Source: Streptomyces asoensis
GTDB taxonomy: Bacteria > Actinomycetota > Actinomycetes > Streptomycetales > Streptomycetaceae
DNA length: 64,000 nucleotides
NCBI RefSeq assembly: GCF_013085465.1
Contig: NZ_CP049838.1
Coordinates: forward strand, 8,370,001 to 8,434,000
Direction: 5' to 3'
Shown here: positions 1-64,000 of the stretch, one piece after another
Position numbering within the stretch: the stretch's first letter is position 1
Layout: every line of letters begins with the position of its first letter
The notes under the pieces: generated by a model
Told to the model about the DNA's origin: nothing
The model's database searches: none
The model's input: the letters and a program-made list of their open reading frames with translations, nothing else
Position numbers and translations under genes: made by a program

Positions 1-115
1 CGCCATCAACGACGAGAAGGGCTACTACGTGCCGTCGGACCTGATGGCGTGGTCGGGCGCGTTCCTGAAGCACCAGTTCACACCGATCGCAGATTCGGCG
101 AACGCGAACGCGTAG
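1..115 (+). CDS. 3' end of an unidentified gene (partial)
   Basis: The frame starting at base 2 reads 37 codons and stops at TAG 113-115. The tail contains YYVPSDLMAWSGAFLKHQF and ends IADSANANA. Third positions are GC-rich and the composition is protein-like, so this looks like the genuine C-terminus of a gene entering from the left. I do not recognise the family from so short a piece. It is followed at once by non-coding repeat DNA. Confidence 0.55.
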   Translation, partial: AINDEKGYYVPSDLMAWSGAFLKHQFTPIADSANANA

Positions 116-244
116 GCGGACGGCGGCCGCACGGCCGCACGGCGGTGGCCGAGGGTGCGCTGCGGAGGACGGTGGCCGAGGGCCGGGCGAAATGCCCGGC
201 CCTCGCGGCGTTTCGCCGTGCGCGCCGGCAGCAGCCGCGGGATC

Positions 245-482
245 GTCTGCCGTCTGCCGTCTGCCGTCTGCCGTCTGCCGTCTGCCGTCTGCCGTCTGCC
301 GTCTGCCGTCTGCCGTCTGCCGTCTGCCGTCTGCGGTCTGCGGTCTGCGGTCTGCGGTCTGCGGTCTGCGGTCTGCGGTCTGCGGTCTGCGGTCTGCGGT
401 CTGCGGTCTGCGGTCTGCGGTATGTCGTATGCGATATGAGGTCTGGGGCATGCGGTATGCCGCTAGGGGTCTGCGGTGTGCG
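245..482. repeat. heptamer tandem repeat, 25 perfect units plus decayed tail
   Basis: Twelve head-to-tail copies of GTCTGCC (245-328) are followed by thirteen of GTCTGCG (329-419). The 7-bp phase then continues through degenerate units (GTATGTC, GTATGCG, ATATGAG, GTCTGGG, GCATGCG, GTATGCC, GCTAGGG, GTCTGCG, GTGTGCG) to 482. The single C-to-G switch and graded decay suggest slippage expansion with ageing at one edge. All frames stay open across it because 7-mers containing no stop give long spurious ORFs, so no protein is called. Confidence 0.95.
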
Positions 483-604
483 GACAACCGCGTACGACGT
501 CTGTGAAGGCCCGGTGGGCTCGTGCATGACGGCCCGTGGGCAGCCGCCGTACGGGATGGCGCGGCAAGCGGGACGGCGCCGGGGACGGTGAGGGGCGGGC
601 AAGC

Positions 605-687
605 CGCGTGGGACCGGCTCCGTCGTGCCGTCCTGCCCGGCCGAAAAACGGCCGGGGGAGGGAAGCGAGCGGAGCCGGTCCCACGCG
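605..687. terminator. long nested hairpin downstream of the MFS gene
   Basis: A perfect 18-bp inverted repeat (605-622 with 670-687, core GTGGGACCGGCTCC) encloses a second perfect stem CCCGGCCG (636-643), AAAAA loop, CGGCCGGG (649-656). It lies 22 bp beyond the stop of the leftward MFS gene, so a factor-independent terminator is the simplest reading. The outer arms are unusually long and far apart for that role. Confidence 0.7.
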
Positions 688-708
688 GGGTACGCCGAGG
701 CGGCGCGG

Positions 709-2166
709 TCAGGCCGCCTGACCGACCTCGGCCTCGTCGAGGCGCTTGCTCCGGGGGATGAGAAGGACGAGCAGCGCGCCCAGGGCACAGCAACCGACCA
801 CCAGCCAGAGGCCGTTCGTGAACCCGGCGTCGAGGTAGAACTGGGTGCCCTTGAGTATCGCGCCGTGCTGGGCCATCACGACGAAGGCCAGCTGCGAGAC
901 GATGATCTGAGCGACGCCCTGGCCGAGGGTCTGCGCGCCGTTGGCCAGCGCCTGCTCCTCGGGCGTGACCACCTCGATGATCATGATGGGCACGATGGCC
1001 ATGACCATGCCCGTGCCGAACCCGGCGATCAGGCCCATTTCCACGATCTGGGCGGCGTTGTGGTGCAGTTGGGTGCCGATGCCGTAGCCGAGGACCGTGA
1101 GCGCGGATCCGGTGCCCAGCAGGATGCGTGCGTCCACCCGGCGGGCGAGCCAACCGGTGCCGACGGCCGCCACAATGATCATTGCGCTGATCGGGCTGGT
1201 GACGATGGCGTTGTGGGTGCCGGACCAGCCCAGGCCCTCGGAGACCGTGGGGATGCGCGGCATCAGGATCAGCATCTGGATCACCACGCCGACGGCGCTG
1301 AGTGAGCCGGCCGCGATGGACGTGGCCAGCAGGACGGTCCACACCGGACGCCGCCGTGTCATGGCCGGCGGGAACAGCGGTTCGGCGACCCGGCGTTCGA
1401 CGAGTACGAAGGCGACCAGCGCGATCAGCGCCCCGGCGATGTAGGCGGCGAACTTGCCGCTGTCCCAACCCCAGTGCGATCCCTGGCCGACGGCATAGAC
1501 GATCGCGGTGATGCCGCCGCCGAGCAGGAGTCCGCCGATCCAGTCCATCCGGCCGCCCGCCGCGCGAATCGGGCTCTCGGGCACGAAGGCGGCCACCAGG
1601 ACGAAACTCACCGCGGTGCTGATGGCCATGAACCACAGCACGCCGCGGAAGCCGTAGTCGTCCAGGAGCCAGCCGGACAGGAACGGCCCGCCGAAGGCGA
1701 CGAGGCCGACGCCGCCGGCGAGGATCCCGCTGGCGAGCCCGACCCAGCGGCGGGGGAACACGTCGCGGGTGATCGCGTAGGCGAGCGGGGCGGTGGCCGC
1801 GTAGACGCCCGCGATGCCGCGTCCGATCAGCAGCGTGCGGTAGTCGGTGGCGACGGCGGCGATCAGGTCGCCCACGAAGCCGAGTCCGGTGGCGGCGAGC
1901 AGGACGCGCTTCTTGCCGAAGAGGGCCGCGGCCTTGACCGCGAAGGGCAGGAAGAAGGTCCCGGTCAGCAGGGTCATCAGGGTGAACCAGGCGATCTCGG
2001 TGGTCCTGAAGTGGATCGCGACTTCGGCCTGCGCGATGCCGGACAACGCGGCCATGAGCGCGACCAGTTGGACGGTCCACACGAGCGCGATGACCATGAG
2101 GACGTTGCGCGGGGTGGAGGTGGATCTCTCCTGGGCCGGCGGAGCGACGGTTGGTGTCTGCGACAT
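709..2166 (-). CDS. MFS transporter, DHA2-like 14-TM drug/metabolite exporter
   Basis: 485 residues. After about 20 hydrophilic residues the protein is hydrophobic throughout, with about 14 membrane segments, fitting the DHA2 (EmrB/QacA) type of proton-coupled exporters. A motif-A-like loop FGKKRVLL lies near residues 83-90. The start is placed at ATG 2166, preceded by GGAAGG at good spacing, although the frame stays open further upstream. The gene stands alone on the minus strand, and a palindromic element upstream (2281-2294) suggests TetR control. Substrate unknown. The neighbouring polysaccharide cluster need not be related. Confidence 0.85.
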   Translation of the reverse strand: MSQTPTVAPPAQERSTSTPRNVLMVIALVWTVQLVALMAALSGIAQAEVAIHFRTTEIAWFTLMTLLTGTFFLPFAVKAAALFGKKRVLLAATGLGFVGDLIAAVATDYRTLLIGRGIAGVYAATAPLAYAITRDVFPRRWVGLASGILAGGVGLVAFGGPFLSGWLLDDYGFRGVLWFMAISTAVSFVLVAAFVPESPIRAAGGRMDWIGGLLLGGGITAIVYAVGQGSHWGWDSGKFAAYIAGALIALVAFVLVERRVAEPLFPPAMTRRRPVWTVLLATSIAAGSLSAVGVVIQMLILMPRIPTVSEGLGWSGTHNAIVTSPISAMIIVAAVGTGWLARRVDARILLGTGSALTVLGYGIGTQLHHNAAQIVEMGLIAGFGTGMVMAIVPIMIIEVVTPEEQALANGAQTLGQGVAQIIVSQLAFVVMAQHGAILKGTQFYLDAGFTNGLWLVVGCCALGALLVLLIPRSKRLDEAEVGQAA

Positions 2167-2280
2167 CGGGGCCTTCCATGGGTGAGCGGAGAACCAGGGA
2201 GCGGCCCGAGTGGCTGCGGGCCGGGAAGTGGGGACGAGCGCGCGGTACATGGAGCTTCGGTGCGGCTGCCGGAAAGATAG

Positions 2281-2294
2281 ACCCAACGGTCGGT
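2281..2294. promoter_or_regulatory. possible TetR-type operator upstream of the MFS gene
   Basis: ACCCAACGGTCGGT is an imperfect 14-bp palindrome; five of seven bases of each arm match the common exporter-operator form ACCGACC/GGTCGGT. It lies about 115 bp upstream of the MFS start in a locally less GC-rich stretch. The remaining DNA between 2167 and 2475 shows no gene. No TetR gene is adjacent, so this is a weak call. Confidence 0.3.
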
Positions 2295-2475
2295 ACAATC
2301 AATGAAACGCGCAGAAACCGGATCCGTCCGAAGCCGACGGGTCTGCGCGGCGGCTATTGCGGCCGCGGTGACCAGCGCTTTTCGCCTCGCGGGCGGTGGG
2401 GTGTGTCGCGGAATGCGAACGGTTTCCGTCCCGCTCAGTGGGACTGCCGGCTGAACCGGCGCGCCTGGCCGGTGC

Positions 2476-2727
2476 TCAACGCCCGGGTGGCCCCGTCAGG
2501 GGACCGCCCGACTGGGCCAGCCGGAGGTCGTTGACGCAGCCGGCGAACCGGGCGAGCACCGCGTCGGGTGTGCCCTCGGCGCCGGGCAGACAGGCGAGTT
2601 GGGCGTTCTGCCAGTTGCCCTTCCCCAGAACCAGACACCACCGCGTGGCGAACGAGGCACCCGCGCCCACGACGAGGACCGGCAGCACCGGCCGGGTGGT
2701 GGTCGGCAGGGGCAACGGGCTGGACAC
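2476..2727 (-). CDS. small hypothetical protein (doubtful)
   Basis: An 83-codon reading frame beginning at GTG 2727. Its codons have the GC-rich third positions and balanced amino acids of a real Streptomyces gene (segments such as GAGASFATRWCLVLGKGNW and TPDAVLARFAGCVNDLRL, with three cysteines), unlike the Arg/Pro-rich shadow frames around it. It has no clear ribosome-binding site and no recognisable domain. It sits 89 bp downstream of the GH114 lipoprotein gene on the same strand, so it may be a last gene of that operon or a decayed fragment. Confidence 0.3.
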   Translation of the reverse strand: MSSPLPLPTTTRPVLPVLVVGAGASFATRWCLVLGKGNWQNAQLACLPGAEGTPDAVLARFAGCVNDLRLAQSGGPLTGPPGR

Positions 2728-2816
2728 GAGCGCGCGGGCCGTTTCGCGCCGTCGGCGGCGGACGTGGCGGCGCCCGGCGACACGGCACGGCGCGCCGAAC
2801 CGACCGGCCGTTCGCG

Positions 2817-3620
2817 TCAGCAGGGCCTGCGCCACACCCCCAGCTCCAGCTTCTTCTGCATCGACGACAGCTTCAGCCGACGGGTCTCGGCGCAGAAGCT
2901 GCTCGTCGGCTCGGCGTACTCCACATGGAAGACCGCCTTGCCCGCCGCGATGAACGGCGAGAGCAGGGCGCACTCGTCGAACTCGGCGCACTCCTCGTTG
3001 ACCGCGAAGTCGAAGTCGGACAGGAGCTGGGGGATCTGCGGCAGGTCGTTCTTGAGACCCACCGCAAGGCCCCGTTCGTGTGCGATGTCCGCGATCACGC
3101 GGTTGTAGCGGAGCTGGTCGCGCGCGGTGAGCGGGAAACCGGTGTCGTTGCCGTAGCCCTCCACCAGGTCGGGCTCCACCGCGTCGAAGCCCTTGTCACG
3201 GCACATGTCGAAGCGCCGTTCCATGATCGGCCGCAGTACGTCGATCTGCCGGATGTCCAGCCAGCGCTCGCCCTCCCACCCGTTCTCCTCGCCGAGCACC
3301 GAGCTCGGGAAGGCTTTCCGGTCGGGCCGGAAGTTCTCCCAGGCGCCCACGTTGACGTAGCAGATGACCTTGCGGCCGTCGCGGTGCAGCCGGGCCACGT
3401 CCGCGGCGGAGTTCTCGAAGCCGTCGATGTCGTAGACGGGCACGTCCACCGACGGGTCGACCTCGCTGTCGAGCTGCCACTGCCAGGCCAGTCCCGGGCG
3501 GGGCTGCCACCAGGAAGCGTGCCTCGGGGCGTGGTCCCCGTCGTCGGCGCCGCCCGTTCCGGAACAGCCCGCGAGCGCCAGCACGGACACCGCCAGGATC
3601 GCTCGTACCGTGTACCTCAT
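2817..3620 (-). CDS. GH114-family lipoprotein, endo-alpha-1,4-polygalactosaminidase-like
   Basis: 267 residues. A lipoprotein signal peptide ends in the lipobox LALAGC (Cys19), anchoring the protein outside the membrane. The body is a TIM-barrel of the GH114/TM1410 type: VYDIDGFEN (62-70), ICYVNVGAWE (86-95) and GFDAVEPDL (144-152), the last carrying the expected acidic catalytic residue. GH114 enzymes cut alpha-1,4-linked galactosamine polymers, and this domain is also the hydrolase half of PelA and the Aspergillus enzyme Ega3. It is the terminal enzyme gene of a leftward cluster containing a PelF-type glycosyltransferase, which supports action on the cluster's own polymer. The start region is tandemly duplicated (3618-3658). 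Confidence 0.85.
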   Translation of the reverse strand: MRYTVRAILAVSVLALAGCSGTGGADDGDHAPRHASWWQPRPGLAWQWQLDSEVDPSVDVPVYDIDGFENSAADVARLHRDGRKVICYVNVGAWENFRPDRKAFPSSVLGEENGWEGERWLDIRQIDVLRPIMERRFDMCRDKGFDAVEPDLVEGYGNDTGFPLTARDQLRYNRVIADIAHERGLAVGLKNDLPQIPQLLSDFDFAVNEECAEFDECALLSPFIAAGKAVFHVEYAEPTSSFCAETRRLKLSSMQKKLELGVWRRPC

Positions 3621-3654
3621 GCCGTGTACCTCATGACTGCGCTCATGACTGCGC

Positions 3655-4317
3655 TCATGACTCCGCTCCGGTCAGGGCAGGGGTCAACGCGGCCCAGGGA
3701 TTGGGCAGTTCGCCCGTCACCGGACCGCAGACCGCCGCGCCCCGCTCTCCCGCGGTGCGTACGGCGAGCGGTACGAGCGCCTCGGGCACCCCGTAGACGA
3801 GATGGCACAGCCGCTCGGGCGGCTGCCGTGCCGCCCACGCGGGTCTGCTGAACGCGGACACATACGTCGACCAGTGGCCCTCGAAGGTGACCGTCAGATC
3901 GGCGAGGCGGACGTAGCCGGGCGCCGGATGCACGCCGGGGTTCAGCACGACGGTGCGGGCGCCCAGCCGGCGCAGGCCGCGGACCAGGCGGCGGCAGGCG
4001 GGAAGCCCGTCCGGGGTCGCCGTCACCCGGTCGAGGAAGCAGCCGTCGGCCGCGTACCACTCCTGGTGCCGGCGGAGGTCGTCGGCGATCGCGGCGCGGT
4101 CGCGGACCCCGTAGTCGGTGTCGACGTAGCCGAGCAGCCGAGCGCCGGCCGCCCGCAACGCGTCGGCCGCCGCGCTGAACGCGGGGTCGGGGCCCTCGCC
4201 CGGACCGTTCGCGGGGTTGAGGACCACCCCGTACGTGCGCGCGGCGGACGTGATCAGCCGGTGCCAGGCGCCCGGGTCCTCGGCCGGATGGACGTACAGG
4301 GGAATCAGCAGGCTCAC
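3655..4317 (-). CDS. spherulin-4 family (GH135, Sph3-like) glycoside hydrolase
   Basis: 220 residues, single domain without a signal peptide. Spherulin-4 signatures are clear: PLYVHP (6-11), VVLNPANGPG (31-40), GYVDTDYG (63-70), GCFLDR (92-97) and a later VTFEGHWSTY. Sph3, the fungal member, hydrolyses galactosaminogalactan and is required for its synthesis. The start is GTG 4317, whose GTGA overlaps the stop of the upstream SDR gene, indicating translational coupling. The next gene encodes a GH114 hydrolase, the same pairing (Sph3 with Ega3) as in Aspergillus. Lack of a signal peptide implies a cytoplasmic role or unconventional export. Confidence 0.85.
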   Translation of the reverse strand: MSLLIPLYVHPAEDPGAWHRLITSAARTYGVVLNPANGPGEGPDPAFSAAADALRAAGARLLGYVDTDYGVRDRAAIADDLRRHQEWYAADGCFLDRVTATPDGLPACRRLVRGLRRLGARTVVLNPGVHPAPGYVRLADLTVTFEGHWSTYVSAFSRPAWAARQPPERLCHLVYGVPEALVPLAVRTAGERGAAVCGPVTGELPNPWAALTPALTGAES

Positions 4318-5216
4318 GGCGCGCGGTCGCCTTCCCACAGCGCGGCCAGCGCGTCGTCGAGGGTGTGCGTGGGGCGCCAGCCCAGGGCCTGTTCGGCGGC
4401 GCCGATGTCGGAGCACTGCCAGGACACGTCCGCCGAGCGCACCGAGCGGCCGCCCGCCGCGTTCTCCTCGATCCGCCCCCGGAAGCCGGCCTTCGCCGCG
4501 AGGCCGTGCACCAGTTCGCGCACCGGCACCGCCCGGCCCCCGCCGATGTTCAGCACCGGTGGCAGCGGGCCGGGCGCGGTGACCGCGTACGCCACGGCCC
4601 GGGCCACGTCGCGGGCGTCCACGAAGTCCCGGTACGCGGACAGGTCGCCGAGCCGCAGCACCGCATCGGGGCCGTCGGGCCCGGCGTCGCGCAGCAGTCC
4701 GGCGAGCCGGCCGGGCAGCCCGGCGGCCGGCGCACCGGGCCCCACCGGGTTGCCCACCCGCAGCACCACCGCGTCCAGGCCGGAGGAGGTCACCGCGACG
4801 GTGCCGGCCAGCTTGGTCGCGCCGTAGGGGCCGACCGGACAGGTGGCCGCCGACTCCGTCACCGAGGTGTGGGGCACGCCCGGCCCGTACTCGGCGGCCG
4901 AGCCCAGATGCACCAGCCGTGCCGCGGGCGCCGCCTCCCGCAGCGCCGCGCACAGCACCGCGGGCCCGCGGGCGTTGACCTCGGCGAGGGTGACGGCGTC
5001 GCCGCCGGTCGCCCCCGCGCAGTTGACCACCGCGTCGGGCGCGGCCGCGGCCAGGGTCTTGGCCAGCTCCTCCGGGCGGGCCGAGGCGAGATCGACGCCG
5101 TACTCGGCGGCGGGGGACCGGCCGCCGCCGAGGACCAGCGCGCCCGGCAGGGCGCGCAGCCGCTCGGCGACATGGCCGCCCAGATAGCCGGTGTGGCCCA
5201 GGACGAGAATGCGCAT
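4314..5216 (-). CDS. extended SDR, NAD-dependent sugar-nucleotide epimerase/reductase
   Basis: 300 residues. N-terminal Rossmann motif GHTGYLGGH (7-15) and active-site YGATK fit extended SDRs acting on nucleotide sugars. The residues before the catalytic region read HLGSAAEYG rather than the T-(S/D)-E of 4,6-dehydratases, so it is more likely a 4-epimerase or 4-ketoreductase. It starts 8 bp after the nucleotidyltransferase gene and overlaps the GH135 gene by GTGA. With the LegB-type dehydratase upstream, a two-step route to a 6-deoxy-HexNAc nucleotide is plausible. Exact substrate is inferred. Confidence 0.8.
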   Translation of the reverse strand: MRILVLGHTGYLGGHVAERLRALPGALVLGGGRSPAAEYGVDLASARPEELAKTLAAAAPDAVVNCAGATGGDAVTLAEVNARGPAVLCAALREAAPAARLVHLGSAAEYGPGVPHTSVTESAATCPVGPYGATKLAGTVAVTSSGLDAVVLRVGNPVGPGAPAAGLPGRLAGLLRDAGPDGPDAVLRLGDLSAYRDFVDARDVARAVAYAVTAPGPLPPVLNIGGGRAVPVRELVHGLAAKAGFRGRIEENAAGGRSVRSADVSWQCSDIGAAEQALGWRPTHTLDDALAALWEGDRAP

Positions 5217-5223
5217 GCGGTGC

Positions 5224-5937
5224 TCAGGCTCCCTTGAGCAGATGGGACTTGCGGGTGGTGAACTCGGCGTTGGCCCGGTCGTAGTCGTCGGGTCGGCCGA
5301 TGTCCAGCCAGTATCCGTCGAACTCGTAGGCGTGCGGCTGGTTGTCGGCCTTCAGCAGGTCGAGCACCAACTCGTCGAAGCCCAGGGGCAGTCCGGGCGT
5401 GTAGCCGTCGAGCGTGCTGCGGGACAGACCGTAGACGCCCATGGAGACGCGGTAGTCCATGCTCGGCTTCTCGGTGAAGGCGACGACTCTGCTGTCGTCG
5501 GTGGTCAGCACCCCGAAGTCGATGTGCACCTTGCGGCAGTACGTCGCGATGGTCAGCGGCGCGCCCGAGTTCCGGTGGGTGCTCAGGACATCGGCGTAGT
5601 CGAGGTCGGTGAGGATGTCGCCGTTCATCACCAGGAACGTCTCGGGGAGCCGCTCGCGCAGGTTGAGCAGCGGGCCCATGGTGCCCAGCGGGCTCTCCTC
5701 TGTGGCGTAGTCGATCGACATGCCCCACTGGGAGCCGTCGCCGACATAGGCGCGGATGATCTCGCCGAGGTGTCCGATGGCGATGGTGCAGCTGGTGAAG
5801 CCGGCCGTGGCGAGCTGGCGCAGCACGATCTCCAGGATGGCGTGCTGGTCGCCGATGGGTACGAGCGGCTTGGGCAGCGCGGTGGTGTAGGGCCGCAGCC
5901 GAACGCCCTTGCCTCCCGCCAGGATCACTACGTGCAT
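5224..5937 (-). CDS. sugar-1-phosphate nucleotidyltransferase
   Basis: 237 residues, RmlA/GlmU-like NTP-transferase fold. The N-terminal nucleotide-binding motif ILAGGKGVRLRPYT (5-18), PKPLVPIGD and the metal-site MNGDI are intact. It activates a hexose 1-phosphate as an NDP-sugar in the cytoplasm. The length suits the short RmlA/GCD1-type enzymes without an acyltransferase domain. GGAGGAACTCC precedes ATG 5937. It sits between two SDR genes within the polysaccharide cluster and presumably feeds precursor to the PelF-type glycosyltransferase. Confidence 0.85.
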   Translation of the reverse strand: MHVVILAGGKGVRLRPYTTALPKPLVPIGDQHAILEIVLRQLATAGFTSCTIAIGHLGEIIRAYVGDGSQWGMSIDYATEESPLGTMGPLLNLRERLPETFLVMNGDILTDLDYADVLSTHRNSGAPLTIATYCRKVHIDFGVLTTDDSRVVAFTEKPSMDYRVSMGVYGLSRSTLDGYTPGLPLGFDELVLDLLKADNQPHAYEFDGYWLDIGRPDDYDRANAEFTTRKSHLLKGA

Positions 5938-5985
5938 GGAGTTCCTCCTTCGTGGATGAGCGTGCGCAGACGTGCCGGACGGGAG

Positions 5986-6987
5986 TCAGATGTTGTAGAT
6001 GCCGGTCTTGTAGCGGGCCAGGTTGGCCGGGTCGCGGAAGAAGTCCACGGTGTCCGCGAGCCCTTCCTCCAGGGTGTGCGCGGGCTGCCAGCCGGTGGCG
6101 GCGGCGAGTCGGCTCGCGTCCGCGACCAGCCGCATCACCTCGGAGTTCGCGGGCCGCACCCGGGCCGGGTCCTCGCGGACGTCGAGCGAGGTGTCCATCA
6201 CCTTGCCGATCAGCGCGACCAGGTCACCGACCGAGATCTCCCCGCCGGTCCCGGCGTTGAAGGTGCGGCCCACCACCTGTCCGGCGGGCGCGGAGCCCAC
6301 CGAGAGGAACGCCTGCGCGGTGTCCTTGACGAAGGTGAAGTCCCGGGTGGGACGCAGGTCTCCGAGGGTGATCGTCCGTTCCCCGGCCGCCACCTGGCCG
6401 ATGACGGTCGGGATGACCGCGCGCATCGACTGCCGCGGCCCGAAGGTGTTGAACGGCCGCAGCGTCACCACCGGGGTGTCGAAGCTGGCGTGGTAGCTGT
6501 CGGCCAGCCGGTCCCCGCCCGCCTTCGAAGCGGCGTACGGGGACTGGGTGTTGATGGGATGGTCCTCGGTGATCGGCACGGTCTGCGCGGTGCCGTACGT
6601 CTCGCTGGTGGAGGTGTGCACCAGCCGGGGCGTGCCCAGCGCGCGCACCGCCTCCAGCACGTTGAGGGTGCCGGTGACATTGGTGTCCACGTAGCTGTGG
6701 GGAGCCTGGTAGGAGTACGGGATCGCGATCAGCGCGGCCAGGTGGTAGGCGACGTCGGCCCCTTCGAGCAGGCCGCGTACGGAGCCCGGGTCACGGACGT
6801 CGCCCAGGACGATCTCCACCTGGTCGAGGACGTCCGGGTGCAGGGTCTCCAGCCAGCCGTACGAGGAGAAGGAGTTGTACTGGGCCATGGCCCGCACCCG
6901 GTGTCCGGAGGCGACCAGCGCCTCGGTGAGGTGCGAGCCGATGAAACCCTCGGCTCCGGTGACGGCGGCGAGCGGTACGGAGGTCAA
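5986..6987 (-). CDS. LegB-type NAD-dependent 4,6-dehydratase of UDP-HexNAc
   Basis: 333 residues. Start is TTG 6987 with GGAAGG upstream. VTGAEGFIGSHL gives the NAD-binding site. The dehydratase-type triad region reads STSETYG, followed by YAASK (Tyr-x3-Lys). Family hallmarks of LegB (AQYNSFSSYGWLETL, HLAALIAIPYSY, ending ARYKTGIYNI) are conserved. LegB enzymes convert UDP-GlcNAc to the 4-keto-6-deoxy sugar. That would make the polymer unit derive from a 6-deoxy amino sugar rather than plain GalNAc. A different SDR activity cannot be excluded without assay. Confidence 0.82.
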   Translation of the reverse strand: MTSVPLAAVTGAEGFIGSHLTEALVASGHRVRAMAQYNSFSSYGWLETLHPDVLDQVEIVLGDVRDPGSVRGLLEGADVAYHLAALIAIPYSYQAPHSYVDTNVTGTLNVLEAVRALGTPRLVHTSTSETYGTAQTVPITEDHPINTQSPYAASKAGGDRLADSYHASFDTPVVTLRPFNTFGPRQSMRAVIPTVIGQVAAGERTITLGDLRPTRDFTFVKDTAQAFLSVGSAPAGQVVGRTFNAGTGGEISVGDLVALIGKVMDTSLDVREDPARVRPANSEVMRLVADASRLAAATGWQPAHTLEEGLADTVDFFRDPANLARYKTGIYNI

Positions 6988-7072
6988 CTCGGGTGTCCTT
7001 CCGGTCAGTTGAAAGTAGGGGGTGCGACGAGCGGGGAACCGGGCGGCGGGGCCGCCCGGGGGAGGCGGGTGC

Positions 7073-8491
7073 TCAGGCGTGCGGCGCCGGGCGGCCGAGC
7101 AGCCGCAGCGCGCACGCCGACAGACACAGCGCGGCGGCGCCGCAGCACAGGGTCAGCGCCGGGGCCGGACCGGGCGGCAGGCCGAAGAGCGTGACCGCCC
7201 CGGCTCCCGCGGCGGCGGCGAGCGAGATGCCGGCCGACGGCCAGGCCGCGCCGAACGCCTGGAGCAGGAGCGCGGTCCACAGGGCGGCCGCGAGGAACAG
7301 CAGAGCGGCCGGTTCGGCGCCGGTGTACAGGGCCGCGGGCACCAGGGGCAGCAGATAGGCGAGCAGACAGAGGCCGAGGATGCCGGCCGAGCGCAGCAGG
7401 AACCCGGCGGGGGTGGCGGTGGCGCGCAGCGCGGCGACCGACAGCCCGCGGTAGCGGTACAGCAGCCACTCCGCAGGCCCCATGCTCACCGTCAGCACGA
7501 TCACCGCGTAGGGCTCCCGGTCTCCTTCCAGCAGCACCAGCACCCCGGCCGCGAGACCGAACAGGCCGTACGGCAGGGACCACAGCAGGCGCGGCCGGGT
7601 CGCGCCGGGCACCGCGGGGACGCCCAGCGCGACCAGCAGCACCCGACCGGTGACGGCGAGGGTGGCCAGCAGCGCCAGCAGCGGCAGCCCGGCCCGCAGC
7701 AGGGAACCCGGCTCCCACCACGGCAGTACGACGGTACCGGCGATCAGCGGGGTCAGCGCGGCCAGCAGCAGCCGCTCGCGGGCCAGCACGAGCAGGACCC
7801 CCGCGGCCGCCAGGTACAGCGACTGCGCGGCCGCGACCAGGGTGACCGGGCCGCCCCCGGCGGGCACCGCCGCGGCCGCCGTGGCCACCACCGCACCCAG
7901 GGGCGCGCCGATCAGCAGCGTACGGGCCGCCTCCCGCCGTCCGGTCGCCATCCGCAGATGGGCGCGGTGGCCGAGCGCCTGCCCCCAGGCCCAGGAGAGG
8001 AGGCCCGCCACGATCAGTACCGGGGTGTACCGGCCCGCGTCCCACAGCGGGGCGGTGAGCAGGTAGGCGAGGCCCGGCAGGGCGAACAGCACCCCCCGCA
8101 GCAGACAGCGCACCGTGTCCGGACGCCAGGGGTCGGCGGCCCGCGCGGGCTCGGGGAAGGTGCGGGGTACCTGTTCGTACAGCGCGGCGGCCAGCGAGAA
8201 GAGGCTCGGGTGGCCGTACCGCTCCTTGATCAGAGCGGCGGACAGACCCTCCGCCTCCAGCAGCGCCGCCACCTCGTACGGGTGGACGGCGGGTCCGACC
8301 CGGTCGGCGAGTTCGGCGGCGAGCCGGCTGACCGCCTCCTCGTCGGGGCCGCGCAGGGGCAGCCGGATCGCGAGGGTGGCGTCGTCGAAGGCCCAGCGCG
8401 GGCGGCGGCGCGGCGGACGGGTGTCGGCCAGCCGCAGCGCCAGCGTGTCCTGTTCGGCGCCGCCCGGTTCGAGGGATATCGGCCCGCTCAT
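7073..8491 (-). CDS. 12-TM membrane protein of the polysaccharide cluster
   Basis: 472 residues. About 128 soluble residues (helical, containing HPYEVAALLEAEGLSAALIK and RYGHPSLFSLAAALYEQV) precede about 12 hydrophobic segments (roughly 129-149, 154-174, 191-211, 213-236, 240-258, 266-290, 302-322, 327-347, 366-386, 391-412, 418-438, 442-466). I do not recognise the family. Its ATGA overlaps the end of the PelF gene, so the two are translated together. PelG, partner of PelF in Pel systems, also has 12 TM segments. This protein could be a functional counterpart that exports the chain, but no PelG signature is visible. Confidence 0.75.
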   Translation of the reverse strand: MSGPISLEPGGAEQDTLALRLADTRPPRRRPRWAFDDATLAIRLPLRGPDEEAVSRLAAELADRVGPAVHPYEVAALLEAEGLSAALIKERYGHPSLFSLAAALYEQVPRTFPEPARAADPWRPDTVRCLLRGVLFALPGLAYLLTAPLWDAGRYTPVLIVAGLLSWAWGQALGHRAHLRMATGRREAARTLLIGAPLGAVVATAAAAVPAGGGPVTLVAAAQSLYLAAAGVLLVLARERLLLAALTPLIAGTVVLPWWEPGSLLRAGLPLLALLATLAVTGRVLLVALGVPAVPGATRPRLLWSLPYGLFGLAAGVLVLLEGDREPYAVIVLTVSMGPAEWLLYRYRGLSVAALRATATPAGFLLRSAGILGLCLLAYLLPLVPAALYTGAEPAALLFLAAALWTALLLQAFGAAWPSAGISLAAAAGAGAVTLFGLPPGPAPALTLCCGAAALCLSACALRLLGRPAPHA

Positions 8492-9996
8492 CCGGCCACC
8501 GTCCCGACCGGTGCGAGCGTCTCGGGCACGGCTGCCACGACCTCGGACTCCCGCTCCAGCGTGGGCAGTTCGAGATAGATGGAGCGGAACGTGTCGATCG
8601 TCTGCCGCAGGGTGAACTGCTCGATCACCCGCAGCCGCGCCGCCTCGCCCATCGCCCGCCGCCGTTCCGCGGCGCCCAGCAGTTCCAGCGCGGCCCGCGC
8701 CATCGCGGCCGGATCACGCGGCGGCACCACGAGGCCGGTGTCGCCGACGGCCTCCCGAACCCCGCCCACGTCGGTGGAGACGGTCGCCCGTCCGCACGAC
8801 ATGGCTTCGATCAGCGTGAACGGGAAGCCCTCACTGATGCTGGACAGCATCACGACGTTCCCGGCCGCGTAGGCGTCCTTGATGTCGTCCACGCGGCCCT
8901 CGAAGGTCACGGCGTCCGCGTGCCCGAGCTCGGCCGCCAGCGCCTCGCACCGTTCCCGGTAGGCCTCTCCGCCGCGCGGGGTGCCGCCGAACAATCGCAG
9001 CCGCACGTCGGGGAGTTGCGCCCGGACCAGGGAGAAGGCGCGGATCAGGGTCTCCAGGTCCTTGATCGGGTCGACCCGGCCCGCCCAGGTGAGCGTGAGC
9101 ACCTCGGGCTCGGGGCCGGCCGGCGGGAAGGCGGCCGGGTCCACACCGTTGTAGACCGTGCGGATCGACTCCGGGTCGGCACCGCCCTCCTCCTCCCACA
9201 GCCGGTTGTAGCGGTTGCCCGGGGTGATCAGGGCGGCCCGGCGGTAGCTCTCCTGCGCCAGCAGCCGGAAGAAGCCGAGGACGACCGACTTCACCGGCCA
9301 GCGGTAAGGGGCGGTGCGGTAGCCGAGGTAACGTTCCCGCAGATATACGCCGTGCTCGGTCAGCAGCAGCGGCACACCGTCCCGTTCGAGCGCGGCGAGC
9401 CCCGGCAGGACGGCGACCCCGCCGCTGACCGCGTGCGCCACCCCCGTCCGCGGCGCCGGTGCCGCCAGCGGACGCAGGGCGTGCTCCAGCAGGGCGGTCG
9501 CGGTCACCGCGTCGTGCAGGGTCGGTCCGGCCTCGCGCACGGCCAGGCCCGGCCGGTTCCACACCGAGGTCAGGATCGAGATGGCCCGGTCGCCGCGCAG
9601 GAACGGGCTCAGCGCCCCGTCCGCCGCGGCCCGCGCCATCGCGTACAGGGCGGGAGCGAACCCGTCCTCGGCGCTCGGGTCGAGCAGCGCGGTCAGGAAC
9701 TGTTCGTAGGCGGCGGCCAGTCGACCCCGGGCCCGCCCCCGGGGTGCCCGCCCTTCCGGCGGAGCGCCCCACATGGGGACGGACAGGACGCCCGAGACAT
9801 GGGCGGGCAGCTCCCAGACGACGGGTTCGCGCCCGGTGCCGGTGACGGCGATGACGTCGAAGTCGATGTCGGGCATGCCCTGGACGAGCTGGTCGCACCA
9901 GACACTCACGCCGCCGTGACTGTGGGGATAGGTGCCTTCGGTGAGCAGGGTGACGCGCGTTGCGCCGAGGCGTCGCGCGTCGTCGTGAACGTGCAT
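8488..9996 (-). CDS. pelF: PelF-type glycosyltransferase (GT4, DUF3492)
   Basis: 502 residues, the usual PelF length. The N-terminal half carries the DUF3492 signature GTYPHSHGGVSVWCDQL. The C-terminal GT4 half has YNGVDPAAF, WAGRVDPIKDLETLI, GRVDDIKDAY and the EX7E nucleotide-sugar site within SEGFPFTLIEAMSCG. PelF polymerises UDP-HexNAc in the cytoplasm for the Pel exopolysaccharide. Here it is preceded by a secreted deacetylase gene and overlaps the 12-TM gene. GGAG lies 8 bp before ATG 9996. The family assignment is strong; the polymer made is inferred from neighbours. Confidence 0.9.
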   Translation of the reverse strand: MHVHDDARRLGATRVTLLTEGTYPHSHGGVSVWCDQLVQGMPDIDFDVIAVTGTGREPVVWELPAHVSGVLSVPMWGAPPEGRAPRGRARGRLAAAYEQFLTALLDPSAEDGFAPALYAMARAAADGALSPFLRGDRAISILTSVWNRPGLAVREAGPTLHDAVTATALLEHALRPLAAPAPRTGVAHAVSGGVAVLPGLAALERDGVPLLLTEHGVYLRERYLGYRTAPYRWPVKSVVLGFFRLLAQESYRRAALITPGNRYNRLWEEEGGADPESIRTVYNGVDPAAFPPAGPEPEVLTLTWAGRVDPIKDLETLIRAFSLVRAQLPDVRLRLFGGTPRGGEAYRERCEALAAELGHADAVTFEGRVDDIKDAYAAGNVVMLSSISEGFPFTLIEAMSCGRATVSTDVGGVREAVGDTGLVVPPRDPAAMARAALELLGAAERRRAMGEAARLRVIEQFTLRQTIDTFRSIYLELPTLERESEVVAAVPETLAPVGTVAG

Positions 9997-10115
9997 CGAT
10001 GGGCTCCACGGCCGAGGTGTGGGGTGGTTCGTGCCCGGTGGGCCCCTGGGTCGGGGCCCACCGGTGGGGTCCGGCCGCGCACCGCGGCCGGTCGGTCCCT
10101 GGGTCGGTGCGCCGC

Positions 10116-12251
10116 TCAGTTGTCCGCGGTGTACGGGACCTGCTCGGTGACGCCCGCGGGGAGACGGGTGTCGGGCGCCGGGGCCGTGACCGTGACCGTG
10201 GCGGTGCCGGAGGCGTCGGCGGCCGGAGCCGCCGCGGCCGCCGGCAGGGTGAGACCGAGCGCGCTGCCCGCGGACGGCGTCCAGCCGGACGCCCCGCCCG
10301 CGTACGCGGTCCCGAAGGCGGAGCCGGCCAGTGTGGTGCCGGTGGGCACGGTCGCGGTCACATCCACCCCGGCGGGGGCCTCGACGGTGACGACGTCACC
10401 GATGCGGTAGGCGGTGACCGAGCCGGCCTGGAGGGCGGCCGCCCAGGCGGCCCGGCGCTTCAGCTCGGTGCCGACGTCCTTCATCCGCAGGTTCACCACG
10501 GGGGTGTCGGCCGCGAACAGCGCGTCGTAGCCGTCCAGGACACCGTTCAGCACCGGGTAGGCGATGCGGTCCTCGGCCAGGTTCGACTGGTGGATGAAGT
10601 GCGGCTTGGGGTCGTTGGACAGCACATGCCCGAGGGCGATCTTCGTCTCCAGCGGGACGATGTGGTCGGCGTAGCCGGTGGTGGTGTCCAGCGGCGCCGC
10701 GAGGCAGGTGGTGGTGGCCGGGTTGTCCTCGCAGATGCCGCTGCCGCCCTGGGCGCGGCTGGTGTAGATCCAGTTGTACTCGTCGACCTGCTCGGCCGCG
10801 TGGCCCGCGTTGTAGAAGACGTTCATCGGATAGCGCGGCACGGTCGTGGCGGAGCCGACCTGACGCGGGCCGGGGTCACGGGAGTTGTCCGAGCCGGTCC
10901 AGCCGATGCCGTTGTCGGTGAGGGCGAGGGCCAGGTTGGGGTTGTCCGTCGGCTGCTGCGGCAGCACCTTCAGCCCCGAGTGCTCGCCGGTCACCAACTC
11001 GTCGTCGGCCAGGGGGAGTCCGGCCGTCTGCCCGAAGACGCGGTTGTTCGCGATCTCGTCGGATATCTCCGTCCGGCTGACCCACCGGGTGGAGCCGTCG
11101 GCGTTGGTGGCGCACTTCCACGGCACCACCGCGGTGTCCTGCACACAGCCCAGGAAGGCGTGTGTGTAGGTGTGGTTGATCCAGCGGAACTTGTTCCGGT
11201 CCGCGATCAGCTTGTCCGCGAGCGCGTCGACGCCGTTGTTGTCCTCGCGCTGGTCCACGCTGCCGGCGCCGTTGTAGGCCAGGTCGAGGGTGAAGTCGTG
11301 GCCGGTCTGCCAGGCGGTGGCGTAGTCGACGTCCGCGGCCGTCATGCGGATCGGGTCGGGGGTGGCGTTCGGGTCGGTGCAGTCGACGTCGCCGGGTGTG
11401 CAGTTGAGGGTGGAGTTCCAGCGGTCGTCGGCGGCGAACACGTCGTCCACGTGCACGGCGAAGTAGTTGCGGGAGGCGCCGAGGTGCACACCGCCGGTCA
11501 TCCACTCGACGATGCCGCGGGCCAGCAGCCGGAACTGCTGCTGGTACTGGTTGTAGACGAACGTGACGACGAGCTCGCGCCGCCCGTCGTGCCGGTACTC
11601 GCCCACCAGCGAGCCCCGCGTCGACTGCCCGGGGATCGGTGCGTCGACGTACGACGTGAAGTCCGCGCCCGCCGCGGGAGTCGAGAGGTAGGCGTAACTC
11701 TCGCCGACGGCCGGGTCGTTGTCCTCGAAGGGCACCGCCCCGTCGAGATATCCGAACGGGCCCGCCTGGCCGGCGGCGGTCACCCCGGCCTGCACGCCGT
11801 CGACACTGCCCGAGTAGCCGCCGTACACCGGGTACTGGAGACCGGCTTCCGGACGCGCGTAGGTGTAGGCGTCGACCTGGGGAACGGCGTACGTCTGCTC
11901 GTAGGCCGCGAGCGCCGTCATCTCGGTGGAGCCGGCCGCGAACGGGTTGTCGTTGGGCAGTACGACCGCCTGGAACTTGGCACGCGGCCGGCCGTCCACC
12001 GTGTCCGCGAGGAATCCGGCGTCGATCACGGGCCGGCCGGCCTGCGTGAGGTCGACCTCCGTGTACGGCGTACCGGCCGCGGTCAGCTCCGCCGCGATGG
12101 CGTCGGTGGCCGGTCCGCCGTCGCTCACCACGAGTACCCGCAGGTCGATGCGGGGGGCGGTGTCGTCGGCCTGGGCCGCTCCGGCCGGCAGGCCCAGCGC
12201 GGCGATGAGCGCGCCCACCGTGAGCACGGTGGTGCGTGTGGTCCGCTTCAT
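10116..12251 (-). CDS. secreted polysaccharide deacetylase, Agd3/PelA-like (CE18-type)
   Basis: 711 residues. An N-terminal signal peptide (MKRTTRTT, hydrophobic core, AQA) directs export. A central deacetylase-type fold shows the metal motif HVDDVF (267-272) and NHTYTH (359-364), the pattern seen in PelA and Aspergillus Agd3. The roughly 250 residues before it would match the carbohydrate-binding region of Agd3. The Ala/Thr-rich C-terminus looks like a beta domain. Start ATG 12251 has GGGGAGGGG upstream. As the first gene of the cluster, it probably deacetylates the exported amino-sugar polymer, giving it positive charge. The CE18 assignment rests on motif order only. Confidence 0.75.
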   Translation of the reverse strand: MKRTTRTTVLTVGALIAALGLPAGAAQADDTAPRIDLRVLVVSDGGPATDAIAAELTAAGTPYTEVDLTQAGRPVIDAGFLADTVDGRPRAKFQAVVLPNDNPFAAGSTEMTALAAYEQTYAVPQVDAYTYARPEAGLQYPVYGGYSGSVDGVQAGVTAAGQAGPFGYLDGAVPFEDNDPAVGESYAYLSTPAAGADFTSYVDAPIPGQSTRGSLVGEYRHDGRRELVVTFVYNQYQQQFRLLARGIVEWMTGGVHLGASRNYFAVHVDDVFAADDRWNSTLNCTPGDVDCTDPNATPDPIRMTAADVDYATAWQTGHDFTLDLAYNGAGSVDQREDNNGVDALADKLIADRNKFRWINHTYTHAFLGCVQDTAVVPWKCATNADGSTRWVSRTEISDEIANNRVFGQTAGLPLADDELVTGEHSGLKVLPQQPTDNPNLALALTDNGIGWTGSDNSRDPGPRQVGSATTVPRYPMNVFYNAGHAAEQVDEYNWIYTSRAQGGSGICEDNPATTTCLAAPLDTTTGYADHIVPLETKIALGHVLSNDPKPHFIHQSNLAEDRIAYPVLNGVLDGYDALFAADTPVVNLRMKDVGTELKRRAAWAAALQAGSVTAYRIGDVVTVEAPAGVDVTATVPTGTTLAGSAFGTAYAGGASGWTPSAGSALGLTLPAAAAAPAADASGTATVTVTAPAPDTRLPAGVTEQVPYTADN

Positions 12252-12398
12252 GCGGTGAAGTCCCCTCCCCGGGCAGGGGTGATCACGGCTCCGCCAGAGC
12301 GGACGCACCCCCTTGCGCGGCGCCGGCGTCCCCCTCAGAAGCCAGTCGTCGTCGCATCCGTCGCGTCAACATAGTGAGGTCTCTGTGTAGCTTTCGTG

Positions 12399-12418
12399 GT
12401 CATGTTGCGAAACATGAC
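12399..12418. promoter_or_regulatory. palindrome in promoter region of the polysaccharide cluster
   Basis: GTCATGTT GCGA AACATGAC is a perfect 8-bp dyad in an AT-rich island about 150 bp upstream of the deacetylase gene. It is the most operator-like element in the 410-bp gap 12252-12661, which otherwise contains no gene. TATACT-like and TATAGG-like hexamers lie nearby on either strand. The cognate regulator is unknown. Confidence 0.5.
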
Positions 12419-12661
12419 GGAAAAGTATAGGTGTCCAACAAGCCGGAAACGGAACCGAATTGGGCGTTCCGTCATCAACGGGGTACGCGGGGCGGGTTGG
12501 GCCCCCGGGCTCCGTGTGCTGGTCCGGGGGCCTGGCGGCGCACCGGCGAGCCGCTGGGGCCCGCCGGGCGCACCGTCAGTGGTCCATACCGTGGTCCGTG
12601 CCTGGTCGCAGGCCGGTTTCAGGTCACTCTCGCCACGGTCGAACTCGGCCGCGGGCGGCTG

Positions 12662-13186
12662 TCAGGCGCAGAGCACGCGCGTCTCGGGCGTGTAGACCGG
12701 CCCGCCGCTGAGGTTCGTGCTGTCGCTGAACTCGGCGTAGAAGTACGAGTAGAAACCGATGTTGCCGTTGCAGCCGGAGTCGGTGGCGACCTGGAGCGTC
12801 AGGGTGACGGTGCGGCTCTGCCCGGGCGGGACGGTGGCCCCGTAGTTGGCGCCGAGATTGGCGGGACCGGTCCCGGAACAGGGGGTGGCGCCCGCGGTCG
12901 TGGCCAGGCTGCATCCGGTGAAGCTGTACTTCAGGTCGGGGCGCTGGGTGGTCAGCCACGTCGGGTCGATCGTCTGGTACACGAACCAGATGTCGTAGGT
13001 GTGGTTGTTGGTGATCGTCATCGACAGGTTCACCGTGCCGCCGGGCGTGGTGGTGGCGCTGTCGGTGGCGAACGTCAGCTCGGCCGTCGCGGGAGCCGCG
13101 CTCGCACCGGGGGCCAGGCCGAAGACGGCGAGGACGAGGGCGAGGATCGCGGTGAGGCCGAGGCGTCTCATCAGAGGTGATCGCAT
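12662..13186 (-). CDS. small secreted protein, unknown function
   Basis: 174 residues with a classic signal peptide (MRSPLMRRLGLTAIL, hydrophobic core, GASA-AP). The mature part is Thr/Ser-rich, beta-strand-like and has four cysteines, probably two disulphides. Segments such as VNLSMTITNNHTYDIWFVYQ and PPGQSRTVTLTL resemble extracellular Ig-like or DUF11-type folds. A second in-frame ATG at 13171 is an alternative start; neither has a clear Shine-Dalgarno sequence. It lies just upstream of the polysaccharide cluster on the same strand and may be a surface component, but no function can be assigned. Confidence 0.7.
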   Translation of the reverse strand: MRSPLMRRLGLTAILALVLAVFGLAPGASAAPATAELTFATDSATTTPGGTVNLSMTITNNHTYDIWFVYQTIDPTWLTTQRPDLKYSFTGCSLATTAGATPCSGTGPANLGANYGATVPPGQSRTVTLTLQVATDSGCNGNIGFYSYFYAEFSDSTNLSGGPVYTPETRVLCA

Positions 13187-13676
13187 GGCCCGGGAGGCTA
13201 GGCAGGCCCCGTTGGCGACGTCTGCCCCGTCGGAGGCGGCCGGCCCGCCGTTCGGCCGGAAGTGTGTGCCGGGTGAGGGCGCTGTGACGAACCTGTGGGC
13301 GTGTCAGGAGCCTTGTGTCAGCACACGGTAACGGCAGTGTGACGCAACGGATCGGATGTCTCGCGAGGGGCCGGACGGCTCGGTGGTGCGCCGGGACGGT
13401 TTGGCGCGTAACGGTCGTACCGGGCCGTCCTCCGTGCCGCCCGGCGGACGCGCGTAGCGCGGGTTCCCGGCCAACCGCCGATTTCCGGCCCCGAGTCGGC
13501 GGTCCGGAGCGGCTTGGGGATCTCTTGGCCCGTCGCACACCCCTCGTACCGTCGACTTTCACACCGGCGTCATCCGGGCCTTCCCTGACGTTCGGTGCCC
13601 TTGGAACACTCCTTGCGCGCGCATTGCGTCACGAACCGGCAGGCGCAGCCCCTTCCGTACGAGAGGTGCCTCACCC
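13187..13676. other. 490-bp divergent intergenic region
   Basis: Separates the leftward small secreted protein gene from the rightward phospholipase C gene, so it must hold both promoters. No frame has convincing coding character. GAGAGGTG at 13661-13668 is the ribosome-binding site of the phospholipase gene. No repeat or hairpin stands out. Confidence 0.6.
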
Positions 13677-15731
13677 ATGCCCGAAGTCAACCGGCGCAGA
13701 TTCCTTCAACTCGCGGGCGCCACCACGGCGTTCACCGCTCTGTCCGGCAGCATCGAACGTGCCGCCGCGCTGCCCGCGAACCACCGCACGGGGTCGATCG
13801 AGGATGTCGAGCACATCGTCGTCCTGATGCAGGAGAACCGCTCCTTCGACCACTACTTCGGCAAGCTGCGCGGTGTCAGGGGCTTCGGCGACCCGCGTCC
13901 GGTCACCCTCCCGAACGGCAAGTCGGTCTGGCACCAGGCGGACGGCGCCGGCAAGGACGTCCTCCCGTTCCACCCGGACGCCGACGACCTGGGTCTCGCC
14001 TTCATCCAGGACCTCCCGCACGGCTGGAACGACGGCCATGCCGCCTTCGACGGCGGCAGGTACGACAAGTGGGTGCCCGCCAAGAGCGCCACGACGATGG
14101 CGTACCTGACCCGCGAGGACATCCCCTTCCACTACGCGCTCGCCGACACCTTCACCGTCTGCGACGCCTACCACTGCTCCTTCATCGGCTCCACCGACCC
14201 CAACCGCTACTACCTGTGGACCGGACACACCGGCAACGACGGCAAGGGCGGCGGCCCGGTCCTCGGCAACGACGAGGCCGGCTACAGCTGGACGACGTAC
14301 CCCGAGCGCCTGGAGCGGGCCGGCGTCTCCTGGAAGATCTACCAGGACGTCGGCGACGGCCTGGACGCGAAGGGCAGCTGGGGCTGGATCCAGGACGCCT
14401 ACCGCGGCAACTACGGCGACAACTCGCTGCTCTACTTCAAGCAGTACCAGAACGCCCAGCCCGGCGACCCGCTGTACGACAAGGCGCGCACCGGTACCGA
14501 CGCCCGCACGGGCGAGGGGTACTTCGAGCAGCTGAAGGCGGACGTCAGGGGCGGCAGGCTGCCGCAGATCTCCTGGATCGTCGCCCCCGAGGCCTTCACC
14601 GAGCACCCCAACTGGCCCGCGAACTACGGCGCCTGGTACGTCGCCCAGGTCCTCGACGCGCTCACCTCCGACCCGAAGGTGTGGGCGAAGACGGCGCTGT
14701 TCGTCACCTACGACGAGAACGACGGCTTCTTCGACCACCTGCTCCCGCCGTTCCCGCCGGCCTCGGCCGCGCAGGGCCGCTCGACGGTCGACGTGGGACT
14801 CGACGTCTTCAAGGGCGACAGCGGCCACACCGCCGGCCCCTACGGGCTCGGCCAGCGGGTGCCCATGCTCGTCGTCTCGCCCTGGAGCAAGGGCGGTTAC
14901 GTCTGCTCCGAGACGCTCGACCACACCTCGGTCATCCGGTTCATGGAGCGCCGCTTCGGTGTCCACGAGCCGAACATCTCGCCGTGGCGGCGCGCGGTGT
15001 GCGGCGATCTGACCTCCGCGTTCGACTTCTCCCGCGCGGACACCCGGCCGGTCGCCCTGCCGGACACCGACGGCTACGAGCCCCCGGACAAGGACCGCCA
15101 CCCGGACTACGTGCCCATCCCGCCGGCCCGCCCCGTCCTGCCGAAGCAGGAGCGCGGCTCGCGGCCCACCCGCCCGCTCACGTACGCGCCCGCCGTGCAC
15201 GGTTCGGTGGACCCGACCGCGGGGACCCTCACCCTCGCCTTCGCCTCCGGGGCCAAGGCCGGCGCCGCCTTCCTGGTCACCTCCGGCAACCGCGCCGACG
15301 GACCGTGGAGCTACACCACCGGGGCGGGCGCGACCGTCTCCGACACCTGGAACTCGGCGTACTCGGGCGGCTCGCACGACCTGACCGTGCACGGCCCGAA
15401 CGGATTCCTGCGCGTCTTCAAGGGGGCGGGCAAGGCGGCCGGGGCCGAGGTGACCGCCCGGCACGTCGACGACGGTCTCGAACTGACCTTCACCCACCGG
15501 GGCTACGGCGCGGTGGAGCTGAAGGTGGCCGACGGCTACGGAGGGCGGCCCACGACCGTCGAACTGCGGCCCGGCGGATCGCTCAAGCGCACCCTGGACC
15601 TGCGGGCGAGCCGCCGGTGGTACGACCTCACCGTCACGTCCGGCGCCGACCCGGCGTTCCTCAGGCGGTTCGCCGGACACGTCGAGAACGGCCGCCCCGG
15701 CGTGAGCGACCCGGCGATCGTCACGGAGTGA
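13677..15731 (+). CDS. Tat-exported phosphocholine-specific phospholipase C
   Basis: 684 residues. The N-terminus NRRRFLQLAGA is a twin-arginine signal. The acid-phosphatase-like phosphoesterase domain follows, with VVLMQENRSFDHYFGKLRG (metal-site Glu/Asn/Asp/His), STDPNRYYLWTG, TYDENDGFFDH and RVPMLVVSPWSKGG, as in PlcH/PlcN and AcpA. Two C-terminal beta domains (from about residue 500) match the DUF756 repeats of bacterial phospholipase C. It cleaves phospholipid head groups outside the cell, probably for phosphate scavenging. Start ATG 13677 follows GAGAGGTG. Confidence 0.92.
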   Translation: MPEVNRRRFLQLAGATTAFTALSGSIERAAALPANHRTGSIEDVEHIVVLMQENRSFDHYFGKLRGVRGFGDPRPVTLPNGKSVWHQADGAGKDVLPFHPDADDLGLAFIQDLPHGWNDGHAAFDGGRYDKWVPAKSATTMAYLTREDIPFHYALADTFTVCDAYHCSFIGSTDPNRYYLWTGHTGNDGKGGGPVLGNDEAGYSWTTYPERLERAGVSWKIYQDVGDGLDAKGSWGWIQDAYRGNYGDNSLLYFKQYQNAQPGDPLYDKARTGTDARTGEGYFEQLKADVRGGRLPQISWIVAPEAFTEHPNWPANYGAWYVAQVLDALTSDPKVWAKTALFVTYDENDGFFDHLLPPFPPASAAQGRSTVDVGLDVFKGDSGHTAGPYGLGQRVPMLVVSPWSKGGYVCSETLDHTSVIRFMERRFGVHEPNISPWRRAVCGDLTSAFDFSRADTRPVALPDTDGYEPPDKDRHPDYVPIPPARPVLPKQERGSRPTRPLTYAPAVHGSVDPTAGTLTLAFASGAKAGAAFLVTSGNRADGPWSYTTGAGATVSDTWNSAYSGGSHDLTVHGPNGFLRVFKGAGKAAGAEVTARHVDDGLELTFTHRGYGAVELKVADGYGGRPTTVELRPGGSLKRTLDLRASRRWYDLTVTSGADPAFLRRFAGHVENGRPGVSDPAIVTE

Positions 15732-15822
15732 CCCGCTTGGGCCGCTGCCACGGTAAATGCGCGGTGAACACCGCATCGTGGGGGCTGGTCAGGTCCCTGC
15801 GGGCTCGGGGTAATGTGCCCCG

Positions 15823-16641
15823 GTGACCACGCATTCGAACACACCTTCAGGCTGGTATCCGGACCCGCACGGGGCGGACCGGATCCTGCGTTACTGGGAC
15901 GGCACCCAGTGGACCGAGCACACCCACGCGGACGGCAAGGGTCGGCCCGCGCCGCAGGTGCCCCAGCAGGCGGGGCCGGACGGGCGGGTCCAGCACCAGG
16001 TGCAGCAGCAGGCCGGGGTCGCGGCGAGCGGCCCCGGCGGCGGCACGCTCTTCAGCGAGCCGGTGCTGGTGGTGAACCAGAAGGCCAAGCTGATCGAACT
16101 GACCAACGAGTACAAGGTCATGGACCAGCAGGGCGGTCAGCTCGGCTCGGTCGTCCAGGTCGGCCAGAGCGCGCTGCGCAAGATCCTGCGCTTCGTCGTC
16201 AGCATCGACCAGTACCTGACGCACAAGCTGGAGATCCGCGACGTCCACGGACAGCCGGTGCTGCTGCTGACGCGTCCCGCGAAGTTCCTCAAGTCGCGGG
16301 TGGTCGTGACGCGCCCCGACGGGCAGCCGGTCGGTGAGATCGTCCAGCAGAACGTCTTCGGGAAGATCAACTTCGCCATCAACGCGGACGGCCGGCAGGT
16401 CGGCGCGATCAAGGCGGAGAACTGGCGGGCCTGGAACTTCGCGATCGTCGACCACGCCGACAACGAGGTCGCCCGGATCACCAAGACCTGGGAAGGCCTC
16501 GCCAAGACGATGTTCACCACGGCGGACAACTACGTCCTCCAGGTCCACTACCAGTTGCCCGAGCCGCTGCTGAGCCTGGTCGTCGCCACGGCCCTGACCG
16601 TGGACACCGCGCTCAAGCAGGACGCGCGCGGTCTGGGCTGA
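15823..16641 (+). CDS. DUF2510 / phospholipid scramblase-related protein
   Basis: 272 residues from GTG 15823. Residues 8-35 form a DUF2510 module (SGWYPDPHGADRILRYWDGTQW). After a Gln-rich linker comes a LURP/scramblase-like beta-barrel (about 75-270) with EPVLVVNQKAKLIELTNEY, IRDVHGQPVLLLTR and VDHADNEVARITKTW. Actinobacterial members are annotated scramblase-related; lipid scrambling has not been shown for them here. It follows the phospholipase C gene by 91 bp on the same strand and ends at a strong terminator. Confidence 0.85.
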   Translation: MTTHSNTPSGWYPDPHGADRILRYWDGTQWTEHTHADGKGRPAPQVPQQAGPDGRVQHQVQQQAGVAASGPGGGTLFSEPVLVVNQKAKLIELTNEYKVMDQQGGQLGSVVQVGQSALRKILRFVVSIDQYLTHKLEIRDVHGQPVLLLTRPAKFLKSRVVVTRPDGQPVGEIVQQNVFGKINFAINADGRQVGAIKAENWRAWNFAIVDHADNEVARITKTWEGLAKTMFTTADNYVLQVHYQLPEPLLSLVVATALTVDTALKQDARGLG

Positions 16642-16649
16642 CGCCCTTC

Positions 16650-16689
16650 GCGGACAGGGTGGCACTCCCCGGGGTGCCACCCTGTCCGC
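16650..16689. terminator. bidirectional terminator hairpin
   Basis: GCGGACAGGGTGGCAC (16650-16665) pairs perfectly over 16 bp with 16674-16689 around an 8-nt TCCCCGGG loop. It lies between the convergent scramblase-like gene (stop 16641) and EamA gene (stop 16696) and can serve both. Confidence 0.85.
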
Positions 16690-16695
16690 ACCGGG

Positions 16696-17643
16696 TCACA
16701 GAGGGGTGAGGTGCTCCGGCCCGGTCGTCGGCCGGGGCAGCAGCGCCGGTTCGGCCGACGCCGTCTCCGGGCTCAGGGCCAGCACCGCCGCCACGGGGTG
16801 ATCCTCGTCCTCGACGGCACCGGGTTCCGGCGCGGCCCGGGACAGCAGCACCACACCCCAGCCCGCGATGCCCGCTCCCGCCAGCGCCAGGAGCACACCC
16901 GCCGCCCCGCCCTGGAGGCGTTCGCCCAGGAGCGCGAGGCCGATCGCCGCGGCGGCCACCGGGTTCGCCAGGGTCACCATCGCCAGCGGTGCGCCGAGGC
17001 CACCGCGGTAGGCGGTCTGCGACAGCAGCAGCCCGGCCGTCGCGAAGGCCGCGACCAGCAGCGCCACCCCGATCACCTGCACGCCGAGCAGCGGGCCCGA
17101 ACGGTCCGTCGCGGCCACCGTCACGGTCTGGGTGAGCGCCGAGGCGACTCCCGAGGCGAAGCCGGACGCGGTCGCGTGCCGCAGTCCCGGCTTGGCGCCG
17201 CGCCGGGCCAGCAGCCCGATGAGCGCCGCCGTCGCTCCGGCCACCGCCACCGCCTCCGGCACGCTCAGGACGTCCTCCGGAGCCGGACCCGACGCGGTGA
17301 CCAGGATCGCGGCCAGGCCGGCCAGGGTGAAGGCGGTGCCCCGCCACTCGGCGGCGCGGACCTTGCGCCCGGCGACCCGCGCGCCCATCGGCACCGCCGC
17401 GACCAGGGTCAGTGCGCCGAGCGGCTGCACCACGGTGAGCGGTCCGTACTTGAGGGCGACCACGTGCAGCAGCGCGGCGGCGGCGTTCAGCCCCACCGAC
17501 CCCCACCAGGCGCCGTTGCCGAGCAGACGCAGCAGACCCGTGCCGGGGTGCCGGGAGGCCAGCCGTTCCTGGGCGACGGCGGCGGCCGCGTAGGCGACGG
17601 CCGAGAAGAGGGACAGGACGACGGCGACCAGGGTGGCGTTCAT
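16696..17643 (-). CDS. EamA/DMT-family 10-TM transporter
   Basis: 315 residues with about 10 hydrophobic segments arranged as two EamA repeats. VVQPLGALTLVAAVPMGAR in the first half and AMVTLANPVAAAAIGLALLGE in the second are typical of the drug/metabolite transporter superfamily. The last 40 residues form a hydrophilic acidic tail. ATG 17643 overlaps the stop of the PAP2 gene (ATGA), so the pair is co-translated under the divergent promoter shared with the TetR gene. Substrate unknown. Confidence 0.85.
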   Translation of the reverse strand: MNATLVAVVLSLFSAVAYAAAAVAQERLASRHPGTGLLRLLGNGAWWGSVGLNAAAALLHVVALKYGPLTVVQPLGALTLVAAVPMGARVAGRKVRAAEWRGTAFTLAGLAAILVTASGPAPEDVLSVPEAVAVAGATAALIGLLARRGAKPGLRHATASGFASGVASALTQTVTVAATDRSGPLLGVQVIGVALLVAAFATAGLLLSQTAYRGGLGAPLAMVTLANPVAAAAIGLALLGERLQGGAAGVLLALAGAGIAGWGVVLLSRAAPEPGAVEDEDHPVAAVLALSPETASAEPALLPRPTTGPEHLTPL

Positions 17644-18437
17644 CGGCCCGCTCCCACGAGGACCGGCTCCTCGGCCGGGACGAGGGTGCGCGTACCGCGT
17701 CCCGCCGTCGTGGCCGTGCGCCGGGGGGCGTGGATCAGCGCGAGCGCGAGGCCGAGCAGCGCGCCCGCCGCGATCGCGTCGAGCCAGTAGTGGTTCGCCG
17801 TGCCCACGATCACCAGCGGGGTCAGCAGCGGATGCAGCAGCCACAGCCACCGCCACCGCGACCGGGTGGCGACGACGAGGCCGATCGCGACCATCAGGGC
17901 CCAGCCGAAGTGCAGCGAGGGCATCGCCGCGAACTGGTTCGACAGATGGTCCGTCTGCGGCGGGCCGTACACCGACGGACCGTACACGCGCGCGGTGTCG
18001 ACCAGCCCCGTCGCCGCCAGCATCCGCGGCGGGGCGAGCGGAAGGGCGAGATGCAGCACCAGGGCGGCGGCGGTGACCGCGGCCAGCACCCGGCGGGCCC
18101 ACACGTAGTGGGCCGGGCGCCGCAGGTACAGCCAGACCAGGAAGGCCAGGGTGGCGGGGAAGTGCACGGTCGCGTAGTAGGTGTTCGCGACCTCGGCCAG
18201 GGAGTCGCCGTGCAGCAGCAGGGCCTGCACGGAGCCTTCCTGGGGCAGCCGGAGCAGGCGTTCGACGTGCCACACGTCGTGTGCGTTGCGGAAGGCCTCG
18301 CCGGTGTGGCCGGCGGCCAGCTGCCGGCCGAGCTTGTAGACGAGGAAGAGTCCTGCGACCAGCAGGAGCTCTCGGACTATGGGCGGCCGCGCCGGCGTGA
18401 CCGGCTCCGCTTCCCCAGGCTCGGTGCGGGCATTCAT
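17640..18437 (-). CDS. PAP2-type membrane phosphatase (inositolphosphotransferase-like)
   Basis: 265 residues with about six membrane segments. The PAP2 motifs AMPSLHFGWA and TANHYWLDAIAAG provide the catalytic His and the His-Asp partner on the outer face. This subgroup (with N-terminal HDVWHVERLLRLP) resembles the AUR1/IPC-synthase-like PAP2 proteins of actinobacteria. It probably dephosphorylates or transfers lipid phosphates. First gene of a two-gene operon with the EamA transporter, transcribed divergently from the TetR regulator whose putative operator lies 90-140 bp upstream. Confidence 0.85.
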   Translation of the reverse strand: MNARTEPGEAEPVTPARPPIVRELLLVAGLFLVYKLGRQLAAGHTGEAFRNAHDVWHVERLLRLPQEGSVQALLLHGDSLAEVANTYYATVHFPATLAFLVWLYLRRPAHYVWARRVLAAVTAAALVLHLALPLAPPRMLAATGLVDTARVYGPSVYGPPQTDHLSNQFAAMPSLHFGWALMVAIGLVVATRSRWRWLWLLHPLLTPLVIVGTANHYWLDAIAAGALLGLALALIHAPRRTATTAGRGTRTLVPAEEPVLVGAGR

Positions 18438-18524
18438 CCCCCGGCCCCTTCACTGACGGTGGTGCGTGTGGGTGGTGCTGCCGCGCTCGTGACTCGTGCA
18501 TACACCATCGATACGATGTCGTAC

Positions 18525-18574
18525 CGATACGCCAGTGTACCGATACGCGTGCGTACCGGTACACTGGCGTATCG
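18525..18574. promoter_or_regulatory. nested-dyad operator between PAP2 and TetR genes
   Basis: A perfect 18-bp inverted repeat, CGATACGCCAGTGTACCG (18525-18542) and its complement (18557-18574), flanks an inner dyad TACGC-GT-GCGTA (18544-18555). Further CGATACG half-sites occur just outside (CGATACGATG from 18509). It lies midway in the 220-bp divergent gap. Autoregulation by the adjacent TetR protein, with repression of PAP2-EamA, is the natural inference. Confidence 0.8.
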
Positions 18575-18657
18575 ATTGATGTGCGCCACACTGGACAGAG
18601 GCTCTCGCAGGGGCCTCGAGGCAAGCTCCAGAGACGGAAGAGAAGAGGGGACGGCGG

Positions 18658-19272
18658 ATGACGTCGCAGGCAGCGGACGGACCCGAGTCGGTCGCCGCCA
18701 CGAGCCGCTCCAAGCTCACGCCCGAGCGTGAGCAGGAGTTCTTCGACGCCGTTCTCGACCAGGTCCGTGAATGCGGTTACGAAGCCGTCACCATGGAGGG
18801 CATCGCCGCGAGCACCCGGTGCAGCAAGTCCACGCTCTACCGGCAGTGGAAGACCAAGCCCCAGTTCGTCGTGGCCGCCCTGCGCTCCCGCCGCCAGGCC
18901 CGGCTCACCGGCATCGACACCGGCTCGCTCGCCGAGGACCTGCGCGAGGCCGCGCGGGCCACCGGCCGCTGGTCCACGCACGACACCAAGCTGCTTCAGG
19001 CGCTGGGTCACGCCGTCACCGGTGACCAGGACCTCGCGCTGGCGCTGCGGGAGGCGATCGTCGCCCCCGAGATCGAGGCGCTGCGGGAGATCCTGCGGCG
19101 CGGGGTCGAACGCGGCGAGATCGCCCGCGATCACCCGGCGCTGGAGTACGTCCCGGCGCAGATGTTCGGCGTGATCCGCGCCCGTCCCGTCGTCGACGGG
19201 GAGTACGCCGACCAGGAGTACCTGGTCCGCTTCGTGGAGGCCGCCGTGCTGCCGGCGCTCGGCCTCACCTAG
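18658..19272 (+). CDS. TetR/AcrR-family transcriptional regulator
   Basis: 204 residues. The N-terminal HTH (about 24-70) contains VTMEGIAASTRCSKSTLYRQW, the canonical TetR recognition region. The C-terminal ligand domain (TetR_C_11-like, ending FVEAAVLPALGL) is typical of Streptomyces regulators of export genes. AGAGGGGACGG precedes ATG 18658. It is divergent from the PAP2-EamA operon, with a large nested palindrome between them. Ligand unknown. Confidence 0.9.
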   Translation: MTSQAADGPESVAATSRSKLTPEREQEFFDAVLDQVRECGYEAVTMEGIAASTRCSKSTLYRQWKTKPQFVVAALRSRRQARLTGIDTGSLAEDLREAARATGRWSTHDTKLLQALGHAVTGDQDLALALREAIVAPEIEALREILRRGVERGEIARDHPALEYVPAQMFGVIRARPVVDGEYADQEYLVRFVEAAVLPALGLT

Positions 19273-19277
19273 AGAGC

Positions 19278-19349
19278 GACACAGCGACCGACACAGCGAC
19301 CGACACAGCGACCGACGCAGAGACCGACACAGAGACCGACACAGAGATC
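19278..19349. repeat. 12-bp tandem repeat, six units
   Basis: Six head-to-tail copies of CGACACAGCGAC, three identical, then variants with GCAGAGAC or ACAGAGAC. It begins six bases after the TetR stop codon. Apparently non-coding. Confidence 0.9.
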
Positions 19350-19438
19350 AGCACATGGCTCAGGCCGCCGTCCACGGGATGACTGGACGGTGACCTGTCT
19401 CGCGCCGCACCGTGGGGACGGGGGCGGCGCGCACCACC

Positions 19439-19483
19439 CGGCCGGGTGGGCCCCCTTGAGCGGAGGGGTGCCCCACCCGGCCG
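19439..19483. terminator. bidirectional terminator hairpin
   Basis: CGGCCGGGTGGG (19439-19450) pairs with 19472-19483, and inner CCCC/GGGG pairing shortens the loop. It lies between the convergent TetR gene and the DUF2510 lipid-envelope protein gene, whose stop is at 19490. Confidence 0.75.
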
Positions 19484-19489
19484 ACCGTG

Positions 19490-20551
19490 TCAGACGTCCT
19501 GTCCGCTGCCGCCGCCCGTCGACACCTTGATGCCCTTGGTGATGGTGTCGATGATCGACACGCTCTGATCGGCGTCGACCCCGAAGCGGAGCACCACCAG
19601 CCGCTTGGTGTCCGCGGGCGCCGGGAACGCCAGCGACTCGACATAGCCGTCCGCGCCCTTGCTCGTGACCGCCTTCCAGCGCACCAGGTAGCCCTTCTGC
19701 CCGGCCACCGTCACCGCCTTGGAGGCGAGCACCTGGTGCGAGGTGATCGCGCCGTACGTCGTGCCGCCGTAGGACTCCTCGGCGTTGGCCGAGATGTCCG
19801 CCTTCGCGACCGCCTCGGCGGTCTCGCCCTTGGTCTCCAGCACCTCGACGGGCGCCGAGTACACGCCCCCCTTGGTGCAGGTCTTGGAGGTGTCGCCGGG
19901 GCACTTGTAGGAGGAGTCGGAGGTGAGCTGCGCGCCCACGCTCAGCTCCTGGCCGGTCCAGCCGGCCGGGATGGGGATGCTGATCCCGTTGAGCGCGTCG
20001 GTCACCGAACCGCTCTTGATCTTCGGCGCCTCGGACTCACCGGGCGAGGGCGAGGCCCCGCCCGAACCCCCGGAACCTCCCGAACCCCCGGAACCTCCCG
20101 AACCCCCGGAACCTCCCGAACCGCCCGAACCGCCGGAGTCGCCGAAGGGCCCGCCCTGGCCGCCGCTGCCGTCCTGGCCGCCGGGCCCGCCCGGTCCCTG
20201 GGCCGTGCCGCTGCCGCCGCCCGAGCCGTCGTCCTTGGCCAGCGCGTACACGCCGACCCCGATGCTGGCGAGGACCGCCACGGCCGCCGCGACGGCTATG
20301 CCCGTCCGCAGCCCGCGCCGCCGGCCCGTGCCCGCCGGCGCCGCGGGATACCCCGGATACCCCGGATACCCAAAATACACCGGGTACGACCCGTCCGCCG
20401 GGGTCTGCGCCGGCGGACCCCATACGGCGGCCGAGCCCGCGGCGCGGGTCTGGTCCGTCCATGCCTTGCCGTCCCACCAGCGTTCGGTGGCGGGACCGTC
20501 ACTTGTCTGCCCCGGATCGGGATACCACCCGGGAGGAGTCACCTGCGTCAT
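19490..20551 (-). CDS. DUF2510 membrane-anchored protein with Gly-Ser linker
   Basis: 353 residues. An N-terminal DUF2510 module (PPGWYPDPG, ERWWDGKAWTDQTR) is followed by a Tyr/Pro/Gly stretch, one TM helix (about 83-105), then an extracellular Gly/Ser-rich linker and a C-terminal alpha/beta domain (about 180-345) resembling lipoprotein LpqN/DUF1795 folds (SIPIPAGWTGQE, YLVRWKAVTSKG). The linker is encoded partly by an 18-bp repeat near 20065-20120, so its length may vary between strains. Function unknown; a cell-envelope role is likely. Confidence 0.8.
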   Translation of the reverse strand: MTQVTPPGWYPDPGQTSDGPATERWWDGKAWTDQTRAAGSAAVWGPPAQTPADGSYPVYFGYPGYPGYPAAPAGTGRRRGLRTGIAVAAAVAVLASIGVGVYALAKDDGSGGGSGTAQGPGGPGGQDGSGGQGGPFGDSGGSGGSGGSGGSGGSGGSGGSGGSGGASPSPGESEAPKIKSGSVTDALNGISIPIPAGWTGQELSVGAQLTSDSSYKCPGDTSKTCTKGGVYSAPVEVLETKGETAEAVAKADISANAEESYGGTTYGAITSHQVLASKAVTVAGQKGYLVRWKAVTSKGADGYVESLAFPAPADTKRLVVLRFGVDADQSVSIIDTITKGIKVSTGGGSGQDV

Positions 20552-20838
20552 GCCCCCACCGTATGAGGCGTCGGTGAAAGCCGGATGAGAGGGAGGGCAC
20601 TCTGTTGAAATCCGTTCCGGGCGCCCCGCCGCCCGGCTGGCGTGAATTGGACGTCAATTCGGTTCCCGTCACTCGCCGTTGACGCCAGGGGACCACTTCC
20701 GCAGGCCCGCCGGGGCGTCCCGGACCGTCGCGTGTCACCCGTGGAGGCGGGACCTGCCCGGACCGCCCTCCGCGCGGGCCCCCGGAAGGCTACGCTCGAC
20801 GTCGGTACGTCGTTCGGGCGACTTGGGGAGGTAGCGGG

Positions 20839-23553
20839 ATGACGGAGGTCAGGCCGGCGGCGGCCGCCTCGGCTTTCCTGTGGGAGCGCGAGCGGGAGGT
20901 CGCCGCCATCGCGGAGGCGGTGGAGACACTCTGCGCCGACCGGTCCTCGTCGGGTCACCTGCTGGTGCTCCGGGGCGAGGCGGGATTCGGCAAGACCGCG
21001 TTGTTGGCCGAGACACGCCGTATCGCCGAGAGCCGCGGCTGCGCGGTCTGGTCGGCCCGTGGCGGCGAGACACTGAGGTCCGTCCCCTTCAACGTGGTAC
21101 GGCAGTTGCTTCAGCCCACCCTGCTGTCCCTGCACCCGGAGGAGGCCCGCGAGTACCTCGGCGACTGGTACGACATCGCCGGCCCCGCCCTCGGCATATT
21201 GGAACCCGGCGAGGGCCACGCCGACCCGCAGGGCGTGTGCGACGGCCTCGTCGCCGCCGTGACCCGGCTGGCCAGGCGCGACTACCCGCTCGTGCTGTTG
21301 ATCGACGACGCGCACTGGGCCGACCAGGAGACCCTGCGCTGGCTCGTCGCGTTCGTCGAACGCCTCGACGAACTCTCCGTCCTGGTCGTGGTGGCCCGCA
21401 GGCCCGGCGAGGTCAAGGGCGACGCCGCCCGCCACCTCGAAGCCATCGGCCTGGCCGCGGGCCCCGCCGTCACCAGCCTCAGCGCCCTGACGCCGCCCGC
21501 GGTCGCCGGCCTCACCCGGGCCACCCTCGGCCCGCACGCCGACGCCGCGTTCTGCCGCGAGGTGTGGGCCGTCACCGACGGCAACCCCTACGAGACCGTC
21601 GAACTCCTCGCCAAGGTCCGCGACAGCGAACTCGAGGCCAGCGAGTCCTCGGCGGGCGAACTGCGCGCGCTGAACCGCGCCGCCCGCGGCGGCGGCCTCG
21701 TCGACCGCCTGGAGAAACTGGGCGTCGACGCCACCAAGTTCGCCATGGCCGCCGCGATCCTCGGCGCGGACATCTCCGTCGACCAGGCGGCCCTGCTCGC
21801 CGGACTCGGCCGGGACGACGCGGCGCGCTGCGCCGAGCTGCTGCGCAACGCCCGCATCCTCACCGAACCCGTCCCCGGAGCCGTCCCCGCGGGCGACGGC
21901 GACCTGGAGTTCGTCCACCCGCTGATCGCCTCCGCCGTCTACGACTCCATCCCCGGAGGCCTGCGCACCGCGATGCACGGCATCGCGGCCCAGGTCGTCA
22001 CCGACGCCGGCAAGGGCCTCGCGGCCGCCTCCCGGCATCTGCTCCAGGTGCACGCGGAGGGGGACGAGGAACTCGTCGAGCAACTGCGCGAGGCCGCCCG
22101 CGAACACCTCGCCGTCGGCGCCCCCGACGCGGCCCGCCGCTGTCTGGAACGGGCCCTGCACGAACCGCCCGCCGCCGAGGTCCACGCGCACGTGCTCTAC
22201 GAACTGGGCTGCGCCACCCTCCTCACCGCCCCCGCCAGGACCATCGACCATCTGCGCACCGCACTCGCCCTGCCGGGCCTCGACGGCACCGAGCGCGTCG
22301 ACGCCGTCTTCCGCCTCTCCCAGGCCCTCCTGCACAACGACCAGCTGGAGGAGGCCGTCCGCACGGTCGAGGCGGAGGCCGCCCGGCACGCCCCCGGACC
22401 CGCGCGGCTGCGGCTCCAGGCGGTGCAGTTCATGTGGGAGGGCGTGCACGCCGGGGAGGCGACCACACCGCGCCGCTCCGAGAGGCTCGCCGAGCTGGCC
22501 GCGACCTGTACCGGCCGGGACAACGCCGAACGCGCCCTGCTCATCCTGCGCGGCTTCGACGCCATGACCCACGGAGAGAACGCCGAGGAGGTCGCCGAGT
22601 TCTGCGACCGCGCCCTCGTCAACGGCGGCCTCGCCCCCGGGCTCGGCTGGACCGACCAGGAGTGGGGCATCGAACTGCTGATGATGCTGGCCAGCTCCTA
22701 CGCCTACACCGACCGGCTCGACCGCGCCGACGCCCTCTTCAACGAGGCCCTGCGCGCCTACACCTCCGCCGGCTGGAGCGGCGGGCACCTCGCGCTGGCC
22801 CACGCCTACCTCGGACTGGGCCTGCGCCGCCGGGGCCGTCTGAAGGAGGCGGAGGAGTCCCTCAGGGAATCCCTGCGGGTCGCCGAACGCGTCGGCCGCG
22901 GCCTGCCCCTGTACTGGTCGGCCACCTGCAACCTCGTCGACACGCTGCTCGCCCGCGGCCATGTCGCCGAGGCCTGGGAGACCGCCGAACAGTACGGTTT
23001 CGCCCCGCCGTACCCGTCGACGATCGTGCTGCCCGACCCCCGCTCGGTGCGCGGCCGGCTGCTGCTGGCCGTCGGCCGGGCCAAGGACGGCATCAACGAG
23101 CTGGAGGCGGCCGAGAAGGCGGCCGCCGTGCGCGGCCACCTCAACCCGGTGATGGTCCCCTGGGCCGTCGAACTCGCCCGGGCGCTGGCCACCGAGGATC
23201 CGGCCCGGGCGAACCGGCTCGTCTCCGAGGCCCGTCGTCAGGCCGAGCGCTTCGGCACCGACACCGCGATCGGGGAGGCCCTGCGCTGTGCCGCCGCCCT
23301 GGAGACCGGCCAGCGCGCGGTCCGGCTGGCCCAGCAGGCGGTCACCTTTCTGGAGTCCTCGCCCTGCCAGTACGAACACGCGGCCGCCCGTGTCGAGTAC
23401 GGCATCCTCTCCCGCTCGGCGTCCGAACTCGGCCGGGGCCTGTCACTGGCGCGTTCCTGCGGAGCGGACGGCCTGGTGGACAAGGCCCAGCAGGCACTGC
23501 GGGGGATGGGCGCACCGCAGGTGGGCCTGGTACCTGGACAGACCCGGAGGTAG
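20839..23553 (+). CDS. LAL-type AAA ATPase with TPR region, lacking LuxR HTH
   Basis: 904 residues. N-terminal STAND/AAA domain: Walker A RGEAGFGKTALL (about 48-59) and Walker B LVLLIDDAHWADQ (about 153-165). After a winged-helix-like part come TPR-like helical repeats to the C-terminus. The order matches large LuxR-type (LAL/MalT-like) regulators. However, the protein ends ...GMGAPQVGLVPGQTRR without the GLTxxExxV HTH, and none is visible in the other frames just downstream. It may work as a signal-sensing ATPase without DNA binding, or be a truncated regulator. GGGAGGTAGCGGG precedes ATG 20839. Confidence 0.85.
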   Translation: MTEVRPAAAASAFLWEREREVAAIAEAVETLCADRSSSGHLLVLRGEAGFGKTALLAETRRIAESRGCAVWSARGGETLRSVPFNVVRQLLQPTLLSLHPEEAREYLGDWYDIAGPALGILEPGEGHADPQGVCDGLVAAVTRLARRDYPLVLLIDDAHWADQETLRWLVAFVERLDELSVLVVVARRPGEVKGDAARHLEAIGLAAGPAVTSLSALTPPAVAGLTRATLGPHADAAFCREVWAVTDGNPYETVELLAKVRDSELEASESSAGELRALNRAARGGGLVDRLEKLGVDATKFAMAAAILGADISVDQAALLAGLGRDDAARCAELLRNARILTEPVPGAVPAGDGDLEFVHPLIASAVYDSIPGGLRTAMHGIAAQVVTDAGKGLAAASRHLLQVHAEGDEELVEQLREAAREHLAVGAPDAARRCLERALHEPPAAEVHAHVLYELGCATLLTAPARTIDHLRTALALPGLDGTERVDAVFRLSQALLHNDQLEEAVRTVEAEAARHAPGPARLRLQAVQFMWEGVHAGEATTPRRSERLAELAATCTGRDNAERALLILRGFDAMTHGENAEEVAEFCDRALVNGGLAPGLGWTDQEWGIELLMMLASSYAYTDRLDRADALFNEALRAYTSAGWSGGHLALAHAYLGLGLRRRGRLKEAEESLRESLRVAERVGRGLPLYWSATCNLVDTLLARGHVAEAWETAEQYGFAPPYPSTIVLPDPRSVRGRLLLAVGRAKDGINELEAAEKAAAVRGHLNPVMVPWAVELARALATEDPARANRLVSEARRQAERFGTDTAIGEALRCAAALETGQRAVRLAQQAVTFLESSPCQYEHAAARVEYGILSRSASELGRGLSLARSCGADGLVDKAQQALRGMGAPQVGLVPGQTRR

Positions 23554-23561
23554 CCGCGGCA

Positions 23562-23590
23562 GGCCGCCGGTGGAGGTGACACCGGCGGCC
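23562..23590 (+). terminator. terminator of the LAL-type ATPase gene
   Basis: GGCCGCCGGTG (23562-23572) pairs perfectly with CACCGGCGGCC (23580-23590) across a GAGGTGA loop, nine bases after the stop codon. CCGCGG flanks on both sides extend the stem imperfectly. The 216 bp from here to pcaL hold no supported gene. Confidence 0.8.
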
Positions 23591-23806
23591 TCCCGCGGCG
23601 GCTCGTCGCCGGGTCGGGCGGGCATCCGTCGTCAGGCGCCCAACAGCTCCTCGGTGAGCCGTGCGAGGCGCGCCCGAACCTGCGGGTCGCACGTCGTCTC
23701 GCGCGCCCGCGCCGGACACGTTCCGTAGGCACGGGCACGGGACACCGGTTTCCGGGTGATGCCGTTGGAGCTACCACCGGCAGGATCACCCTCGGCCGTA
23801 CGCGCC

Positions 23807-24931
23807 TCAGCCGGTCCCGTCCTCCTCGGCCAGCACCCGCTGGGCCGTCGCGAACGCCGAGTTCGCCGCCGGGACCCCGCAGTAGACGGCCGTCTGGAGC
23901 AGCACGGCGCCGATCTCCTCGGGCGTGAGCCCGTTGCGCCGGGCCGCCCGCACATGCATGGCCAGCTCGTCGTAGTGGCCGTGCGCCACCAGCGCGGTCA
24001 GCGTGATCATGCTGCGCTCGCGGCGGCTGAGCGTCGGGTCGGTCCAGATCTCGCCCCAGGCGTAGCGGGAGATGAAGTCCTGGTAGCGCGCGGTGAACGC
24101 GCTCTGCCGGGCCTGCGCCCGGTCCACGTGCGCGTCCCCGAGCACCTCACGGCGCACCTCCATGCCCCGCTTGGCCCCGCCGTCGAGATGGGTGCGCAGC
24201 ACGGTCAGCACGGCCTCGGGGCACTCGGCGGGCGCGAGGTGCGAGGCGCCCGGGAGCTCGACCAGCGCGGCGCCCGGCACCGCGTCCGCGATCTCCCGCA
24301 GATGCGCCGGCGGCGTCGCCGGATCCTGACGCCCCGCGATCAGCAGGGTCCGTACGGCGATCTCCGGCAGCCGCTCGCGCAGATCGAAGGCGCCCAGCGC
24401 GTCACAGCACGCCGCGTAGGCCTCCGGGTCGGCGTCGCGGTGGTCGGCGACCAGTCCCGGCACGGTGAACCCGGGCGTGAACCAACGGGTGTTCGCGCCC
24501 TCGGCGAGCCCCGCCAGTCCCTCGCGGCGCACCAGCGCGGCCCGCTCCTCCCACGGCTTGGACCCGTTGAAGTGGGCCGACGAACAGATGACCGCCAGCG
24601 CCGACACCCGCTCCGGGTGATGCAGCGCCAGATGCAGACCCACCGCGCCGCCCAGGGACACACCGGCGTACGCGAACCGCTCCAGGCCGAGCGAGTCGGC
24701 CAGCGCCAGCACCAGGTCGGCGAGGTCGCCCATGGTGGCCCCGGGACCGATCAGGTCGGCCGCCGAGCCCCCGTGCCCCGGCAGATCCCAGCGGACCACC
24801 CGGTGCGTGGCGGACAGCTCCGGCGCGACCTTGTCCCACAGGGCGTACGAGGTGCCCAGCGAGGGGCCGAGCAGCAGCGCCGGAGCGGAAGTCGGGCCCT
24901 CGGCACGGTGGTTGAGCAGTTTCTCGGTCAA
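23807..24931 (-). CDS. pcaL: PcaL: fused 3-oxoadipate enol-lactonase / 4-carboxymuconolactone decarboxylase
   Basis: 374 residues from TTG 24931, whose TTGA overlaps the pcaB stop. Residues 1-250 are an alpha/beta hydrolase (GVSLGG nucleophile elbow, catalytic Asp in GRQDPATPP, His in GASHLAP), the enol-lactonase. Residues 255-374 are a carboxymuconolactone decarboxylase (EIWTDPTLSRRERSMITLT, ELAMHVRAARRNGLTPEEI). The fusion performs two consecutive steps of the protocatechuate branch and is typical of actinobacteria. Last gene of the pca operon. Confidence 0.93.
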   Translation of the reverse strand: MTEKLLNHRAEGPTSAPALLLGPSLGTSYALWDKVAPELSATHRVVRWDLPGHGGSAADLIGPGATMGDLADLVLALADSLGLERFAYAGVSLGGAVGLHLALHHPERVSALAVICSSAHFNGSKPWEERAALVRREGLAGLAEGANTRWFTPGFTVPGLVADHRDADPEAYAACCDALGAFDLRERLPEIAVRTLLIAGRQDPATPPAHLREIADAVPGAALVELPGASHLAPAECPEAVLTVLRTHLDGGAKRGMEVRREVLGDAHVDRAQARQSAFTARYQDFISRYAWGEIWTDPTLSRRERSMITLTALVAHGHYDELAMHVRAARRNGLTPEEIGAVLLQTAVYCGVPAANSAFATAQRVLAEEDGTG

Positions 24932-26259
24932 CGTCGCTCCAGCGCACGGTCGGTGAGGCTTCCGGCGGAGCCGGTGTAGCGGGCGGGATCGGTGAGGTCG
25001 CCGAGGTCGACGTCCTTCAAGCCGGGCTCCGAGGCGAGGAGTTCGCCCAGCGGACGGTCTTCCGCGTAGGTGCGCCGGGCGAGCTCGGTGAGCAGTTCCT
25101 TGGCGCGGGCACGGCCGAGCACGGCCGACAGCGCGGCGGACAGCCGCTCGGAGACGATCAGCCCGTGGGTGAGATCGAGGTGCGCCCGCATCGCGTCCGC
25201 GTCCACCCGGAGCCCCTCGGTCAGCTCGGCCGCGTCCCGGGCGGCCCCGCCGGCCAGTCGCAGCAGCTCCCTGAGCGGCTCCCACTCGGCGTGCCACGCC
25301 CCGGCCGGTCGCTCGTCCTCCGCCGCCAGGGACCCGTACAGCGTGGCCGCGAGCTGCGGGGCGCGCCGGGCGGCGGCCGCGATCAGCGTGGACCGCACCG
25401 GGTTGGCCTTGTGCGGCATGGCCGAGGAACCGCCGCCACTGCCCTCCGCCACCTCGGCGATCTCGGTGCGGGCGAGGGTCAGCACATCCGTCGCGACCTT
25501 CCCCAGCGCGCCCGCCGCGAGGGCCAGACAGCCGGCCAGGTCGGCGATCGGCGTACGCAGGGTGTGCCACGGCAACAACGGTGCCCGCAGCCCGAGTTCA
25601 CGGGCGAAGGCGGCGGGCAGAGCGGTCGCGTCGGTGGCGCCGTACGCCGTGAAGGCCGCCAGTGTCCCGGCCGCGCCGCCGAGTTGGGCGGGCAGCGAGT
25701 CCCGTACCGCCGTCACCCGGTCCCGCGCGTCCAGCACCAGCGAACGCCAGCCGGCCGCCTTCAGCCCGAAGGTCGTCGGCACGGCGTGCTGGGTGAGCGT
25801 CCGGCCCGGCATCGGCGTGTCGCGGTGCTCGGCGGCCAGTCGTGCCAGCGCCCGCTGGACGCGGTCGAGGTCGGCCAGCAGGAGGCCGAGGGTGCGCACC
25901 GCGACCAGCATCGTCGCCGTGTCCATGATGTCCTGGCTGGTCGCGCCCCGGTGGACGTACGGGCCGTACTCCTCGCCGACCGCCTTCGTCAGATCGGCGA
26001 CCAGCGGGATCACCGGGTTCCCGCCGCCGCGCGCCCGCCCGGCGAGGGAACGCACGTCGAACTCGCCGTCGTCGGCCACCGAGGTGACCGCCGCTCCGGC
26101 GCCCTGCGGGGCCAGCCCCAGCGCCTCCTGGGCACGGGTCAGCGCGGCCTCCGCGTCGAGCAGCGCCCGCAGATAGGCACTGTCGCCCGTCGCGGCGGCG
26201 GCGGGGGAGCCGGTCCACCCGGGGGCTAGCAGACCGGCGTCGTGGTGCGCAGTTGTCAC
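24928..26259 (-). CDS. pcaB: 3-carboxy-cis,cis-muconate cycloisomerase
   Basis: 443 residues of the fumarase/adenylosuccinate-lyase superfamily. Start GTG 26259 overlaps the pcaG stop by GTGA. The superfamily signature GGSSAMPHKANP, YVHRGATSQDIMDTA and the TLTQHAVPTTFG segment are present. It cyclises 3-carboxymuconate to 4-carboxymuconolactone, the substrate of the PcaL decarboxylase encoded next. The length fits bacterial PcaB. Confidence 0.93.
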   Translation of the reverse strand: MTTAHHDAGLLAPGWTGSPAAAATGDSAYLRALLDAEAALTRAQEALGLAPQGAGAAVTSVADDGEFDVRSLAGRARGGGNPVIPLVADLTKAVGEEYGPYVHRGATSQDIMDTATMLVAVRTLGLLLADLDRVQRALARLAAEHRDTPMPGRTLTQHAVPTTFGLKAAGWRSLVLDARDRVTAVRDSLPAQLGGAAGTLAAFTAYGATDATALPAAFARELGLRAPLLPWHTLRTPIADLAGCLALAAGALGKVATDVLTLARTEIAEVAEGSGGGSSAMPHKANPVRSTLIAAAARRAPQLAATLYGSLAAEDERPAGAWHAEWEPLRELLRLAGGAARDAAELTEGLRVDADAMRAHLDLTHGLIVSERLSAALSAVLGRARAKELLTELARRTYAEDRPLGELLASEPGLKDVDLGDLTDPARYTGSAGSLTDRALERR

Positions 26260-26861
26260 TGGAACTCCAGGAAGACCGTCTCGCCTTCGCCCTGAAGGCG
26301 GATGTCGAAACGGTAGGTCCCCAGCTCGCCCCGCGTGGCGATGAGCGTGTCGCGCCGCGCCGGGTCCACCCGCGTCAGCAGCGGGTCGGCGGTCAGCGCG
26401 GTCTCGTCGTCCGGCAGGTAGATCCGGGTGAACAGGTGCACCAGCAGCCCGCGGGCGAACACACAGACGCTCAGGTACGGGGCGCTGTGCCCACGCGCGC
26501 CGGGCCGCAGCGTCCGCGCCGACCAGTGACCGTTGGCATCCGTCTGGATGCGGCCCCACCCGGTGAACTCCACGCCGTTGCGGCCGAGGAAACCACCGCT
26601 CGACGGGTCGCGCCGCATCGAGCCGTCCACCTGCGGCAGGTTGCCCTCGGGGTCCGCGCCCCACAGCTCCAGAAACGCGTCCGGCAACGGGTTGCCGTCC
26701 CCGTCGTACACGTAGCCCTGGAGCGCGATCGTGTCCGGGTGGCCGAGCGGGGCGATGTCACCGCCGCCGGGGAACGGCAGGGCATGGCCGTAGAACGGGC
26801 CGACCGTGTGCGACGGGGTGGGGAGCACGGTCTCCGGACGGCTCGTGTCGATCTTCGTCAT
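26256..26861 (-). CDS. pcaG: protocatechuate 3,4-dioxygenase alpha subunit
   Basis: 201 residues. Intradiol dioxygenase fold: PSHTVGPFYGHALPF, GYVYDGDGNPLPDAFLELW and HLFTRIYLPDD. The alpha subunit lacks the iron ligands, which sit in PcaH, and forms the heteromer that opens the protocatechuate ring. It is separated by 6 bp from pcaH upstream and overlaps pcaB downstream, so stoichiometric co-expression is expected. Confidence 0.93.
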   Translation of the reverse strand: MTKIDTSRPETVLPTPSHTVGPFYGHALPFPGGGDIAPLGHPDTIALQGYVYDGDGNPLPDAFLELWGADPEGNLPQVDGSMRRDPSSGGFLGRNGVEFTGWGRIQTDANGHWSARTLRPGARGHSAPYLSVCVFARGLLVHLFTRIYLPDDETALTADPLLTRVDPARRDTLIATRGELGTYRFDIRLQGEGETVFLEFQ

Positions 26862-26867
26862 GGCAGG

Positions 26868-27641
26868 TCAGCGTCCTTCTTCGATCCAGGTGGCGTGCGG
26901 CCCGTCGAGCACGATGTCCCAGTGGTAGCCCATCGAGAACTCCGGCACCGACAGGCTGTGGTCGTACGTGGCGACCAGCCGCTGCCGGGCCGCGTCGTCC
27001 GTCACCGACTGGATGATCGGGTCGTACGGGAAGAGCGGGTCGCTCGGGAAGTACATCTGCGTCACCAGCCGCTGGGTGAACGCCGTGCCGAAGAGCGAGA
27101 AGTGGATGTGGGCCGGCCGCCAGGCGTTGACGTGCTGACGCCACGGATAGGGGCCCGGCTGCACGGTGGTGAAGCGGTAGAAACCGCTGTCGTCCGTCAG
27201 CGTGCGGCCGACACCCGTGAAGTTCGGGTCCAGCGGGGCGTCGTGCTGCTCGCGCTGGTGGGCGTAGCGGCCCGCCGAGTTGGCCTGCCAGATCTCGACC
27301 AGCTGACCGCGGACCGGACGCCCGTCGCGGTCCAGCAACCGGCCGGAAACGGTGATCCGTTCACCGATCGGCTCGCCGTTGTGCTGCCGGGTGAGGTCGT
27401 TGTCGATCTCGGTGATGTCCCGTTCGCCGAAAGCGGGGGAGGCCAGCTCCACCAGCTCCGGGTCCTTGCTGACGTCGATGGCGACCGGCGGCTGTTTCGG
27501 GTGGCGCAGGACGGAGGAGCGGTACGGCGCGTAGTCGCGGCGCGGCTGGTGCTCGACCGGCTGGCCGTCGGCGATCCGCTTCTCGTACGCGGCGTGCTCG
27601 GCCGCGATCTCCTGGTCGATGTCGGCTTGCGTGAGAGTCAT
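26868..27641 (-). CDS. pcaH: protocatechuate 3,4-dioxygenase beta subunit
   Basis: 257 residues. Contains the intradiol dioxygenase core GQLVEIWQANSAGRY and the iron-binding region GPYPWRQHVNAWRPAHIHFS with the Tyr and two His ligands. It carries out O2-dependent ring cleavage of protocatechuate to 3-carboxymuconate. ATG 27641 is preceded by AGGAACCCCC. The frame is open further upstream but the family N-terminus MTLTQADIDQEI marks the start. Confidence 0.94.
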   Translation of the reverse strand: MTLTQADIDQEIAAEHAAYEKRIADGQPVEHQPRRDYAPYRSSVLRHPKQPPVAIDVSKDPELVELASPAFGERDITEIDNDLTRQHNGEPIGERITVSGRLLDRDGRPVRGQLVEIWQANSAGRYAHQREQHDAPLDPNFTGVGRTLTDDSGFYRFTTVQPGPYPWRQHVNAWRPAHIHFSLFGTAFTQRLVTQMYFPSDPLFPYDPIIQSVTDDAARQRLVATYDHSLSVPEFSMGYHWDIVLDGPHATWIEEGR

Positions 27642-27658
27642 GGGGGTTCCTGGGTTTC

Positions 27659-28873
27659 TTATCGTTCGAGGACGAGGGCGAGGCCCTGCCCCACGCCGAT
27701 GCAGAGGGTGGCGACCCCGACGCCGCCGCCCCGACGGGCGAGCTGGTGGGCGACCGTGCCGGCGAGACGGGCACCGGAGGCGCCGAGCGGATGACCGAGG
27801 GCGATCGCGCCGCCCTGCGGGTTGAGGACCGCCGGGTCGAACTCGGGCCACTCGGCCACACAGCCGAGCACCTGGGCCGCGAAGGCCTCGTTCAGCTCGA
27901 GCACCGACAGATCGGCGAATCCCCTGCCCGCCTTGGCGAGCGCGCGGTTGACGGCCTCGACGGGGGCGAGCCCGAAGTACTGCGGGTCGATCGCGGAGAC
28001 CCCGGTGGCACTGACGCGGGCGAGCGGCTCACGTCCGGTCGCCCTCAACCCCTCCTCGTCCACGAGCAGCAGGGCCGCGGCGCCGTCGTTCAGCGGCGAG
28101 GCGTTGCCCGCGGTCACGGTCCCGTCCTCCGTGCGGAACGACGGCCTGAGCGTGGCCATCGCCTCCAGTGAGGCGTCCGGCCGTACGCACTCGTCGGCGC
28201 CGAACACGACCGGGTCGCCCTTGCGGCGCGGGATCGACACGGGCGCGAGCTCGGCGTCGAACAGGCCCGACTGCTGGGCCGCGGCGGCCTTGCGGTGGCT
28301 GGCGAGGGCGAACTCGTCCTGCTGTTCGCGGCCGATCTTGTGCTTGTCGGCGATCAGCTCGGCCGACTCGCCCAGCGGGATCGTCCACTGCGGGTCCATC
28401 CGCGGATTGACCATCCGCCAGCCCAGCGTCGTCGAGTACAGCTCGGAGTGCCCGGCGGGGAACGCCCGGTCCGACTTCGGCAGCACATACGGCGCGCGGG
28501 TCATCGACTCCACACCGCCGGCGACGGCGACGGAGGCGTCGCCGACCGCGATCGCGCGGGCCGCCTGGATGACCGCCTCGAGACCGGAGGCGCACAGCCG
28601 GTTGACGGTGACACCCGGCACGGAGGTGGGCAGGCCCGCGAGCAGCGCGCCCATACGGCCGACGTTGCGGTTCTCCTCGCCAGCCCCGTTGGCGTTGCCG
28701 AAGTACACGTCCTCGATGCGGGAGGGGTCCAACGCGGGTGTACGGGCGACGAGTTCACGGATGGCGTGCGCGGCGAGGTCGTCCGGGCGCACCGAGGCCA
28801 GAGCGCCGTTGTAGCGGCCGATCGGGGTGCGGACCGCGTCGACGATGTAAACGGTCCTGAAACCGTTGCTCAT
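27659..28873 (-). CDS. pcaF: 3-oxoadipyl-CoA thiolase
   Basis: 404 residues, thiolase family. The acyl-enzyme cysteine is in [10 protein letters not shown], and the second half of the active site is [11 protein letters not shown] and CIGVGQG. It splits 3-oxoadipyl-CoA to acetyl-CoA and succinyl-CoA, the last pathway step. ATG 28873 overlaps the pcaJ stop (ATGA). Placement between CoA-transferase and dioxygenase genes distinguishes it from fatty-acid thiolases such as the one at 61616. Confidence 0.93.
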
Positions 28874-29517
28874 GACTGGACCTCCTCGGCGAGACGGACC
28901 TTGGCGGCCGTCTTCGTCACGATCTCCTCGGCGGTGACGCCCGGCGCGGTCTCCACCAGCACCAGCCCCTCCTCGGTGACGTCGAGGACACCCAGGTCGG
29001 TGATGATCCGGTTCACACACGCCTTCCCGGTCAGGGGCAGCGCGCAGTCCGTGAGGATCTTGGGGCTGCCGTCCTTGGCGGTGTGGGTCATGACGACGAT
29101 GACCGTGCGGGCGCCGTGCACCAGGTCCATCGCCCCGCCGATCCCGGTGATCAGCTTGCCGGGGATCGCCCAGTTCGCCAGGTCGCCGCGCTCGGACACC
29201 TGCATCGCGCCGAGCACGGCGACGTCGATGTGCCCGCCGCGGATCATGCCGAAGGACAGTGCCGAGTCGAAGAAGGACGCGCCCGGCAGGACCGTCACGG
29301 TCTCCTTGCCGGCGTTGATCAGGTCCGGGTCGACGGCGTCCTCGGTGGGATAGGGGCCGGTGCCCAGGATGCCGTTCTCGCTCTCCAGCACCACCTCGAC
29401 GTCCGCCGGGAGGTAGTTGGGGATCAGGGTCGGCAGTCCGATGCCGAGATTGACGTACTGGCCGTCCCGCAGCTCGCGCGCGGCGCGGGCGGCCATCTCC
29501 TCACGTGTCCAGGCCAT
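28870..29517 (-). CDS. pcaJ: 3-oxoadipate CoA-transferase subunit B
   Basis: 215 residues, class I CoA-transferase beta subunit. [11 protein letters not shown] and the catalytic-glutamate motif ESENGILG (about 46-53) are intact. It moves CoA from succinyl-CoA to 3-oxoadipate together with PcaI. TGATG overlap with pcaI and ATGA overlap with pcaF show tight coupling. Confidence 0.93.
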
Positions 29518-30299
29518 CAGTCGCTCACCGTTCCCTCTGCCGCGGGCGCGGAGACCGTCCGCTGCTCGATCCTCTTGTCCGCCGCCTGCTCCGGGGTCAG
29601 CGCGATCACGCGCTGCACGAAGATGCCCGGCAGATGGACCGCGTCCGGGTCGATCTCCCCGGGCTCGACGAGCTCCTCGACCTCGGCGATCGTGATCCGT
29701 CCGGCCATCGCGGACAGCGGGTTGAAGTTACGGGCGGACTTGTTGAACACCAGGTTGCCGTGCCGATCGCCCTTCGCCGCCCTGACCAGCGCGAAGTCGG
29801 TACGGATACCGTGCTCCAGCACATACTCCGCGCCGTCGAACTCCCGGACCTCCTTCGGCGGCGAGGCCAGGGCGACGCCGCCCTCGCCGTCGTAACGCCA
29901 CGGCAGCCCGCCCTCGGCGACCTGGGTGCCCACGCCCGCGGGGGTGTAGAAGGCGGGGATCCCGGCGCCGCCGGCCCGCAGCCGCTCGGCCAGCGTGCCC
30001 TGCGGGATCATCTCGACCTCGAGCTCGCCGGACAGGTACTGGCGGGCGAACTCCTTGTTCGCGCCGATGTAGGAACCGGTTACCCGGGCGATCCGCCCGG
30101 CCGCGAGCAGCACCGCGAGGCCCGACTCCATCGCGCCGCAGTTGTTGGAGACCACCGACAGTCCGGCGACGCCCCGCTCGTACAGCGCCTGGATGAGGAC
30201 GTTCGGCACGCCGCTCAGTCCGAATCCACCCACTGCCAGAGACGCGCCGTCCGGCACGTCGGCCACCGCCTCCAGGGCCGTGGCGACCACCTTGTCCAT
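29517..30299 (-). CDS. pcaI: 3-oxoadipate CoA-transferase subunit A
   Basis: 260 residues, class I CoA-transferase alpha subunit. [44 protein letters not shown] and [10 protein letters not shown] are family hallmarks. First gene of the seven-gene pca operon, divergent from the MarR regulator with a palindrome (30341-30358) about 40 bp upstream of its start. Confidence 0.93.
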
Positions 30300-30340
30300 C
30301 CGTGAAGCCCCATCTCTTCCGCGCGTCCCCGGCCGTCAAT

Positions 30341-30358
30341 TAATCAGGGCACTGATTA
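30341..30358. promoter_or_regulatory. PcaV operator candidate
   Basis: TAATCAG GGCA CTGATTA is a perfect 18-bp dyad in the pcaI-pcaV gap, in an AT-rich patch. MarR proteins bind palindromes of this size, and PcaV of S. coelicolor represses its pca operon and releases with protocatechuate. Placement next to pcaI suits repression of the operon. Confidence 0.8.
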
Positions 30359-30511
30359 TTTCTCCGAGGTTTCCCACACGCTGCCACCGCAGAGTGGAGC
30401 AGTCAAGACCCCAGGCCGGAGGTCTGACAAGGGTCACTAAGGCACAAGACCAGGTCGGTCGCACGCGGTATCGTTCAGTGCACCGACGAAATCTCATGCT
30501 GAGGAGCGCAC

Positions 30512-30976
30512 ATGGCCGCGGTGGATCTCACCAGCCACCCCGGGCACCTGGCCCGGCGGCTCCAGCAGGCGCACTACCTGCTGTGGAACACGATGGTCTC
30601 CGAGGAGATCACCTCGCCGCAGTTCGCGGTCCTCAACGCGCTCGTCGCCGAGCCGGGTCTCGATCAGCGCACGGTGGGGGAGCGGGTGGGGCTCGACCGC
30701 TCCACGATCGCCGAGGTGATCAGCAGGCTCATCCGCCGGGAGCTGCTCGACAAGGTCCGCGACCCGCAGGACGGGCGTCGCTTCCTGCTGGGGCTCACCG
30801 ACGAGGGGCTGCGCACCCACCGCAGGCTGACCGTGCGCACGGCCCGGATGAACCAGGTCTTCCTGTCTCCGCTCTCGGCCGCGGAACAGACTCTGTTCCT
30901 CGAGCTCATCCAGCGCGTCTCGGACGCGGCGGAGGGGCTGCGCAACCCGGGGGAGCCCCTGGTCGCGCCGTCCTGA
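30512..30976 (+). CDS. pcaV: MarR-family regulator of the pca operon
   Basis: 154 residues. Winged-helix MarR core: SPQFAVLNALVAEPGLDQRT, VGLDRSTIAEVISRLIRREL and the wing RDPQDGRRFLLGLT. GAGGAG precedes ATG 30512. Divergence from pcaI matches pcaV in S. coelicolor, whose product senses protocatechuate. Identity as PcaV is by family and synteny. Confidence 0.88.
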   Translation: MAAVDLTSHPGHLARRLQQAHYLLWNTMVSEEITSPQFAVLNALVAEPGLDQRTVGERVGLDRSTIAEVISRLIRRELLDKVRDPQDGRRFLLGLTDEGLRTHRRLTVRTARMNQVFLSPLSAAEQTLFLELIQRVSDAAEGLRNPGEPLVAPS

Positions 30977-31048
30977 TCAGGGCGCGAGCCTGAGCGCGAT
31001 CGGGCCACGCGGCATCAGGGTGTCCCCGCGGCAGGTGCTTGCGCGACA

Positions 31049-32128
31049 TCAGGGTGCCTGCGCGAACACCACCCACACCTGGCCCTCGGCGAAGGCGACC
31101 GGGGTGCCGTCGGCGGTCGTGAAGTCCGTGCCGTCCGTGGCCGTCGCCCGCTTCCAGTTCACGTCGTGGACCCGTCCGTCCCGCAGCACCCGCGCCTTTC
31201 CCGAGCCCACCGTCTCGGTGTACGGCGTGTTGTTGCCGAGGAAGTCGTGGAATCCCGACGCGCGCACCTTCACGTACTGCACGACCACCGTGGCCGGGGC
31301 CACCCGTTGCCCGCCGTCCGTCACCGTCGGCGCGCCGTCCGTCGAGACCAGCCAGCGCGACCGGCTCGCCGACCAGCTGAAGGAGAAACGGGCCGCCGGG
31401 TAGCGCACGGTGAGCGAGGCCTGCGCCGTACCGCCGGAGGGCGCGGTGCCGTAGCGGAACCCGGTGGTCAGCGCGGCGGAGCCCGGCGCGGAGGGCAGCA
31501 GGCGACTCGGGCGCAGATAGAGGTTGTGCGGCGCGGCCCGGTCCGTGCCCCGGTAGTAGGCCCCGTCGCCGGCCGCGTCCTCGGGCGTGACGGCGTCCAG
31601 CGGCGCCCGGTCGATCAGCGGCAGCAGCTTGCCCTGAGCCCCGGAGAACGCCAGCACCGGCCGCTCGAACTGGCCCAGCAGCTCCAGATCGGACTCGCGG
31701 GCACTGCGCACGGGACCGACGGCCTTCGGCACCCTGGTCGCGTACACGGCCATCAGTCGGCTCAGCCCGCCCTCGACCTGCTCGACGTAGACGATGTCCG
31801 CGGAGTCGAGGCCGGTCTGCGGCCGGGCGCCGGGGGCGTTGTCGATCTTCACGGCGAGTACGGAGCCGGCGACGGCGGTGGGGCTGGTGCTACCGCTCGG
31901 GCTCGGCTTCTGCGACGCGCTCCGGCCGTCGTCGTTCGTCGGTGGCTCGCGGGTCGTCGTGCAGCCCGCCGCGAGGGCGATCGCCAGCAGGGCGGTCAGC
32001 AGCGCCGCGGCCACCGCGGAGGGTCCGGTCCGCATCGCGCACGCCGGGTGTCCCGGACGCCTTGGGTATCTCGGATGTATCGGATGTATCGGATGTATCG
32101 GGCGTCTCGAACGATTCGTGCCTGTCAT
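31049..32128 (-). CDS. DUF3048 (YerB-like) lipoprotein
   Basis: 359 residues from ATG 32128, which has GGGGGTGG upstream; ATG 32035 is an alternative giving a conventional signal peptide. The lipobox LAAGC follows a hydrophobic core. DUF3048 features follow: VLAVKIDNAPGARPQTGLDSADI, VEGGLSRLMAVY, GPVRSARESDLELL and the C-terminal NNTPY...VNWKRA part. YerB-like lipoproteins are extracytoplasmic with unsettled function. The extra N-terminal part has an IHP repeat encoded by CGGATGTAT copies, which argues mildly for the shorter start. Confidence 0.8.
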   Translation of the reverse strand: MTGTNRSRRPIHPIHPIHPRYPRRPGHPACAMRTGPSAVAAALLTALLAIALAAGCTTTREPPTNDDGRSASQKPSPSGSTSPTAVAGSVLAVKIDNAPGARPQTGLDSADIVYVEQVEGGLSRLMAVYATRVPKAVGPVRSARESDLELLGQFERPVLAFSGAQGKLLPLIDRAPLDAVTPEDAAGDGAYYRGTDRAAPHNLYLRPSRLLPSAPGSAALTTGFRYGTAPSGGTAQASLTVRYPAARFSFSWSASRSRWLVSTDGAPTVTDGGQRVAPATVVVQYVKVRASGFHDFLGNNTPYTETVGSGKARVLRDGRVHDVNWKRATATDGTDFTTADGTPVAFAEGQVWVVFAQAP

Positions 32129-32186
32129 GGCCACCCCCGTCTCGTGTCTCGATTGTGCGCTCGTCCGTTCGAGAGTGGCTATGCGT

Positions 32187-32258
32187 GGCTGCGGGCTGCG
32201 GGCTGCGGGCTGCGGGCTGCGGGCCGCGGGCTGTGCGGGCTGTGGGCCGTGGGCGTCG
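32187..32258. repeat. decayed heptamer tandem repeat
   Basis: Five exact GGCTGCG units (32187-32221) continue as GGCCGCG, GGCTGTG, and after a 2-bp slip GGCTGTG and GGCCGTG. The unit differs by one base from the GTCTGCG unit at 329-419. It lies between the divergent DUF3048 and alcohol dehydrogenase genes. Confidence 0.85.
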
Positions 32259-32356
32259 TGGTTCGCGGCCGGGCGGTCGGGTACCCGGGGCGCAGCCAGG
32301 ACCCGGTACCCCCGGACCAGCCGGGACGCACCGGTCGGCGAAGGGAGCGCGGCGCG

Positions 32357-33547
32357 ATGAAGGCTGTGACCTGGCAGGGCAAGCGGGACGTACGGGTGGA
32401 CACCGTGCCAGACCCGACGATCCAGGAACCGACGGATGCCGTCATCCGCATCACGTCCACCGGCCTGTGCGGCTCCGACCTGCACCTGTACGAGGTGCTC
32501 ACCCCCTTCATGACCCCGGGCGACATCCTCGGCCACGAGCCCATGGGCATCGTCGAGGAGGTCGGCGCAGGTGTGCCCGACCTCCGGGCCGGCGACCGGG
32601 TCGTGGTGCCCTTCCAGATCGCCTGCGGCAACTGCTGGATGTGCCTGAGCGCGTTGCCCACCCAGTGCGAGACGACCCAGGTCACCGGCGAGGGCATGGG
32701 CGCGGCCCTGTTCGGCTACACCCGCCTGTACGGGGCGGTGCCCGGCGCCCAGGCCGAGTATCTGCGGGTACCGCAGGCCCAGTTCGGCCCCATCAAGGTG
32801 CCGGAGGGGCCGCCCGACGACCGCTTCGTGTACCTCTCCGACGTCCTGCCCACCGCCTGGCAGGCGGTCGCCTACGCCGACATTCCCCAGGGCGGCACCG
32901 TCGCGGTGCTCGGCCTCGGCCCCATCGGTGACATGGCCTGCCGTATCGCCCAGGTGCGCGGCGCGGGCCGGGTGTTCGGCGTGGACCTGGTCGGCGACCG
33001 GCTGCGCCGGGCCCGCGCGCGGGGCGTGGAGACGTACGACCTCCGCAGCTTCGACAGCGAGAAGGAGCTCGTCGCCGCGATCCGCGACGAGACCGACGGT
33101 CGAGGCCCGGACGCCGTGATCGACGCCGTCGGTACCGAGGCGCACGGCAGCGCGGCCGCCCGTATGATCCAGAACGCCTCCGCCCTGCTGCCGCGGAAAC
33201 TGAGCGGCCCGCTCGCGGAACGCTTCAGCGTCGACCGGCTCGCCGCCCTGCACACCGCCATCGAGCTGGTGCGCCGCGGCGGCACCCTGTCCCTCGTCGG
33301 CGTCTACGGCGGCATGGCCGACCCGCTGCCGATGCTCACCATGTTCGACAAGCAGCTCCAGATCCGCATGGGACAGGCCAATGTGCGCCGGTGGAGCGAC
33401 GAGATCCTGCCGTACCTCACCGACGAGGACCCGCTCGGCGTCGACGACTTCGCCACCCACCGCCTGCCGCTGTCGGACGCCCCGCACGCGTACGAGATGT
33501 TCCAGCACAAGCAGGACGGCGCGGTGAAGGTCCTGATGACACCGTGA
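32357..33547 (+). CDS. zinc-dependent alcohol dehydrogenase (MDR family)
   Basis: 396 residues. GroES-like domain with catalytic-zinc Cys in TGLCGSDLHLYE and GHEPMGIVEEVG, structural-zinc cysteines in ACGNCWMCLSALPTQC, then a Rossmann domain with VLGLGPIGDMACRIA. This subgroup resembles the FdhA/threonine-dehydrogenase-like enzymes that oxidise formaldehyde adducts or polyols with NAD. Substrate not assignable. GGGAGCGCGG precedes ATG 32357. It reads toward the ligase gene with a repeat array between. Confidence 0.88.
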   Translation: MKAVTWQGKRDVRVDTVPDPTIQEPTDAVIRITSTGLCGSDLHLYEVLTPFMTPGDILGHEPMGIVEEVGAGVPDLRAGDRVVVPFQIACGNCWMCLSALPTQCETTQVTGEGMGAALFGYTRLYGAVPGAQAEYLRVPQAQFGPIKVPEGPPDDRFVYLSDVLPTAWQAVAYADIPQGGTVAVLGLGPIGDMACRIAQVRGAGRVFGVDLVGDRLRRARARGVETYDLRSFDSEKELVAAIRDETDGRGPDAVIDAVGTEAHGSAAARMIQNASALLPRKLSGPLAERFSVDRLAALHTAIELVRRGGTLSLVGVYGGMADPLPMLTMFDKQLQIRMGQANVRRWSDEILPYLTDEDPLGVDDFATHRLPLSDAPHAYEMFQHKQDGAVKVLMTP

Positions 33548-33559
33548 ACCGTGAACCGT

Positions 33560-33750
33560 GAAAACGGTTCCGGATCAGGGGTGAGTGCGAAACCGCTTAC
33601 GGATCAGGTTGCCGCCTGAAACCGCTTACGGATCAGGTTGCCGCCTGAAACCGATTGTGGATCGGGTTGCGCCTGCAACCGGTTGCGGATCAGGGTGCGC
33701 CTGAAACCGGTTGCGGATCAAGCTCTGCTCCCGAAACCGATTGTGGATCA
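33560..33750. repeat. seven-copy 29-bp direct repeat array
   Basis: Units start at 33560, 33589, 33618, 33647, 33675, 33703 and 33733 (period 28-30). Each carries a core GAAACCGNTTNYGGATCA followed by about ten less conserved bases. Copies 2 and 3 are identical. Several cores include AACCGGTT or near-palindromes. It fills the gap between the convergent alcohol dehydrogenase and DNA ligase genes, the ligase stop falling at its edge. Confidence 0.93.
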
Positions 33751-34824
33751 CGTCGCGGGCGGCGCCCCGAGGATCTCCGCCAGGTCGTAGCGCACCGGTT
33801 CCTCCAGTTGCGCGTACGTGCAGCTGTCCGGCGTGCGGTCGGGGCGCCAGCGGCGGAAGCGGGCGGTGTGCCGGAACCGTGCCCCGTTCTCCATGTGGTC
33901 GTACGCCACCTCGACCACCCGCTCGGGCCGCAACGGCACCCAGGACAGGTCCTTCTTGCCCGACCAGCGGCTCGGCGCCCCGGGCAGCCGTGCCGTCTCG
34001 TGCGCGGCCTCCTCCGCCCAGGCCGCCCACGGATGGCCCGCCGCGTCCTCCATGCGCAGCGGCTCCAGCTCCTCGATCAGCTCCGCCCGGCGTTTCATGG
34101 AAAAGGCGGCCGACACGCCGACGTGCTGGAGGGCGCCCCGGTCGTCGTACAGGCCCAGCAGCAGCGACCCCACCACCGGCCCGCTCTTGTGGAAGCGGTA
34201 TCCGGCGACGACGACGTCCGCGGTGCGCTCGTGCTTGACCTTGAACATGGCGCGCTCGTCCTGGCGGTAGCGCAGGGTGAGCGGCTTCGCGATCACCCCG
34301 TCCAGGCCCGCCCCCTCGTACTCCTCGAACCACCGCTGCGCCACCTCGGCGTCGGTCGTCGCCGGCGCCACGTGCACGGGCGCCGGCACCCCGGCGAGCG
34401 CCCCGGTCAGCAGCTCACGCCGGTCGCTCAGCGGCACGTCCAGGAGCGACCGGTCGTCGAGCGCCAGCAGGTCGAAGGCGACGAACGACGCCGGGGTCCG
34501 TTCGGCGAGCGTGCGCACCCGGGAATCCGCCGGATGGATGCGCTCCGTGAGGGCGTCGAAGTCGAGCCGCCCCTCCCGGGCGATCACGATCTCCCCGTCC
34601 AGCACACACCGCTGCGGCACCCGTTCCCGCAACGCCTCCACCAGCTCCGGAAAATACCTGGTCAACGGCTTTCCGGTGCGGCTGCCCAACTCGATCTCGG
34701 CACCGTCGCGGAACACGATCGCCCGGAAACCGTCCCACTTCGCCTCGTACTGCATGCCCGGCGGAATCGCCGCCACCGACTTGGCGAGCATCGGCTTCAC
34801 GGGCGGCATCACCGGCAGATCCAT
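33748..34824 (-). CDS. ligC: ATP-dependent DNA ligase (LigC type)
   Basis: 358 residues. Nucleotidyltransferase domain with the adenylated Lys in EAKWDGFRA (about 27-35), LGSRTGKPLTRYFPEL, LDGEIVI, FDLLALDD, LDGVIAKPL and the C-terminal motif MFKVKHERTADVVV. An OB-fold follows. The length and lack of extra domains match mycobacterial/Streptomyces LigC. It is divergent from a LigD-type polymerase gene, suggesting joint action in end-joining or excision repair. Confidence 0.92.
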   Translation of the reverse strand: MDLPVMPPVKPMLAKSVAAIPPGMQYEAKWDGFRAIVFRDGAEIELGSRTGKPLTRYFPELVEALRERVPQRCVLDGEIVIAREGRLDFDALTERIHPADSRVRTLAERTPASFVAFDLLALDDRSLLDVPLSDRRELLTGALAGVPAPVHVAPATTDAEVAQRWFEEYEGAGLDGVIAKPLTLRYRQDERAMFKVKHERTADVVVAGYRFHKSGPVVGSLLLGLYDDRGALQHVGVSAAFSMKRRAELIEELEPLRMEDAAGHPWAAWAEEAAHETARLPGAPSRWSGKKDLSWVPLRPERVVEVAYDHMENGARFRHTARFRRWRPDRTPDSCTYAQLEEPVRYDLAEILGAPPAT

Positions 34825-34934
34825 GCTCCGATTCTGCGCGAGGACAGCGGGGACCGCCCGGTGTGCGGACCGTCCGGCGTACGGGCGTCCGCGAGCTGAT
34901 GCGAGCTGTCGGAGGTGTGTCTACCGTGGCTCGC

Positions 34935-35972
34935 ATGGGCGATGCGGTGGAACTGGAAGTGGCCGGCCGGACGGTACGGCTGTCCAGCCCCGACAAGGTC
35001 TTCTTTCCGGAGCGCGGCTTCACCAAGCTGGACCTCGCCCGCTACTACCAGGCGGTCGCCCCCGGCATCCTGCGCGCCCTGCGCAACCGCCCCACCACCC
35101 TGGAGCGGTACCCGGACGGCGTGGGAGGCGAGTCCTTCTTCCAGAAGCGGGCGCCGAAGAACATGCCCGACTGGATCCCGACCGCACACATCACCTTCCC
35201 CAGCGGACGCAGCGCCGACGAGATGTGCCCGACCGAGGAGGCAGCCGTCCTGTGGGCCGCCCAGTACGGCACGCTCACCTTCCACCCCTGGCCCGTGCGC
35301 CGCGACGACGTCGACCGCCCCGACGAACTGCGCATCGACCTCGACCCGCAGCCCGGCACCGACTACGACGACGCGGTCCACGCCGCCCACGAACTGCGCG
35401 CCGTCCTCGAGGAGTTCGGCGGTCTGCGCGGGTGGCCCAAGACCTCCGGCGGCCGGGGCCTGCACGTCTTCGTACCGATCGAACCCCGCTGGACCTTCAC
35501 CCAGGTCCGGCGCGCCGCCATCGCCGTCGGCCGGGAGATGGAACGGCGGCTGCCGGAGCGGGTGACGATCAAGTGGTGGAAGGAGGAGCGGGGCGAGCGC
35601 ATCTTCATCGACTACAACCAGACCGCCCGCGACCGCACCATCGCCTCCGCCTACTCCGTACGTCCCCGTCCGCACGCGCCCGTCTCGGCGCCGCTGCGCT
35701 GGGAGGAGGTCGGCGACGCCCACCCCGGCGACTTCGACCTCGCGACCATGCCGGCCCGGTACGCCGAACTCGGCGATGTGCACGCCGACATGGACGACCA
35801 CGCGTTCTCCCTGGAGGCCCTTCTCGAACTCGCCCGCCGCGACGAACACGACCACGGCCTGGGCGATCTGCCGTATCCGCCGGAGTACCCGAAGATGCCC
35901 GGAGAGCCGAAGCGGGTGCAGCCGAGCCGGGCCCGGCACGAGGACGCCCCGGGCGGGCCCGGGGCGTCCTAG
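34935..35972 (+). CDS. LigD-type DNA primase/polymerase (NHEJ polymerase)
   Basis: 345 residues. Archaeo-eukaryotic primase fold of LigD polymerase domains: LSSPDKVFFPERGFTKLDL, FFQKRAPKNMPDW, the metal-site Asp pair in LRIDLDPQPG, KTSGGRGLHVFVPI and IFIDYNQTARDRTIASAYS. No ligase or phosphoesterase domain is attached. ATG 34935 is chosen by family N-terminus; GTG 34926 after GGAGG is an alternative. It is divergent from ligC; no Ku gene is in the window. Confidence 0.9.
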   Translation: MGDAVELEVAGRTVRLSSPDKVFFPERGFTKLDLARYYQAVAPGILRALRNRPTTLERYPDGVGGESFFQKRAPKNMPDWIPTAHITFPSGRSADEMCPTEEAAVLWAAQYGTLTFHPWPVRRDDVDRPDELRIDLDPQPGTDYDDAVHAAHELRAVLEEFGGLRGWPKTSGGRGLHVFVPIEPRWTFTQVRRAAIAVGREMERRLPERVTIKWWKEERGERIFIDYNQTARDRTIASAYSVRPRPHAPVSAPLRWEEVGDAHPGDFDLATMPARYAELGDVHADMDDHAFSLEALLELARRDEHDHGLGDLPYPPEYPKMPGEPKRVQPSRARHEDAPGGPGAS

Positions 35973-35999
35973 CGCGACCGTCCGGCGCCGGCCGGACGG
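35941..35999. terminator. two terminator hairpins, one inside the LigD-type gene's 3' end
   Basis: AGGACGCCCCGGG (35941-35953) pairs with 35958-35970 and overlaps the last codons of the polymerase gene. A second stem CCGTCCGG (35978-35985) pairs with 35992-35999. They separate convergent genes; the next leftward gene ends at 36006. Confidence 0.75.
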
Positions 36000-36005
36000 C
36001 CGCTG

Positions 36006-38216
36006 TCACAACTCCTTGATGCGGATGTCCCGGTACGAGACGACGTCCGTCGTGCCGTGCACCTGGAGCCCGAGGTAACCGGAGGCGAAACGCCGTCCGT
36101 CCGTGCCCGGGTCGTCCGCGCGCGGCGGGGAGAACTCCTGGCCGCCGGTGTTGTCGAACTCGTTGATCAGCACGCCGTTGCGGTAGACCGAGTAGTGCTG
36201 GTCGACCACCCTGATCTCGTAGTCGTTCCAGGTCCCCTTCTGGGTGACGCCGGCGCCGGCGAGTCCCACCCGGTCGAAGCCGTACACCGACCCGGTCTTG
36301 TACATGTCCCCGTCCGGCCGGTCCAGTACCTGCACCTCGTGCCCGTACTTGATGGCGACCCACTCCGGTCGCGACTCCTCGGCATGGTCATGGACCCACG
36401 GGAAGCGCACGAACACACCGGAGTTGGCGTTGCCCGTGCCCGGAGCGTCGTCGCGCCACTGGAGCTTCAGCGAGAAGTCGCCGTACTTGCGCTCGGGGAA
36501 CCACAGCATGCCCAGGCCCTCACGGGTGGTCCCGCTGGTGATCGATCCGTCGGCGTTCTGCGCGAACGATCCGCCGCCCACCTGCTGCCACTTCGCGAAC
36601 GAGCCCGCGCTGCCGTCGAGGATCGTGCGGTAGCCCTCGGTCTGGCCGGGCTTGCCGATCCCGGACCGGCTCGCCGCCTCCTGGACGGCGTCGTACTCAC
36701 GCTGGTCCACGACCCCCTCGCCGAACAGCCCGTCGAGGACCGTCTTCACGTGCTTGAGGAACAGCGCGTGGGACGTCCATTCCTTCTCGTCCTCGATCAA
36801 CTCGTTGATCCGGCACCGCTTGTCGGTCAGCCGGTTCGGCACCCCCGAGTCGACCGTGCCGACGATCACCGTCAACCGCTCGTCGTATTCGGGGCAGTTG
36901 GGGGCCGGGACCTGACTCGACACCACGGTGAAGGTCACCGTGCGGGCGGTGGAGGTGTTGCCCGCCTTGTCGGTGGCGCGGTAGACGAGGGTGTGCGGGC
37001 CCGCGCGGTCGACCACCACCGGGATGCTGTATGCGATGTACGGTCCACCGTCGAGTGAATACTCGATCCGGTCGACACCCGACCCGTGTTCGTCCGTCGC
37101 GCTCACGGTCACCTTGGCATTGCCGACGTAGGCCCCGCCGGAGTTCTTCGTGCCCTCGACGGTCACGCCGGTCACCGGTGGTGTGGTGTCCTGCGGGGTC
37201 GCCGCGACCACGGTGAACCGGACGCTCTTCTCGGCGGCCGCGTTGCCCGCCTTGTCGGTGGCCCGGTACCGCACGGTGTGGGTGCCGACCTGGTGCACCA
37301 TCACGGGCGCGGTGTACGGCTGCCAGGCCCCGGAGCCGACGGTGTACTCGATGGTGTTGACCCCGGATCCGGTGTCGGAGGCCGACACGGTGACGGTCGC
37401 CATGTCGATGTACGTGCCGTCGGGGTTCTGCTCGCCGCTCACCGTCCCGGAGGTGTCCGGGGGTGTCGTGTCGTCGGAGGGCCGGGCGACGACCGTGAAC
37501 GCGGCGGTCTTCTCCGCGGAGACGTTGCCGGCCTTGTCGAACGCCCGGTAGCGGATCCGGTGGCTGCCGACCTGGTCGACGACGACCGGTGCGGTGTACG
37601 GGATCCAGTCGCCCGCAGTGCCGACCGCATACTGGATACCGTCGACCCCCGACCCGCCGTCGTCGGTCGCCCCGATCGCGACACTCGCCGAGCCGACGTA
37701 CTCGCCCTGCGCGTTCTGCGTGCCGGTGACCTGCGCCGCCGTCTCGGGCGGTGTCGTGTCCTCGCCGCCGCCCTCGGTCACCACGAGAATGCCCTGCATC
37801 TGGCCGTGTCCGGGGATCGTGCAGTGGTAGAAGTAGCGCCCCGGGGTCAGGGTGACCTCGGCGGTGTGCCGGCCGCCCAGGTCGTCGTTCGGGTTGGCCA
37901 GGATGTTCAGCGTGACGTCGTCGTTGAACTCGGGGTCGCTGGTCGCGAACGTCAACGTGTGCGGCATGCCCATGGTGTTGCCGGTCGCCACGCTGTTCTC
38001 GAAGACGATCGTCGCCTGACCCGCCACCGCCGTCGCCGGTGCCGAACCGTACTTGGTGATGTCGTCGCCGGCGGTCCAGGTGAGCACCTGGGCGGCGGCT
38101 GCCGGCTCGGACTGTGCCGCGGTGGGTGCCGCCTGAAGCCCGAGCATCATCAGCACGGCGGCCAACAGGGCCGTCCAGATTCTTCGTTGCCGTGTCTGTC
38201 GTGTGCGCCGTATCAC
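36006..38216 (-). CDS. secreted cupredoxin - OmpL47 repeat - DUF1080 protein
   Basis: 736 residues from GTG 38216, overlapping the preceding stop by GTGA. Signal peptide (RRTRQTRQRR, hydrophobic core, PTAAQS); cupredoxin domain (about 40-150) with type-1 copper ligands in MPHTLTF and YHCTIPGHGQM; three OmpL47/Ig-like repeats (about 155-435), each starting DTTPP and containing YRA(F/T)DKAGN; a linker; and a C-terminal DUF1080/3-keto-disaccharide hydrolase lectin-like domain (about 535-736). Coupled to the ThuA-dehydrogenase gene, so both probably act outside the cell on sugars or their oxidation products. Confidence 0.88.
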   Translation of the reverse strand: MIRRTRQTRQRRIWTALLAAVLMMLGLQAAPTAAQSEPAAAAQVLTWTAGDDITKYGSAPATAVAGQATIVFENSVATGNTMGMPHTLTFATSDPEFNDDVTLNILANPNDDLGGRHTAEVTLTPGRYFYHCTIPGHGQMQGILVVTEGGGEDTTPPETAAQVTGTQNAQGEYVGSASVAIGATDDGGSGVDGIQYAVGTAGDWIPYTAPVVVDQVGSHRIRYRAFDKAGNVSAEKTAAFTVVARPSDDTTPPDTSGTVSGEQNPDGTYIDMATVTVSASDTGSGVNTIEYTVGSGAWQPYTAPVMVHQVGTHTVRYRATDKAGNAAAEKSVRFTVVAATPQDTTPPVTGVTVEGTKNSGGAYVGNAKVTVSATDEHGSGVDRIEYSLDGGPYIAYSIPVVVDRAGPHTLVYRATDKAGNTSTARTVTFTVVSSQVPAPNCPEYDERLTVIVGTVDSGVPNRLTDKRCRINELIEDEKEWTSHALFLKHVKTVLDGLFGEGVVDQREYDAVQEAASRSGIGKPGQTEGYRTILDGSAGSFAKWQQVGGGSFAQNADGSITSGTTREGLGMLWFPERKYGDFSLKLQWRDDAPGTGNANSGVFVRFPWVHDHAEESRPEWVAIKYGHEVQVLDRPDGDMYKTGSVYGFDRVGLAGAGVTQKGTWNDYEIRVVDQHYSVYRNGVLINEFDNTGGQEFSPPRADDPGTDGRRFASGYLGLQVHGTTDVVSYRDIRIKEL

Positions 38217-40690
38217 TGAGCCCCCCTCGCCAGCCCGTCGGCGGTCGGTGTCGGACCGCCGCCCTTATAAGTGACCTTCCACAGCGCCGACTTGGCGTCC
38301 GAGGTGAAGAAGCCGCGGCCGTAGTCGAGGACGTACAGGGCGCCGTCCGGGCCGAACTTCCAGTCCATGAGGTTCTTGATGCCGTCATTGCCGACCGGCA
38401 CGATTCTTTTCAGTGACTCCGAGTGGACCGGCAGACCGCCCGACCCTTGCGTCCTCGGGTCCATGACCACCGCGTTGCGCGGCTGATCGGCGTCGTAGAA
38501 GTCGCCGACGAACCACTTGCCGTCCCAGTACGCGGGCCACTTGGCCGTGCTCGTGCCGGCGGCGTCGTAGCGGTAGACCGGGCCGTTCATCGCCGCCTGC
38601 CCGCCGCCCTTGAGCCACGGCAGCCGGTACGTCGCCTGGTCCTGCCGGTAGGAGGGGATGCCGCTTGCATCGCGCGGGTAGTCCGGTGCGCCGCCCTGGG
38701 GTGAGTACCAGATGTTGTTGCCGGTGACCGGCGGCAGGTTGACCAGGCCGTCGTTGTTCGGCGACTCGTTCTTCGGGTGGTCGCAGTCGTACCAGCCCAG
38801 CGGCTGCGACGGATCCGGCAGGTTGCGGTCCCGGTAGGGCTGCTTGTTGCCCATGCAGTACGGCCAACCCCGGTTGCTCGCCTGGGTGATGACGGCGAAC
38901 GTGTCGTACTTCGCCGGTCCCCAGACGGGCGACGGCTCGCCCGCGTCCGGGCCGACCCAGCCCGCGTAGAGGATGTCGGTGGTGCGGTCGACGAAGATGC
39001 GCGCGGGGTTGCGGACGCCCATCACATAGATCTCGCCGCGCGTCTTGCCGCCGCCCTCGTCGGTCTCCCGGCCGGTGAACAGGTTCCCCGCCGGAAGTGT
39101 GTACGTCCCGTCGGGTTCCGGATGGATGCGCAGGATCTTGCCGTTGAGGTTGTGGGTGTTTCCGGCCGTACGGCGCGCGTCGGCGAAGGAGACGCCCTTG
39201 AAGTTCGGCTGCGGGTTGTTTCCGGAGTAACCGCCGCTGAAGCCGCTGGAGTTGTTGTCACCGGTGGCGATGTACAGGTTGCCCTTGGAGTCCCAGGCAA
39301 GTCCGCCCCCGGCGTGACAGCAACTGTGCACCTGCACCGGCCACTTGAGCAGCACCTTCTCGCTGCCTGGGTCGAGCCGGTTCGTGGCGAGGTCGAGTGT
39401 GAAGCGGGAGACCCGCCGCTCGGCCATCCGGGTGTCACGGTTGACGCCCGAGTGAGGGGTGTAGTGCAGGTACACCCAGCCGTTCTGCTCGAAGCGCGGA
39501 TCGAGCTCGATACCGAGGAGGCCTTCCTCGACCTTGACGAGCTCGTCGCCGCCGCCCTTGTTGCCGAAGACCGTCAGTTCCCCGGCCAGTGTGACCTTCT
39601 TGGTCGCCGGGTCGTAGACGTGGATCTGTCCCTTGCCCTTGCCCACGTCCGGGTTGTTCCAGTCGGTGATCACCGGCCGGGAGGAGTCGGCGCCGCCCCG
39701 CCCGATGTAGAGAACCCGGCCGTCGGGCGCGGTGACCAGGCCGTGCGGCTCACCGATCTGGTCGTTCTGGCCGGGCTGGTTGGCCGGGGTCAGGCGCTCG
39801 GCCTTGTAGTTCCCGGTGATGGTGGCCTTGCAGTCGGCCTGCACCAGCCGGGACGTCCAGAGCAGGGCGCCGCGCAGATGCGTACGGAAGTCCGTCTCGT
39901 CGTACGACGAGACCGTGCCGCCCATGCCGGTGTAGAAGGAGCGGCCGCCGTCGTAGTCGCGGCACCAACTCACCGGATGGTCAGCGCCGTTGGCGCTGGT
40001 ACCCGGCTGGTACGTCGACTCGCGCACCCGGGCGACGGTGTGCACCTCGCCGGACGGGTTCTTCACCCAGTTCGGCCACAGGTCCGGGCGCTTCCACTCC
40101 AGCGGCAGCCCCCCGGTGGCCGGATGCCGCCGGTCGCCGACCTCGACGGTGGCCCGCTGTACGGCCGTCGGGCTCGACGTGGCGGGACGGGCGCCGATCA
40201 GACCGGTGAACCAGTCCGAGTACGGCTCCGCGCGGGCCGCGTCGTGGACGCCGAGGAATCCGCCGCCGGCCTCCATGTAGGCCTCCAGACCCGCTTCCTG
40301 TTCCGGGTCGAGGACGTCACCGCCCCCGGTCAGGAACACGACCGCGTTGTAACTGCCCAGCCTCGTCCCGCTGGTGAAGACCGAGGCGTCGTCCGTGGCC
40401 TCGACCTCGAAGCGCTGGTCCGCCGGCCCGGACAGGCCGATCCGTTCGATGGCCTCGATACCGGCGTTGACGACCGGTGACTCGTCCCCGGCCGCGGCCG
40501 ACCCGTGGAAGATCAGCACCCGTACATTGGCGCCGCCCGGCGGCGACTTGATGGACATCGTTGTCAGGGGTGGCTCCGGGGCCGGGCGCGCGCCCGCGGC
40601 CGGCGCGGACAGCAGGCCGGCGACGAGCGTTGCGCACGCCACGGCGGTCACCCGGATTCGTCCTCTCGTACTCAACCCTCGTAAGTGCAT
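38213..40690 (-). CDS. secreted ThuA-like / PQQ-type sugar dehydrogenase fusion
   Basis: 825 residues. Start ATG 40690 with GGAGG upstream. Signal peptide (STRGRIRVTAVA, cleavage near GARPA). Residues 50-275 form a ThuA/trehalose-utilisation domain (VRVLIFHGSA, GGGFLGVHDAARAEPYSDW, HPVSWCRDYDGGRSFYTGMGG). Residues 300-820 are a GDH-like six-bladed beta-propeller (EPHGLVTAPDGRVLYIGRGG, LLGIELDPRFEQNGWVYLHY, NLYIATGDNNSSG, GVRNPARIFVD). It likely oxidises a sugar or polyol extracytoplasmically. Operon partner is the cupredoxin-DUF1080 protein, a possible electron acceptor. Confidence 0.88.
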   Translation of the reverse strand: MHLRGLSTRGRIRVTAVACATLVAGLLSAPAAGARPAPEPPLTTMSIKSPPGGANVRVLIFHGSAAAGDESPVVNAGIEAIERIGLSGPADQRFEVEATDDASVFTSGTRLGSYNAVVFLTGGGDVLDPEQEAGLEAYMEAGGGFLGVHDAARAEPYSDWFTGLIGARPATSSPTAVQRATVEVGDRRHPATGGLPLEWKRPDLWPNWVKNPSGEVHTVARVRESTYQPGTSANGADHPVSWCRDYDGGRSFYTGMGGTVSSYDETDFRTHLRGALLWTSRLVQADCKATITGNYKAERLTPANQPGQNDQIGEPHGLVTAPDGRVLYIGRGGADSSRPVITDWNNPDVGKGKGQIHVYDPATKKVTLAGELTVFGNKGGGDELVKVEEGLLGIELDPRFEQNGWVYLHYTPHSGVNRDTRMAERRVSRFTLDLATNRLDPGSEKVLLKWPVQVHSCCHAGGGLAWDSKGNLYIATGDNNSSGFSGGYSGNNPQPNFKGVSFADARRTAGNTHNLNGKILRIHPEPDGTYTLPAGNLFTGRETDEGGGKTRGEIYVMGVRNPARIFVDRTTDILYAGWVGPDAGEPSPVWGPAKYDTFAVITQASNRGWPYCMGNKQPYRDRNLPDPSQPLGWYDCDHPKNESPNNDGLVNLPPVTGNNIWYSPQGGAPDYPRDASGIPSYRQDQATYRLPWLKGGGQAAMNGPVYRYDAAGTSTAKWPAYWDGKWFVGDFYDADQPRNAVVMDPRTQGSGGLPVHSESLKRIVPVGNDGIKNLMDWKFGPDGALYVLDYGRGFFTSDAKSALWKVTYKGGGPTPTADGLARGAQ

Positions 40691-40889
40691 GGGCACCTCC
40701 TCGGTCACAGCGACAGCGCCAAGGAAGCTAGACCCCATGTGTATGACTCGCCAATACCTATGACCGCAATGGCACGAACTTTGTCCTGGGTGTGGAGAAA
40801 CGGCGGAACGACCGGTACCGTCTCACAGGTTCATCACAGGCTCGTCTTCTTCATCGTCGCAAATTCCGTACCAGGGTGGGGAGTTCGGC

Positions 40890-41888
40890 ATGGACAGACG
40901 CGGGTTCAACCGCCGGGTACTGCTGGGCGGCGCCGCCGCCGCGACATCGTTGTCCTTGGGGCCGAGGGCGGTGAGCGCCGACGGACCGGCGAAGACCGCG
41001 CCGGCGGGCGGAGCGGTCAGGCACCTCAAGTTGTACGCGGAGAAGCTCGCCGACGGACAACTCGGCTACGGCTTCGAGAAGGGGAAGGCGACCATCCCCG
41101 GGCCGCTGATCGAGGTCAACGAGGGCGACACCGTCCACATCGAGGTGGAGAACACCCTGGACGTGACGGCGAGTCTGCACGTCCACGGTCTGGACTACGA
41201 AATCTCCAGCGACGGAACGAAGTTGAACAGGAGTGACATCGAGCCCGGCGGTACGCGCACCTACACCTGGCGCACCCACGCCCCCGGTCGCCGCGCCGAC
41301 GGCACCTGGCGGGCGGGCAGCGCGGGCTACTGGCACTACCACGACCACGTCGTCGGAACGGAACACGGCACCGGTGGCATCCGCAAGGGCCTGTACGGGC
41401 CGGTGATCGTCCGGCGCAAGGGCGACATCCTGCCCGACGCCACCCACACGATCGTCTTCAACGACATGACGATCAACAACAGACCCGCCCACTCGGGACC
41501 CGACTTCGAGGCGACGGTGGGCGATCGGGTCGAGTTCGTGATGATCACGCACGGCGAGTACTACCACACCTTCCATATGCACGGTCATCGCTGGGCCGAC
41601 AACCGCACCGGCCTGCTCACCGGCCCCGACGACCCCAGCCAGGTCGTCGACAACAAGATCGTGGGCCCGGCCGACTCCTTCGGCTTCCAGGTGATCGCGG
41701 GGGAGGGGGTGGGCGCCGGCGCGTGGATGTACCACTGCCATGTGCAGAGCCACTCCGACATGGGGATGGTCGGACTGTTCCTGGTGAAGAAGCCCGACGG
41801 CACGATCCCGGGCTACGAACCGCATGAGCCGCACGAGTCGCACGAGTCTCTCGAGCCGGACGAGACCGGCGACGCGCACGAGCACTGA
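40890..41888 (+). CDS. small two-domain laccase (SLAC-type multicopper oxidase)
   Basis: 332 residues. Tat signal [15 protein letters not shown]. Two cupredoxin domains, the length of trimeric small laccases. All copper motifs are present: [27 protein letters not shown] and [15 protein letters not shown] (T1 Cys-His plus trinuclear His). It oxidises phenolics with O2 outside the cell. The C-terminus is a His/Glu-rich tail ([10 protein letters not shown]). It follows the divergent sugar-dehydrogenase operon and lies 15 kb from the pca genes. From memory, it matches SLAC of S. coelicolor in sequence and position. Confidence 0.94.
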
Positions 41889-41901
41889 GGGACCGAGGTC
41901 G

Positions 41902-41913
41902 GAGAGCGCTCTC
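41902..41913. promoter_or_regulatory. LacI-type operator upstream of lacI-family gene
   Basis: GAGAGCGCTCTC is a perfect 12-bp palindrome with the central CG typical of LacI-family operators. It sits 58 bp before the regulator's start, between it and the laccase gene, consistent with autorepression. Confidence 0.65.
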
Positions 41914-41970
41914 ACCCCGGCCGTCCCCCGGAGTTATCCTGAGCCGCAGCCGGCCAGGAGGAGCCCCGAA

Positions 41971-42996
41971 GTGACCGAGACAGCGTCGCGCCCCACGCTG
42001 GAGGCCGTGGCCGCGCGGGCCGGGGTCTCCCGGGCGACCGTGTCGCGAGTCGTCAACGGCGGGGACGGCGTCCGCGAGCCGCTCGTCGAGCGGGTCCGGC
42101 GGGCCGTGGAGGAGCTCGGGTACGTCCCCAACCAGGCGGCGCGCAGCCTGGTGACGAAGCGGCACGACGCGGTCGCCGTGGTCATCGCCGAACCGGAGAC
42201 CCGGGTCTTCGCCGACCCCTTCTTCGCGCTCCAGCTCCGCGGTATCAGCAAGGAACTGACGGCCCACGACAACCAGTTGGTGCTGCTGCTCACCGAGGGC
42301 CGCGACGACCACGCCCGTGTCGCCCGCTACCTCGCCGGTGGCCATGTCGACGGGGCCCTGGTCTTCTCGTTGCACCTCGACGACCCGCTCCCCGGGCTGA
42401 TCCAGGGCGCCGGTGTCCCGACCGTGTTCGGCGGCCGTCCCGGCTGGAGCGACGGCACACGGGACGTGGTCTACGTCGACAGCGACAACCGCGGCGGCGC
42501 CCGCGAGGCCGTACGCCTGCTGGCCGGGCTAGGCCGCACCCGGATCGCGCACATCACCGGCCCCCTCGACCAGACCTCCGCGGCGGACCGGCTCGACGGA
42601 TACCGGGAGGTCATGGGCGAGAACGACCCGCGGCTCGTCGTCGAGAGCGATTTCACCCCCGGCGGCGCCGAGCGGGCCATGCGGGAACTCCTCGACCGCT
42701 GCCCCGACCTGGACGCCGTGTTCGCCGCCAACGACCTCGCCGCCTCGGGCGCCCTGCGCGTCCTGCGCGAGCGTGGGCGGCGGGTGCCCGAGGACGTCGC
42801 CGTGGTCGGCTTCGACGACATGCTGCCCGTCGCCGAACAGAGCGACCCGCCGCTGACGACGGTCCGTCAGGACATCGAGGAGATGGGCCGGATCATGGCC
42901 CGCCTGCTGCTGCGCCGCCTCGACCGACGGGTCGCCGACGAGGCGCCGGGCGGTGTGGTCCTGCCGACCACTCTGGTGCGCCGCGCTTCGGCCTGA
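41971..42996 (+). CDS. LacI-family transcriptional regulator
   Basis: 341 residues from GTG 41971, with AGGAGGAG upstream. HTH: TLEAVAARAGVSRATVSRVVNG (about 9-30) and hinge VPNQAARSLVT. The periplasmic-binding-protein-like effector domain has ADPFFALQLRGIS, DGALVFS, AAFAANDLAASGALRVL-like sequence and PEDVAVVGFDD, suited to a sugar effector. A LacI-type palindrome precedes it. The sugar-oxidation operon at 36-40.7 kb or an unlinked set could be its target. Confidence 0.9.
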   Translation: MTETASRPTLEAVAARAGVSRATVSRVVNGGDGVREPLVERVRRAVEELGYVPNQAARSLVTKRHDAVAVVIAEPETRVFADPFFALQLRGISKELTAHDNQLVLLLTEGRDDHARVARYLAGGHVDGALVFSLHLDDPLPGLIQGAGVPTVFGGRPGWSDGTRDVVYVDSDNRGGAREAVRLLAGLGRTRIAHITGPLDQTSAADRLDGYREVMGENDPRLVVESDFTPGGAERAMRELLDRCPDLDAVFAANDLAASGALRVLRERGRRVPEDVAVVGFDDMLPVAEQSDPPLTTVRQDIEEMGRIMARLLLRRLDRRVADEAPGGVVLPTTLVRRASA

Positions 42997-43110
42997 CCGG
43001 GGCCGCCACCCCGCTCGTCCCTCCTTCCTGCCTGCTCGTCCTCCTGGCCTGCTCGTCCTCCTGGCCTGCTCGGCCCTGCCCCGCTCGTGCCCGTGCTCTC
43101 GCGTACCGCC

Positions 43111-43902
43111 TCACATCTCCTGGGGGACGCTCTTGATCACGGCGAAGCGTGCCCCGTAGGGGTCGGCGAGCTTGGCGATGCGGCCGACGCCCTCGACGTC
43201 CGTGGCGGGCATCCGCACCCTGCCGCCCAGCTCCTCCGCCTTGGCCACGATGGTGTCCGCGTCGGCGACCTCGAAGTACGGCAGCCAGTACGCGCCGGTC
43301 TCGGCCTCCGAGGGGTCGTCGGCCAGCGGCACGATCCCGCCGAACATCGCCTCTTCCCCGGCACCGGCCGGGTTGACGCAGGTGTACGTGCCGCCGGGGA
43401 AAGGGGCGGCCGAGGTTTCCAGGCCGAGCGTCGCGTTGTAGAAGGCGGCCGCCGCGGCGACGTCCGGCGTGTACAGCTCGACCCAGCACAGCGCGCCGGG
43501 TTCGTTCGCCACGTCCACGCCCTTGGTCCGTCCCGGCTGCCAGAGGCCGAACGGCACGCCCGCCTGGTCGGCGAGGACGGCCATCGTGCCCTGGCCCATC
43601 ACGTCCATCGGCGCGAAGAGGACCGTGCCGTGCTTCTGCTCGGCTGCCTGCGCCGTGGCCTGGGCGTCCGGTGTCCGGAAGTAGACCGTCCACGACGGCG
43701 GGCCCTGCCCGGGTGCGGTCTGCATGCCGCCCGCCACGGTCTTCCCGTCCAGCTGGAAGAAGCCGTAACCGCCGGCGTCGGGTCCCGCCGACCGGAACCG
43801 CCAGTCGAAGAGAGCGCCGTAGAAGGAGGTGGCGCCGTCGATGTCGGACGTGCCGACATCGATCCAGTTCGGAGCGCCGTTGACGAAACGGGTGGTGAGC
43901 AT
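43111..43902 (-). CDS. VOC-superfamily (glyoxalase/bleomycin-resistance-like) protein
   Basis: 263 residues, two tandem VOC domains (about 8-125 and 135-260). The first begins GAPNWIDVGTSDIDGATSFY and the second CWVELYTPDVAAAAAFYNATLG; both have the GGYGFFQLDGK / PYFEVADAD-type strands. Similar Streptomyces proteins are annotated as hydroxylase-like or glyoxalase proteins of unknown substrate. GAGGAGGG precedes ATG 43902. Monocistronic. Confidence 0.85.
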   Translation of the reverse strand: MLTTRFVNGAPNWIDVGTSDIDGATSFYGALFDWRFRSAGPDAGGYGFFQLDGKTVAGGMQTAPGQGPPSWTVYFRTPDAQATAQAAEQKHGTVLFAPMDVMGQGTMAVLADQAGVPFGLWQPGRTKGVDVANEPGALCWVELYTPDVAAAAAFYNATLGLETSAAPFPGGTYTCVNPAGAGEEAMFGGIVPLADDPSEAETGAYWLPYFEVADADTIVAKAEELGGRVRMPATDVEGVGRIAKLADPYGARFAVIKSVPQEM

Positions 43903-44221
43903 CGTTGCCCTCCTCGAAGGGGTCCCGTTCTCTGCACTGCCGAGTCTCGCACCGCCCACTGACAATCGCTGCCGGAGCACGACCACCGGCGCGGCCCCGC
44001 CGCCCGGCCACGGAAGGTCACGGAAGGTCACGGAAGGTCAGGGGCGGTCACCGGGAGGTGCCATGCGCCCGCTCGGCGTTCCGAGAGTGTGCCGGGTGCA
44101 CCGCGCGCCGCCGTGCGCAGCGGTGCGCGGCAGGAGCATCATCGGGCGGCCGGGGGCCTTCGGGTGCCGTGTATATCCGGCGTTGATCGAACGTTTTTCG
44201 CCGCCGGGCACGATCCTGGCC
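43903..44221. other. intergenic region with CGGAAGGTCA repeat
   Basis: 319 bp between the divergent VOC and WhiB-like genes. CGGAAGGTCA is repeated three times exactly at 44011-44040 and then decays. No coding frame is convincing. A purine-poor, T-rich patch (CGTTTTTCGCC) near 44190 is probably close to the wbl promoter. Confidence 0.6.
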
Positions 44222-44467
44222 ATGTATACCGACACGATTCCGACACCCGACCTCGGCTGGCAGCGGGAGGCGCTGTGCGCACAGACCGGGGCGGAGTTCT
44301 TCTTCCCCGAGCCCGGCAGCTCGGTGCGGGAGGCGAAGCGCATCTGCGGCATGTGCGAGATGCGTTCCGCCTGCCTCGAGTACGCCCTGGCCAACGACGA
44401 GCGCTTCGGCGTCTGGGGCGGCATGTCCGAGAAGGAGCGCCTGAACCTCCGGCGCCCGGCACGCTGA
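44222..44467 (+). CDS. WhiB-like iron-sulfur transcription factor
   Basis: 81 residues. Four cysteines in the Wbl pattern: Cys19 in REALCAQ and Cys42, Cys45, Cys51 in ICGMCEMRSACL, binding a 4Fe-4S cluster. The GVWGGMSEKER turn and basic tail (LNLRRPAR) follow. Wbl proteins act with the principal sigma factor in development and stress. It lies just upstream of the tRNA-like genes and the SDR-LRR pair; a regulatory link is possible but not shown. From memory, wbl genes of S. coelicolor include one in this syntenic position. Confidence 0.93.
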   Translation: MYTDTIPTPDLGWQREALCAQTGAEFFFPEPGSSVREAKRICGMCEMRSACLEYALANDERFGVWGGMSEKERLNLRRPAR

Positions 44468-44539
44468 ACCGCGCAGTCGCGGCGACCCCGAATCCGAGTG
44501 ACCGCGTCGCGGGGGTGCGGTTAGGATCCGGGGGCGTGT

Positions 44540-44612
44540 CCGGACGTAGCGCAGAGGCAGGCGCAACGCCTTGCCCAGGCGAATCACGCCGGTTCGAATC
44601 CGGTCGTCCGGA
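44540..44612 (+). tRNA. tRNA-like gene 1 (apparent anticodon GCC, Gly)
   Basis: Full cloverleaf: acceptor CCGGACG/CGTCCGG, TA at 8-9, D arm GCGC-AGAGGCAG-GCGC, anticodon arm ACGCC-TTGCCCA-GGCGA (first pair A-A), variable ATCAC, T arm GCCGG-TTCGAAT-CCGGT, discriminator A. No CCA is encoded. The anticodon would be GCC at 44573-44575, but position 37 is C rather than a purine. The D-loop lacks the usual GGTA form. It is followed 9 bp later by tRNA-like gene 2. Either a divergent tRNA or a tRNA mimic. Confidence 0.7.
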
Positions 44613-44621
44613 TGCGTGCGC

Positions 44622-44693
44622 GGTCCCGTAGAGCAGAGGCAGACTCGCCACCTTCTCAGGGTGGATACGCCGGTTCGAATCCGGTCGGGACCA
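44622..44693 (+). tRNA. tRNA-like gene 2 (apparent anticodon CTC, Glu)
   Basis: Acceptor GGTCCCG/CGGGACC, TA, D arm GAGC-AGAGGCAG-ACTC (last pair C-A), anticodon arm CCACC-TTCTCAG-GGTGG, variable ATAC, T arm GCCGG-TTCGAAT-CCGGT, discriminator A, no CCA. Anticodon CTC at 44655-44657. D-loop and T arm are identical to tRNA-like gene 1, so they are paralogues of each other rather than of housekeeping tRNA-Glu. The SDR gene starts 44 bp downstream and may share a transcript. Confidence 0.72.
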
Positions 44694-44737
44694 CGGTACG
44701 GCGAGCACGGGGCGGGGACGGGGCGGGGCGGCGACGG

Positions 44738-46102
44738 ATGGGCGAGGACAACGGAGGGGCGGCGTTCGGCCCGTCGGTCACCGACGCGGAGCTGGCCGCC
44801 TTCCACGACGTCGTGGGCAGACTGCGCGCGCTGCCCGTCGACGATCCCGTGCGGCTGCGGGCCGAGCAGGTCGCCGCGTCCTTCGCGCGTGACGGACGGC
44901 TGCGGCGGCGCAAGGGGCGGGGTGCCGAGGTGGCGGCCGCCGACGCGGCGGCGATGGCGGCGACCGCGACCGGCGCCCTGGACCGGCGCGAGGACGCGCC
45001 CCTGCCGGCCGCCGGACGCGGAGGACGTTTCCACCGGCCGCGCGCCTGCTACGTATGCAAGTCGGCCTACCAAGAGGTCGACACCTTCTATCACCGGCTC
45101 TGCCCCGACTGCGCCGCCGACAACGCCGCCCGCCGTTCGCTGAGCACCGACCTGAGCGGGCGCCGTGTCCTGCTCACCGGCGGCCGGGTGAAGATCGGCT
45201 TCCAGCTGGCGCTGATGATGCTGCGGGACGGCGCGCAGACCGTCGTCACCTCCCGTTTCCCGCACGACACCGTCCGCCGTTTCCGCGCCGAGCCCGGCAG
45301 CGGGCAGTGGCTGGACCGGCTCACCGTCGTCGCCGTCGATCTGCGCGACCCGCGCCAGGTGCTGGGCCTGTGCGAGGAGCTGCGCCGGGAGGGCGAACCG
45401 CTCGACATCCTCGTCAACAACGCGGCGCAGACCGTGCGTCGCCCGCCGGAGTCCTACGCCCTGCTGGCCGCCGGAGAGCGCGACGCACTGCCCGAGGGGA
45501 CGCGCAGGGCGCCCGGGTTCACCCCGATGCGGATGCTGGAGGGCCTCGGCGGCTCGGTCTCCGCGCTGCCCGCCGCCCTGCGGGAGGCCGACGAGGCCGG
45601 ACTGCTGCCCGATCCTTCCCCGGAGAACTCCTGGTCGGCCCGGCTCGGCGCGCTCGATCCGGCGGAGGTCCTGGAGACCCAGCTCGTCAACGCCCTCGCG
45701 CCCGCGCTGCTGTGCGACCGGCTGCTGCCGCTGCTGCTGGCCTCCCCGCATCCGCGCCGGTACGTGGTCAACGTGACGGCCGTCGAAGGCCGGTTCGCGG
45801 TGCGCAACAAGATGCCCGGGCATCCGCACACCAACATGGCCAAGGCCGCCCTCAACATGCTCACCCGCACCAGCGCGGCCGCGCTCGCCGATCAGGGTGT
45901 GCACATGTGCGCCGTCGACACCGGCTGGATCACCGACGAGAACCCGGCGCCGAAGAAGGCCCGGATGGCGGGCGCGGGCTTCCGTACCCCGCTGGACATC
46001 GTGGACGGCGCGGCCCGCGTGTACGACCCGATCGTGCGCGGTGAGGCCGGCCACCCGGTGTCGGGGGTGTTCCTCAAGGACTACCGGGAGGCGCAGTGGT
46101 GA
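44738..46102 (+). CDS. zinc-ribbon SDR protein with altered active site
   Basis: 454 residues. A charged N-terminal region, then a treble-clef/zinc-ribbon-like CYVCKSAYQEV...LCPDC (Cys104, 107, 122, 125), then a Rossmann SDR domain (about 137-450) with LLTGGRVKIGFQLAL and ILVNNAAQT. The usual YxxxK is replaced: the aligned stretch reads HTNMAKAAL, keeping Lys but with Thr for Tyr, and the Ser position reads NVTAVEG. Catalysis is therefore doubtful; NAD(P)/ligand binding may remain. Directly downstream of two tRNA-like genes and overlapping the LRR gene. Confidence 0.85.
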   Translation: MGEDNGGAAFGPSVTDAELAAFHDVVGRLRALPVDDPVRLRAEQVAASFARDGRLRRRKGRGAEVAAADAAAMAATATGALDRREDAPLPAAGRGGRFHRPRACYVCKSAYQEVDTFYHRLCPDCAADNAARRSLSTDLSGRRVLLTGGRVKIGFQLALMMLRDGAQTVVTSRFPHDTVRRFRAEPGSGQWLDRLTVVAVDLRDPRQVLGLCEELRREGEPLDILVNNAAQTVRRPPESYALLAAGERDALPEGTRRAPGFTPMRMLEGLGGSVSALPAALREADEAGLLPDPSPENSWSARLGALDPAEVLETQLVNALAPALLCDRLLPLLLASPHPRRYVVNVTAVEGRFAVRNKMPGHPHTNMAKAALNMLTRTSAAALADQGVHMCAVDTGWITDENPAPKKARMAGAGFRTPLDIVDGAARVYDPIVRGEAGHPVSGVFLKDYREAQW

Positions 46103-47304
46103 GCGAGGAGAACGCGGCGGGGCCGGAGCGGGCCGGCTTCGCCGGAGTGCCCCACGTGGTGCCCCGCCCCCTCGCCGATCTCGCCCCGCTGCTCGACTGG
46201 CTGCGGGCCGGGCGTCCGGCGGGCGAGCGGCTGGACTTCGCGGCGGGCACCGCGCTGCCCGACGGGCGGCTCGACCTGTGCAAGCAGGGCCTCGGGGCCG
46301 AGGGCGCGGCCCTGGTCGCCGAGGCCCTGGCCGACGGGCCCTCGCCCGTACGGCATCTGCTCCTCGGCACCGATGCCCTGGGGGACGACGGTGCCGCCAC
46401 CGTGGCCGGTACGAGCGCGCCGGTCGAGACGCTCTACCTCGGGTGCAACGGCATCACCGCGGGCGGCGCCTGCCGTATCGCCGACCAGCTGCGCGCCTCG
46501 CCGCAGGTGGTCACGGGGGTGTGGCTCAAGCGCAACCCGCTGGGCCGGGGCGGTGGTCGGGCGGCGGCCGAACTCATCGAGTCCGTCCGGACGTTGCGCA
46601 CGCTCGACCTCGTGCAGACCGGACTCGACGCGGCGGGCGTCACCGTACTCGCCGACGCGCTGCCGGCCGCGGCCGGCAACGGGCGGCGGGTCGAGCGGCT
46701 GTTCGTCGGCGGCAACCCGCTGGGGGAGGCGGGCGCGGAGGCGCTCGCGGCGGTGGTCGCCGCCGGGGCGATCGACGAACTGTACGTGTCCGCCGCCCGG
46801 TTGGGCGACGGCGGCGCGCTCCGAATCGCCGACGCCCTGGAGCGCGCGCCGTACGGACGGCTCACCCGGCTGTCGGTGGCCAGCAACGGCATCGGGCCCT
46901 CCGCCGCCGCCCGCCTGGTCGGCGCGGCCACCGTCGCCGGTGTCACCCTGCTGGACCTCGGCCGGGTCCGGGCGGCGGCCGTGCTCGGCGCGGTGGACAA
47001 CCGGCTGGACCTGGCGTCCGCCGAGAGCATCGGGCGGACGCTGGCGGCCGGCGAGCACCGCCTCGCCCACCTGGTCCTGCGCCACACGGGCCTGCGCAGC
47101 CGCGAGGCGCACCGCATCCTGGACCACGCGCCCCGCGCGGTCACCGCCACCCGCTTCGTCCTGGGGCAGGGCGTCGCCGCCACGGTCAAACGCCGCCTGG
47201 CGGCCCTCAGCGCCGATGTCCCGGCCCCGGCCGTCCCGCCCGACGTCGCGGCCGTACGCAGCGTGCACCGCACGGCGGCACCGGAGGCATCCGCGGAGGA
47301 CTGA
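46099..47304 (+). CDS. leucine-rich-repeat (ribonuclease-inhibitor type) protein
   Basis: 401 residues from GTG 46099 overlapping the SDR stop (GTGA); GTG 46096 is an alternative. Repeating units of about 28-30 residues such as VRHLLLGTDALGDDGAATVA, VETLYLGCNGITAGGACRIA, RRVERLFVGGNPLGEAGAEA and GRLTRLSVASNGIGPSAAAR form an RI-type LRR solenoid. No signal peptide, so cytoplasmic. RI-type LRRs usually bind proteins. It ends 24 bp from the convergent MoxR gene. Confidence 0.87.
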   Translation: MSEENAAGPERAGFAGVPHVVPRPLADLAPLLDWLRAGRPAGERLDFAAGTALPDGRLDLCKQGLGAEGAALVAEALADGPSPVRHLLLGTDALGDDGAATVAGTSAPVETLYLGCNGITAGGACRIADQLRASPQVVTGVWLKRNPLGRGGGRAAAELIESVRTLRTLDLVQTGLDAAGVTVLADALPAAAGNGRRVERLFVGGNPLGEAGAEALAAVVAAGAIDELYVSAARLGDGGALRIADALERAPYGRLTRLSVASNGIGPSAAARLVGAATVAGVTLLDLGRVRAAAVLGAVDNRLDLASAESIGRTLAAGEHRLAHLVLRHTGLRSREAHRILDHAPRAVTATRFVLGQGVAATVKRRLAALSADVPAPAVPPDVAAVRSVHRTAAPEASAED

Positions 47305-47328
47305 CGCCCCTCCGCCCGCCCCGTCCGC

Positions 47329-49164
47329 TCAGCGCCGCATCCCCGTGAACACCCCCATCCAGAACTTCTGTTGCTGCTCGGACGCCCCCACCAGGTACGT
47401 CGCCCGCAGCTTGGCCGGCAGATGGGCGACCAGGCGGGCCACCACGGCGTGATGCCTGCGCAGTTGGGACAGTTCCGCGTTGGCGAGGATCTGGTGGACG
47501 ACGTCGCTGTCGTCGCCGCCCTCGTCGGAGCGGGCGGCGGCGCGGCGCAGCCGGGCCTCCCAGGCGTCCGCGTCCCGGGCCAACTCGCGCAGACCCGTCA
47601 CGGGGCGGCCCTTCAAGCGGTCGATCAGCGCGGTCAGCGGCACCGGCGCGTACTCGCCGTCGCCGAGGTAGACCGTGGCCATCTCCAGCGGCAGCCCGCG
47701 CCGGTGCAGCTTGATCAGCCGCTCCAGGGTGCGCTTGGTGATCCAGGCGCGGCCCTCCTCGTCGATGTCGTGCTTCCACCACTCCAGCACCGTCTCGGCG
47801 TCCGCCCCGTACCGTGCCAGCAGCCACTCGTTGGCCGGGATGTCCTCCGGCGCCACCTCCAGGGAAGCCGTGAACCGGGTCGCCTGCGCGATGTTGTTGC
47901 GGGACACCAGCAGCTTGCGGCCCAGGTGGTACGGCGGATTCTGGACGGCTATCTGGGCCCGCAGGTTCTCGATCCGCTTCCCCGCCAGCGACCACTCCTG
48001 GGTGATCTCCATCAGCTTGGCGAACGCGGCCTTGTCCTTGGGCCGGTTGTACTCGTCCCACACGATCGCCTTGGGCTCGGGGCCGGTGAACTTCGCCGCG
48101 AGAAGGTTGTCCAGCGTGCCGTCCGGCGACGGCACGGGCGCGCAGAGGTCCTCGACGTTGGTCACCGGCAGCGAGAAGTACAGGGCGTCGCGCCCCAGCC
48201 CCGCGCGGACCGTCTCCCGCACCAGTTCCGTCTTGCCGCACCCGGGCGGCCCCTGGAGCAGCACCGTCCAGCGGTTGCGCAGGGCCGCGCGCACCACCTG
48301 CCGTACGGGGTCGGGAACCGTGGCCGGGTTGGCCACACCGAGCGCCTGCGCGAGCCGGTCGAGGATCTCGGCCGTGCGGTTCTGGCCGGGCCGGCCGTCC
48401 GGTCCCGGCTCGGCCAGTCGGAGCCGCTCGCCGTCGATCAGCGGCAGGCCCCAGCGCAGCGGGAACCCCTCACGGGCGTTGGCCAGGACATGGTCGAGCG
48501 TGCGCGGGGACAGCAGCTCGCGCAGAGCGGGGGAGAGCGAGGCCCACACGGCGAACACCGGACGCAGGTCCCACGGGCGGTACTTGACCGCGAGGTGCCG
48601 ACGCCACGACGTGTCGTTCGCCGAGATCCGCATCGTGACCATCCGGTCCAGCAGCGCCAGGTCGCTGCGCCGGGCCGACGTCTCCGCCTGCGACTCGTTG
48701 TCCGTGAGGAAGACGCCGACGCAGCCCAGGGCACGCAGGTCGTGCTCGCCGAGCGTCCAGTCGCAGGCGATCTGCATCAGCTGCGACTGGATGGTGTCGC
48801 CCGCCTGCAACGAGTCGTCGATGAGCAGCACGAACGGCCGGCCCGGCTTCAACTGGCTCATCACCAACTGGCGCAGCACCAGTTGACCGGAGCGCGGATC
48901 ACGTACCGGCGCGTTGACGAGCAGGTCGTCCGGGGTGAGGTTCGCCGCCGGCACGTAGACCAGCTCGGTGCCCGGGTGGGCGCGGGCGACGTGCGAGAAG
49001 AACGTCGCCGTCTTGCCGATGCCGTGCTCGCCGAAGACCTGGCCGGTCTGCCCGAGGTCGATCATCGCGTCGATGAAGCCTTCGAGGCGCGAGACCTCGC
49101 CGGGGGCCGGCCGGTCGCCGGTGTCGTGCGGGTACTCGGTCCGTGTGCTCATCCGCTCGTTCAC
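47329..49164 (-). CDS. MoxR-like protein with two AAA ATPase domains
   Basis: 611 residues. First ATPase: Walker A GEHGIGKT (45-52), Walker B FVLLIDD (111-117). Second: Walker A GPPGCGKT (305-312), Walker B AIVWDEYN (366-373). The C-terminal 150 residues are helical. Start GTG 49164 overlaps the VWA gene stop (GTGA); ATG 49152 is an alternative. MoxR AAA proteins work with VWA partners as chaperones or NTP-dependent switches; the coupled upstream gene encodes exactly such a partner. Double-AAA organisation is less common than single MoxR. Confidence 0.87.
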   Translation of the reverse strand: MNERMSTRTEYPHDTGDRPAPGEVSRLEGFIDAMIDLGQTGQVFGEHGIGKTATFFSHVARAHPGTELVYVPAANLTPDDLLVNAPVRDPRSGQLVLRQLVMSQLKPGRPFVLLIDDSLQAGDTIQSQLMQIACDWTLGEHDLRALGCVGVFLTDNESQAETSARRSDLALLDRMVTMRISANDTSWRRHLAVKYRPWDLRPVFAVWASLSPALRELLSPRTLDHVLANAREGFPLRWGLPLIDGERLRLAEPGPDGRPGQNRTAEILDRLAQALGVANPATVPDPVRQVVRAALRNRWTVLLQGPPGCGKTELVRETVRAGLGRDALYFSLPVTNVEDLCAPVPSPDGTLDNLLAAKFTGPEPKAIVWDEYNRPKDKAAFAKLMEITQEWSLAGKRIENLRAQIAVQNPPYHLGRKLLVSRNNIAQATRFTASLEVAPEDIPANEWLLARYGADAETVLEWWKHDIDEEGRAWITKRTLERLIKLHRRGLPLEMATVYLGDGEYAPVPLTALIDRLKGRPVTGLRELARDADAWEARLRRAAARSDEGGDDSDVVHQILANAELSQLRRHHAVVARLVAHLPAKLRATYLVGASEQQQKFWMGVFTGMRR

Positions 49165-50567
49165 CGCGATCCTGTGGTGACGCGATGGCAGTCCATCGCC
49201 GGTGTGTGGGTCTCGGGCCACTCGTGGCCCCCTTCGGTGATCAGCCAGATCCAGCGGTCCGGCTCGGCCGGGGTGATCGGCGGCGCGTAGCCGTCGGTGA
49301 GGACGACGACCGCGTCCGGACGCTCGTCGAAACGGCGCCCGTTCACCTCCGTGCGGCCCTCCACATGGTCGGCGACCGCCTGGAAGCTCGTGCCGCCGCC
49401 CCCGTACACACGCTCGCCGGGTCTGAAGGGCATGACCACGCCGTCGAAGGACAGCCAGTGCGCCTCGACGCCGTCGATCCGGCCGACCAGCTCGGTGAGC
49501 CAGTGGACGACGTGGTGCGGCATCGACCCCGAGGTGTCGTAGGCGATCACCAGGACCTTGTCGCGGACCGGGCCGCGCCGCGCCAGCATCGGGTCCTGGC
49601 CGAGTGCGGCGAGCAGGGCGCCCCGCTTCTTGGGGTAGACCAGCCGCTCGCCGTCACGCAGCTTCGAGCCGAGCACGTCGACCAGCCAGCGCTGCCACCA
49701 GTCGACCGTGCGCGTGCGCGTGGTCCCGCCGCGCAGCGTGCCGGCGCCCAGCCTGCCCCACAGCCGGGCGGCCCGCGCCGAGTCGCCCTCCGTGCGGCCC
49801 ATGAGGTCGAGCAGCTCCCGCTCGGCGCCCGCGTGCCCGCGCCGGGCCGCCAGCAGGGAGTTGAGCAGGGCGGAGGACGTCACCGCGTCGACGGTCTCCT
49901 GGTCGGCGGGGACCGCGCCGGCCCCCAGGTGCACGCACAGCCGCTCCTCGGGCACGGGCGGGTGGCGCATGCGCTTCAGCTCGCCGTACACGCGCGTGTC
50001 GGTCCGCGTGAACGTCCCGTACGACACCGGCTCCAGCCCGTGTGCCGTCAGGTCCTCGACGTACAGCTCGTGGACCTGACGGGGGTCGACCCCCGTCGGG
50101 CGGCCGTTCAGCAGCGGCAGTTCCTCACGGCCCAGCCGCACCAGGGCCACATGGTTGATGGACACCTCGGCGGCCAGCTCGAACACCGGATCCTCGCGCA
50201 GCTCCGGCTCGGCGAGCAGATGCCGGTGCACGAGGTGCCGGGCCTCGTGGAACAGGACGAACTTGACGCCGTCCAGGCCCAGTCCGACGAAGAAGTCCGG
50301 GTTGTACAGCAGCAGGCAGGTGCCGTCGCCGGAGGCGACCACGGCCGCCGTGTCCACCGCCGTCGTCGGGATCTGGTGATGGCACTTGGTGTACAGCCAG
50401 GACGCCACCGCCGACTCGGTCAGCCCGAAGTCCAGCAGGGCGGCTTCCTTCAGCTGCCGCGCCCGGGCGACCACCTCGGGCTCCGCGGGGCGGTACGCCT
50501 CCAGTGCCCTGCGGTCGGCCAGGTCGACCACGGGCGGACGCCGCCGCCCTCGCTCCCCGTACCCCAT
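49161..50567 (-). CDS. DUF2201 metallopeptidase-like / VWA domain protein
   Basis: 468 residues. N-terminal zincin-like domain (about 30-150) with HEARH (107-111), a possible zinc-binding HExxH, followed by a helical part and a C-terminal VWA-like domain with MIDAS residues DTSGS (344-348), GGTSF (391-395) and LTDGY (423-427). This DUF2201 architecture is a usual partner of MoxR ATPases. ATG 50567 is preceded by a G-rich tract; the frame is open further upstream. Tightly coupled to the MoxR gene. tRNA-like gene 3 lies about 100 bp upstream on the opposite strand. Confidence 0.88.
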   Translation of the reverse strand: MGYGERGRRRPPVVDLADRRALEAYRPAEPEVVARARQLKEAALLDFGLTESAVASWLYTKCHHQIPTTAVDTAAVVASGDGTCLLLYNPDFFVGLGLDGVKFVLFHEARHLVHRHLLAEPELREDPVFELAAEVSINHVALVRLGREELPLLNGRPTGVDPRQVHELYVEDLTAHGLEPVSYGTFTRTDTRVYGELKRMRHPPVPEERLCVHLGAGAVPADQETVDAVTSSALLNSLLAARRGHAGAERELLDLMGRTEGDSARAARLWGRLGAGTLRGGTTRTRTVDWWQRWLVDVLGSKLRDGERLVYPKKRGALLAALGQDPMLARRGPVRDKVLVIAYDTSGSMPHHVVHWLTELVGRIDGVEAHWLSFDGVVMPFRPGERVYGGGGTSFQAVADHVEGRTEVNGRRFDERPDAVVVLTDGYAPPITPAEPDRWIWLITEGGHEWPETHTPAMDCHRVTTGSR

Positions 50568-50668
50568 GTCGAGCCCCCCGTGCCCTATTTGCCGTGCTTC
50601 CCCCAGTGGCTCATTGGTACCAGGCCCCACCGACAACGGGCCAAGGCATTACGCTCTGGGGCAAGGGC

Positions 50669-50741
50669 GGGGTCGTAGCGCAGAGGCAGCCGCACCGGTC
50701 TCCAAAACTGGATCACGCTGGTTCGAATCCAGCCGCCCCGC
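50669..50741 (+). tRNA. tRNA-like gene 3 (apparent anticodon CCA, Trp)
   Basis: D arm GCGC-AGAGGCAG-CCGC, anticodon arm CCGGT-CTCCAAA-ACTGG, variable ATCAC, T arm GCTGG-TTCGAAT-CCAGC. Anticodon CCA at 50702-50704. The acceptor GGGGTCG against CGCCCC pairs only with a bulged T, and pairing then extends beyond the normal end (GGGCGGGG with CCCCGCCC). The D-loop is identical to tRNA-like genes 1 and 2, 6 kb away. No CCA is encoded. It lies between divergently oriented module genes. Confidence 0.65.
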
Positions 50742-50761
50742 CCCCCTCGACACCCGGTGCC

Positions 50762-51604
50762 TCAGGCGATCGCGCCCGCCGTCACGACGAGTTCCGGCGC
50801 CGTCCCGTGGAACGTGTCGATGAGCTGCGCCAGCACCGCCCAGGCCTCCTCGCGCCCGCCCAGGTGGTCCCGCACGAGCGGGCGCAGGGCGTCCTCGGCC
50901 TCGCGGACCCGGGCCGGGAACATGACATGGCCCAGGGAGAGCACCTCCAGGACCCGGGAGGCCGGACCGTGGGCCGTCGCGTACTGGGCCGGGCTGTCGA
51001 GGACGCCCGCCTGTCGCAGCCGGTGCGTGAACTTGGGGTGCGAGCCGAACCGGGCGCGCAGCGCGGGCGGGCAGTCCGGGCGCACCGACAGCGCCCAGCG
51101 CGGGTAACCGGGCAGCGCGAACTCGTCGTGGGCCGCGCCGACCGTCGCCCAGTCGCCCCGGGTCAGCACCATGGACGCGGCCGCGCGGGCGGCGGGCATG
51201 GAGTTCGCCTTGCGCAGGGCGCCGACGAGGCCGTACCGGACGTAGCTCTCGGGGATGTCGGGTTCCTGCCGCTCGTGGATCGAGCGCACCGCCAGGGGCT
51301 TCGTGCGCCCGGGGCCGAACGGCACCCCGCGGGCGAGGGCCCGGCGCAGACCGAGGTCGTTGCCGACGAAGCGCCACACGACGGCGTTCAGCGCGGGGTC
51401 GTCCTGCTCCAGGACCCAGAGCACCACCGAGGCGGGCGCGGTGGGCCAGGTCCACGCGCGGTTCAGCCTGCGCTGGATCGTGGCCGCGTTCTCGGCGGTG
51501 GCCGGGGGCAGACCGATGCGCGCCCGGATCCGGTCGGCGGTGTCCTCGTCGGTCAGCCCGAGCAGGAAGCCGACCGCCTGCTGGACCGTGTCACTGTCAC
51601 CCAT
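50762..51604 (-). CDS. uncharacterised 280-residue protein next to tRNA-like gene 3
   Basis: 280 residues, mainly alpha-helical, no signal peptide or TM segment, no family recognised. Notable segments are FLLGLTDEDTADRIRARIG near the start, SIHERQEPDIPESYVRYGLV in the middle and HPKFTHRLRQAGVLDSPAQY later; helix pairs could be HEAT-like. The stop is 20 bp from the 3' end of tRNA-like gene 3, which is on the opposite strand. It may belong to the same module as the MoxR-VWA pair. ATG 51604. Confidence 0.65.
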   Translation of the reverse strand: MGDSDTVQQAVGFLLGLTDEDTADRIRARIGLPPATAENAATIQRRLNRAWTWPTAPASVVLWVLEQDDPALNAVVWRFVGNDLGLRRALARGVPFGPGRTKPLAVRSIHERQEPDIPESYVRYGLVGALRKANSMPAARAAASMVLTRGDWATVGAAHDEFALPGYPRWALSVRPDCPPALRARFGSHPKFTHRLRQAGVLDSPAQYATAHGPASRVLEVLSLGHVMFPARVREAEDALRPLVRDHLGGREEAWAVLAQLIDTFHGTAPELVVTAGAIA

Positions 51605-51690
51605 GGCGGCATGATGCCGCAGGTCGCGAACGGCCCGCACCGGGAAATCGGTTCCCTGTGCGAGCCGTCGAAGCGATCGGTGGGCGCGGG

Positions 51691-52665
51691 TCAGCCGGCC
51701 GCCCGTGCCGCCATCCGGGCCTTGCGCGCCGCCAGCTTCTCGTCGAACTTGGACGCCTCCGAGTCGAGGCCGCCCATGTACAGGCCGATCTCCTCCTGCG
51801 CCTTCTGCCCCTCGGGGCCGAGACCGTCGACCTCCATGACCTTCAGGAAGCGCAGCACGGGCTGGATGACGTCGTCGTGGTGGATGCGCAGGTTGTAGAC
51901 CTCGCCGATCGCCATCTGCGCGGCGAACCGCTCGAAGCCGGGCATGCCGTGACCGGGCATGCGGAAGTTGACGAGGACGTCGCGCACGGCCTGCATGGTC
52001 AGGTCGGGGGCCAGCTCGAAGGCGGCCTTCAGGAGGTTGCGGTAGAAGACCATGTGCAGGTTCTCGTCGGTCGCGATGCGCGCCAGCATGCGGTCGCAGA
52101 CCGGGTCGCCCGACTGGTGGCCGGTGTTGCGGTGCGAGACGCGGGTGGCCAGCTCCTGGAAGGCGACGTAGGCGACCGAGTGCAGCATCGAGTGCCGGTT
52201 GTCGGACTCGAAGCCCTCGCTCATGTGGGACATGCGGAACTGCTCCAGCTTGTCCGGGTCCACCGCGCGCGAGGCGAGCAGGTAGTCGCGCATCACGATG
52301 CCGTGCCGGCCCTCCTCGGCCGTCCAGCGGTGCACCCAGGTGCCCCAGGCGCCGTCCCGGCCGAAGAGCGAGGCGATCTCGTGGTGGTAGCTGGGCAGGT
52401 TGTCCTCGGTGAGCAGGTTCACGACGAGCGCGATCCGGCCGATCTCGGTGACCTTGGACTGCCCCTTCTCCCAGGCCTCGCCGTCCTCGAAGAAGCCGGG
52501 GAAGTTGCGGCCGTCGCTCCACGGCACGTACTCGTGGGGCATCCAGTCCTTGGTGACCTTCAGGTGCCGGTTGAGTTCCGTCTCGACCACTTCCTCCAGC
52601 GCGTGCAGCAGCTTGGCGTCGGTCCAGACGGCGGGGCTACCGAGGTGAGGGGAGGTGATCGTCAC
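51691..52665 (-). CDS. acyl-[ACP] delta-9-type fatty acid desaturase
   Basis: 324 residues from GTG 52665 with CTGGAG upstream. Soluble ferritin-like diiron desaturase: LLTEDNLPSYHHE, WTAEEGRHGIVMRDY and IATDENLHMVFYRNL supply the Glu/His ligands. It introduces a double bond into acyl-ACP with O2 and ferredoxin. Monocistronic. Three 12-bp dyads in the promoter (52723-52764) indicate repression by a TetR-type regulator, which is how such genes are usually tuned to fatty-acid status. Confidence 0.92.
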   Translation of the reverse strand: MTITSPHLGSPAVWTDAKLLHALEEVVETELNRHLKVTKDWMPHEYVPWSDGRNFPGFFEDGEAWEKGQSKVTEIGRIALVVNLLTEDNLPSYHHEIASLFGRDGAWGTWVHRWTAEEGRHGIVMRDYLLASRAVDPDKLEQFRMSHMSEGFESDNRHSMLHSVAYVAFQELATRVSHRNTGHQSGDPVCDRMLARIATDENLHMVFYRNLLKAAFELAPDLTMQAVRDVLVNFRMPGHGMPGFERFAAQMAIGEVYNLRIHHDDVIQPVLRFLKVMEVDGLGPEGQKAQEEIGLYMGGLDSEASKFDEKLAARKARMAARAAG

Positions 52666-52722
52666 GAGAACTCCAGGGGACGTGAAGCGGAGTGGAACAC
52701 TCCGGCGAGCGAGGCCGGAACT

Positions 52723-52764
52723 TACGGAATCGTAGGCTACGTATCCGTAGGTTACGAAACCGTA
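52723..52764. promoter_or_regulatory. triple operator: TACG-N4-CGTA repeated at 15-bp intervals
   Basis: Three perfect dyads, TACGGAATCGTA (52723-52734), TACGTATCCGTA (52738-52749) and TACGAAACCGTA (52753-52764), are spaced by 3 bp each. They lie 58-99 bp upstream of the desaturase start. Likely a cooperative repressor site, TetR class by shape. The rest of the 216-bp gap holds only the ddaH terminator. Confidence 0.8.
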
Positions 52765-52829
52765 GGTTAAGAGCGGCGTAAAGATCGCTGATCAGCCGTG
52801 TTGCGGCGAGCAATTCGGGGCATGTCAAA

Positions 52830-52859
52830 CAGCCCCGGGAACCGCTGGTCCCAGGGCTG
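52830..52859 (-). terminator. terminator downstream of ddaH
   Basis: CAGCCCCGGGAACC pairs, with one mismatch and one bulge, with GGTCCCAGGGCTG around a GCT loop, 22 bp beyond the ddaH stop in its direction of transcription. Confidence 0.65.
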
Positions 52860-52881
52860 AAAGGGTGATCCGATCACCCGG

Positions 52882-53658
52882 TCAGGCGTACAGTTCACGC
52901 AGCCGCACCGAGAGGCATGTCACACATCCCTCGAGTTTCTCGAACTCGCCGATGTCGACGACGACGGGCTCGTGCCCGAGATCGGCGAGCAGGTCCGCCG
53001 TCTTCGGCGCGGCGGCCGAGATGAGCACCTGCGGGCCGCCGAGCAGCACCACGTGCGAGCCGGCCTCCTCGGGCACCGACAGGAAGCGCGGGAACAGCGA
53101 CGGCCGGTCCACCTTGGGGATGTGGCCGATCACCGTGCCGTCGGGCAGCGCCGTGACCGCCGACTTCAGATGCAGCACCTTGCTCACCGGTACGGCCACG
53201 ACCCGCGCGCCCAGCGGTTCGAACGCGGCGCGCACCTGCTGGACGCCGGCCGCGTTGGTACGGCCGCCCCGGCCGACGTAGATCGTGTCGCCGACCTTGA
53301 GCACGTCACCGCCGTCCAGCGTGCCCGGCTCCCAGATCCAGTTCACCGAGCAGCCCAGGCGGGCCACGGCCTCCTCGACCCCGAGGGTCTCGTCGCGCCG
53401 GGACTCTGCGCCGGAGCGCGCGATCAGGGCGACGTTCTTGTACATCACCACCGTGTCCTCGACGAACACGGAGTCCGGGCAGTCGTCGGCCGGGTCGACC
53501 TCGACGGTCTCCCAGCCGTGCGCCCGCAGGGCTTCGGCGTACGCCTCCCACTGCTCCAGGGCGAGCTCCACGTCGACCTTCTCCCGCTCGACATGCGTCA
53601 CCAGGCCTTCGGCGAGGCGCGGGCTGGGGCGGCGGATGAGGGCCTTCTTGCTGGGCAC
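52882..53658 (-). CDS. ddaH: N(G),N(G)-dimethylarginine dimethylaminohydrolase
   Basis: 258 residues from GTG 53658 with GGAGA upstream. Pentein fold: PDSVFVEDTVVMY, GTLDGGDVLKVG, the catalytic His in VLHLKSAVT and the nucleophilic Cys in EGCVTCLSVRL near the C-terminus. It hydrolyses methylated arginines (or arginine, as in related deiminases) to citrulline. Length agrees with bacterial DDAH. Monocistronic. Confidence 0.92.
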   Translation of the reverse strand: MPSKKALIRRPSPRLAEGLVTHVEREKVDVELALEQWEAYAEALRAHGWETVEVDPADDCPDSVFVEDTVVMYKNVALIARSGAESRRDETLGVEEAVARLGCSVNWIWEPGTLDGGDVLKVGDTIYVGRGGRTNAAGVQQVRAAFEPLGARVVAVPVSKVLHLKSAVTALPDGTVIGHIPKVDRPSLFPRFLSVPEEAGSHVVLLGGPQVLISAAAPKTADLLADLGHEPVVVDIGEFEKLEGCVTCLSVRLRELYA

Positions 53659-53796
53659 GTCCAGGTCTCCGAATCGGGTGGCACAACCGGCGCCTCGGAC
53701 GCGGCGCCGGTCAGCCATCATGCAGGGCGGGGCCACCAGGACAAAACCCCGCAGTAACAATGTGCCCCTCCTGAGACCATGCGACGACCGGCGCCC

Positions 53797-55419
53797 CTAG
53801 GCCGGATCGGTCACCTCCGACGCCGTCGTCTCCCGCAGCTCCCCGTCCAGCAGCAGCCACCGGGTGATGCCGATGGACTCCAGGAACGGCAGGTCGTGGC
53901 TGGCCACGATCAGTGCGCCCTCGTAGGACTCCAGGGCGGTGGTGAGCTGACGCACGCTCGCCATGTCGAGGCTGTTGGTCGGCTCGTCCAGCATGAGCAA
54001 CTGGGGCGCCGGCTCGGCCAGCATCAGCGCCGCCAGGCTCGCCCGGAAGCGTTCCCCGCCGGACAGCGTCGCCGCCTTCTGATCGGCGCGGGCGCCCCGG
54101 AACAGGAAGCGGGCCAGCCGGGCCCGGATCCGGTTGTTGGTGGCGCCCGGCGCGAACCGGGCCACGTTCTCGGCGACCGTGAGCTCGCCGTCGAGGAGGT
54201 CGAGGCGCTGGGGCAGGAAACGCAGCGGCACGTGCGCGTGCGCCTCGCCCGCCTCCGGGGCCAGCTCCCCGGCGATGGTGCGCAGCAGCGTCGTCTTGCC
54301 CGCGCCGTTGCGCCCGACCAGCGCGACCCGCTCGGGACCGCGCAGGTCGAAACCACCGTCCACGCGCGCGCCGTACGCGAGCCGGAGGTCCTGGAGCAGC
54401 AGGACCTCGCGCCCCGGCGGCACGGCCGTGTACGGCAGTTCGACGCGGATCTCGTCGTCGTCCCGTACGGCCTCCACCGCGTCGTCGAGCCGCTCCTTGG
54501 CCTTGGCGAGCTTCTCCTCGTGCATGATCCGGTACTTGCCCGCCGACTCCTGCGCCGCGCGCTTGCGTGCCCCCATCACGATCTTCGGTTCGCGTTTCTG
54601 GTCGGACATCTTCTGCCCGTACCGCTTGCGGCGGGCCAGCGTGACCTGGGCGTCGACCAGTTCGCGCTTCTGTTTCTTCAGGTCGGCCTCGGCGACGCGC
54701 ACCATGCGCTCGGCGGCCTCCTGCTCGGTGGCCAGGGCCTCCTCGTACGCGGAGAAGTTGCCGCCGTACCAGGTGACCTCCCCGGCGCGCAGGTCGGCGA
54801 TCTGGTCGACGAGGTCGAGCAGCTCGCGGTCGTGGCTGACCACGATCAGTACGCCCGGCCAGGAGGTGACGGCCGAGTACAGCCGCCGCCGGGCGTACAG
54901 GTCGAGGTTGTTGGTCGGCTCGTCCAGCAGCAGGACGTCCGGCCGGCGCAGCAGCAGCGCGGCCAGCCGCAGCAGGACCGACTCGCCGCCCGACACCTCG
55001 CCGATGGTGCGGTCGAGGTCGATGTGGCCGAGCCCGAGCTCGCCGAGGGTGGCCAGCGCGCGCTCCTCGACGTCCCAGTCGTCGCCGACGGTCTCGAAGT
55101 GCCGCGCGGAGGCGTCACCGGCCTCGATGGCGTGCAGCGCGGCCCGCTGCGGGGCGATGCCGAGCGCCGCGTCGACCTTCAGCGTGGTGTCGAGGGTGAC
55201 GTTCTGCGGGAGGTGTCCGACCTCGCCGGCGAGGCGCACCGTGCCGTCGGAGGGGGTGAGTTCACCGGCGATCAGCTTCAGCAGGGTCGACTTGCCGGAG
55301 CCGTTGACGCCGACGAGTCCGGTCCGGCCGGGGCCGAAGGCGACGTCGAGCCCGTCGAAGACGGGGGTGCCGTCCGGCCAGGAGAAGGCGAGGGAGGTAC
55401 AGGTGATGGAGTGAGTCAA
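53797..55419 (-). CDS. ABC-F family ATP-binding protein
   Basis: 540 residues from TTG 55419 with GAGG upstream. Two ABC domains: Walker A GVNGSGKST (about 41-49) with signature VSGGES and LLLDEPTNNLD, then Walker A GRNGAGKT with LSGGERF and LMLDEPTNSLD. No TM segments. The interdomain linker is Lys/Arg-rich (RRKRYGQKMSDQKREPK). ABC-F proteins act on the ribosome; many protect it from antibiotics. A promoter with an operator and a leader of about 230 nt suggest inducible expression, as for resistance-type ABC-Fs. Housekeeping EttA-like role is the alternative. Confidence 0.9.
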   Translation of the reverse strand: MTHSITCTSLAFSWPDGTPVFDGLDVAFGPGRTGLVGVNGSGKSTLLKLIAGELTPSDGTVRLAGEVGHLPQNVTLDTTLKVDAALGIAPQRAALHAIEAGDASARHFETVGDDWDVEERALATLGELGLGHIDLDRTIGEVSGGESVLLRLAALLLRRPDVLLLDEPTNNLDLYARRRLYSAVTSWPGVLIVVSHDRELLDLVDQIADLRAGEVTWYGGNFSAYEEALATEQEAAERMVRVAEADLKKQKRELVDAQVTLARRKRYGQKMSDQKREPKIVMGARKRAAQESAGKYRIMHEEKLAKAKERLDDAVEAVRDDDEIRVELPYTAVPPGREVLLLQDLRLAYGARVDGGFDLRGPERVALVGRNGAGKTTLLRTIAGELAPEAGEAHAHVPLRFLPQRLDLLDGELTVAENVARFAPGATNNRIRARLARFLFRGARADQKAATLSGGERFRASLAALMLAEPAPQLLMLDEPTNSLDMASVRQLTTALESYEGALIVASHDLPFLESIGITRWLLLDGELRETTASEVTDPA

Positions 55420-55643
55420 AGCGGGCCTCGTGGTGGCGTGTGCGGTCAGGGGCGACACGTGTCGAGACACCGGAAAGCGGCGACCACCGCGGCAGCGGGG
55501 GAGCGCGGAGACATGCAGGAAGTCCTGCTCCGCCAGGACGGCTCGAAGGCCGAGGTCGCACGCGGCGCACACACTCCAGAGGTGTGGCGCGGTGTCTCAT
55601 GACCTCAGACGAGCAACGTCCTTCTCCTATCGGCGGCAACAGA

Positions 55644-55682
55644 ACCGTTCTAAACGGTAGGAGGGCCCGGAAGGGCTGTCAA
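55644..55682 (-). promoter_or_regulatory. promoter and operator of the ABC-F gene
   Basis: On the minus strand TTGACA (55682-55677) and TACCGT (55659-55654) are 17 bp apart, a good vegetative promoter. A perfect dyad ACCGTT-CTA-AACGGT (55644-55658) covers the -10 box and start point, fitting a TetR-type repressor. The TTG start is about 228 nt downstream of the expected transcription start. Confidence 0.7.
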
Positions 55683-55686
55683 CGGA

Positions 55687-56106
55687 TTAACGGGCGTCCC
55701 GCATCAGCTCCGCCAGGTCGTGGTCGAGGTCGAGCTGCCGGTACTCCGTGCCGGCGGGTACCAGCTCGCTCGTGGCCCGCAGGAAGTCGAGGATCTTCTC
55801 GGTGTGGACGTGCACGACGGCGGTGCCTTCGGGCGCGTGGAACTCCAGCACGGTGCGGCCGTACCCGTAGGGCCGCACCCGGACGTCGCCGTGGCCCTCG
55901 GCGTCGTGCAGGCCCGCGGCGAGCAGGTCACGGGCGAAGGTCCAGCAGACCTCGACGCCCTCCAGGGTGGCCGGAGCCGGGAAGGTCATGCGGACGGCGA
56001 AGGGGTCCTGCCGGTCGTAGGACAGGGTGGCGGGGATGCTCTGCATCCGAGGCGCGGCGGCGACCAGACGTGCCTCTACGGGCTGCTCGATGACGGTGGT
56101 GGACAA
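55687..56106 (-). CDS. ssgD: SsgA-like sporulation/cell-division protein
   Basis: 139 residues from TTG 56106, with GAGGGAG upstream. SALP family pattern: VEARLVAAAPRMQSIPATLSY, DPFAVRMTF, VCWTFARDLLAAGL, GDVRVRPYGYGRTVLEF and the C-terminal DLDHDLAELM. SALPs guide septum placement and wall remodelling in sporulating actinomycetes. The assignment as SsgD is by synteny recalled from S. coelicolor; the family itself is certain. Confidence 0.85.
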   Translation of the reverse strand: MSTTVIEQPVEARLVAAAPRMQSIPATLSYDRQDPFAVRMTFPAPATLEGVEVCWTFARDLLAAGLHDAEGHGDVRVRPYGYGRTVLEFHAPEGTAVVHVHTEKILDFLRATSELVPAGTEYRQLDLDHDLAELMRDAR

Positions 56107-56330
56107 CGCCTTGCTCCCTCGTGACGGCGGGACGATCTTCCGGGCGGTGCGTCCGGACACTGGAAGAGACGCCGGAACCGGCCGATCCGTGCACACCCAT
56201 TCCTAGTGACCTCGGTCACCGCCTTTCATGCACGCGAGTGACTCACCTCTCCTCCCGTGTCTCCTAGGGCGGTTGAGGTGATCGGCGGCATCTGGACGCC
56301 ACCGAAATCCGTGGGCTAGCTTCGCTCGCC

Positions 56331-57443
56331 ATGAGGCGCTTGGGGAAGACGCGACGCACGGTTCGGACTTCACGCGGGAGCGGCCGGGTGGTGGCGGCGG
56401 CCTGCGGGGCGGCGGCACTGGCCCTCCTGACCGCCCTGCCCGCCGAGGCGCACACACCGCGGCCCGCGGCGCCGCACTGGGACCTCAAGGACACCGGCAC
56501 GACCGCCGTACGGTTCCGGGGTCTCGCGGCGGTCGACCGGCACACCGCCTGGGTGTCCGGCACCGAGGGCACCGTCCTGCGCACCACCGACGGCGGCGAG
56601 AACTGGCGCAACGTCTCGCCGCCCGGCGCCGCCGACCTCCAGTTCCGGGACATCGAGGCGTTCGACGCGCGCCGCGCCGTGGTGCTCGCCATCGGCGAGG
56701 GCGAGGCGTCGCGCGTGTACCGCACCGAGGACGGCGGGACGACCTGGACGGAGTCCTTCCGCAACACCGACGCCCACGCCTTCTACGACTGCCTGACCTT
56801 CTTCGACCGCCGTCACGGCCTCGCCATGAGCGACCCGGTGGGCGGAAAGTTCCGCATCCTGTCGACCGCCGACGGCGGCCGCTCCTGGAAGGTGCTGCCG
56901 AACGACGGCATGCCGGCCGCCCTGGACGGCGAGGCGGGTTTCGCGGCCAGTGGCCAGTGCCTGGTCGCCTCCGGGACGAAGGACGTCTGGCTGGCCACCG
57001 GCGGGGCCGCACGCGCGCGTGTGCTGCACTCCTCCGACCGAGGACTGACGTGGACGGCCGCCGACACCCCGATCCCCGCGGGGGACCCCGCGCGCGGGGT
57101 CTTCGCCGTCGCCTTCCGCGACCGCACCCAGGGCCTCGCCGTCGGCGGCGACTACCGCGCCGACCAGCCCTCCCCGCGGGCCGCCGCCGCGACCGGCGAC
57201 GCGGGCCGCACCTGGCGGCCGGCCGCCACACCCCCGCCCGCCTACCGCTCCGGTGTCGCCTGGCTCCCGCACAGCCGCTCCGCCGCCCTCGCCGTCGGCC
57301 CCACCGGCACCGACCTGACCACCGACGCCGGCCGCACCTGGCGCACCCTCGACACGGGCTCGTACGACACCGTGGACTGCACCCCCGACCTCGGCTGCTG
57401 GGCCGCCGGCGAACAGGGGCGCGTGGCACGCCTGGAGAGCTGA
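56331..57443 (+). CDS. secreted beta-propeller (Ycf48/BNR-like) protein
   Basis: 370 residues. Signal peptide (basic RRLGKTRRTVRTSRGSGR, hydrophobic core, PAEA-H). The mature protein consists of repeated blades with BNR/Asp-box sequences: RTTDGGENWRNV, RTEDGGTTWTES, STADGGRSWKVL, HSSDRGLTWTAA, ATGDAGRTWRPA, TTDAGRTWRTL. Resembles Ycf48-like and sortilin-type propellers; ligand or enzyme activity unknown. The upstream 224-bp gap separates it from ssgD, transcribed the other way. Confidence 0.87.
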   Translation: MRRLGKTRRTVRTSRGSGRVVAAACGAAALALLTALPAEAHTPRPAAPHWDLKDTGTTAVRFRGLAAVDRHTAWVSGTEGTVLRTTDGGENWRNVSPPGAADLQFRDIEAFDARRAVVLAIGEGEASRVYRTEDGGTTWTESFRNTDAHAFYDCLTFFDRRHGLAMSDPVGGKFRILSTADGGRSWKVLPNDGMPAALDGEAGFAASGQCLVASGTKDVWLATGGAARARVLHSSDRGLTWTAADTPIPAGDPARGVFAVAFRDRTQGLAVGGDYRADQPSPRAAAATGDAGRTWRPAATPPPAYRSGVAWLPHSRSAALAVGPTGTDLTTDAGRTWRTLDTGSYDTVDCTPDLGCWAAGEQGRVARLES

Positions 57444-57493
57444 GCCGCTCTCGGGGTACCCGGTGGGCGCGAACGCGAAAGGAGTGAGCGCCC

Positions 57494-57823
57494 ATGCCAC
57501 GCGGTTCCAGCCCCAAGCGGGAGCGCCAGTACGAGCACATCAAGGAGAGCGCGCAGGACCGGGGCGAGAGCCCCGGACGCGCGAAGGAGATCGCCGCCCG
57601 GACGGTCAACAAGGAACGCGCCCGGTCCGGCGAGTCCAAGACCGCGAGCCGCACGTCCGTCCAGGACATGTCGTCCGGCAAGCGGGGCGGTCAGCGGTCC
57701 GGCAAGGGCTCCCAGGGGCCCACGTACGACCAGCTCTACGGGGAGGCCAAGCGGCGGGGCGTCAAGGGCCGTTCGGACATGAACAAGAGCCAGCTGCAAC
57801 GCGCGCTCGGCGACAAGAGCTGA
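57494..57823 (+). CDS. small basic 'plasmid stabilisation'-type protein
   Basis: 109 residues, highly charged. RGSSPKRERQYEHIKESAQ and GRAKEIAARTVNKERARSGE are typical of small actinobacterial proteins labelled plasmid stabilisation protein; the C-terminal GPTYDQLYGEAKRRGVKGRS...NKSQLQRALG part looks like a Rho-N/SAP-type helix-turn unit. Probably nucleic-acid binding; the label has no experimental basis here. AAAGGAGTGAGCGCC precedes ATG 57494. Confidence 0.82.
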   Translation: MPRGSSPKRERQYEHIKESAQDRGESPGRAKEIAARTVNKERARSGESKTASRTSVQDMSSGKRGGQRSGKGSQGPTYDQLYGEAKRRGVKGRSDMNKSQLQRALGDKS

Positions 57824-57890
57824 CGCGTCCGCGTCCGCGGCGGAACACGATCGCGGGCCCGTCCCCAGGAGCCGTACGCTCGTCCCCACC

Positions 57891-58586
57891 ATGACGACCG
57901 TAGACATTCCGGCGGGCTGGCCCGCGACCGAGGAAGCGGCCCGCGCCGTCCAGGACGAGCTGCGGGTCCGGGTGGTGCTCGACGAACCGGGGCCGCCGCC
58001 CGGCACGGGGTACGTGACGGGCGTCGACGTCGCCTACGACGACGAGCGGGACGTCGTCGCGGCGGCGGCCGTCGTACTGGACGCCGCGAGCCTGGAAGTC
58101 GTCGCCGAGGCCACCGCCGTCGGGCGGATCTCCTTCCCGTACGTGCCCGGGCTGCTCGCCTTCCGCGAGATCCCCACCGTGCTGGCCGCTCTGGACGCCC
58201 TGCCCCGGCCGCCCGGCCTGGTCGTCTGTGACGGCTACGGCCTGGCCCACCCGCGCCGCTTCGGTCTCGCCAGCCACCTGGGCGTCCTCACCGGCCTGCC
58301 CACGATCGGCGTCGCCAAGAACCCGTTCACCTTCACGTACGACGATCCCGACGCCCCGCGCGGATCGGCGTCCCCGCTGCTGGCGGGCGACGACGAGGTG
58401 GGGCGGGCGCTGCGCACCCGGGCGGGCGTGAAGCCGGTCTTCGTGTCCGTCGGCCACCGCGTCACCCTGGACGACGCCTGCGCCCACACCCTCGCGCTCA
58501 CCCCGGAGTTCCGCCTCCCGGAAACGACGCGGAGGGCGGACGCACTGTGCCGGCGGGCCCTCCAGGAGGCGACCACCCGTCACTGA
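57891..58586 (+). CDS. nfi: endonuclease V
   Basis: 231 residues. VTGVDVAYDDE supplies the first metal Asp, FPYVPGLLAFREIP is the family hallmark, VVCDGYGLAHPRRFGLASHLG the second Asp and substrate wedge, and GVAKNPF the catalytic Lys. It nicks DNA or RNA 3' of deaminated adenine (inosine). Length is normal. The gene lies 67 bp after the small basic protein gene on the same strand. Confidence 0.93.
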   Translation: MTTVDIPAGWPATEEAARAVQDELRVRVVLDEPGPPPGTGYVTGVDVAYDDERDVVAAAAVVLDAASLEVVAEATAVGRISFPYVPGLLAFREIPTVLAALDALPRPPGLVVCDGYGLAHPRRFGLASHLGVLTGLPTIGVAKNPFTFTYDDPDAPRGSASPLLAGDDEVGRALRTRAGVKPVFVSVGHRVTLDDACAHTLALTPEFRLPETTRRADALCRRALQEATTRH

Positions 58587-58720
58587 CCGACCTCCTGGTA
58601 CGCGGAGTAGTAGACCGCCGATGTAGTGGACCGCCTCCTGGGCGTAGTGCTTCAGGTTGCCGTTGGCAGGCGCACGCGGACGTTCGAGCAGGTCGCCCGA
58701 GTGCGCCAGGGGAGTACGTC

Positions 58721-58759
58721 GTCTGAGTACGTGGTCTGAGTACGTGGTCTGAGTACCCG
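58721..58759. repeat. 13-bp tandem repeat
   Basis: GTCTGAGTACGTG occurs at 58721 and 58734, and GTCTGAGTACCCG at 58747. It lies in the 214-bp gap between endonuclease V and the small membrane protein gene; nothing else is visible there. Confidence 0.8.
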
Positions 58760-58800
58760 TACGGATGTGCGCCCCCGGCTCAGCTCGACAGGCTGGGCCC

Positions 58801-58947
58801 ATGACCACGCACCGTGCCCCGAAGCCCCTCGCCGACCCGAACCGGCCCGTCGAGCGTGCCGTGAACGCCGCGCTGATCCTCGCCGTCCTGGCGGGTGTCG
58901 GCTGGATCGCCGGCATGATCTACACGTTGGCGCAGTGGCCGGTCTGA
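58801..58947 (+). CDS. small single-TM membrane protein
   Basis: 48 residues: a basic, Pro-rich N-terminus (APKPLADPNRPVER) and one TM helix (about 22-44, VNAALILAVLAGVGWIAGM). Composition and codon use are convincing although the ribosome-binding site is weak. Similar tiny membrane proteins are common in Streptomyces next to enoyl-reductase-like genes. Function unknown. Confidence 0.6.
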   Translation: MTTHRAPKPLADPNRPVERAVNAALILAVLAGVGWIAGMIYTLAQWPV

Positions 58948-58972
58948 GGCCGAAGACACGGCACGGGGACGG

Positions 58973-60145
58973 TCAGCGGCGCGCCGCGACGCGGAAGCGG
59001 ACACCCGCCCGGGTCAACCGTCCGGTCAGCGCGTCGCCCATCGCCACCGCCGTCGTCACCTGCCCCGCGGTCGGCGGGAGGTCGTCGCAGGCCAGGGCCA
59101 GCGCCGCCTCGGCGAACATCTTCGCCGTCTCGTCGTAGCCGGGATCGCCGCCCGCCACCTCGGTGCACACCCGCCGCCCGCCGCCCTCGCCGACGAACCG
59201 CACCGAGAACCAGCTCCGCGCCCGCTTCTGGGCGCTGGGTCCCTCCCCGGGCTTGAGCCGGTCCGACAGCCAGCGCCGGGCGGGCGGCAGCTGGGCCGCC
59301 GCGGCGAGCGTCCCGACCGCCGCCACCCCGCCCACGGCGACGGGCAGCCGCCGTACGGCCGCGTAGTGCCGGTAGCGGAAGTCGGGCCCGTAGCGCGGCA
59401 GCGCCCTCGCCGACCGCAGCACGATCTGCGGGTCGATGGTCGGCAGCGGCAGCGCCCAGGCGCCGACTTCCGGGGCGAACCGGGGCGGTCCCACCGGCGC
59501 GGTGGCCCGACGGCCCATCAGTCGGGGTTCGTGCCGGCCTCGCTCCCGTGCGGCGGCCAGCATCTGCCGACCGCGCGCGAACTGGCCCAGCGCGGAGGCG
59601 AAGGTGCCGCCCGAGAAGGTGGCGTCGACGGTCACGAAGCCGTCCACGGTCAGGGGCACGCCCTCCGGAAGCTGCCGGACGGTGAAGTACACGCCCAGGT
59701 CGTGCGGGACGGAGTCGAAGCCGCACGCGTGGAGCAGCCGCGCACCCGTCTCACGCGCGCGTGCGTCGTGCCGGACGTACATCAGGTCCACGAACTCCGG
59801 CTCGCCGGTGAGGTCGAGGTAGTCGGCGCCGGTGTCCGCGCAGGCCGCCACGAGTTCCTCGCCGTACGACACGTACGGACCCACCGTCGTGGCCACCACG
59901 CGCGCGTGTTCCGCGAGGGCGCGCAGGGACGCCGGGTCCGAGACGTCGGCGCGCAGCACCCCGACGTCCCCGCCGAGCCGCTCGCGCAGCCGCTCCAGCT
60001 TCTCCTCGCCCCGGCCGGCGATCGCCCAGCGCAGATCGGCGGGCGCATGGGCGGCGAGGTACTCCGCGGTGAGCGTGCCCACGAAGCCGGTGGCCCCGAA
60101 GAGCACGATGTCGTACGGACGGTCCGACCTTTTCAGCCTGCTCAT
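58973..60145 (-). CDS. saccharopine-dehydrogenase-like / trans-acting enoyl reductase-type protein
   Basis: 390 residues. Rossmann N-terminus DIVLFGATGFVGTLTAEYL, GRGEEKLERL and TTVGPYVSYGEELVAAC, then ACGFDSVPHDLGVYF, as in the Rv2449c/Rv2953 family, related to saccharopine dehydrogenase. Mycobacterial relatives reduce enoyl groups on lipid intermediates in trans; the role here is unknown. One hydrophobic stretch (about 265-285) may contact membrane. It is divergent from the CaiB-type gene, with a beta-oxidation operon following. Confidence 0.85.
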   Translation of the reverse strand: MSRLKRSDRPYDIVLFGATGFVGTLTAEYLAAHAPADLRWAIAGRGEEKLERLRERLGGDVGVLRADVSDPASLRALAEHARVVATTVGPYVSYGEELVAACADTGADYLDLTGEPEFVDLMYVRHDARARETGARLLHACGFDSVPHDLGVYFTVRQLPEGVPLTVDGFVTVDATFSGGTFASALGQFARGRQMLAAARERGRHEPRLMGRRATAPVGPPRFAPEVGAWALPLPTIDPQIVLRSARALPRYGPDFRYRHYAAVRRLPVAVGGVAAVGTLAAAAQLPPARRWLSDRLKPGEGPSAQKRARSWFSVRFVGEGGGRRVCTEVAGGDPGYDETAKMFAEAALALACDDLPPTAGQVTTAVAMGDALTGRLTRAGVRFRVAARR

Positions 60146-60331
60146 GACACCTCTTCGTCGTCGTGCAGCCCGCGCCGCTGTCGGTGGCTGAGGCTAGCGT
60201 GAGCAGTGCGGAGGCCGACGGCAGGTGCCCCTAAAGTGTCTAAGCGCTTGCTCGCTCACCTCTTGTGCCCACTGGAACACGTTCTTAGCATCACTGGTGT
60301 TACATCGGTTGTGTCACAGCAAGGGGGCTGG

Positions 60332-61576
60332 ATGACGACGGGACGGACGGCCGGGCACGGCCCGCTGGCGGGCGTGCGCGTGGTGGAACTCGCCGGGATC
60401 GGCCCCGGCCCCTTCGCGGGCATGCTGCTGGCCGACCTCGGCGCCGACGTCGTCCGCGTGGACCGCCCCGGTGGCCCCGCTCTGGCCATCGATCCCGCCC
60501 ACGACATCACCAACCGCAACAAGCGCTCGGTGATCGTCGACCTCAAGGCGCCGGACGGCCCCGCGCGCGTGCTCGACCTCGCCGCCCGCGCCGACGTGCT
60601 CATCGAGGGCAACCGGCCGGGTGTCGCCGAGCGCCTCGGCGTCGGCCCCGGGGACTGTCACGCCCGCAACCCCCGTCTGGTCTACGGCCGGATGACCGGC
60701 TGGGGCCAGGACGGCCCGCTCGCCGACCGCGCCGGTCACGACGTCTCCTACATCGCCGTCACCGGCGCGCTCGGCATGATCGGCACCCCGGACCGGCCGC
60801 CGCCCGTCCCCGCCAACCTGCTGGGGGACTACGCGGGAGGCTCCCTCTACCTCGTCGTCGGTGTCCTCGCCGCCCTGCACCACGCGCGCGTGAGCGGCAC
60901 GGGCCAGGTCGTCGACGCGGCCATCGTCGACGGCACCGCGCATCTCTCCGCGATGATCCACGGCATGCTCTCGGCCGGCGGCTGGCAGGACCGGCGCGCC
61001 GCCAACCTGCTCGACGGCGGCTGCCCTTACTACGGCACCTACGAGACCGCCGACGGCGGGTACATGGCCGTCGGCGCCCTGGAGCCGCAGTTCTACGACG
61101 CGTTCGTGGACCTTCTCGGCCTCGAGGACCTCCGCGAGGCCCGCAGGGACTGGACGCGCTGGGGAGAACTGCGCGAGGCCGTCGCCGCCCGCTTCCGATC
61201 CCGCACCCGGGACGAGTGGACGGCCCGCTTCGAGGGCTCCGACGCGTGTGTGGCGCCCGTGCTGTCGCTGCGTGAGGCCCCCCGCCACCCGCATCTCGCG
61301 GCCCGCGGCACCTTCACCGACCACGGCGGCATCACCCAGCCGGCCCCCGCGCCCCGCTTCTCCGCGACGCCCACGGCCGTCCGTACCGGGCCCGCGCGAC
61401 CGGGCGCCGACACGCGCGAGGTGGCGCGTGACTGGGACATACCGGAGCTTGTGACAGATCTTGTGAAGACGCCCGCCGAGACCGCGGCGGGGACCTCCGC
61501 GGAGGCGACCGCGACGACCACCGCGACGACCACCGCGACGACCTCTGTCAAGGACCTCCCGCACCAGGGCGACTGA
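60332..61576 (+). CDS. CaiB/BaiF-type CoA transferase (alpha-methylacyl-CoA racemase-like)
   Basis: 414 residues. Class III CoA-transferase core: GVRVVELAGIGPGPFAGMLLADLGADV, RNKRSVIVDLK, MTGWGQDGPLADRAGHDVSY, LLGDYAGGS and GGCPYYGTYETADGGYM. The GHD and catalytic-Asp region favour a racemase-type activity on 2-methyl-branched acyl-CoA, useful before beta-oxidation of methyl-branched chains. A low-complexity Thr/Ala tail is encoded by a 12-bp repeat at 61507-61545. AAGGGGG precedes ATG 60332; upstream TAAGCGCTTG at 60239 is a possible operator. First gene of an operon with fadA-fadB. Confidence 0.87.
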   Translation: MTTGRTAGHGPLAGVRVVELAGIGPGPFAGMLLADLGADVVRVDRPGGPALAIDPAHDITNRNKRSVIVDLKAPDGPARVLDLAARADVLIEGNRPGVAERLGVGPGDCHARNPRLVYGRMTGWGQDGPLADRAGHDVSYIAVTGALGMIGTPDRPPPVPANLLGDYAGGSLYLVVGVLAALHHARVSGTGQVVDAAIVDGTAHLSAMIHGMLSAGGWQDRRAANLLDGGCPYYGTYETADGGYMAVGALEPQFYDAFVDLLGLEDLREARRDWTRWGELREAVAARFRSRTRDEWTARFEGSDACVAPVLSLREAPRHPHLAARGTFTDHGGITQPAPAPRFSATPTAVRTGPARPGADTREVARDWDIPELVTDLVKTPAETAAGTSAEATATTTATTTATTSVKDLPHQGD

Positions 61577-61615
61577 CCCCGCCCCGCACGGCCCACCCTC
61601 CCGAAAGGCTTACCA

Positions 61616-62830
61616 GTGAGCACCGAAGCGTACGTGTACGACGCGATCCGCACCCCGCGCGGGCGCGGCAAGGCGAACGGCGGCCTGCACGGCACGAAGC
61701 CCATCGATCTCGTCGTCGGCCTCATCCACGAGCTCCGAAGCCGCTTCCCCGGCCTCGACCCGGCCGCCATCGACGACATCGTGCTCGGCGTCGTCGGCCC
61801 CGTGGGCGACCAGGGCTCCGACATCGCGCGCATCGCCGCCATCGCGGCCGGACTGCCGGACACCGTCGCCGGCGTGCAGGAGAACCGCTTCTGTGCCTCG
61901 GGCCTGGAGGCCGTCAACCTGGCCGCCATGAAGGTCCGTTCGGGCTGGGAGGACCTCGTTCTGGCGGGCGGGGTGGAATCGATGTCCCGGGTGCCGATGG
62001 CCTCGGACGGCGGTGCCTGGTTCAACGACCCGATGACCAACCTGGCCGTCAACTTCGTGCCGCAGGGCATCGGCGCCGACCTCATCGCCACCATCGAGGG
62101 CTTCTCCCGTCGCGATGTCGACGAATACGCGGCCCTGTCGCAGGAGCGGGCGGCGACGGCCTGGAAGGAGGGCCGCTTCGACCGCTCCGTGGTGCCGGTG
62201 AAGGACCGCAGCGGCCTCGTCGTCCTCGACCACGACGAACACCCGCGCCCCGGCACCACCGCCGACTCGCTCGGCAAGCTGAAGCCGTCCTTCGCCGACA
62301 TCGGCGAGCTGGGCGGCTTCGACGCGGTGGCGCTCCAGAAGTACCACTGGGTGGAGAAGATCGATCACGTCCACCACGCGGGCAACTCCTCCGGCATCGT
62401 CGACGGCGCCTCCCTGGTCGCGATCGGCTCCAGGGAGGTCGGCGAGCGCCACGGGCTCACCCCCCGCGCGCGGATCGTCTCCGCGGCGGTCTCCGGCTCC
62501 GAGCCGACGATCATGCTCACCGGCCCCGCGCCCGCCACCCGCAAGGCCCTCGCCAAGGCCGGTCTGACCATCGACGACATCGACCTCGTCGAGATCAACG
62601 AGGCCTTCGCGGCGGTCGTCCTGCGCTTCGTCAAGGACATGGGCCTGTCCCTGGACAAGGTCAACGTCAACGGCGGCGCCATCGCCCTCGGTCACCCGCT
62701 CGGCGCCACCGGCGCGATGATCCTCGGCTCGCTCGTCGACGAACTGGAGCGCCAGGACAAGCGCTACGGCCTCGCCACCCTCTGCGTCGGCGGCGGCATG
62801 GGCATCGCCACCATCGTCGAGCGCGTCTGA
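61616..62830 (+). CDS. fadA: acetyl-CoA C-acyltransferase (fatty-acid thiolase)
   Basis: 404 residues from GTG 61616. Thiolase active site: acyl Cys in [34 protein letters not shown] and the second Cys in TLCVGGGMG. It releases acetyl-CoA from 3-ketoacyl-CoA. Located 40 bp after the CaiB-type gene and 41 bp before fadB, so it forms the beta-oxidation complex with FadB. Confidence 0.93.
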
Positions 62831-62871
62831 CCACCCCAGCGGAACTCAGAGACTTCTACGGAGACCCCGTC

Positions 62872-64000
62872 ATGACACAGAGCACCACCATCCGCTGGGA
62901 ACAGGACCGCACCGGCCTCGTCACCCTCGTCCTCGACGACCCCGACCAGTCCGCGAACACCATGAACGCGGCCTTCCGCGCCTCCCTCGCCGCGGTCACC
63001 GACCGCCTGGAGGCCGAGAAGGACTCCATCCGGGGCATCATCCTCACCTCGGCCAAGAAGACGTTCTTCGCCGGCGGCGACCTGCGCGACCTCATCCGCG
63101 TCACCCCCGGGACGGCCCAGGAGCTGCTGGACGGCGGACTGGAGATCAAGCGCAACCTCCGTCGCATCGAGACCCTCGGCAAGCCGGTCGTCGCCGCACT
63201 GAACGGCGCGGCCCTCGGCGGCGGCTACGAGCTCGCCCTCGCCTGCCACCACCGCGTCGCCCTGGACGCGCCCGGCTCGAAGATCGGCTGCCCCGAGGTC
63301 ACCCTCGGCCTGCTCCCCGGCGGCGGCGGTGTCGTGCGCACGGTCCGGCTGCTGGGCATCACCGACGCCCTCCTCAAGGTCCTCCTCAAGGGCACCCAGT
63401 ACAGCCCGCGGCGAGCCCTGGAGAACGGCCTGGTCGACGAGGTCGCCGACTCGCCCGACGAACTGCTCGCCAAGGCCCGCGCCTTCATCGACGCGAACCC
63501 CGAGTCGCAGCAGCCCTGGGACAAGCCGGGCTACCGCATCCCGGGCGGCACCCCGTCGAACCCCCGGTTCGCCGCCAACCTGCCCGCGTTCCCGGCCAGC
63601 CTGCGCAAGGAGACCAACGGCGCCCCCTACCCGGCTCCGCGGAACATCCTCGCCGCGGCCGTCGAGGGCGCCCAGGTCGACTTCGAGACTGCGCAGGTCA
63701 TCGAGGCCCGCTACTTCGTCGAACTGGCCGCCGGACAGACGTCGAAGAACATGATCCAGGCGTTCTTCTTCGACCTCCAGGCCGTCAACTCCGGCGTCAG
63801 CCGCCCCCAGGGCGTCGCACCCCGCCAGGTCCGCAAGGTGGCCGTCCTGGGCGCCGGGATGATGGGCGCCGGCATCGCCTACTCGTGCGCCCGCGCGGGC
63901 ATCGACGTCGTCCTGAAGGACGTCTCCCTGGAGGCCGCCCTCAAGGGCAGGGCCTACTCCGAGAAGCTGTGCGCCAAGGCCGTCTCCCGGGGCCGTACGA
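62872..64000 (+). CDS. fadB: FadB: enoyl-CoA hydratase / 3-hydroxyacyl-CoA dehydrogenase (partial)
   Basis: 376 codons are present and the gene runs off the window. The N-terminal crotonase domain has FFAGGDLRDLI, the oxyanion motif NGAALGGGYELALAC and GCPEVTLGLLPGGGGVVR with the catalytic Glu. From about residue 320 the NAD-binding dehydrogenase domain starts, VAVLGAGMMGAGIAY. It performs hydration and oxidation steps on enoyl-CoA, passing 3-ketoacyl-CoA to FadA. ATG 62872 follows GGAGACCCC. Confidence 0.93.
   Translation, partial: MTQSTTIRWEQDRTGLVTLVLDDPDQSANTMNAAFRASLAAVTDRLEAEKDSIRGIILTSAKKTFFAGGDLRDLIRVTPGTAQELLDGGLEIKRNLRRIETLGKPVVAALNGAALGGGYELALACHHRVALDAPGSKIGCPEVTLGLLPGGGGVVRTVRLLGITDALLKVLLKGTQYSPRRALENGLVDEVADSPDELLAKARAFIDANPESQQPWDKPGYRIPGGTPSNPRFAANLPAFPASLRKETNGAPYPAPRNILAAAVEGAQVDFETAQVIEARYFVELAAGQTSKNMIQAFFFDLQAVNSGVSRPQGVAPRQVRKVAVLGAGMMGAGIAYSCARAGIDVVLKDVSLEAALKGRAYSEKLCAKAVSRGRT

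Follow-up and report, generated by a model that had tools for sequence, protein, structure and literature searches.

The 64,000-nt stretch of DNA analysed here (the window) carries three genes that look like tRNAs, and the question raised by this locus is whether they serve translation or belong to something else. ARAGORN called three tRNA genes in the window and no more, and each was also matched by Rfam RF00005, with 50.5, 52.8 and 40.8 bits for genes 1, 2 and 3, respectively, against a cut-off of 29.

44540..44612 (ARAGORN 44539-44613), + strand: tRNA-like gene 1, anticodon GCC, Gly-type arm
44622..44693 (ARAGORN 44622-44694), + strand: tRNA-like gene 2, anticodon CTC, Glu-type arm
50669..50741 (ARAGORN 50667-50744), + strand: tRNA-like gene 3, anticodon CCA, Trp-type arm

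Three tRNA-like genes outside the housekeeping set

An initial annotation had proposed these three genes, with the common motifs TA-GNGC-AGAGGCAG and TTCGAAT, both of which are present, and had read the same three anticodons that ARAGORN reports. The peculiarities it had described were also recovered. Gene 1 carries C37 and a mismatch in the anticodon stem, A27.A43, and its T44539 (position -1) could pair with A73, which would lengthen the acceptor to 8 bp. The over-long, bulged acceptor of gene 3, as read from the sequence, reaches approximately 50667-50742 and forms 8 pairs around an unpaired U, and in a 7-bp register 5 of the 7 pairs are formed. None of the three genes encodes CCA, although this is not unusual here, since only 10 of the 72 other tRNAs of the genome (counted by eye) do so. 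The discriminator of gene 2 is A73, as in the host isoacceptor; that of gene 1 is A against U in the host, and that of gene 3, the 3' end of which is uncertain, is C against G.

The claim of an unusual D arm stood, an odd D arm being found in 29 of 29 family sequences, but its detail had to be corrected. Pairs 10-25, 11-24 and 12-23 and the C13-G pair are kept in all 29, and the oddity consists of one extra variable base between position 23 and the G that pairs with C13. As aligned, the arm can be read in two ways, as a D stem with a bulge or as a stem of 3 bp closing a loop of 8 nt. This extra base and the AGAGGCAG D loop set genes 1-3 apart from the D arm of the host isoacceptors. Single-sequence minimum-energy folds were stable (z -3.3, -2.5 and -1.6 for genes 1, 2 and 3), but those of genes 1 and 3 lacked a clean cloverleaf in their central part; the predicted cloverleaf rests on the family alignment, in which compensatory changes occur in 15 of 21 pairs.

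The genome encodes three Gly-GCC, three Glu-CTC and one Trp-CCA tRNA elsewhere, and among its 75 tRNA matches to RF00005 genes 1, 2 and 3 rank sixth, thirteenth and second from the bottom. The initial annotation had offered 'specialised tRNAs or tRNA mimics' as alternatives, to be given up if the genes scored highly as standard isoacceptors replacing missing housekeeping tRNAs, or lacked conservation and expression. The low scores, the redundancy with host isoacceptors and the presence of the family in several actinobacterial genera all support its proposal. A family covariance model gave 83-87 bits to genes 1-3, which were part of its training set, against 63.3 for the best other tRNA of the genome. 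In five genomes that had not been used for training (G208, G216, G252, G261 and G269), type A members scored 64-86 bits; types B to D scored 62-83 bits, so that the model alone does not separate the outer subfamilies from ordinary tRNAs.

The three genes are members of a large tRNA-like family outside the housekeeping set. That they are ordinary extra elongator tRNAs for some condition is very unlikely: the RF00005 scores do lie above the gathering score, and T33 and A37 occur in 53 and 40, respectively, of 56 distinct type A arms, so that most of these look capable of decoding, a point that also counts against a role as module component or decoy. However, the host isoacceptors, the D arm, C37 with the A.A mismatch in gene 1, and the linkage to an LRR gene with joint loss or decay (see below) speak against it.

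Anticodon arms exchanged on one scaffold

Family members have in common one D arm and one T arm, both nearly invariant, while their anticodon arms are swapped and comprise Gly, Glu, Ala, Asp, Val, Ser, Cys and Trp types. Each arm tends to follow the host tRNA whose anticodon it shares: over the 14 non-anticodon positions the similarity was 9.06 against 6.57 (sd 0.49), reached in 0 of 2000 permutations, and the outer stem alone gave 1 of 2000; here, as in the acceptor test below, related sequences were counted as independent and the host tRNAs came from one genome. This comparison used 56 of 59 distinct arms, two with an irregular register and one ATC arm lacking a host isoacceptor being dropped. 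Three 17-nt arms are identical to the host Glu, Ala and Asp arms. The type B arm has a loop geometry unlike that of tRNA. The initial annotation had missed this likeness of the arms, together with the constant protein partners and the second, paralogous module described below.

Acceptor stems also resembled those of the matching host tRNA, if weakly (7.52 against 6.42, 16 of 2000 permutations, 43 of the 65 genes), and this likeness fits charging better than decoying. The RNAs could then be specialised aminoacyl donors: loaded with Trp as well as Gly, Ala, Glu, Asp, Val, Ser or Cys, they would serve, together with the SDR-fold protein encoded at many of the loci, in a non-ribosomal modification or peptide synthesis. 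The narrow anticodon set and the C at anticodon position 36 in 37 of 56 distinct arms agree with such a use. We nevertheless consider it unlikely. None of the 5 Gly-type and none of the 4 Cys-type family genes tested has the U73 of the host Gly and Cys tRNAs, and the Trp-type discriminator, at a 3' end that is uncertain, differs from that of the host Trp tRNA in 8 of 10. Moreover, no match to an aminoacyl-tRNA-using enzyme was found among the module proteins scanned, and the SDR protein persists at five loci without intact RNAs and is missing from some loci of the second module.

Promoter-like boxes were found ahead of the genes. A TANNNT -10-like box lies 15-23 nt upstream in 46 of 52 family regions, against 0-1 of 52 in control windows; these regions represent 52 of the 65 genes, after exclusion of genes right behind a family gene, repeated upstream regions and loci near ends. 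Two boxes lie in the window, neither of them among the reports of a stricter scan.

44522..44527, + strand: -10-like box TAGGAT, 18 nt before gene 1
50650..50655, + strand: -10-like box TACGCT, 19 nt before gene 3

The protein module

The proteins encoded around the three RNA genes are as follows.

44222..44467, + strand: WhiB-family regulator, upstream of gene 1
44738..46102, + strand: SDR-fold protein with an N-terminal CxxC...CxxC ribbon (zinc-ribbon)
46096..47304, + strand: LRR protein of ribonuclease-inhibitor type; the RNAs are present in all genomes where it was found
47329..49164, - strand: AAA+ protein with a MoxR-like AAA_5 match; its translation shows two Walker A motifs
49161..50531, - strand: DUF2201-type protein, metallopeptidase-like in its N-terminal and VWA-like in its C-terminal part, HExxH kept
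50762..51604, - strand: all-helical 280-aa protein without a Pfam match, adjoining the Trp-type RNA gene

In the alignment, the SDR protein appears to have Thr where the Tyr of YxxxK is expected. The LRR protein resembles ribonuclease inhibitor and other RNI-type LRR proteins: its profile matched the mammalian inhibitor at 2.6e-37, and its relatives carry that name in NCBI records. The match lies in the repeats, however, and repeats of this type are common to many proteins. In a second, paralogous module (module B) an ankyrin protein is added and the SDR protein is absent from some loci; the AAA_5 match is found in both modules. The DUF2201 VWA-like domain is clear in module B (69.6 bits), and in module A it scores 16.7 bits, below the cut-off of 26.4. 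Since the WhiB gene is kept also at loci that have lost the RNAs, it is probably context. No link of the module to a nuclease, an effector or phage emerged; PADLOC gave at most weak AAA and ankyrin matches, and searches of phage and plasmid collections did not find the LRR protein.

Linkage of the RNAs to the module and their joint decay

The LRR gene was found in 61 of 392 Streptomyces genomes, and the RNA motif in all 61 of these, against 64 of the 331 without it (Fisher 1.3e-36, genomes counted as independent). The latter number counts against the RNAs being parts of the module, and it is an upper count, since the motif also matches ordinary tRNAs (for instance in G418, G422 and G390). The matches without LRR include some ordinary tRNAs and many solitary members of types C and D. 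An RNA gene lay on the LRR contig within about 5 kb in 60 of 61 genomes; in a subset of 30 this held for 29 with positions on both strands, 14 of 30 being the forward-strand count. Class-wide, 14 of 296 genomes had the LRR gene, and all 14 a tRNA-like gene at the locus. Many of the matches listed in a broader family scan were chance matches or initiator-like tRNAs.

A module-type SDR protein (>600 bits) was encoded in 16 genomes. Eleven had RNA genes called intact, together with at least one of the LRR, AAA, VWA and helical proteins at the locus. In the other five, the RNAs were absent or ruined and none of these four proteins was found within the 18 kb inspected. Among them, G018 retains two ruined RNA copies in place, which score 35.0 and 27.1 bits; intact ones reach 62 or more. 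Three genomes count against the RNAs being parts of the module. G269, without LRR in the genome or AAA and VWA in the 16 kb inspected, has two RNA genes beside the SDR and helical proteins, one of them with 3 of 7 acceptor pairs; G208 has four RNA genes and no LRR; and G261 combines LRR and SDR with two RNA genes that are intact, the AAA, VWA and helical proteins not being found in 16 kb.

The one scaffold with swapped arms, the promoter-like boxes, the near-constant linkage to LRR, and the disappearance or decay of the RNAs at loci without the module proteins point, at the level of sequence, to RNAs that are very probably a component of the SDR-LRR-AAA-VWA module and not housekeeping tRNAs.

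Solitary members

A further 27 loci carry solitary family members; these belong to type C (Ala/Val/Asp/Gly-like) or type D (Trp-like), with a few of other kinds. No neighbour gene was common to all 27, and a search for module proteins gave no more than an ankyrin protein in L194 and, as a weak match, WhiB in L183. L151, L157 and L192 have several neighbour genes in common, and L185, L186 and L190 one small gene. The members in L186, L188 and L190 lie near other tRNA genes, as would be expected if the family consisted of decaying tRNA copies left by integrating elements. We disfavour this explanation and give it scarcely any credence in view of the compensatory changes, the -10-like boxes and the conservation across actinobacterial genera.

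Of 37 type B LRR genomes, 13 carried a type D member, compared with 21 of 355 others and with 1 of 24 type A LRR genomes (Fisher test, genomes counted as independent, classes assigned by eye). This enrichment suggests that type D may be the missing Trp partner of type B.

Known systems and a possible role

In the Ro60/Rsr system, a VWA-bearing protein is encoded beside an RNA that mimics tRNA (Y RNA, tRNA-like YrlA). Here, too, tRNA-like RNA adjoins a VWA protein, and the RNAs could be a structural or gating part of the AAA+/VWA machine, the arm varying because it docks on a variable surface. The nearly invariant D and T arms and the non-tRNA loop geometry of the type B arm are in keeping with this. 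However, no TROVE domain was matched among the module proteins scanned, the RNAs seem to be complete tRNA mimics that stand alone and differ in their anticodons, the likeness of each arm to its host tRNA is left unexplained, and G261 and G269 keep RNA genes with neither AAA nor VWA at the locus. We therefore regard a gating role as improbable.

The pseudo-tRNA tRNA-Other of Bacillus cereus, compared here by its description, is likewise tRNA-like with a Trp anticodon; it is poorly charged, stays off polysomes and acts outside translation (PMC3399842). In contrast to the present family, it is a single gene, reported within a longer regulatory RNA at an island, and the available text mentions neither anticodon swapping nor LRR, AAA or VWA partners (PMC3399842). 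MoxR-vWA ternary conflict systems combine a MoxR-type AAA+ protein, a vWA protein and a variable third component (VMAP, iSTAND or TERNS3, with effector domains) in multicellular prokaryotes including actinobacteria (PMC7159879, PMC8195603). The module has the same adjoining pair, but the effector that in those systems lies C-terminal to vWA has no counterpart in that position, the VWA-like part itself being C-terminal here. In Pfam searches VMAP, iSTAND and TERNS3 had no match in the module proteins scanned. A term search showed 'tRNA' a single time in PMC7159879, within the title of a reference, and not at all in PMC8195603; DUF2201 was likewise missing from PMC7159879.

The link between the RNAs and the module is strong; the mechanism we infer from it is as follows. 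The RNAs would present replicas of the host's anticodon arms on a scaffold outside translation, held by the LRR protein and perhaps also by the helical protein. An attacker, for example an anticodon nuclease, would bind or cut the arm, and this would release or activate the AAA+/VWA-metallopeptidase pair. That the RNAs are anticodon-arm decoys or sensor ligands, a step we infer, is a tentative proposal, somewhat short of an even chance. The whole explanation, by which the three genes are non-housekeeping tRNA-like RNA parts of the SDR-LRR-AAA-VWA module acting as decoys or sensor ligands, seems to us evenly poised between right and wrong. More doubtful, at about one chance in three, is a full bacterial surveillance by swappable tRNA decoys, in which the cell presents its own vulnerable arms on the scaffold, the LRR protein watches them and the AAA+/VWA metallopeptidase acts upon attack by anticodon nucleases. 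If it were true, the choice of anticodons would record which tRNAs are under attack.

The family, carried by some soil bacteria, and its protein partners, among them a sensor-like one, suggest an RNA-protein system with a possible role in guarding the tRNAs of the cell; our searches of the open literature found no description of it. It would be a system of whole tRNA mimics with exchangeable anticodon arms, dedicated to one protein machine. As ARAGORN labels these genes as ordinary Gly, Glu and Trp tRNAs, tRNA inventories can be distorted by them. The decoy model predicts that the LRR protein binds the RNAs and that anticodon nucleases cut them, and the gain, swapping and decay of family members offer a natural experiment on how cells might detect tRNA damage.

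The tRNA-like genes of the window

The window lies at 8.37-8.43 Mb on a single contig of 10.04 Mb; the nearest named relatives among the search results belong to Streptomyces. ARAGORN and Rfam found exactly three tRNA-like genes in it, in agreement with the initial annotation: gene 1 (44540..44612, Gly(GCC)), gene 2 (44622..44693, Glu(CTC)) and gene 3 (50669..50741, Trp(CCA)). Against RF00005, the Rfam tRNA family, they ranked 6th, 13th and 2nd from the bottom, respectively, among the 75 matches of the genome. The details reported for the individual genes were also borne out, except that the missing CCA, which had been listed with their peculiarities, is ordinary in this genome. When folded singly, genes 1 and 3 gave no clean cloverleaf in their middle part; the cloverleaf is based on the family alignment. 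A separate Rfam match, ASdes (window 52247-52314, + strand, 69.5 bits), lies antisense within a fatty acid desaturase gene (51691-52665, - strand) and probably reflects conservation of the coding sequence.

Extent and fold of the RNA family

Family members were gathered with ARAGORN and by scanning genome contigs for the D-arm motif, the sequence pattern shared by their D arms. Among the matches listed, related genes occurred in Streptomyces, Kitasatospora, Amycolatopsis, Lentzea, Murinocardiopsis and Actinospica. When 29 sequences, taken from the window and from 13 loci, were aligned, the D and T arms proved nearly fixed and the anticodon arm and acceptor variable. In this alignment 93.2% of the cells were paired and 15 of 21 pairs had changed on both sides, which none of 500 shuffles equalled, and these compensatory changes indicate that the cloverleaf is maintained. 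All 29 had the D-stem pairs 10-25, 11-24, 12-23 and C13-G, and the 3' strand of this stem contained one additional unpaired base. Under a family covariance model genes 1-3 scored 83-87 bits, and no other tRNA of the genome exceeded 63.3 bits; members outside the training set reached 64-86 bits (subfamily type A) and 62-83 bits (types B to D). One member in Actinospica (L117:5017-5094, - strand) has an anticodon loop larger by several bases. The D loop AGAGGCAG is also present in initiator-like tRNAs of other bacterial groups (L025, L082, L084, L110, L114).

A protein module accompanies the RNA genes

The proteins around genes 1-3 (module A) are an SDR with a zinc ribbon, an LRR protein, an AAA protein, a VWA protein and a helical protein. 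By tblastn, at least one of these was encoded at 15 of 15 family-bearing loci among the matches listed (L004, L008, L016, L017, L022, L023, L027, L032, L038, L060, L061, L064, L086, L087 and L117; 8 kb searched per locus, 4.7 kb for L087). The fullest order, seen in the window and at L166, runs on the first strand from one to three variable RNA genes to the SDR and the LRR gene, followed by AAA and VWA on the opposite strand, a Trp-type RNA gene and the helical protein. The Trp-type slot carries GCA in one Streptomyces (G661) and one Amycolatopsis, the latter gene being:

L016:2765-2836, + strand, RNA gene adjoining the helical protein (Trp-type elsewhere), 6-nt anticodon loop, called 'gc' by ARAGORN, Amycolatopsis

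The LRR profile matched mammalian ribonuclease inhibitor (2.6e-37) as well as NLR-type repeats, and many NCBI records of its relatives are labelled 'ribonuclease inhibitor'. The VWA protein retains HExxH. The helical protein of the window had no Pfam match; its model was all-helical (mean pLDDT 77.8), a PDB search yielded no convincing match, and the named ones among 120 relatives listed are 'hypothetical' or 'uncharacterized'.

Linkage of the LRR gene to the RNA genes

The LRR gene (profile A2) was present in 61 of 392 Streptomyces genomes. All 61 contained the RNA motif, compared with 64 of 331 genomes devoid of LRR, some of whose matches are ordinary tRNAs (Fisher 1.3e-36, kinship ignored). 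An RNA gene lay just 5' of LRR in 29 of 30 fetched loci, and in the remaining 31 genomes listed positions placed one no more than about 5 kb away on the LRR contig; in the sole exception, G588, the LRR and RNA genes are on separate contigs. In the class sample, LRR was found in 14 of 296 genomes, each with a tRNA-like gene at the locus (13 found by motif, G291 by ARAGORN).

Joint loss and decay

A cut-off of >600 bits defined the module-type SDR, and 16 genomes of the class sample passed it. A lower-scoring paralogue is widespread in the class (509-588 bits, two fragments apart); a second paralogue in the genome of the window (C1:8762816-8764240, + strand) scored 514.7 bits. In 11 of the 16 genomes RNA genes were called intact, and each of these loci encoded one or more of four module proteins: LRR, AAA, VWA and the helical protein. 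At the other five SDR loci (G018, G173, G182 (0.88 Mb), G234 and G243) all four proteins were absent from the 18 kb examined and ARAGORN found no tRNA; G182 has the paralogous module B at another site, and the other four genomes have no LRR. G018 retains the chromosomal order around the locus with the LRR-to-helical block missing, and exactly between WhiB and SDR it carries two ruined RNA copies, which scored 35.0 and 27.1 bits; intact members in the same comparison scored 62.1 bits or more. In G261, AAA, VWA and the helical protein are absent within 16 kb; LRR and two intact RNA genes remain, along with a third, ruined RNA copy (27.5 bits). Together with the linkage, this decay series makes the strongest case that the RNAs work for the module. 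Two of the eleven genomes with intact RNA genes tell against a simple rule: G208 lacks LRR and keeps AAA, VWA, the helical protein and the RNA genes, and G269, also without LRR, lacks AAA and VWA in the 16 kb fetched, where the helical protein and two RNA genes persist, one of these RNAs having a poor acceptor.

Module B and other subfamilies

The class-wide motif search (296 genomes) revealed further subfamilies. One lies directly 5' of a paralogous LRR gene (40-45% identity to that of the window). After this LRR gene, module B encodes an ankyrin protein, a MoxR-type AAA_5 protein and a DUF2201/VWA protein; SDR may be present or absent. The anticodon arm of type B is unlike that of a normal tRNA: the minimum-energy folds of two examples have a long stem and a tiny loop.

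Types C and D are solitary. Type C (L175-L182, L151, L157, L158) occurs in many Streptomyces, with the loop A-Y-N-N-C-A-T and anticodons AGC, GAC, GTC, ATC, GGC and GCC; several neighbouring genes are common to L151, L157 and L192. Type D comprises Trp-CCA mimics (L183-L190, L150, L153, L154) and is commoner in module B genomes (13/37) than in others (21/355). A Cys-GCA mimic (L194:6068-6143, + strand) lies directly 5' of an ankyrin protein resembling that of module B, and no other module protein was matched there within 13 kb.

Anticodon and acceptor arms

Type A anticodons were GCC, CCC and TCC (Gly), CTC (Glu), GGC, CGC and TGC (Ala), GTC and ATC (Asp), GAC (Val), GCT (Ser), GCA (Cys) and CCA (Trp). 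At 14 non-anticodon positions, 56 distinct arms were nearer the same-anticodon host tRNA than others (mean rank 8.4 of 44). The class mean was 9.06 versus 6.57 (sd 0.49), a value reached in 0 of 2000 permutations. The corresponding count for the outer stem alone was 1 of 2000, or 10 of 2000 when Trp was left out of that outer-stem test. Three whole 17-nt arms (Glu, Ala, Asp) were identical to host arms; the likeness was weak in Gly and Val types. The acceptor somewhat resembled that of the matching host tRNA (7.52 versus 6.42; 16 of 2000 permutations), which speaks for charging; the host U73 was present in 0/5 Gly-type and 0/4 Cys-type genes, which speaks against it.

Promoter-like boxes

Of 52 usable upstream regions, 46 had a TANNNT box starting 15-23 nt 5' of position 1, against 0-1 of 52 in equal windows farther upstream and at most 6 in shuffles; many family genes thus look like separate transcription units. 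A stricter promoter scan found none near genes 1-3. In module B the -10-like box, at about equal distance, read TATGAT in 12 and TAGGAT in 2 of the 14 upstream regions shown.

Possible function

Ro60/YrlA serves as a comparison system. Among the entries listed from the open full-text literature (PubMed Central), in three cases the top 20 of 34, 10 of 23 and 6 of 27, none described the family in its title or abstract start; most subscription papers lie outside this library, and novelty is claimed with respect to its contents alone; the family was compared with passages of PMC8195603, PMC7159879 and PMC3399842. The family itself, its linkage, its decay, its arm likeness and its promoter-like boxes are observed. 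As to mechanism, the RNAs may act as a decoy or sensor ligand. Against this, there is no known nuclease or effector, most type A arms seem suited to decoding, the acceptor signal is above zero, and RNA genes are kept without LRR in G208 and G269. A decoy or sensor ligand would explain why it is the anticodon arm that most closely tracks the host tRNAs, why different species have exchanged arms, and why the RNAs are so regularly accompanied by a protein of the ribonuclease-inhibitor type. The tRNA-like RNAs would be expressed and bound by the LRR protein, and may govern the AAA/VWA pair.
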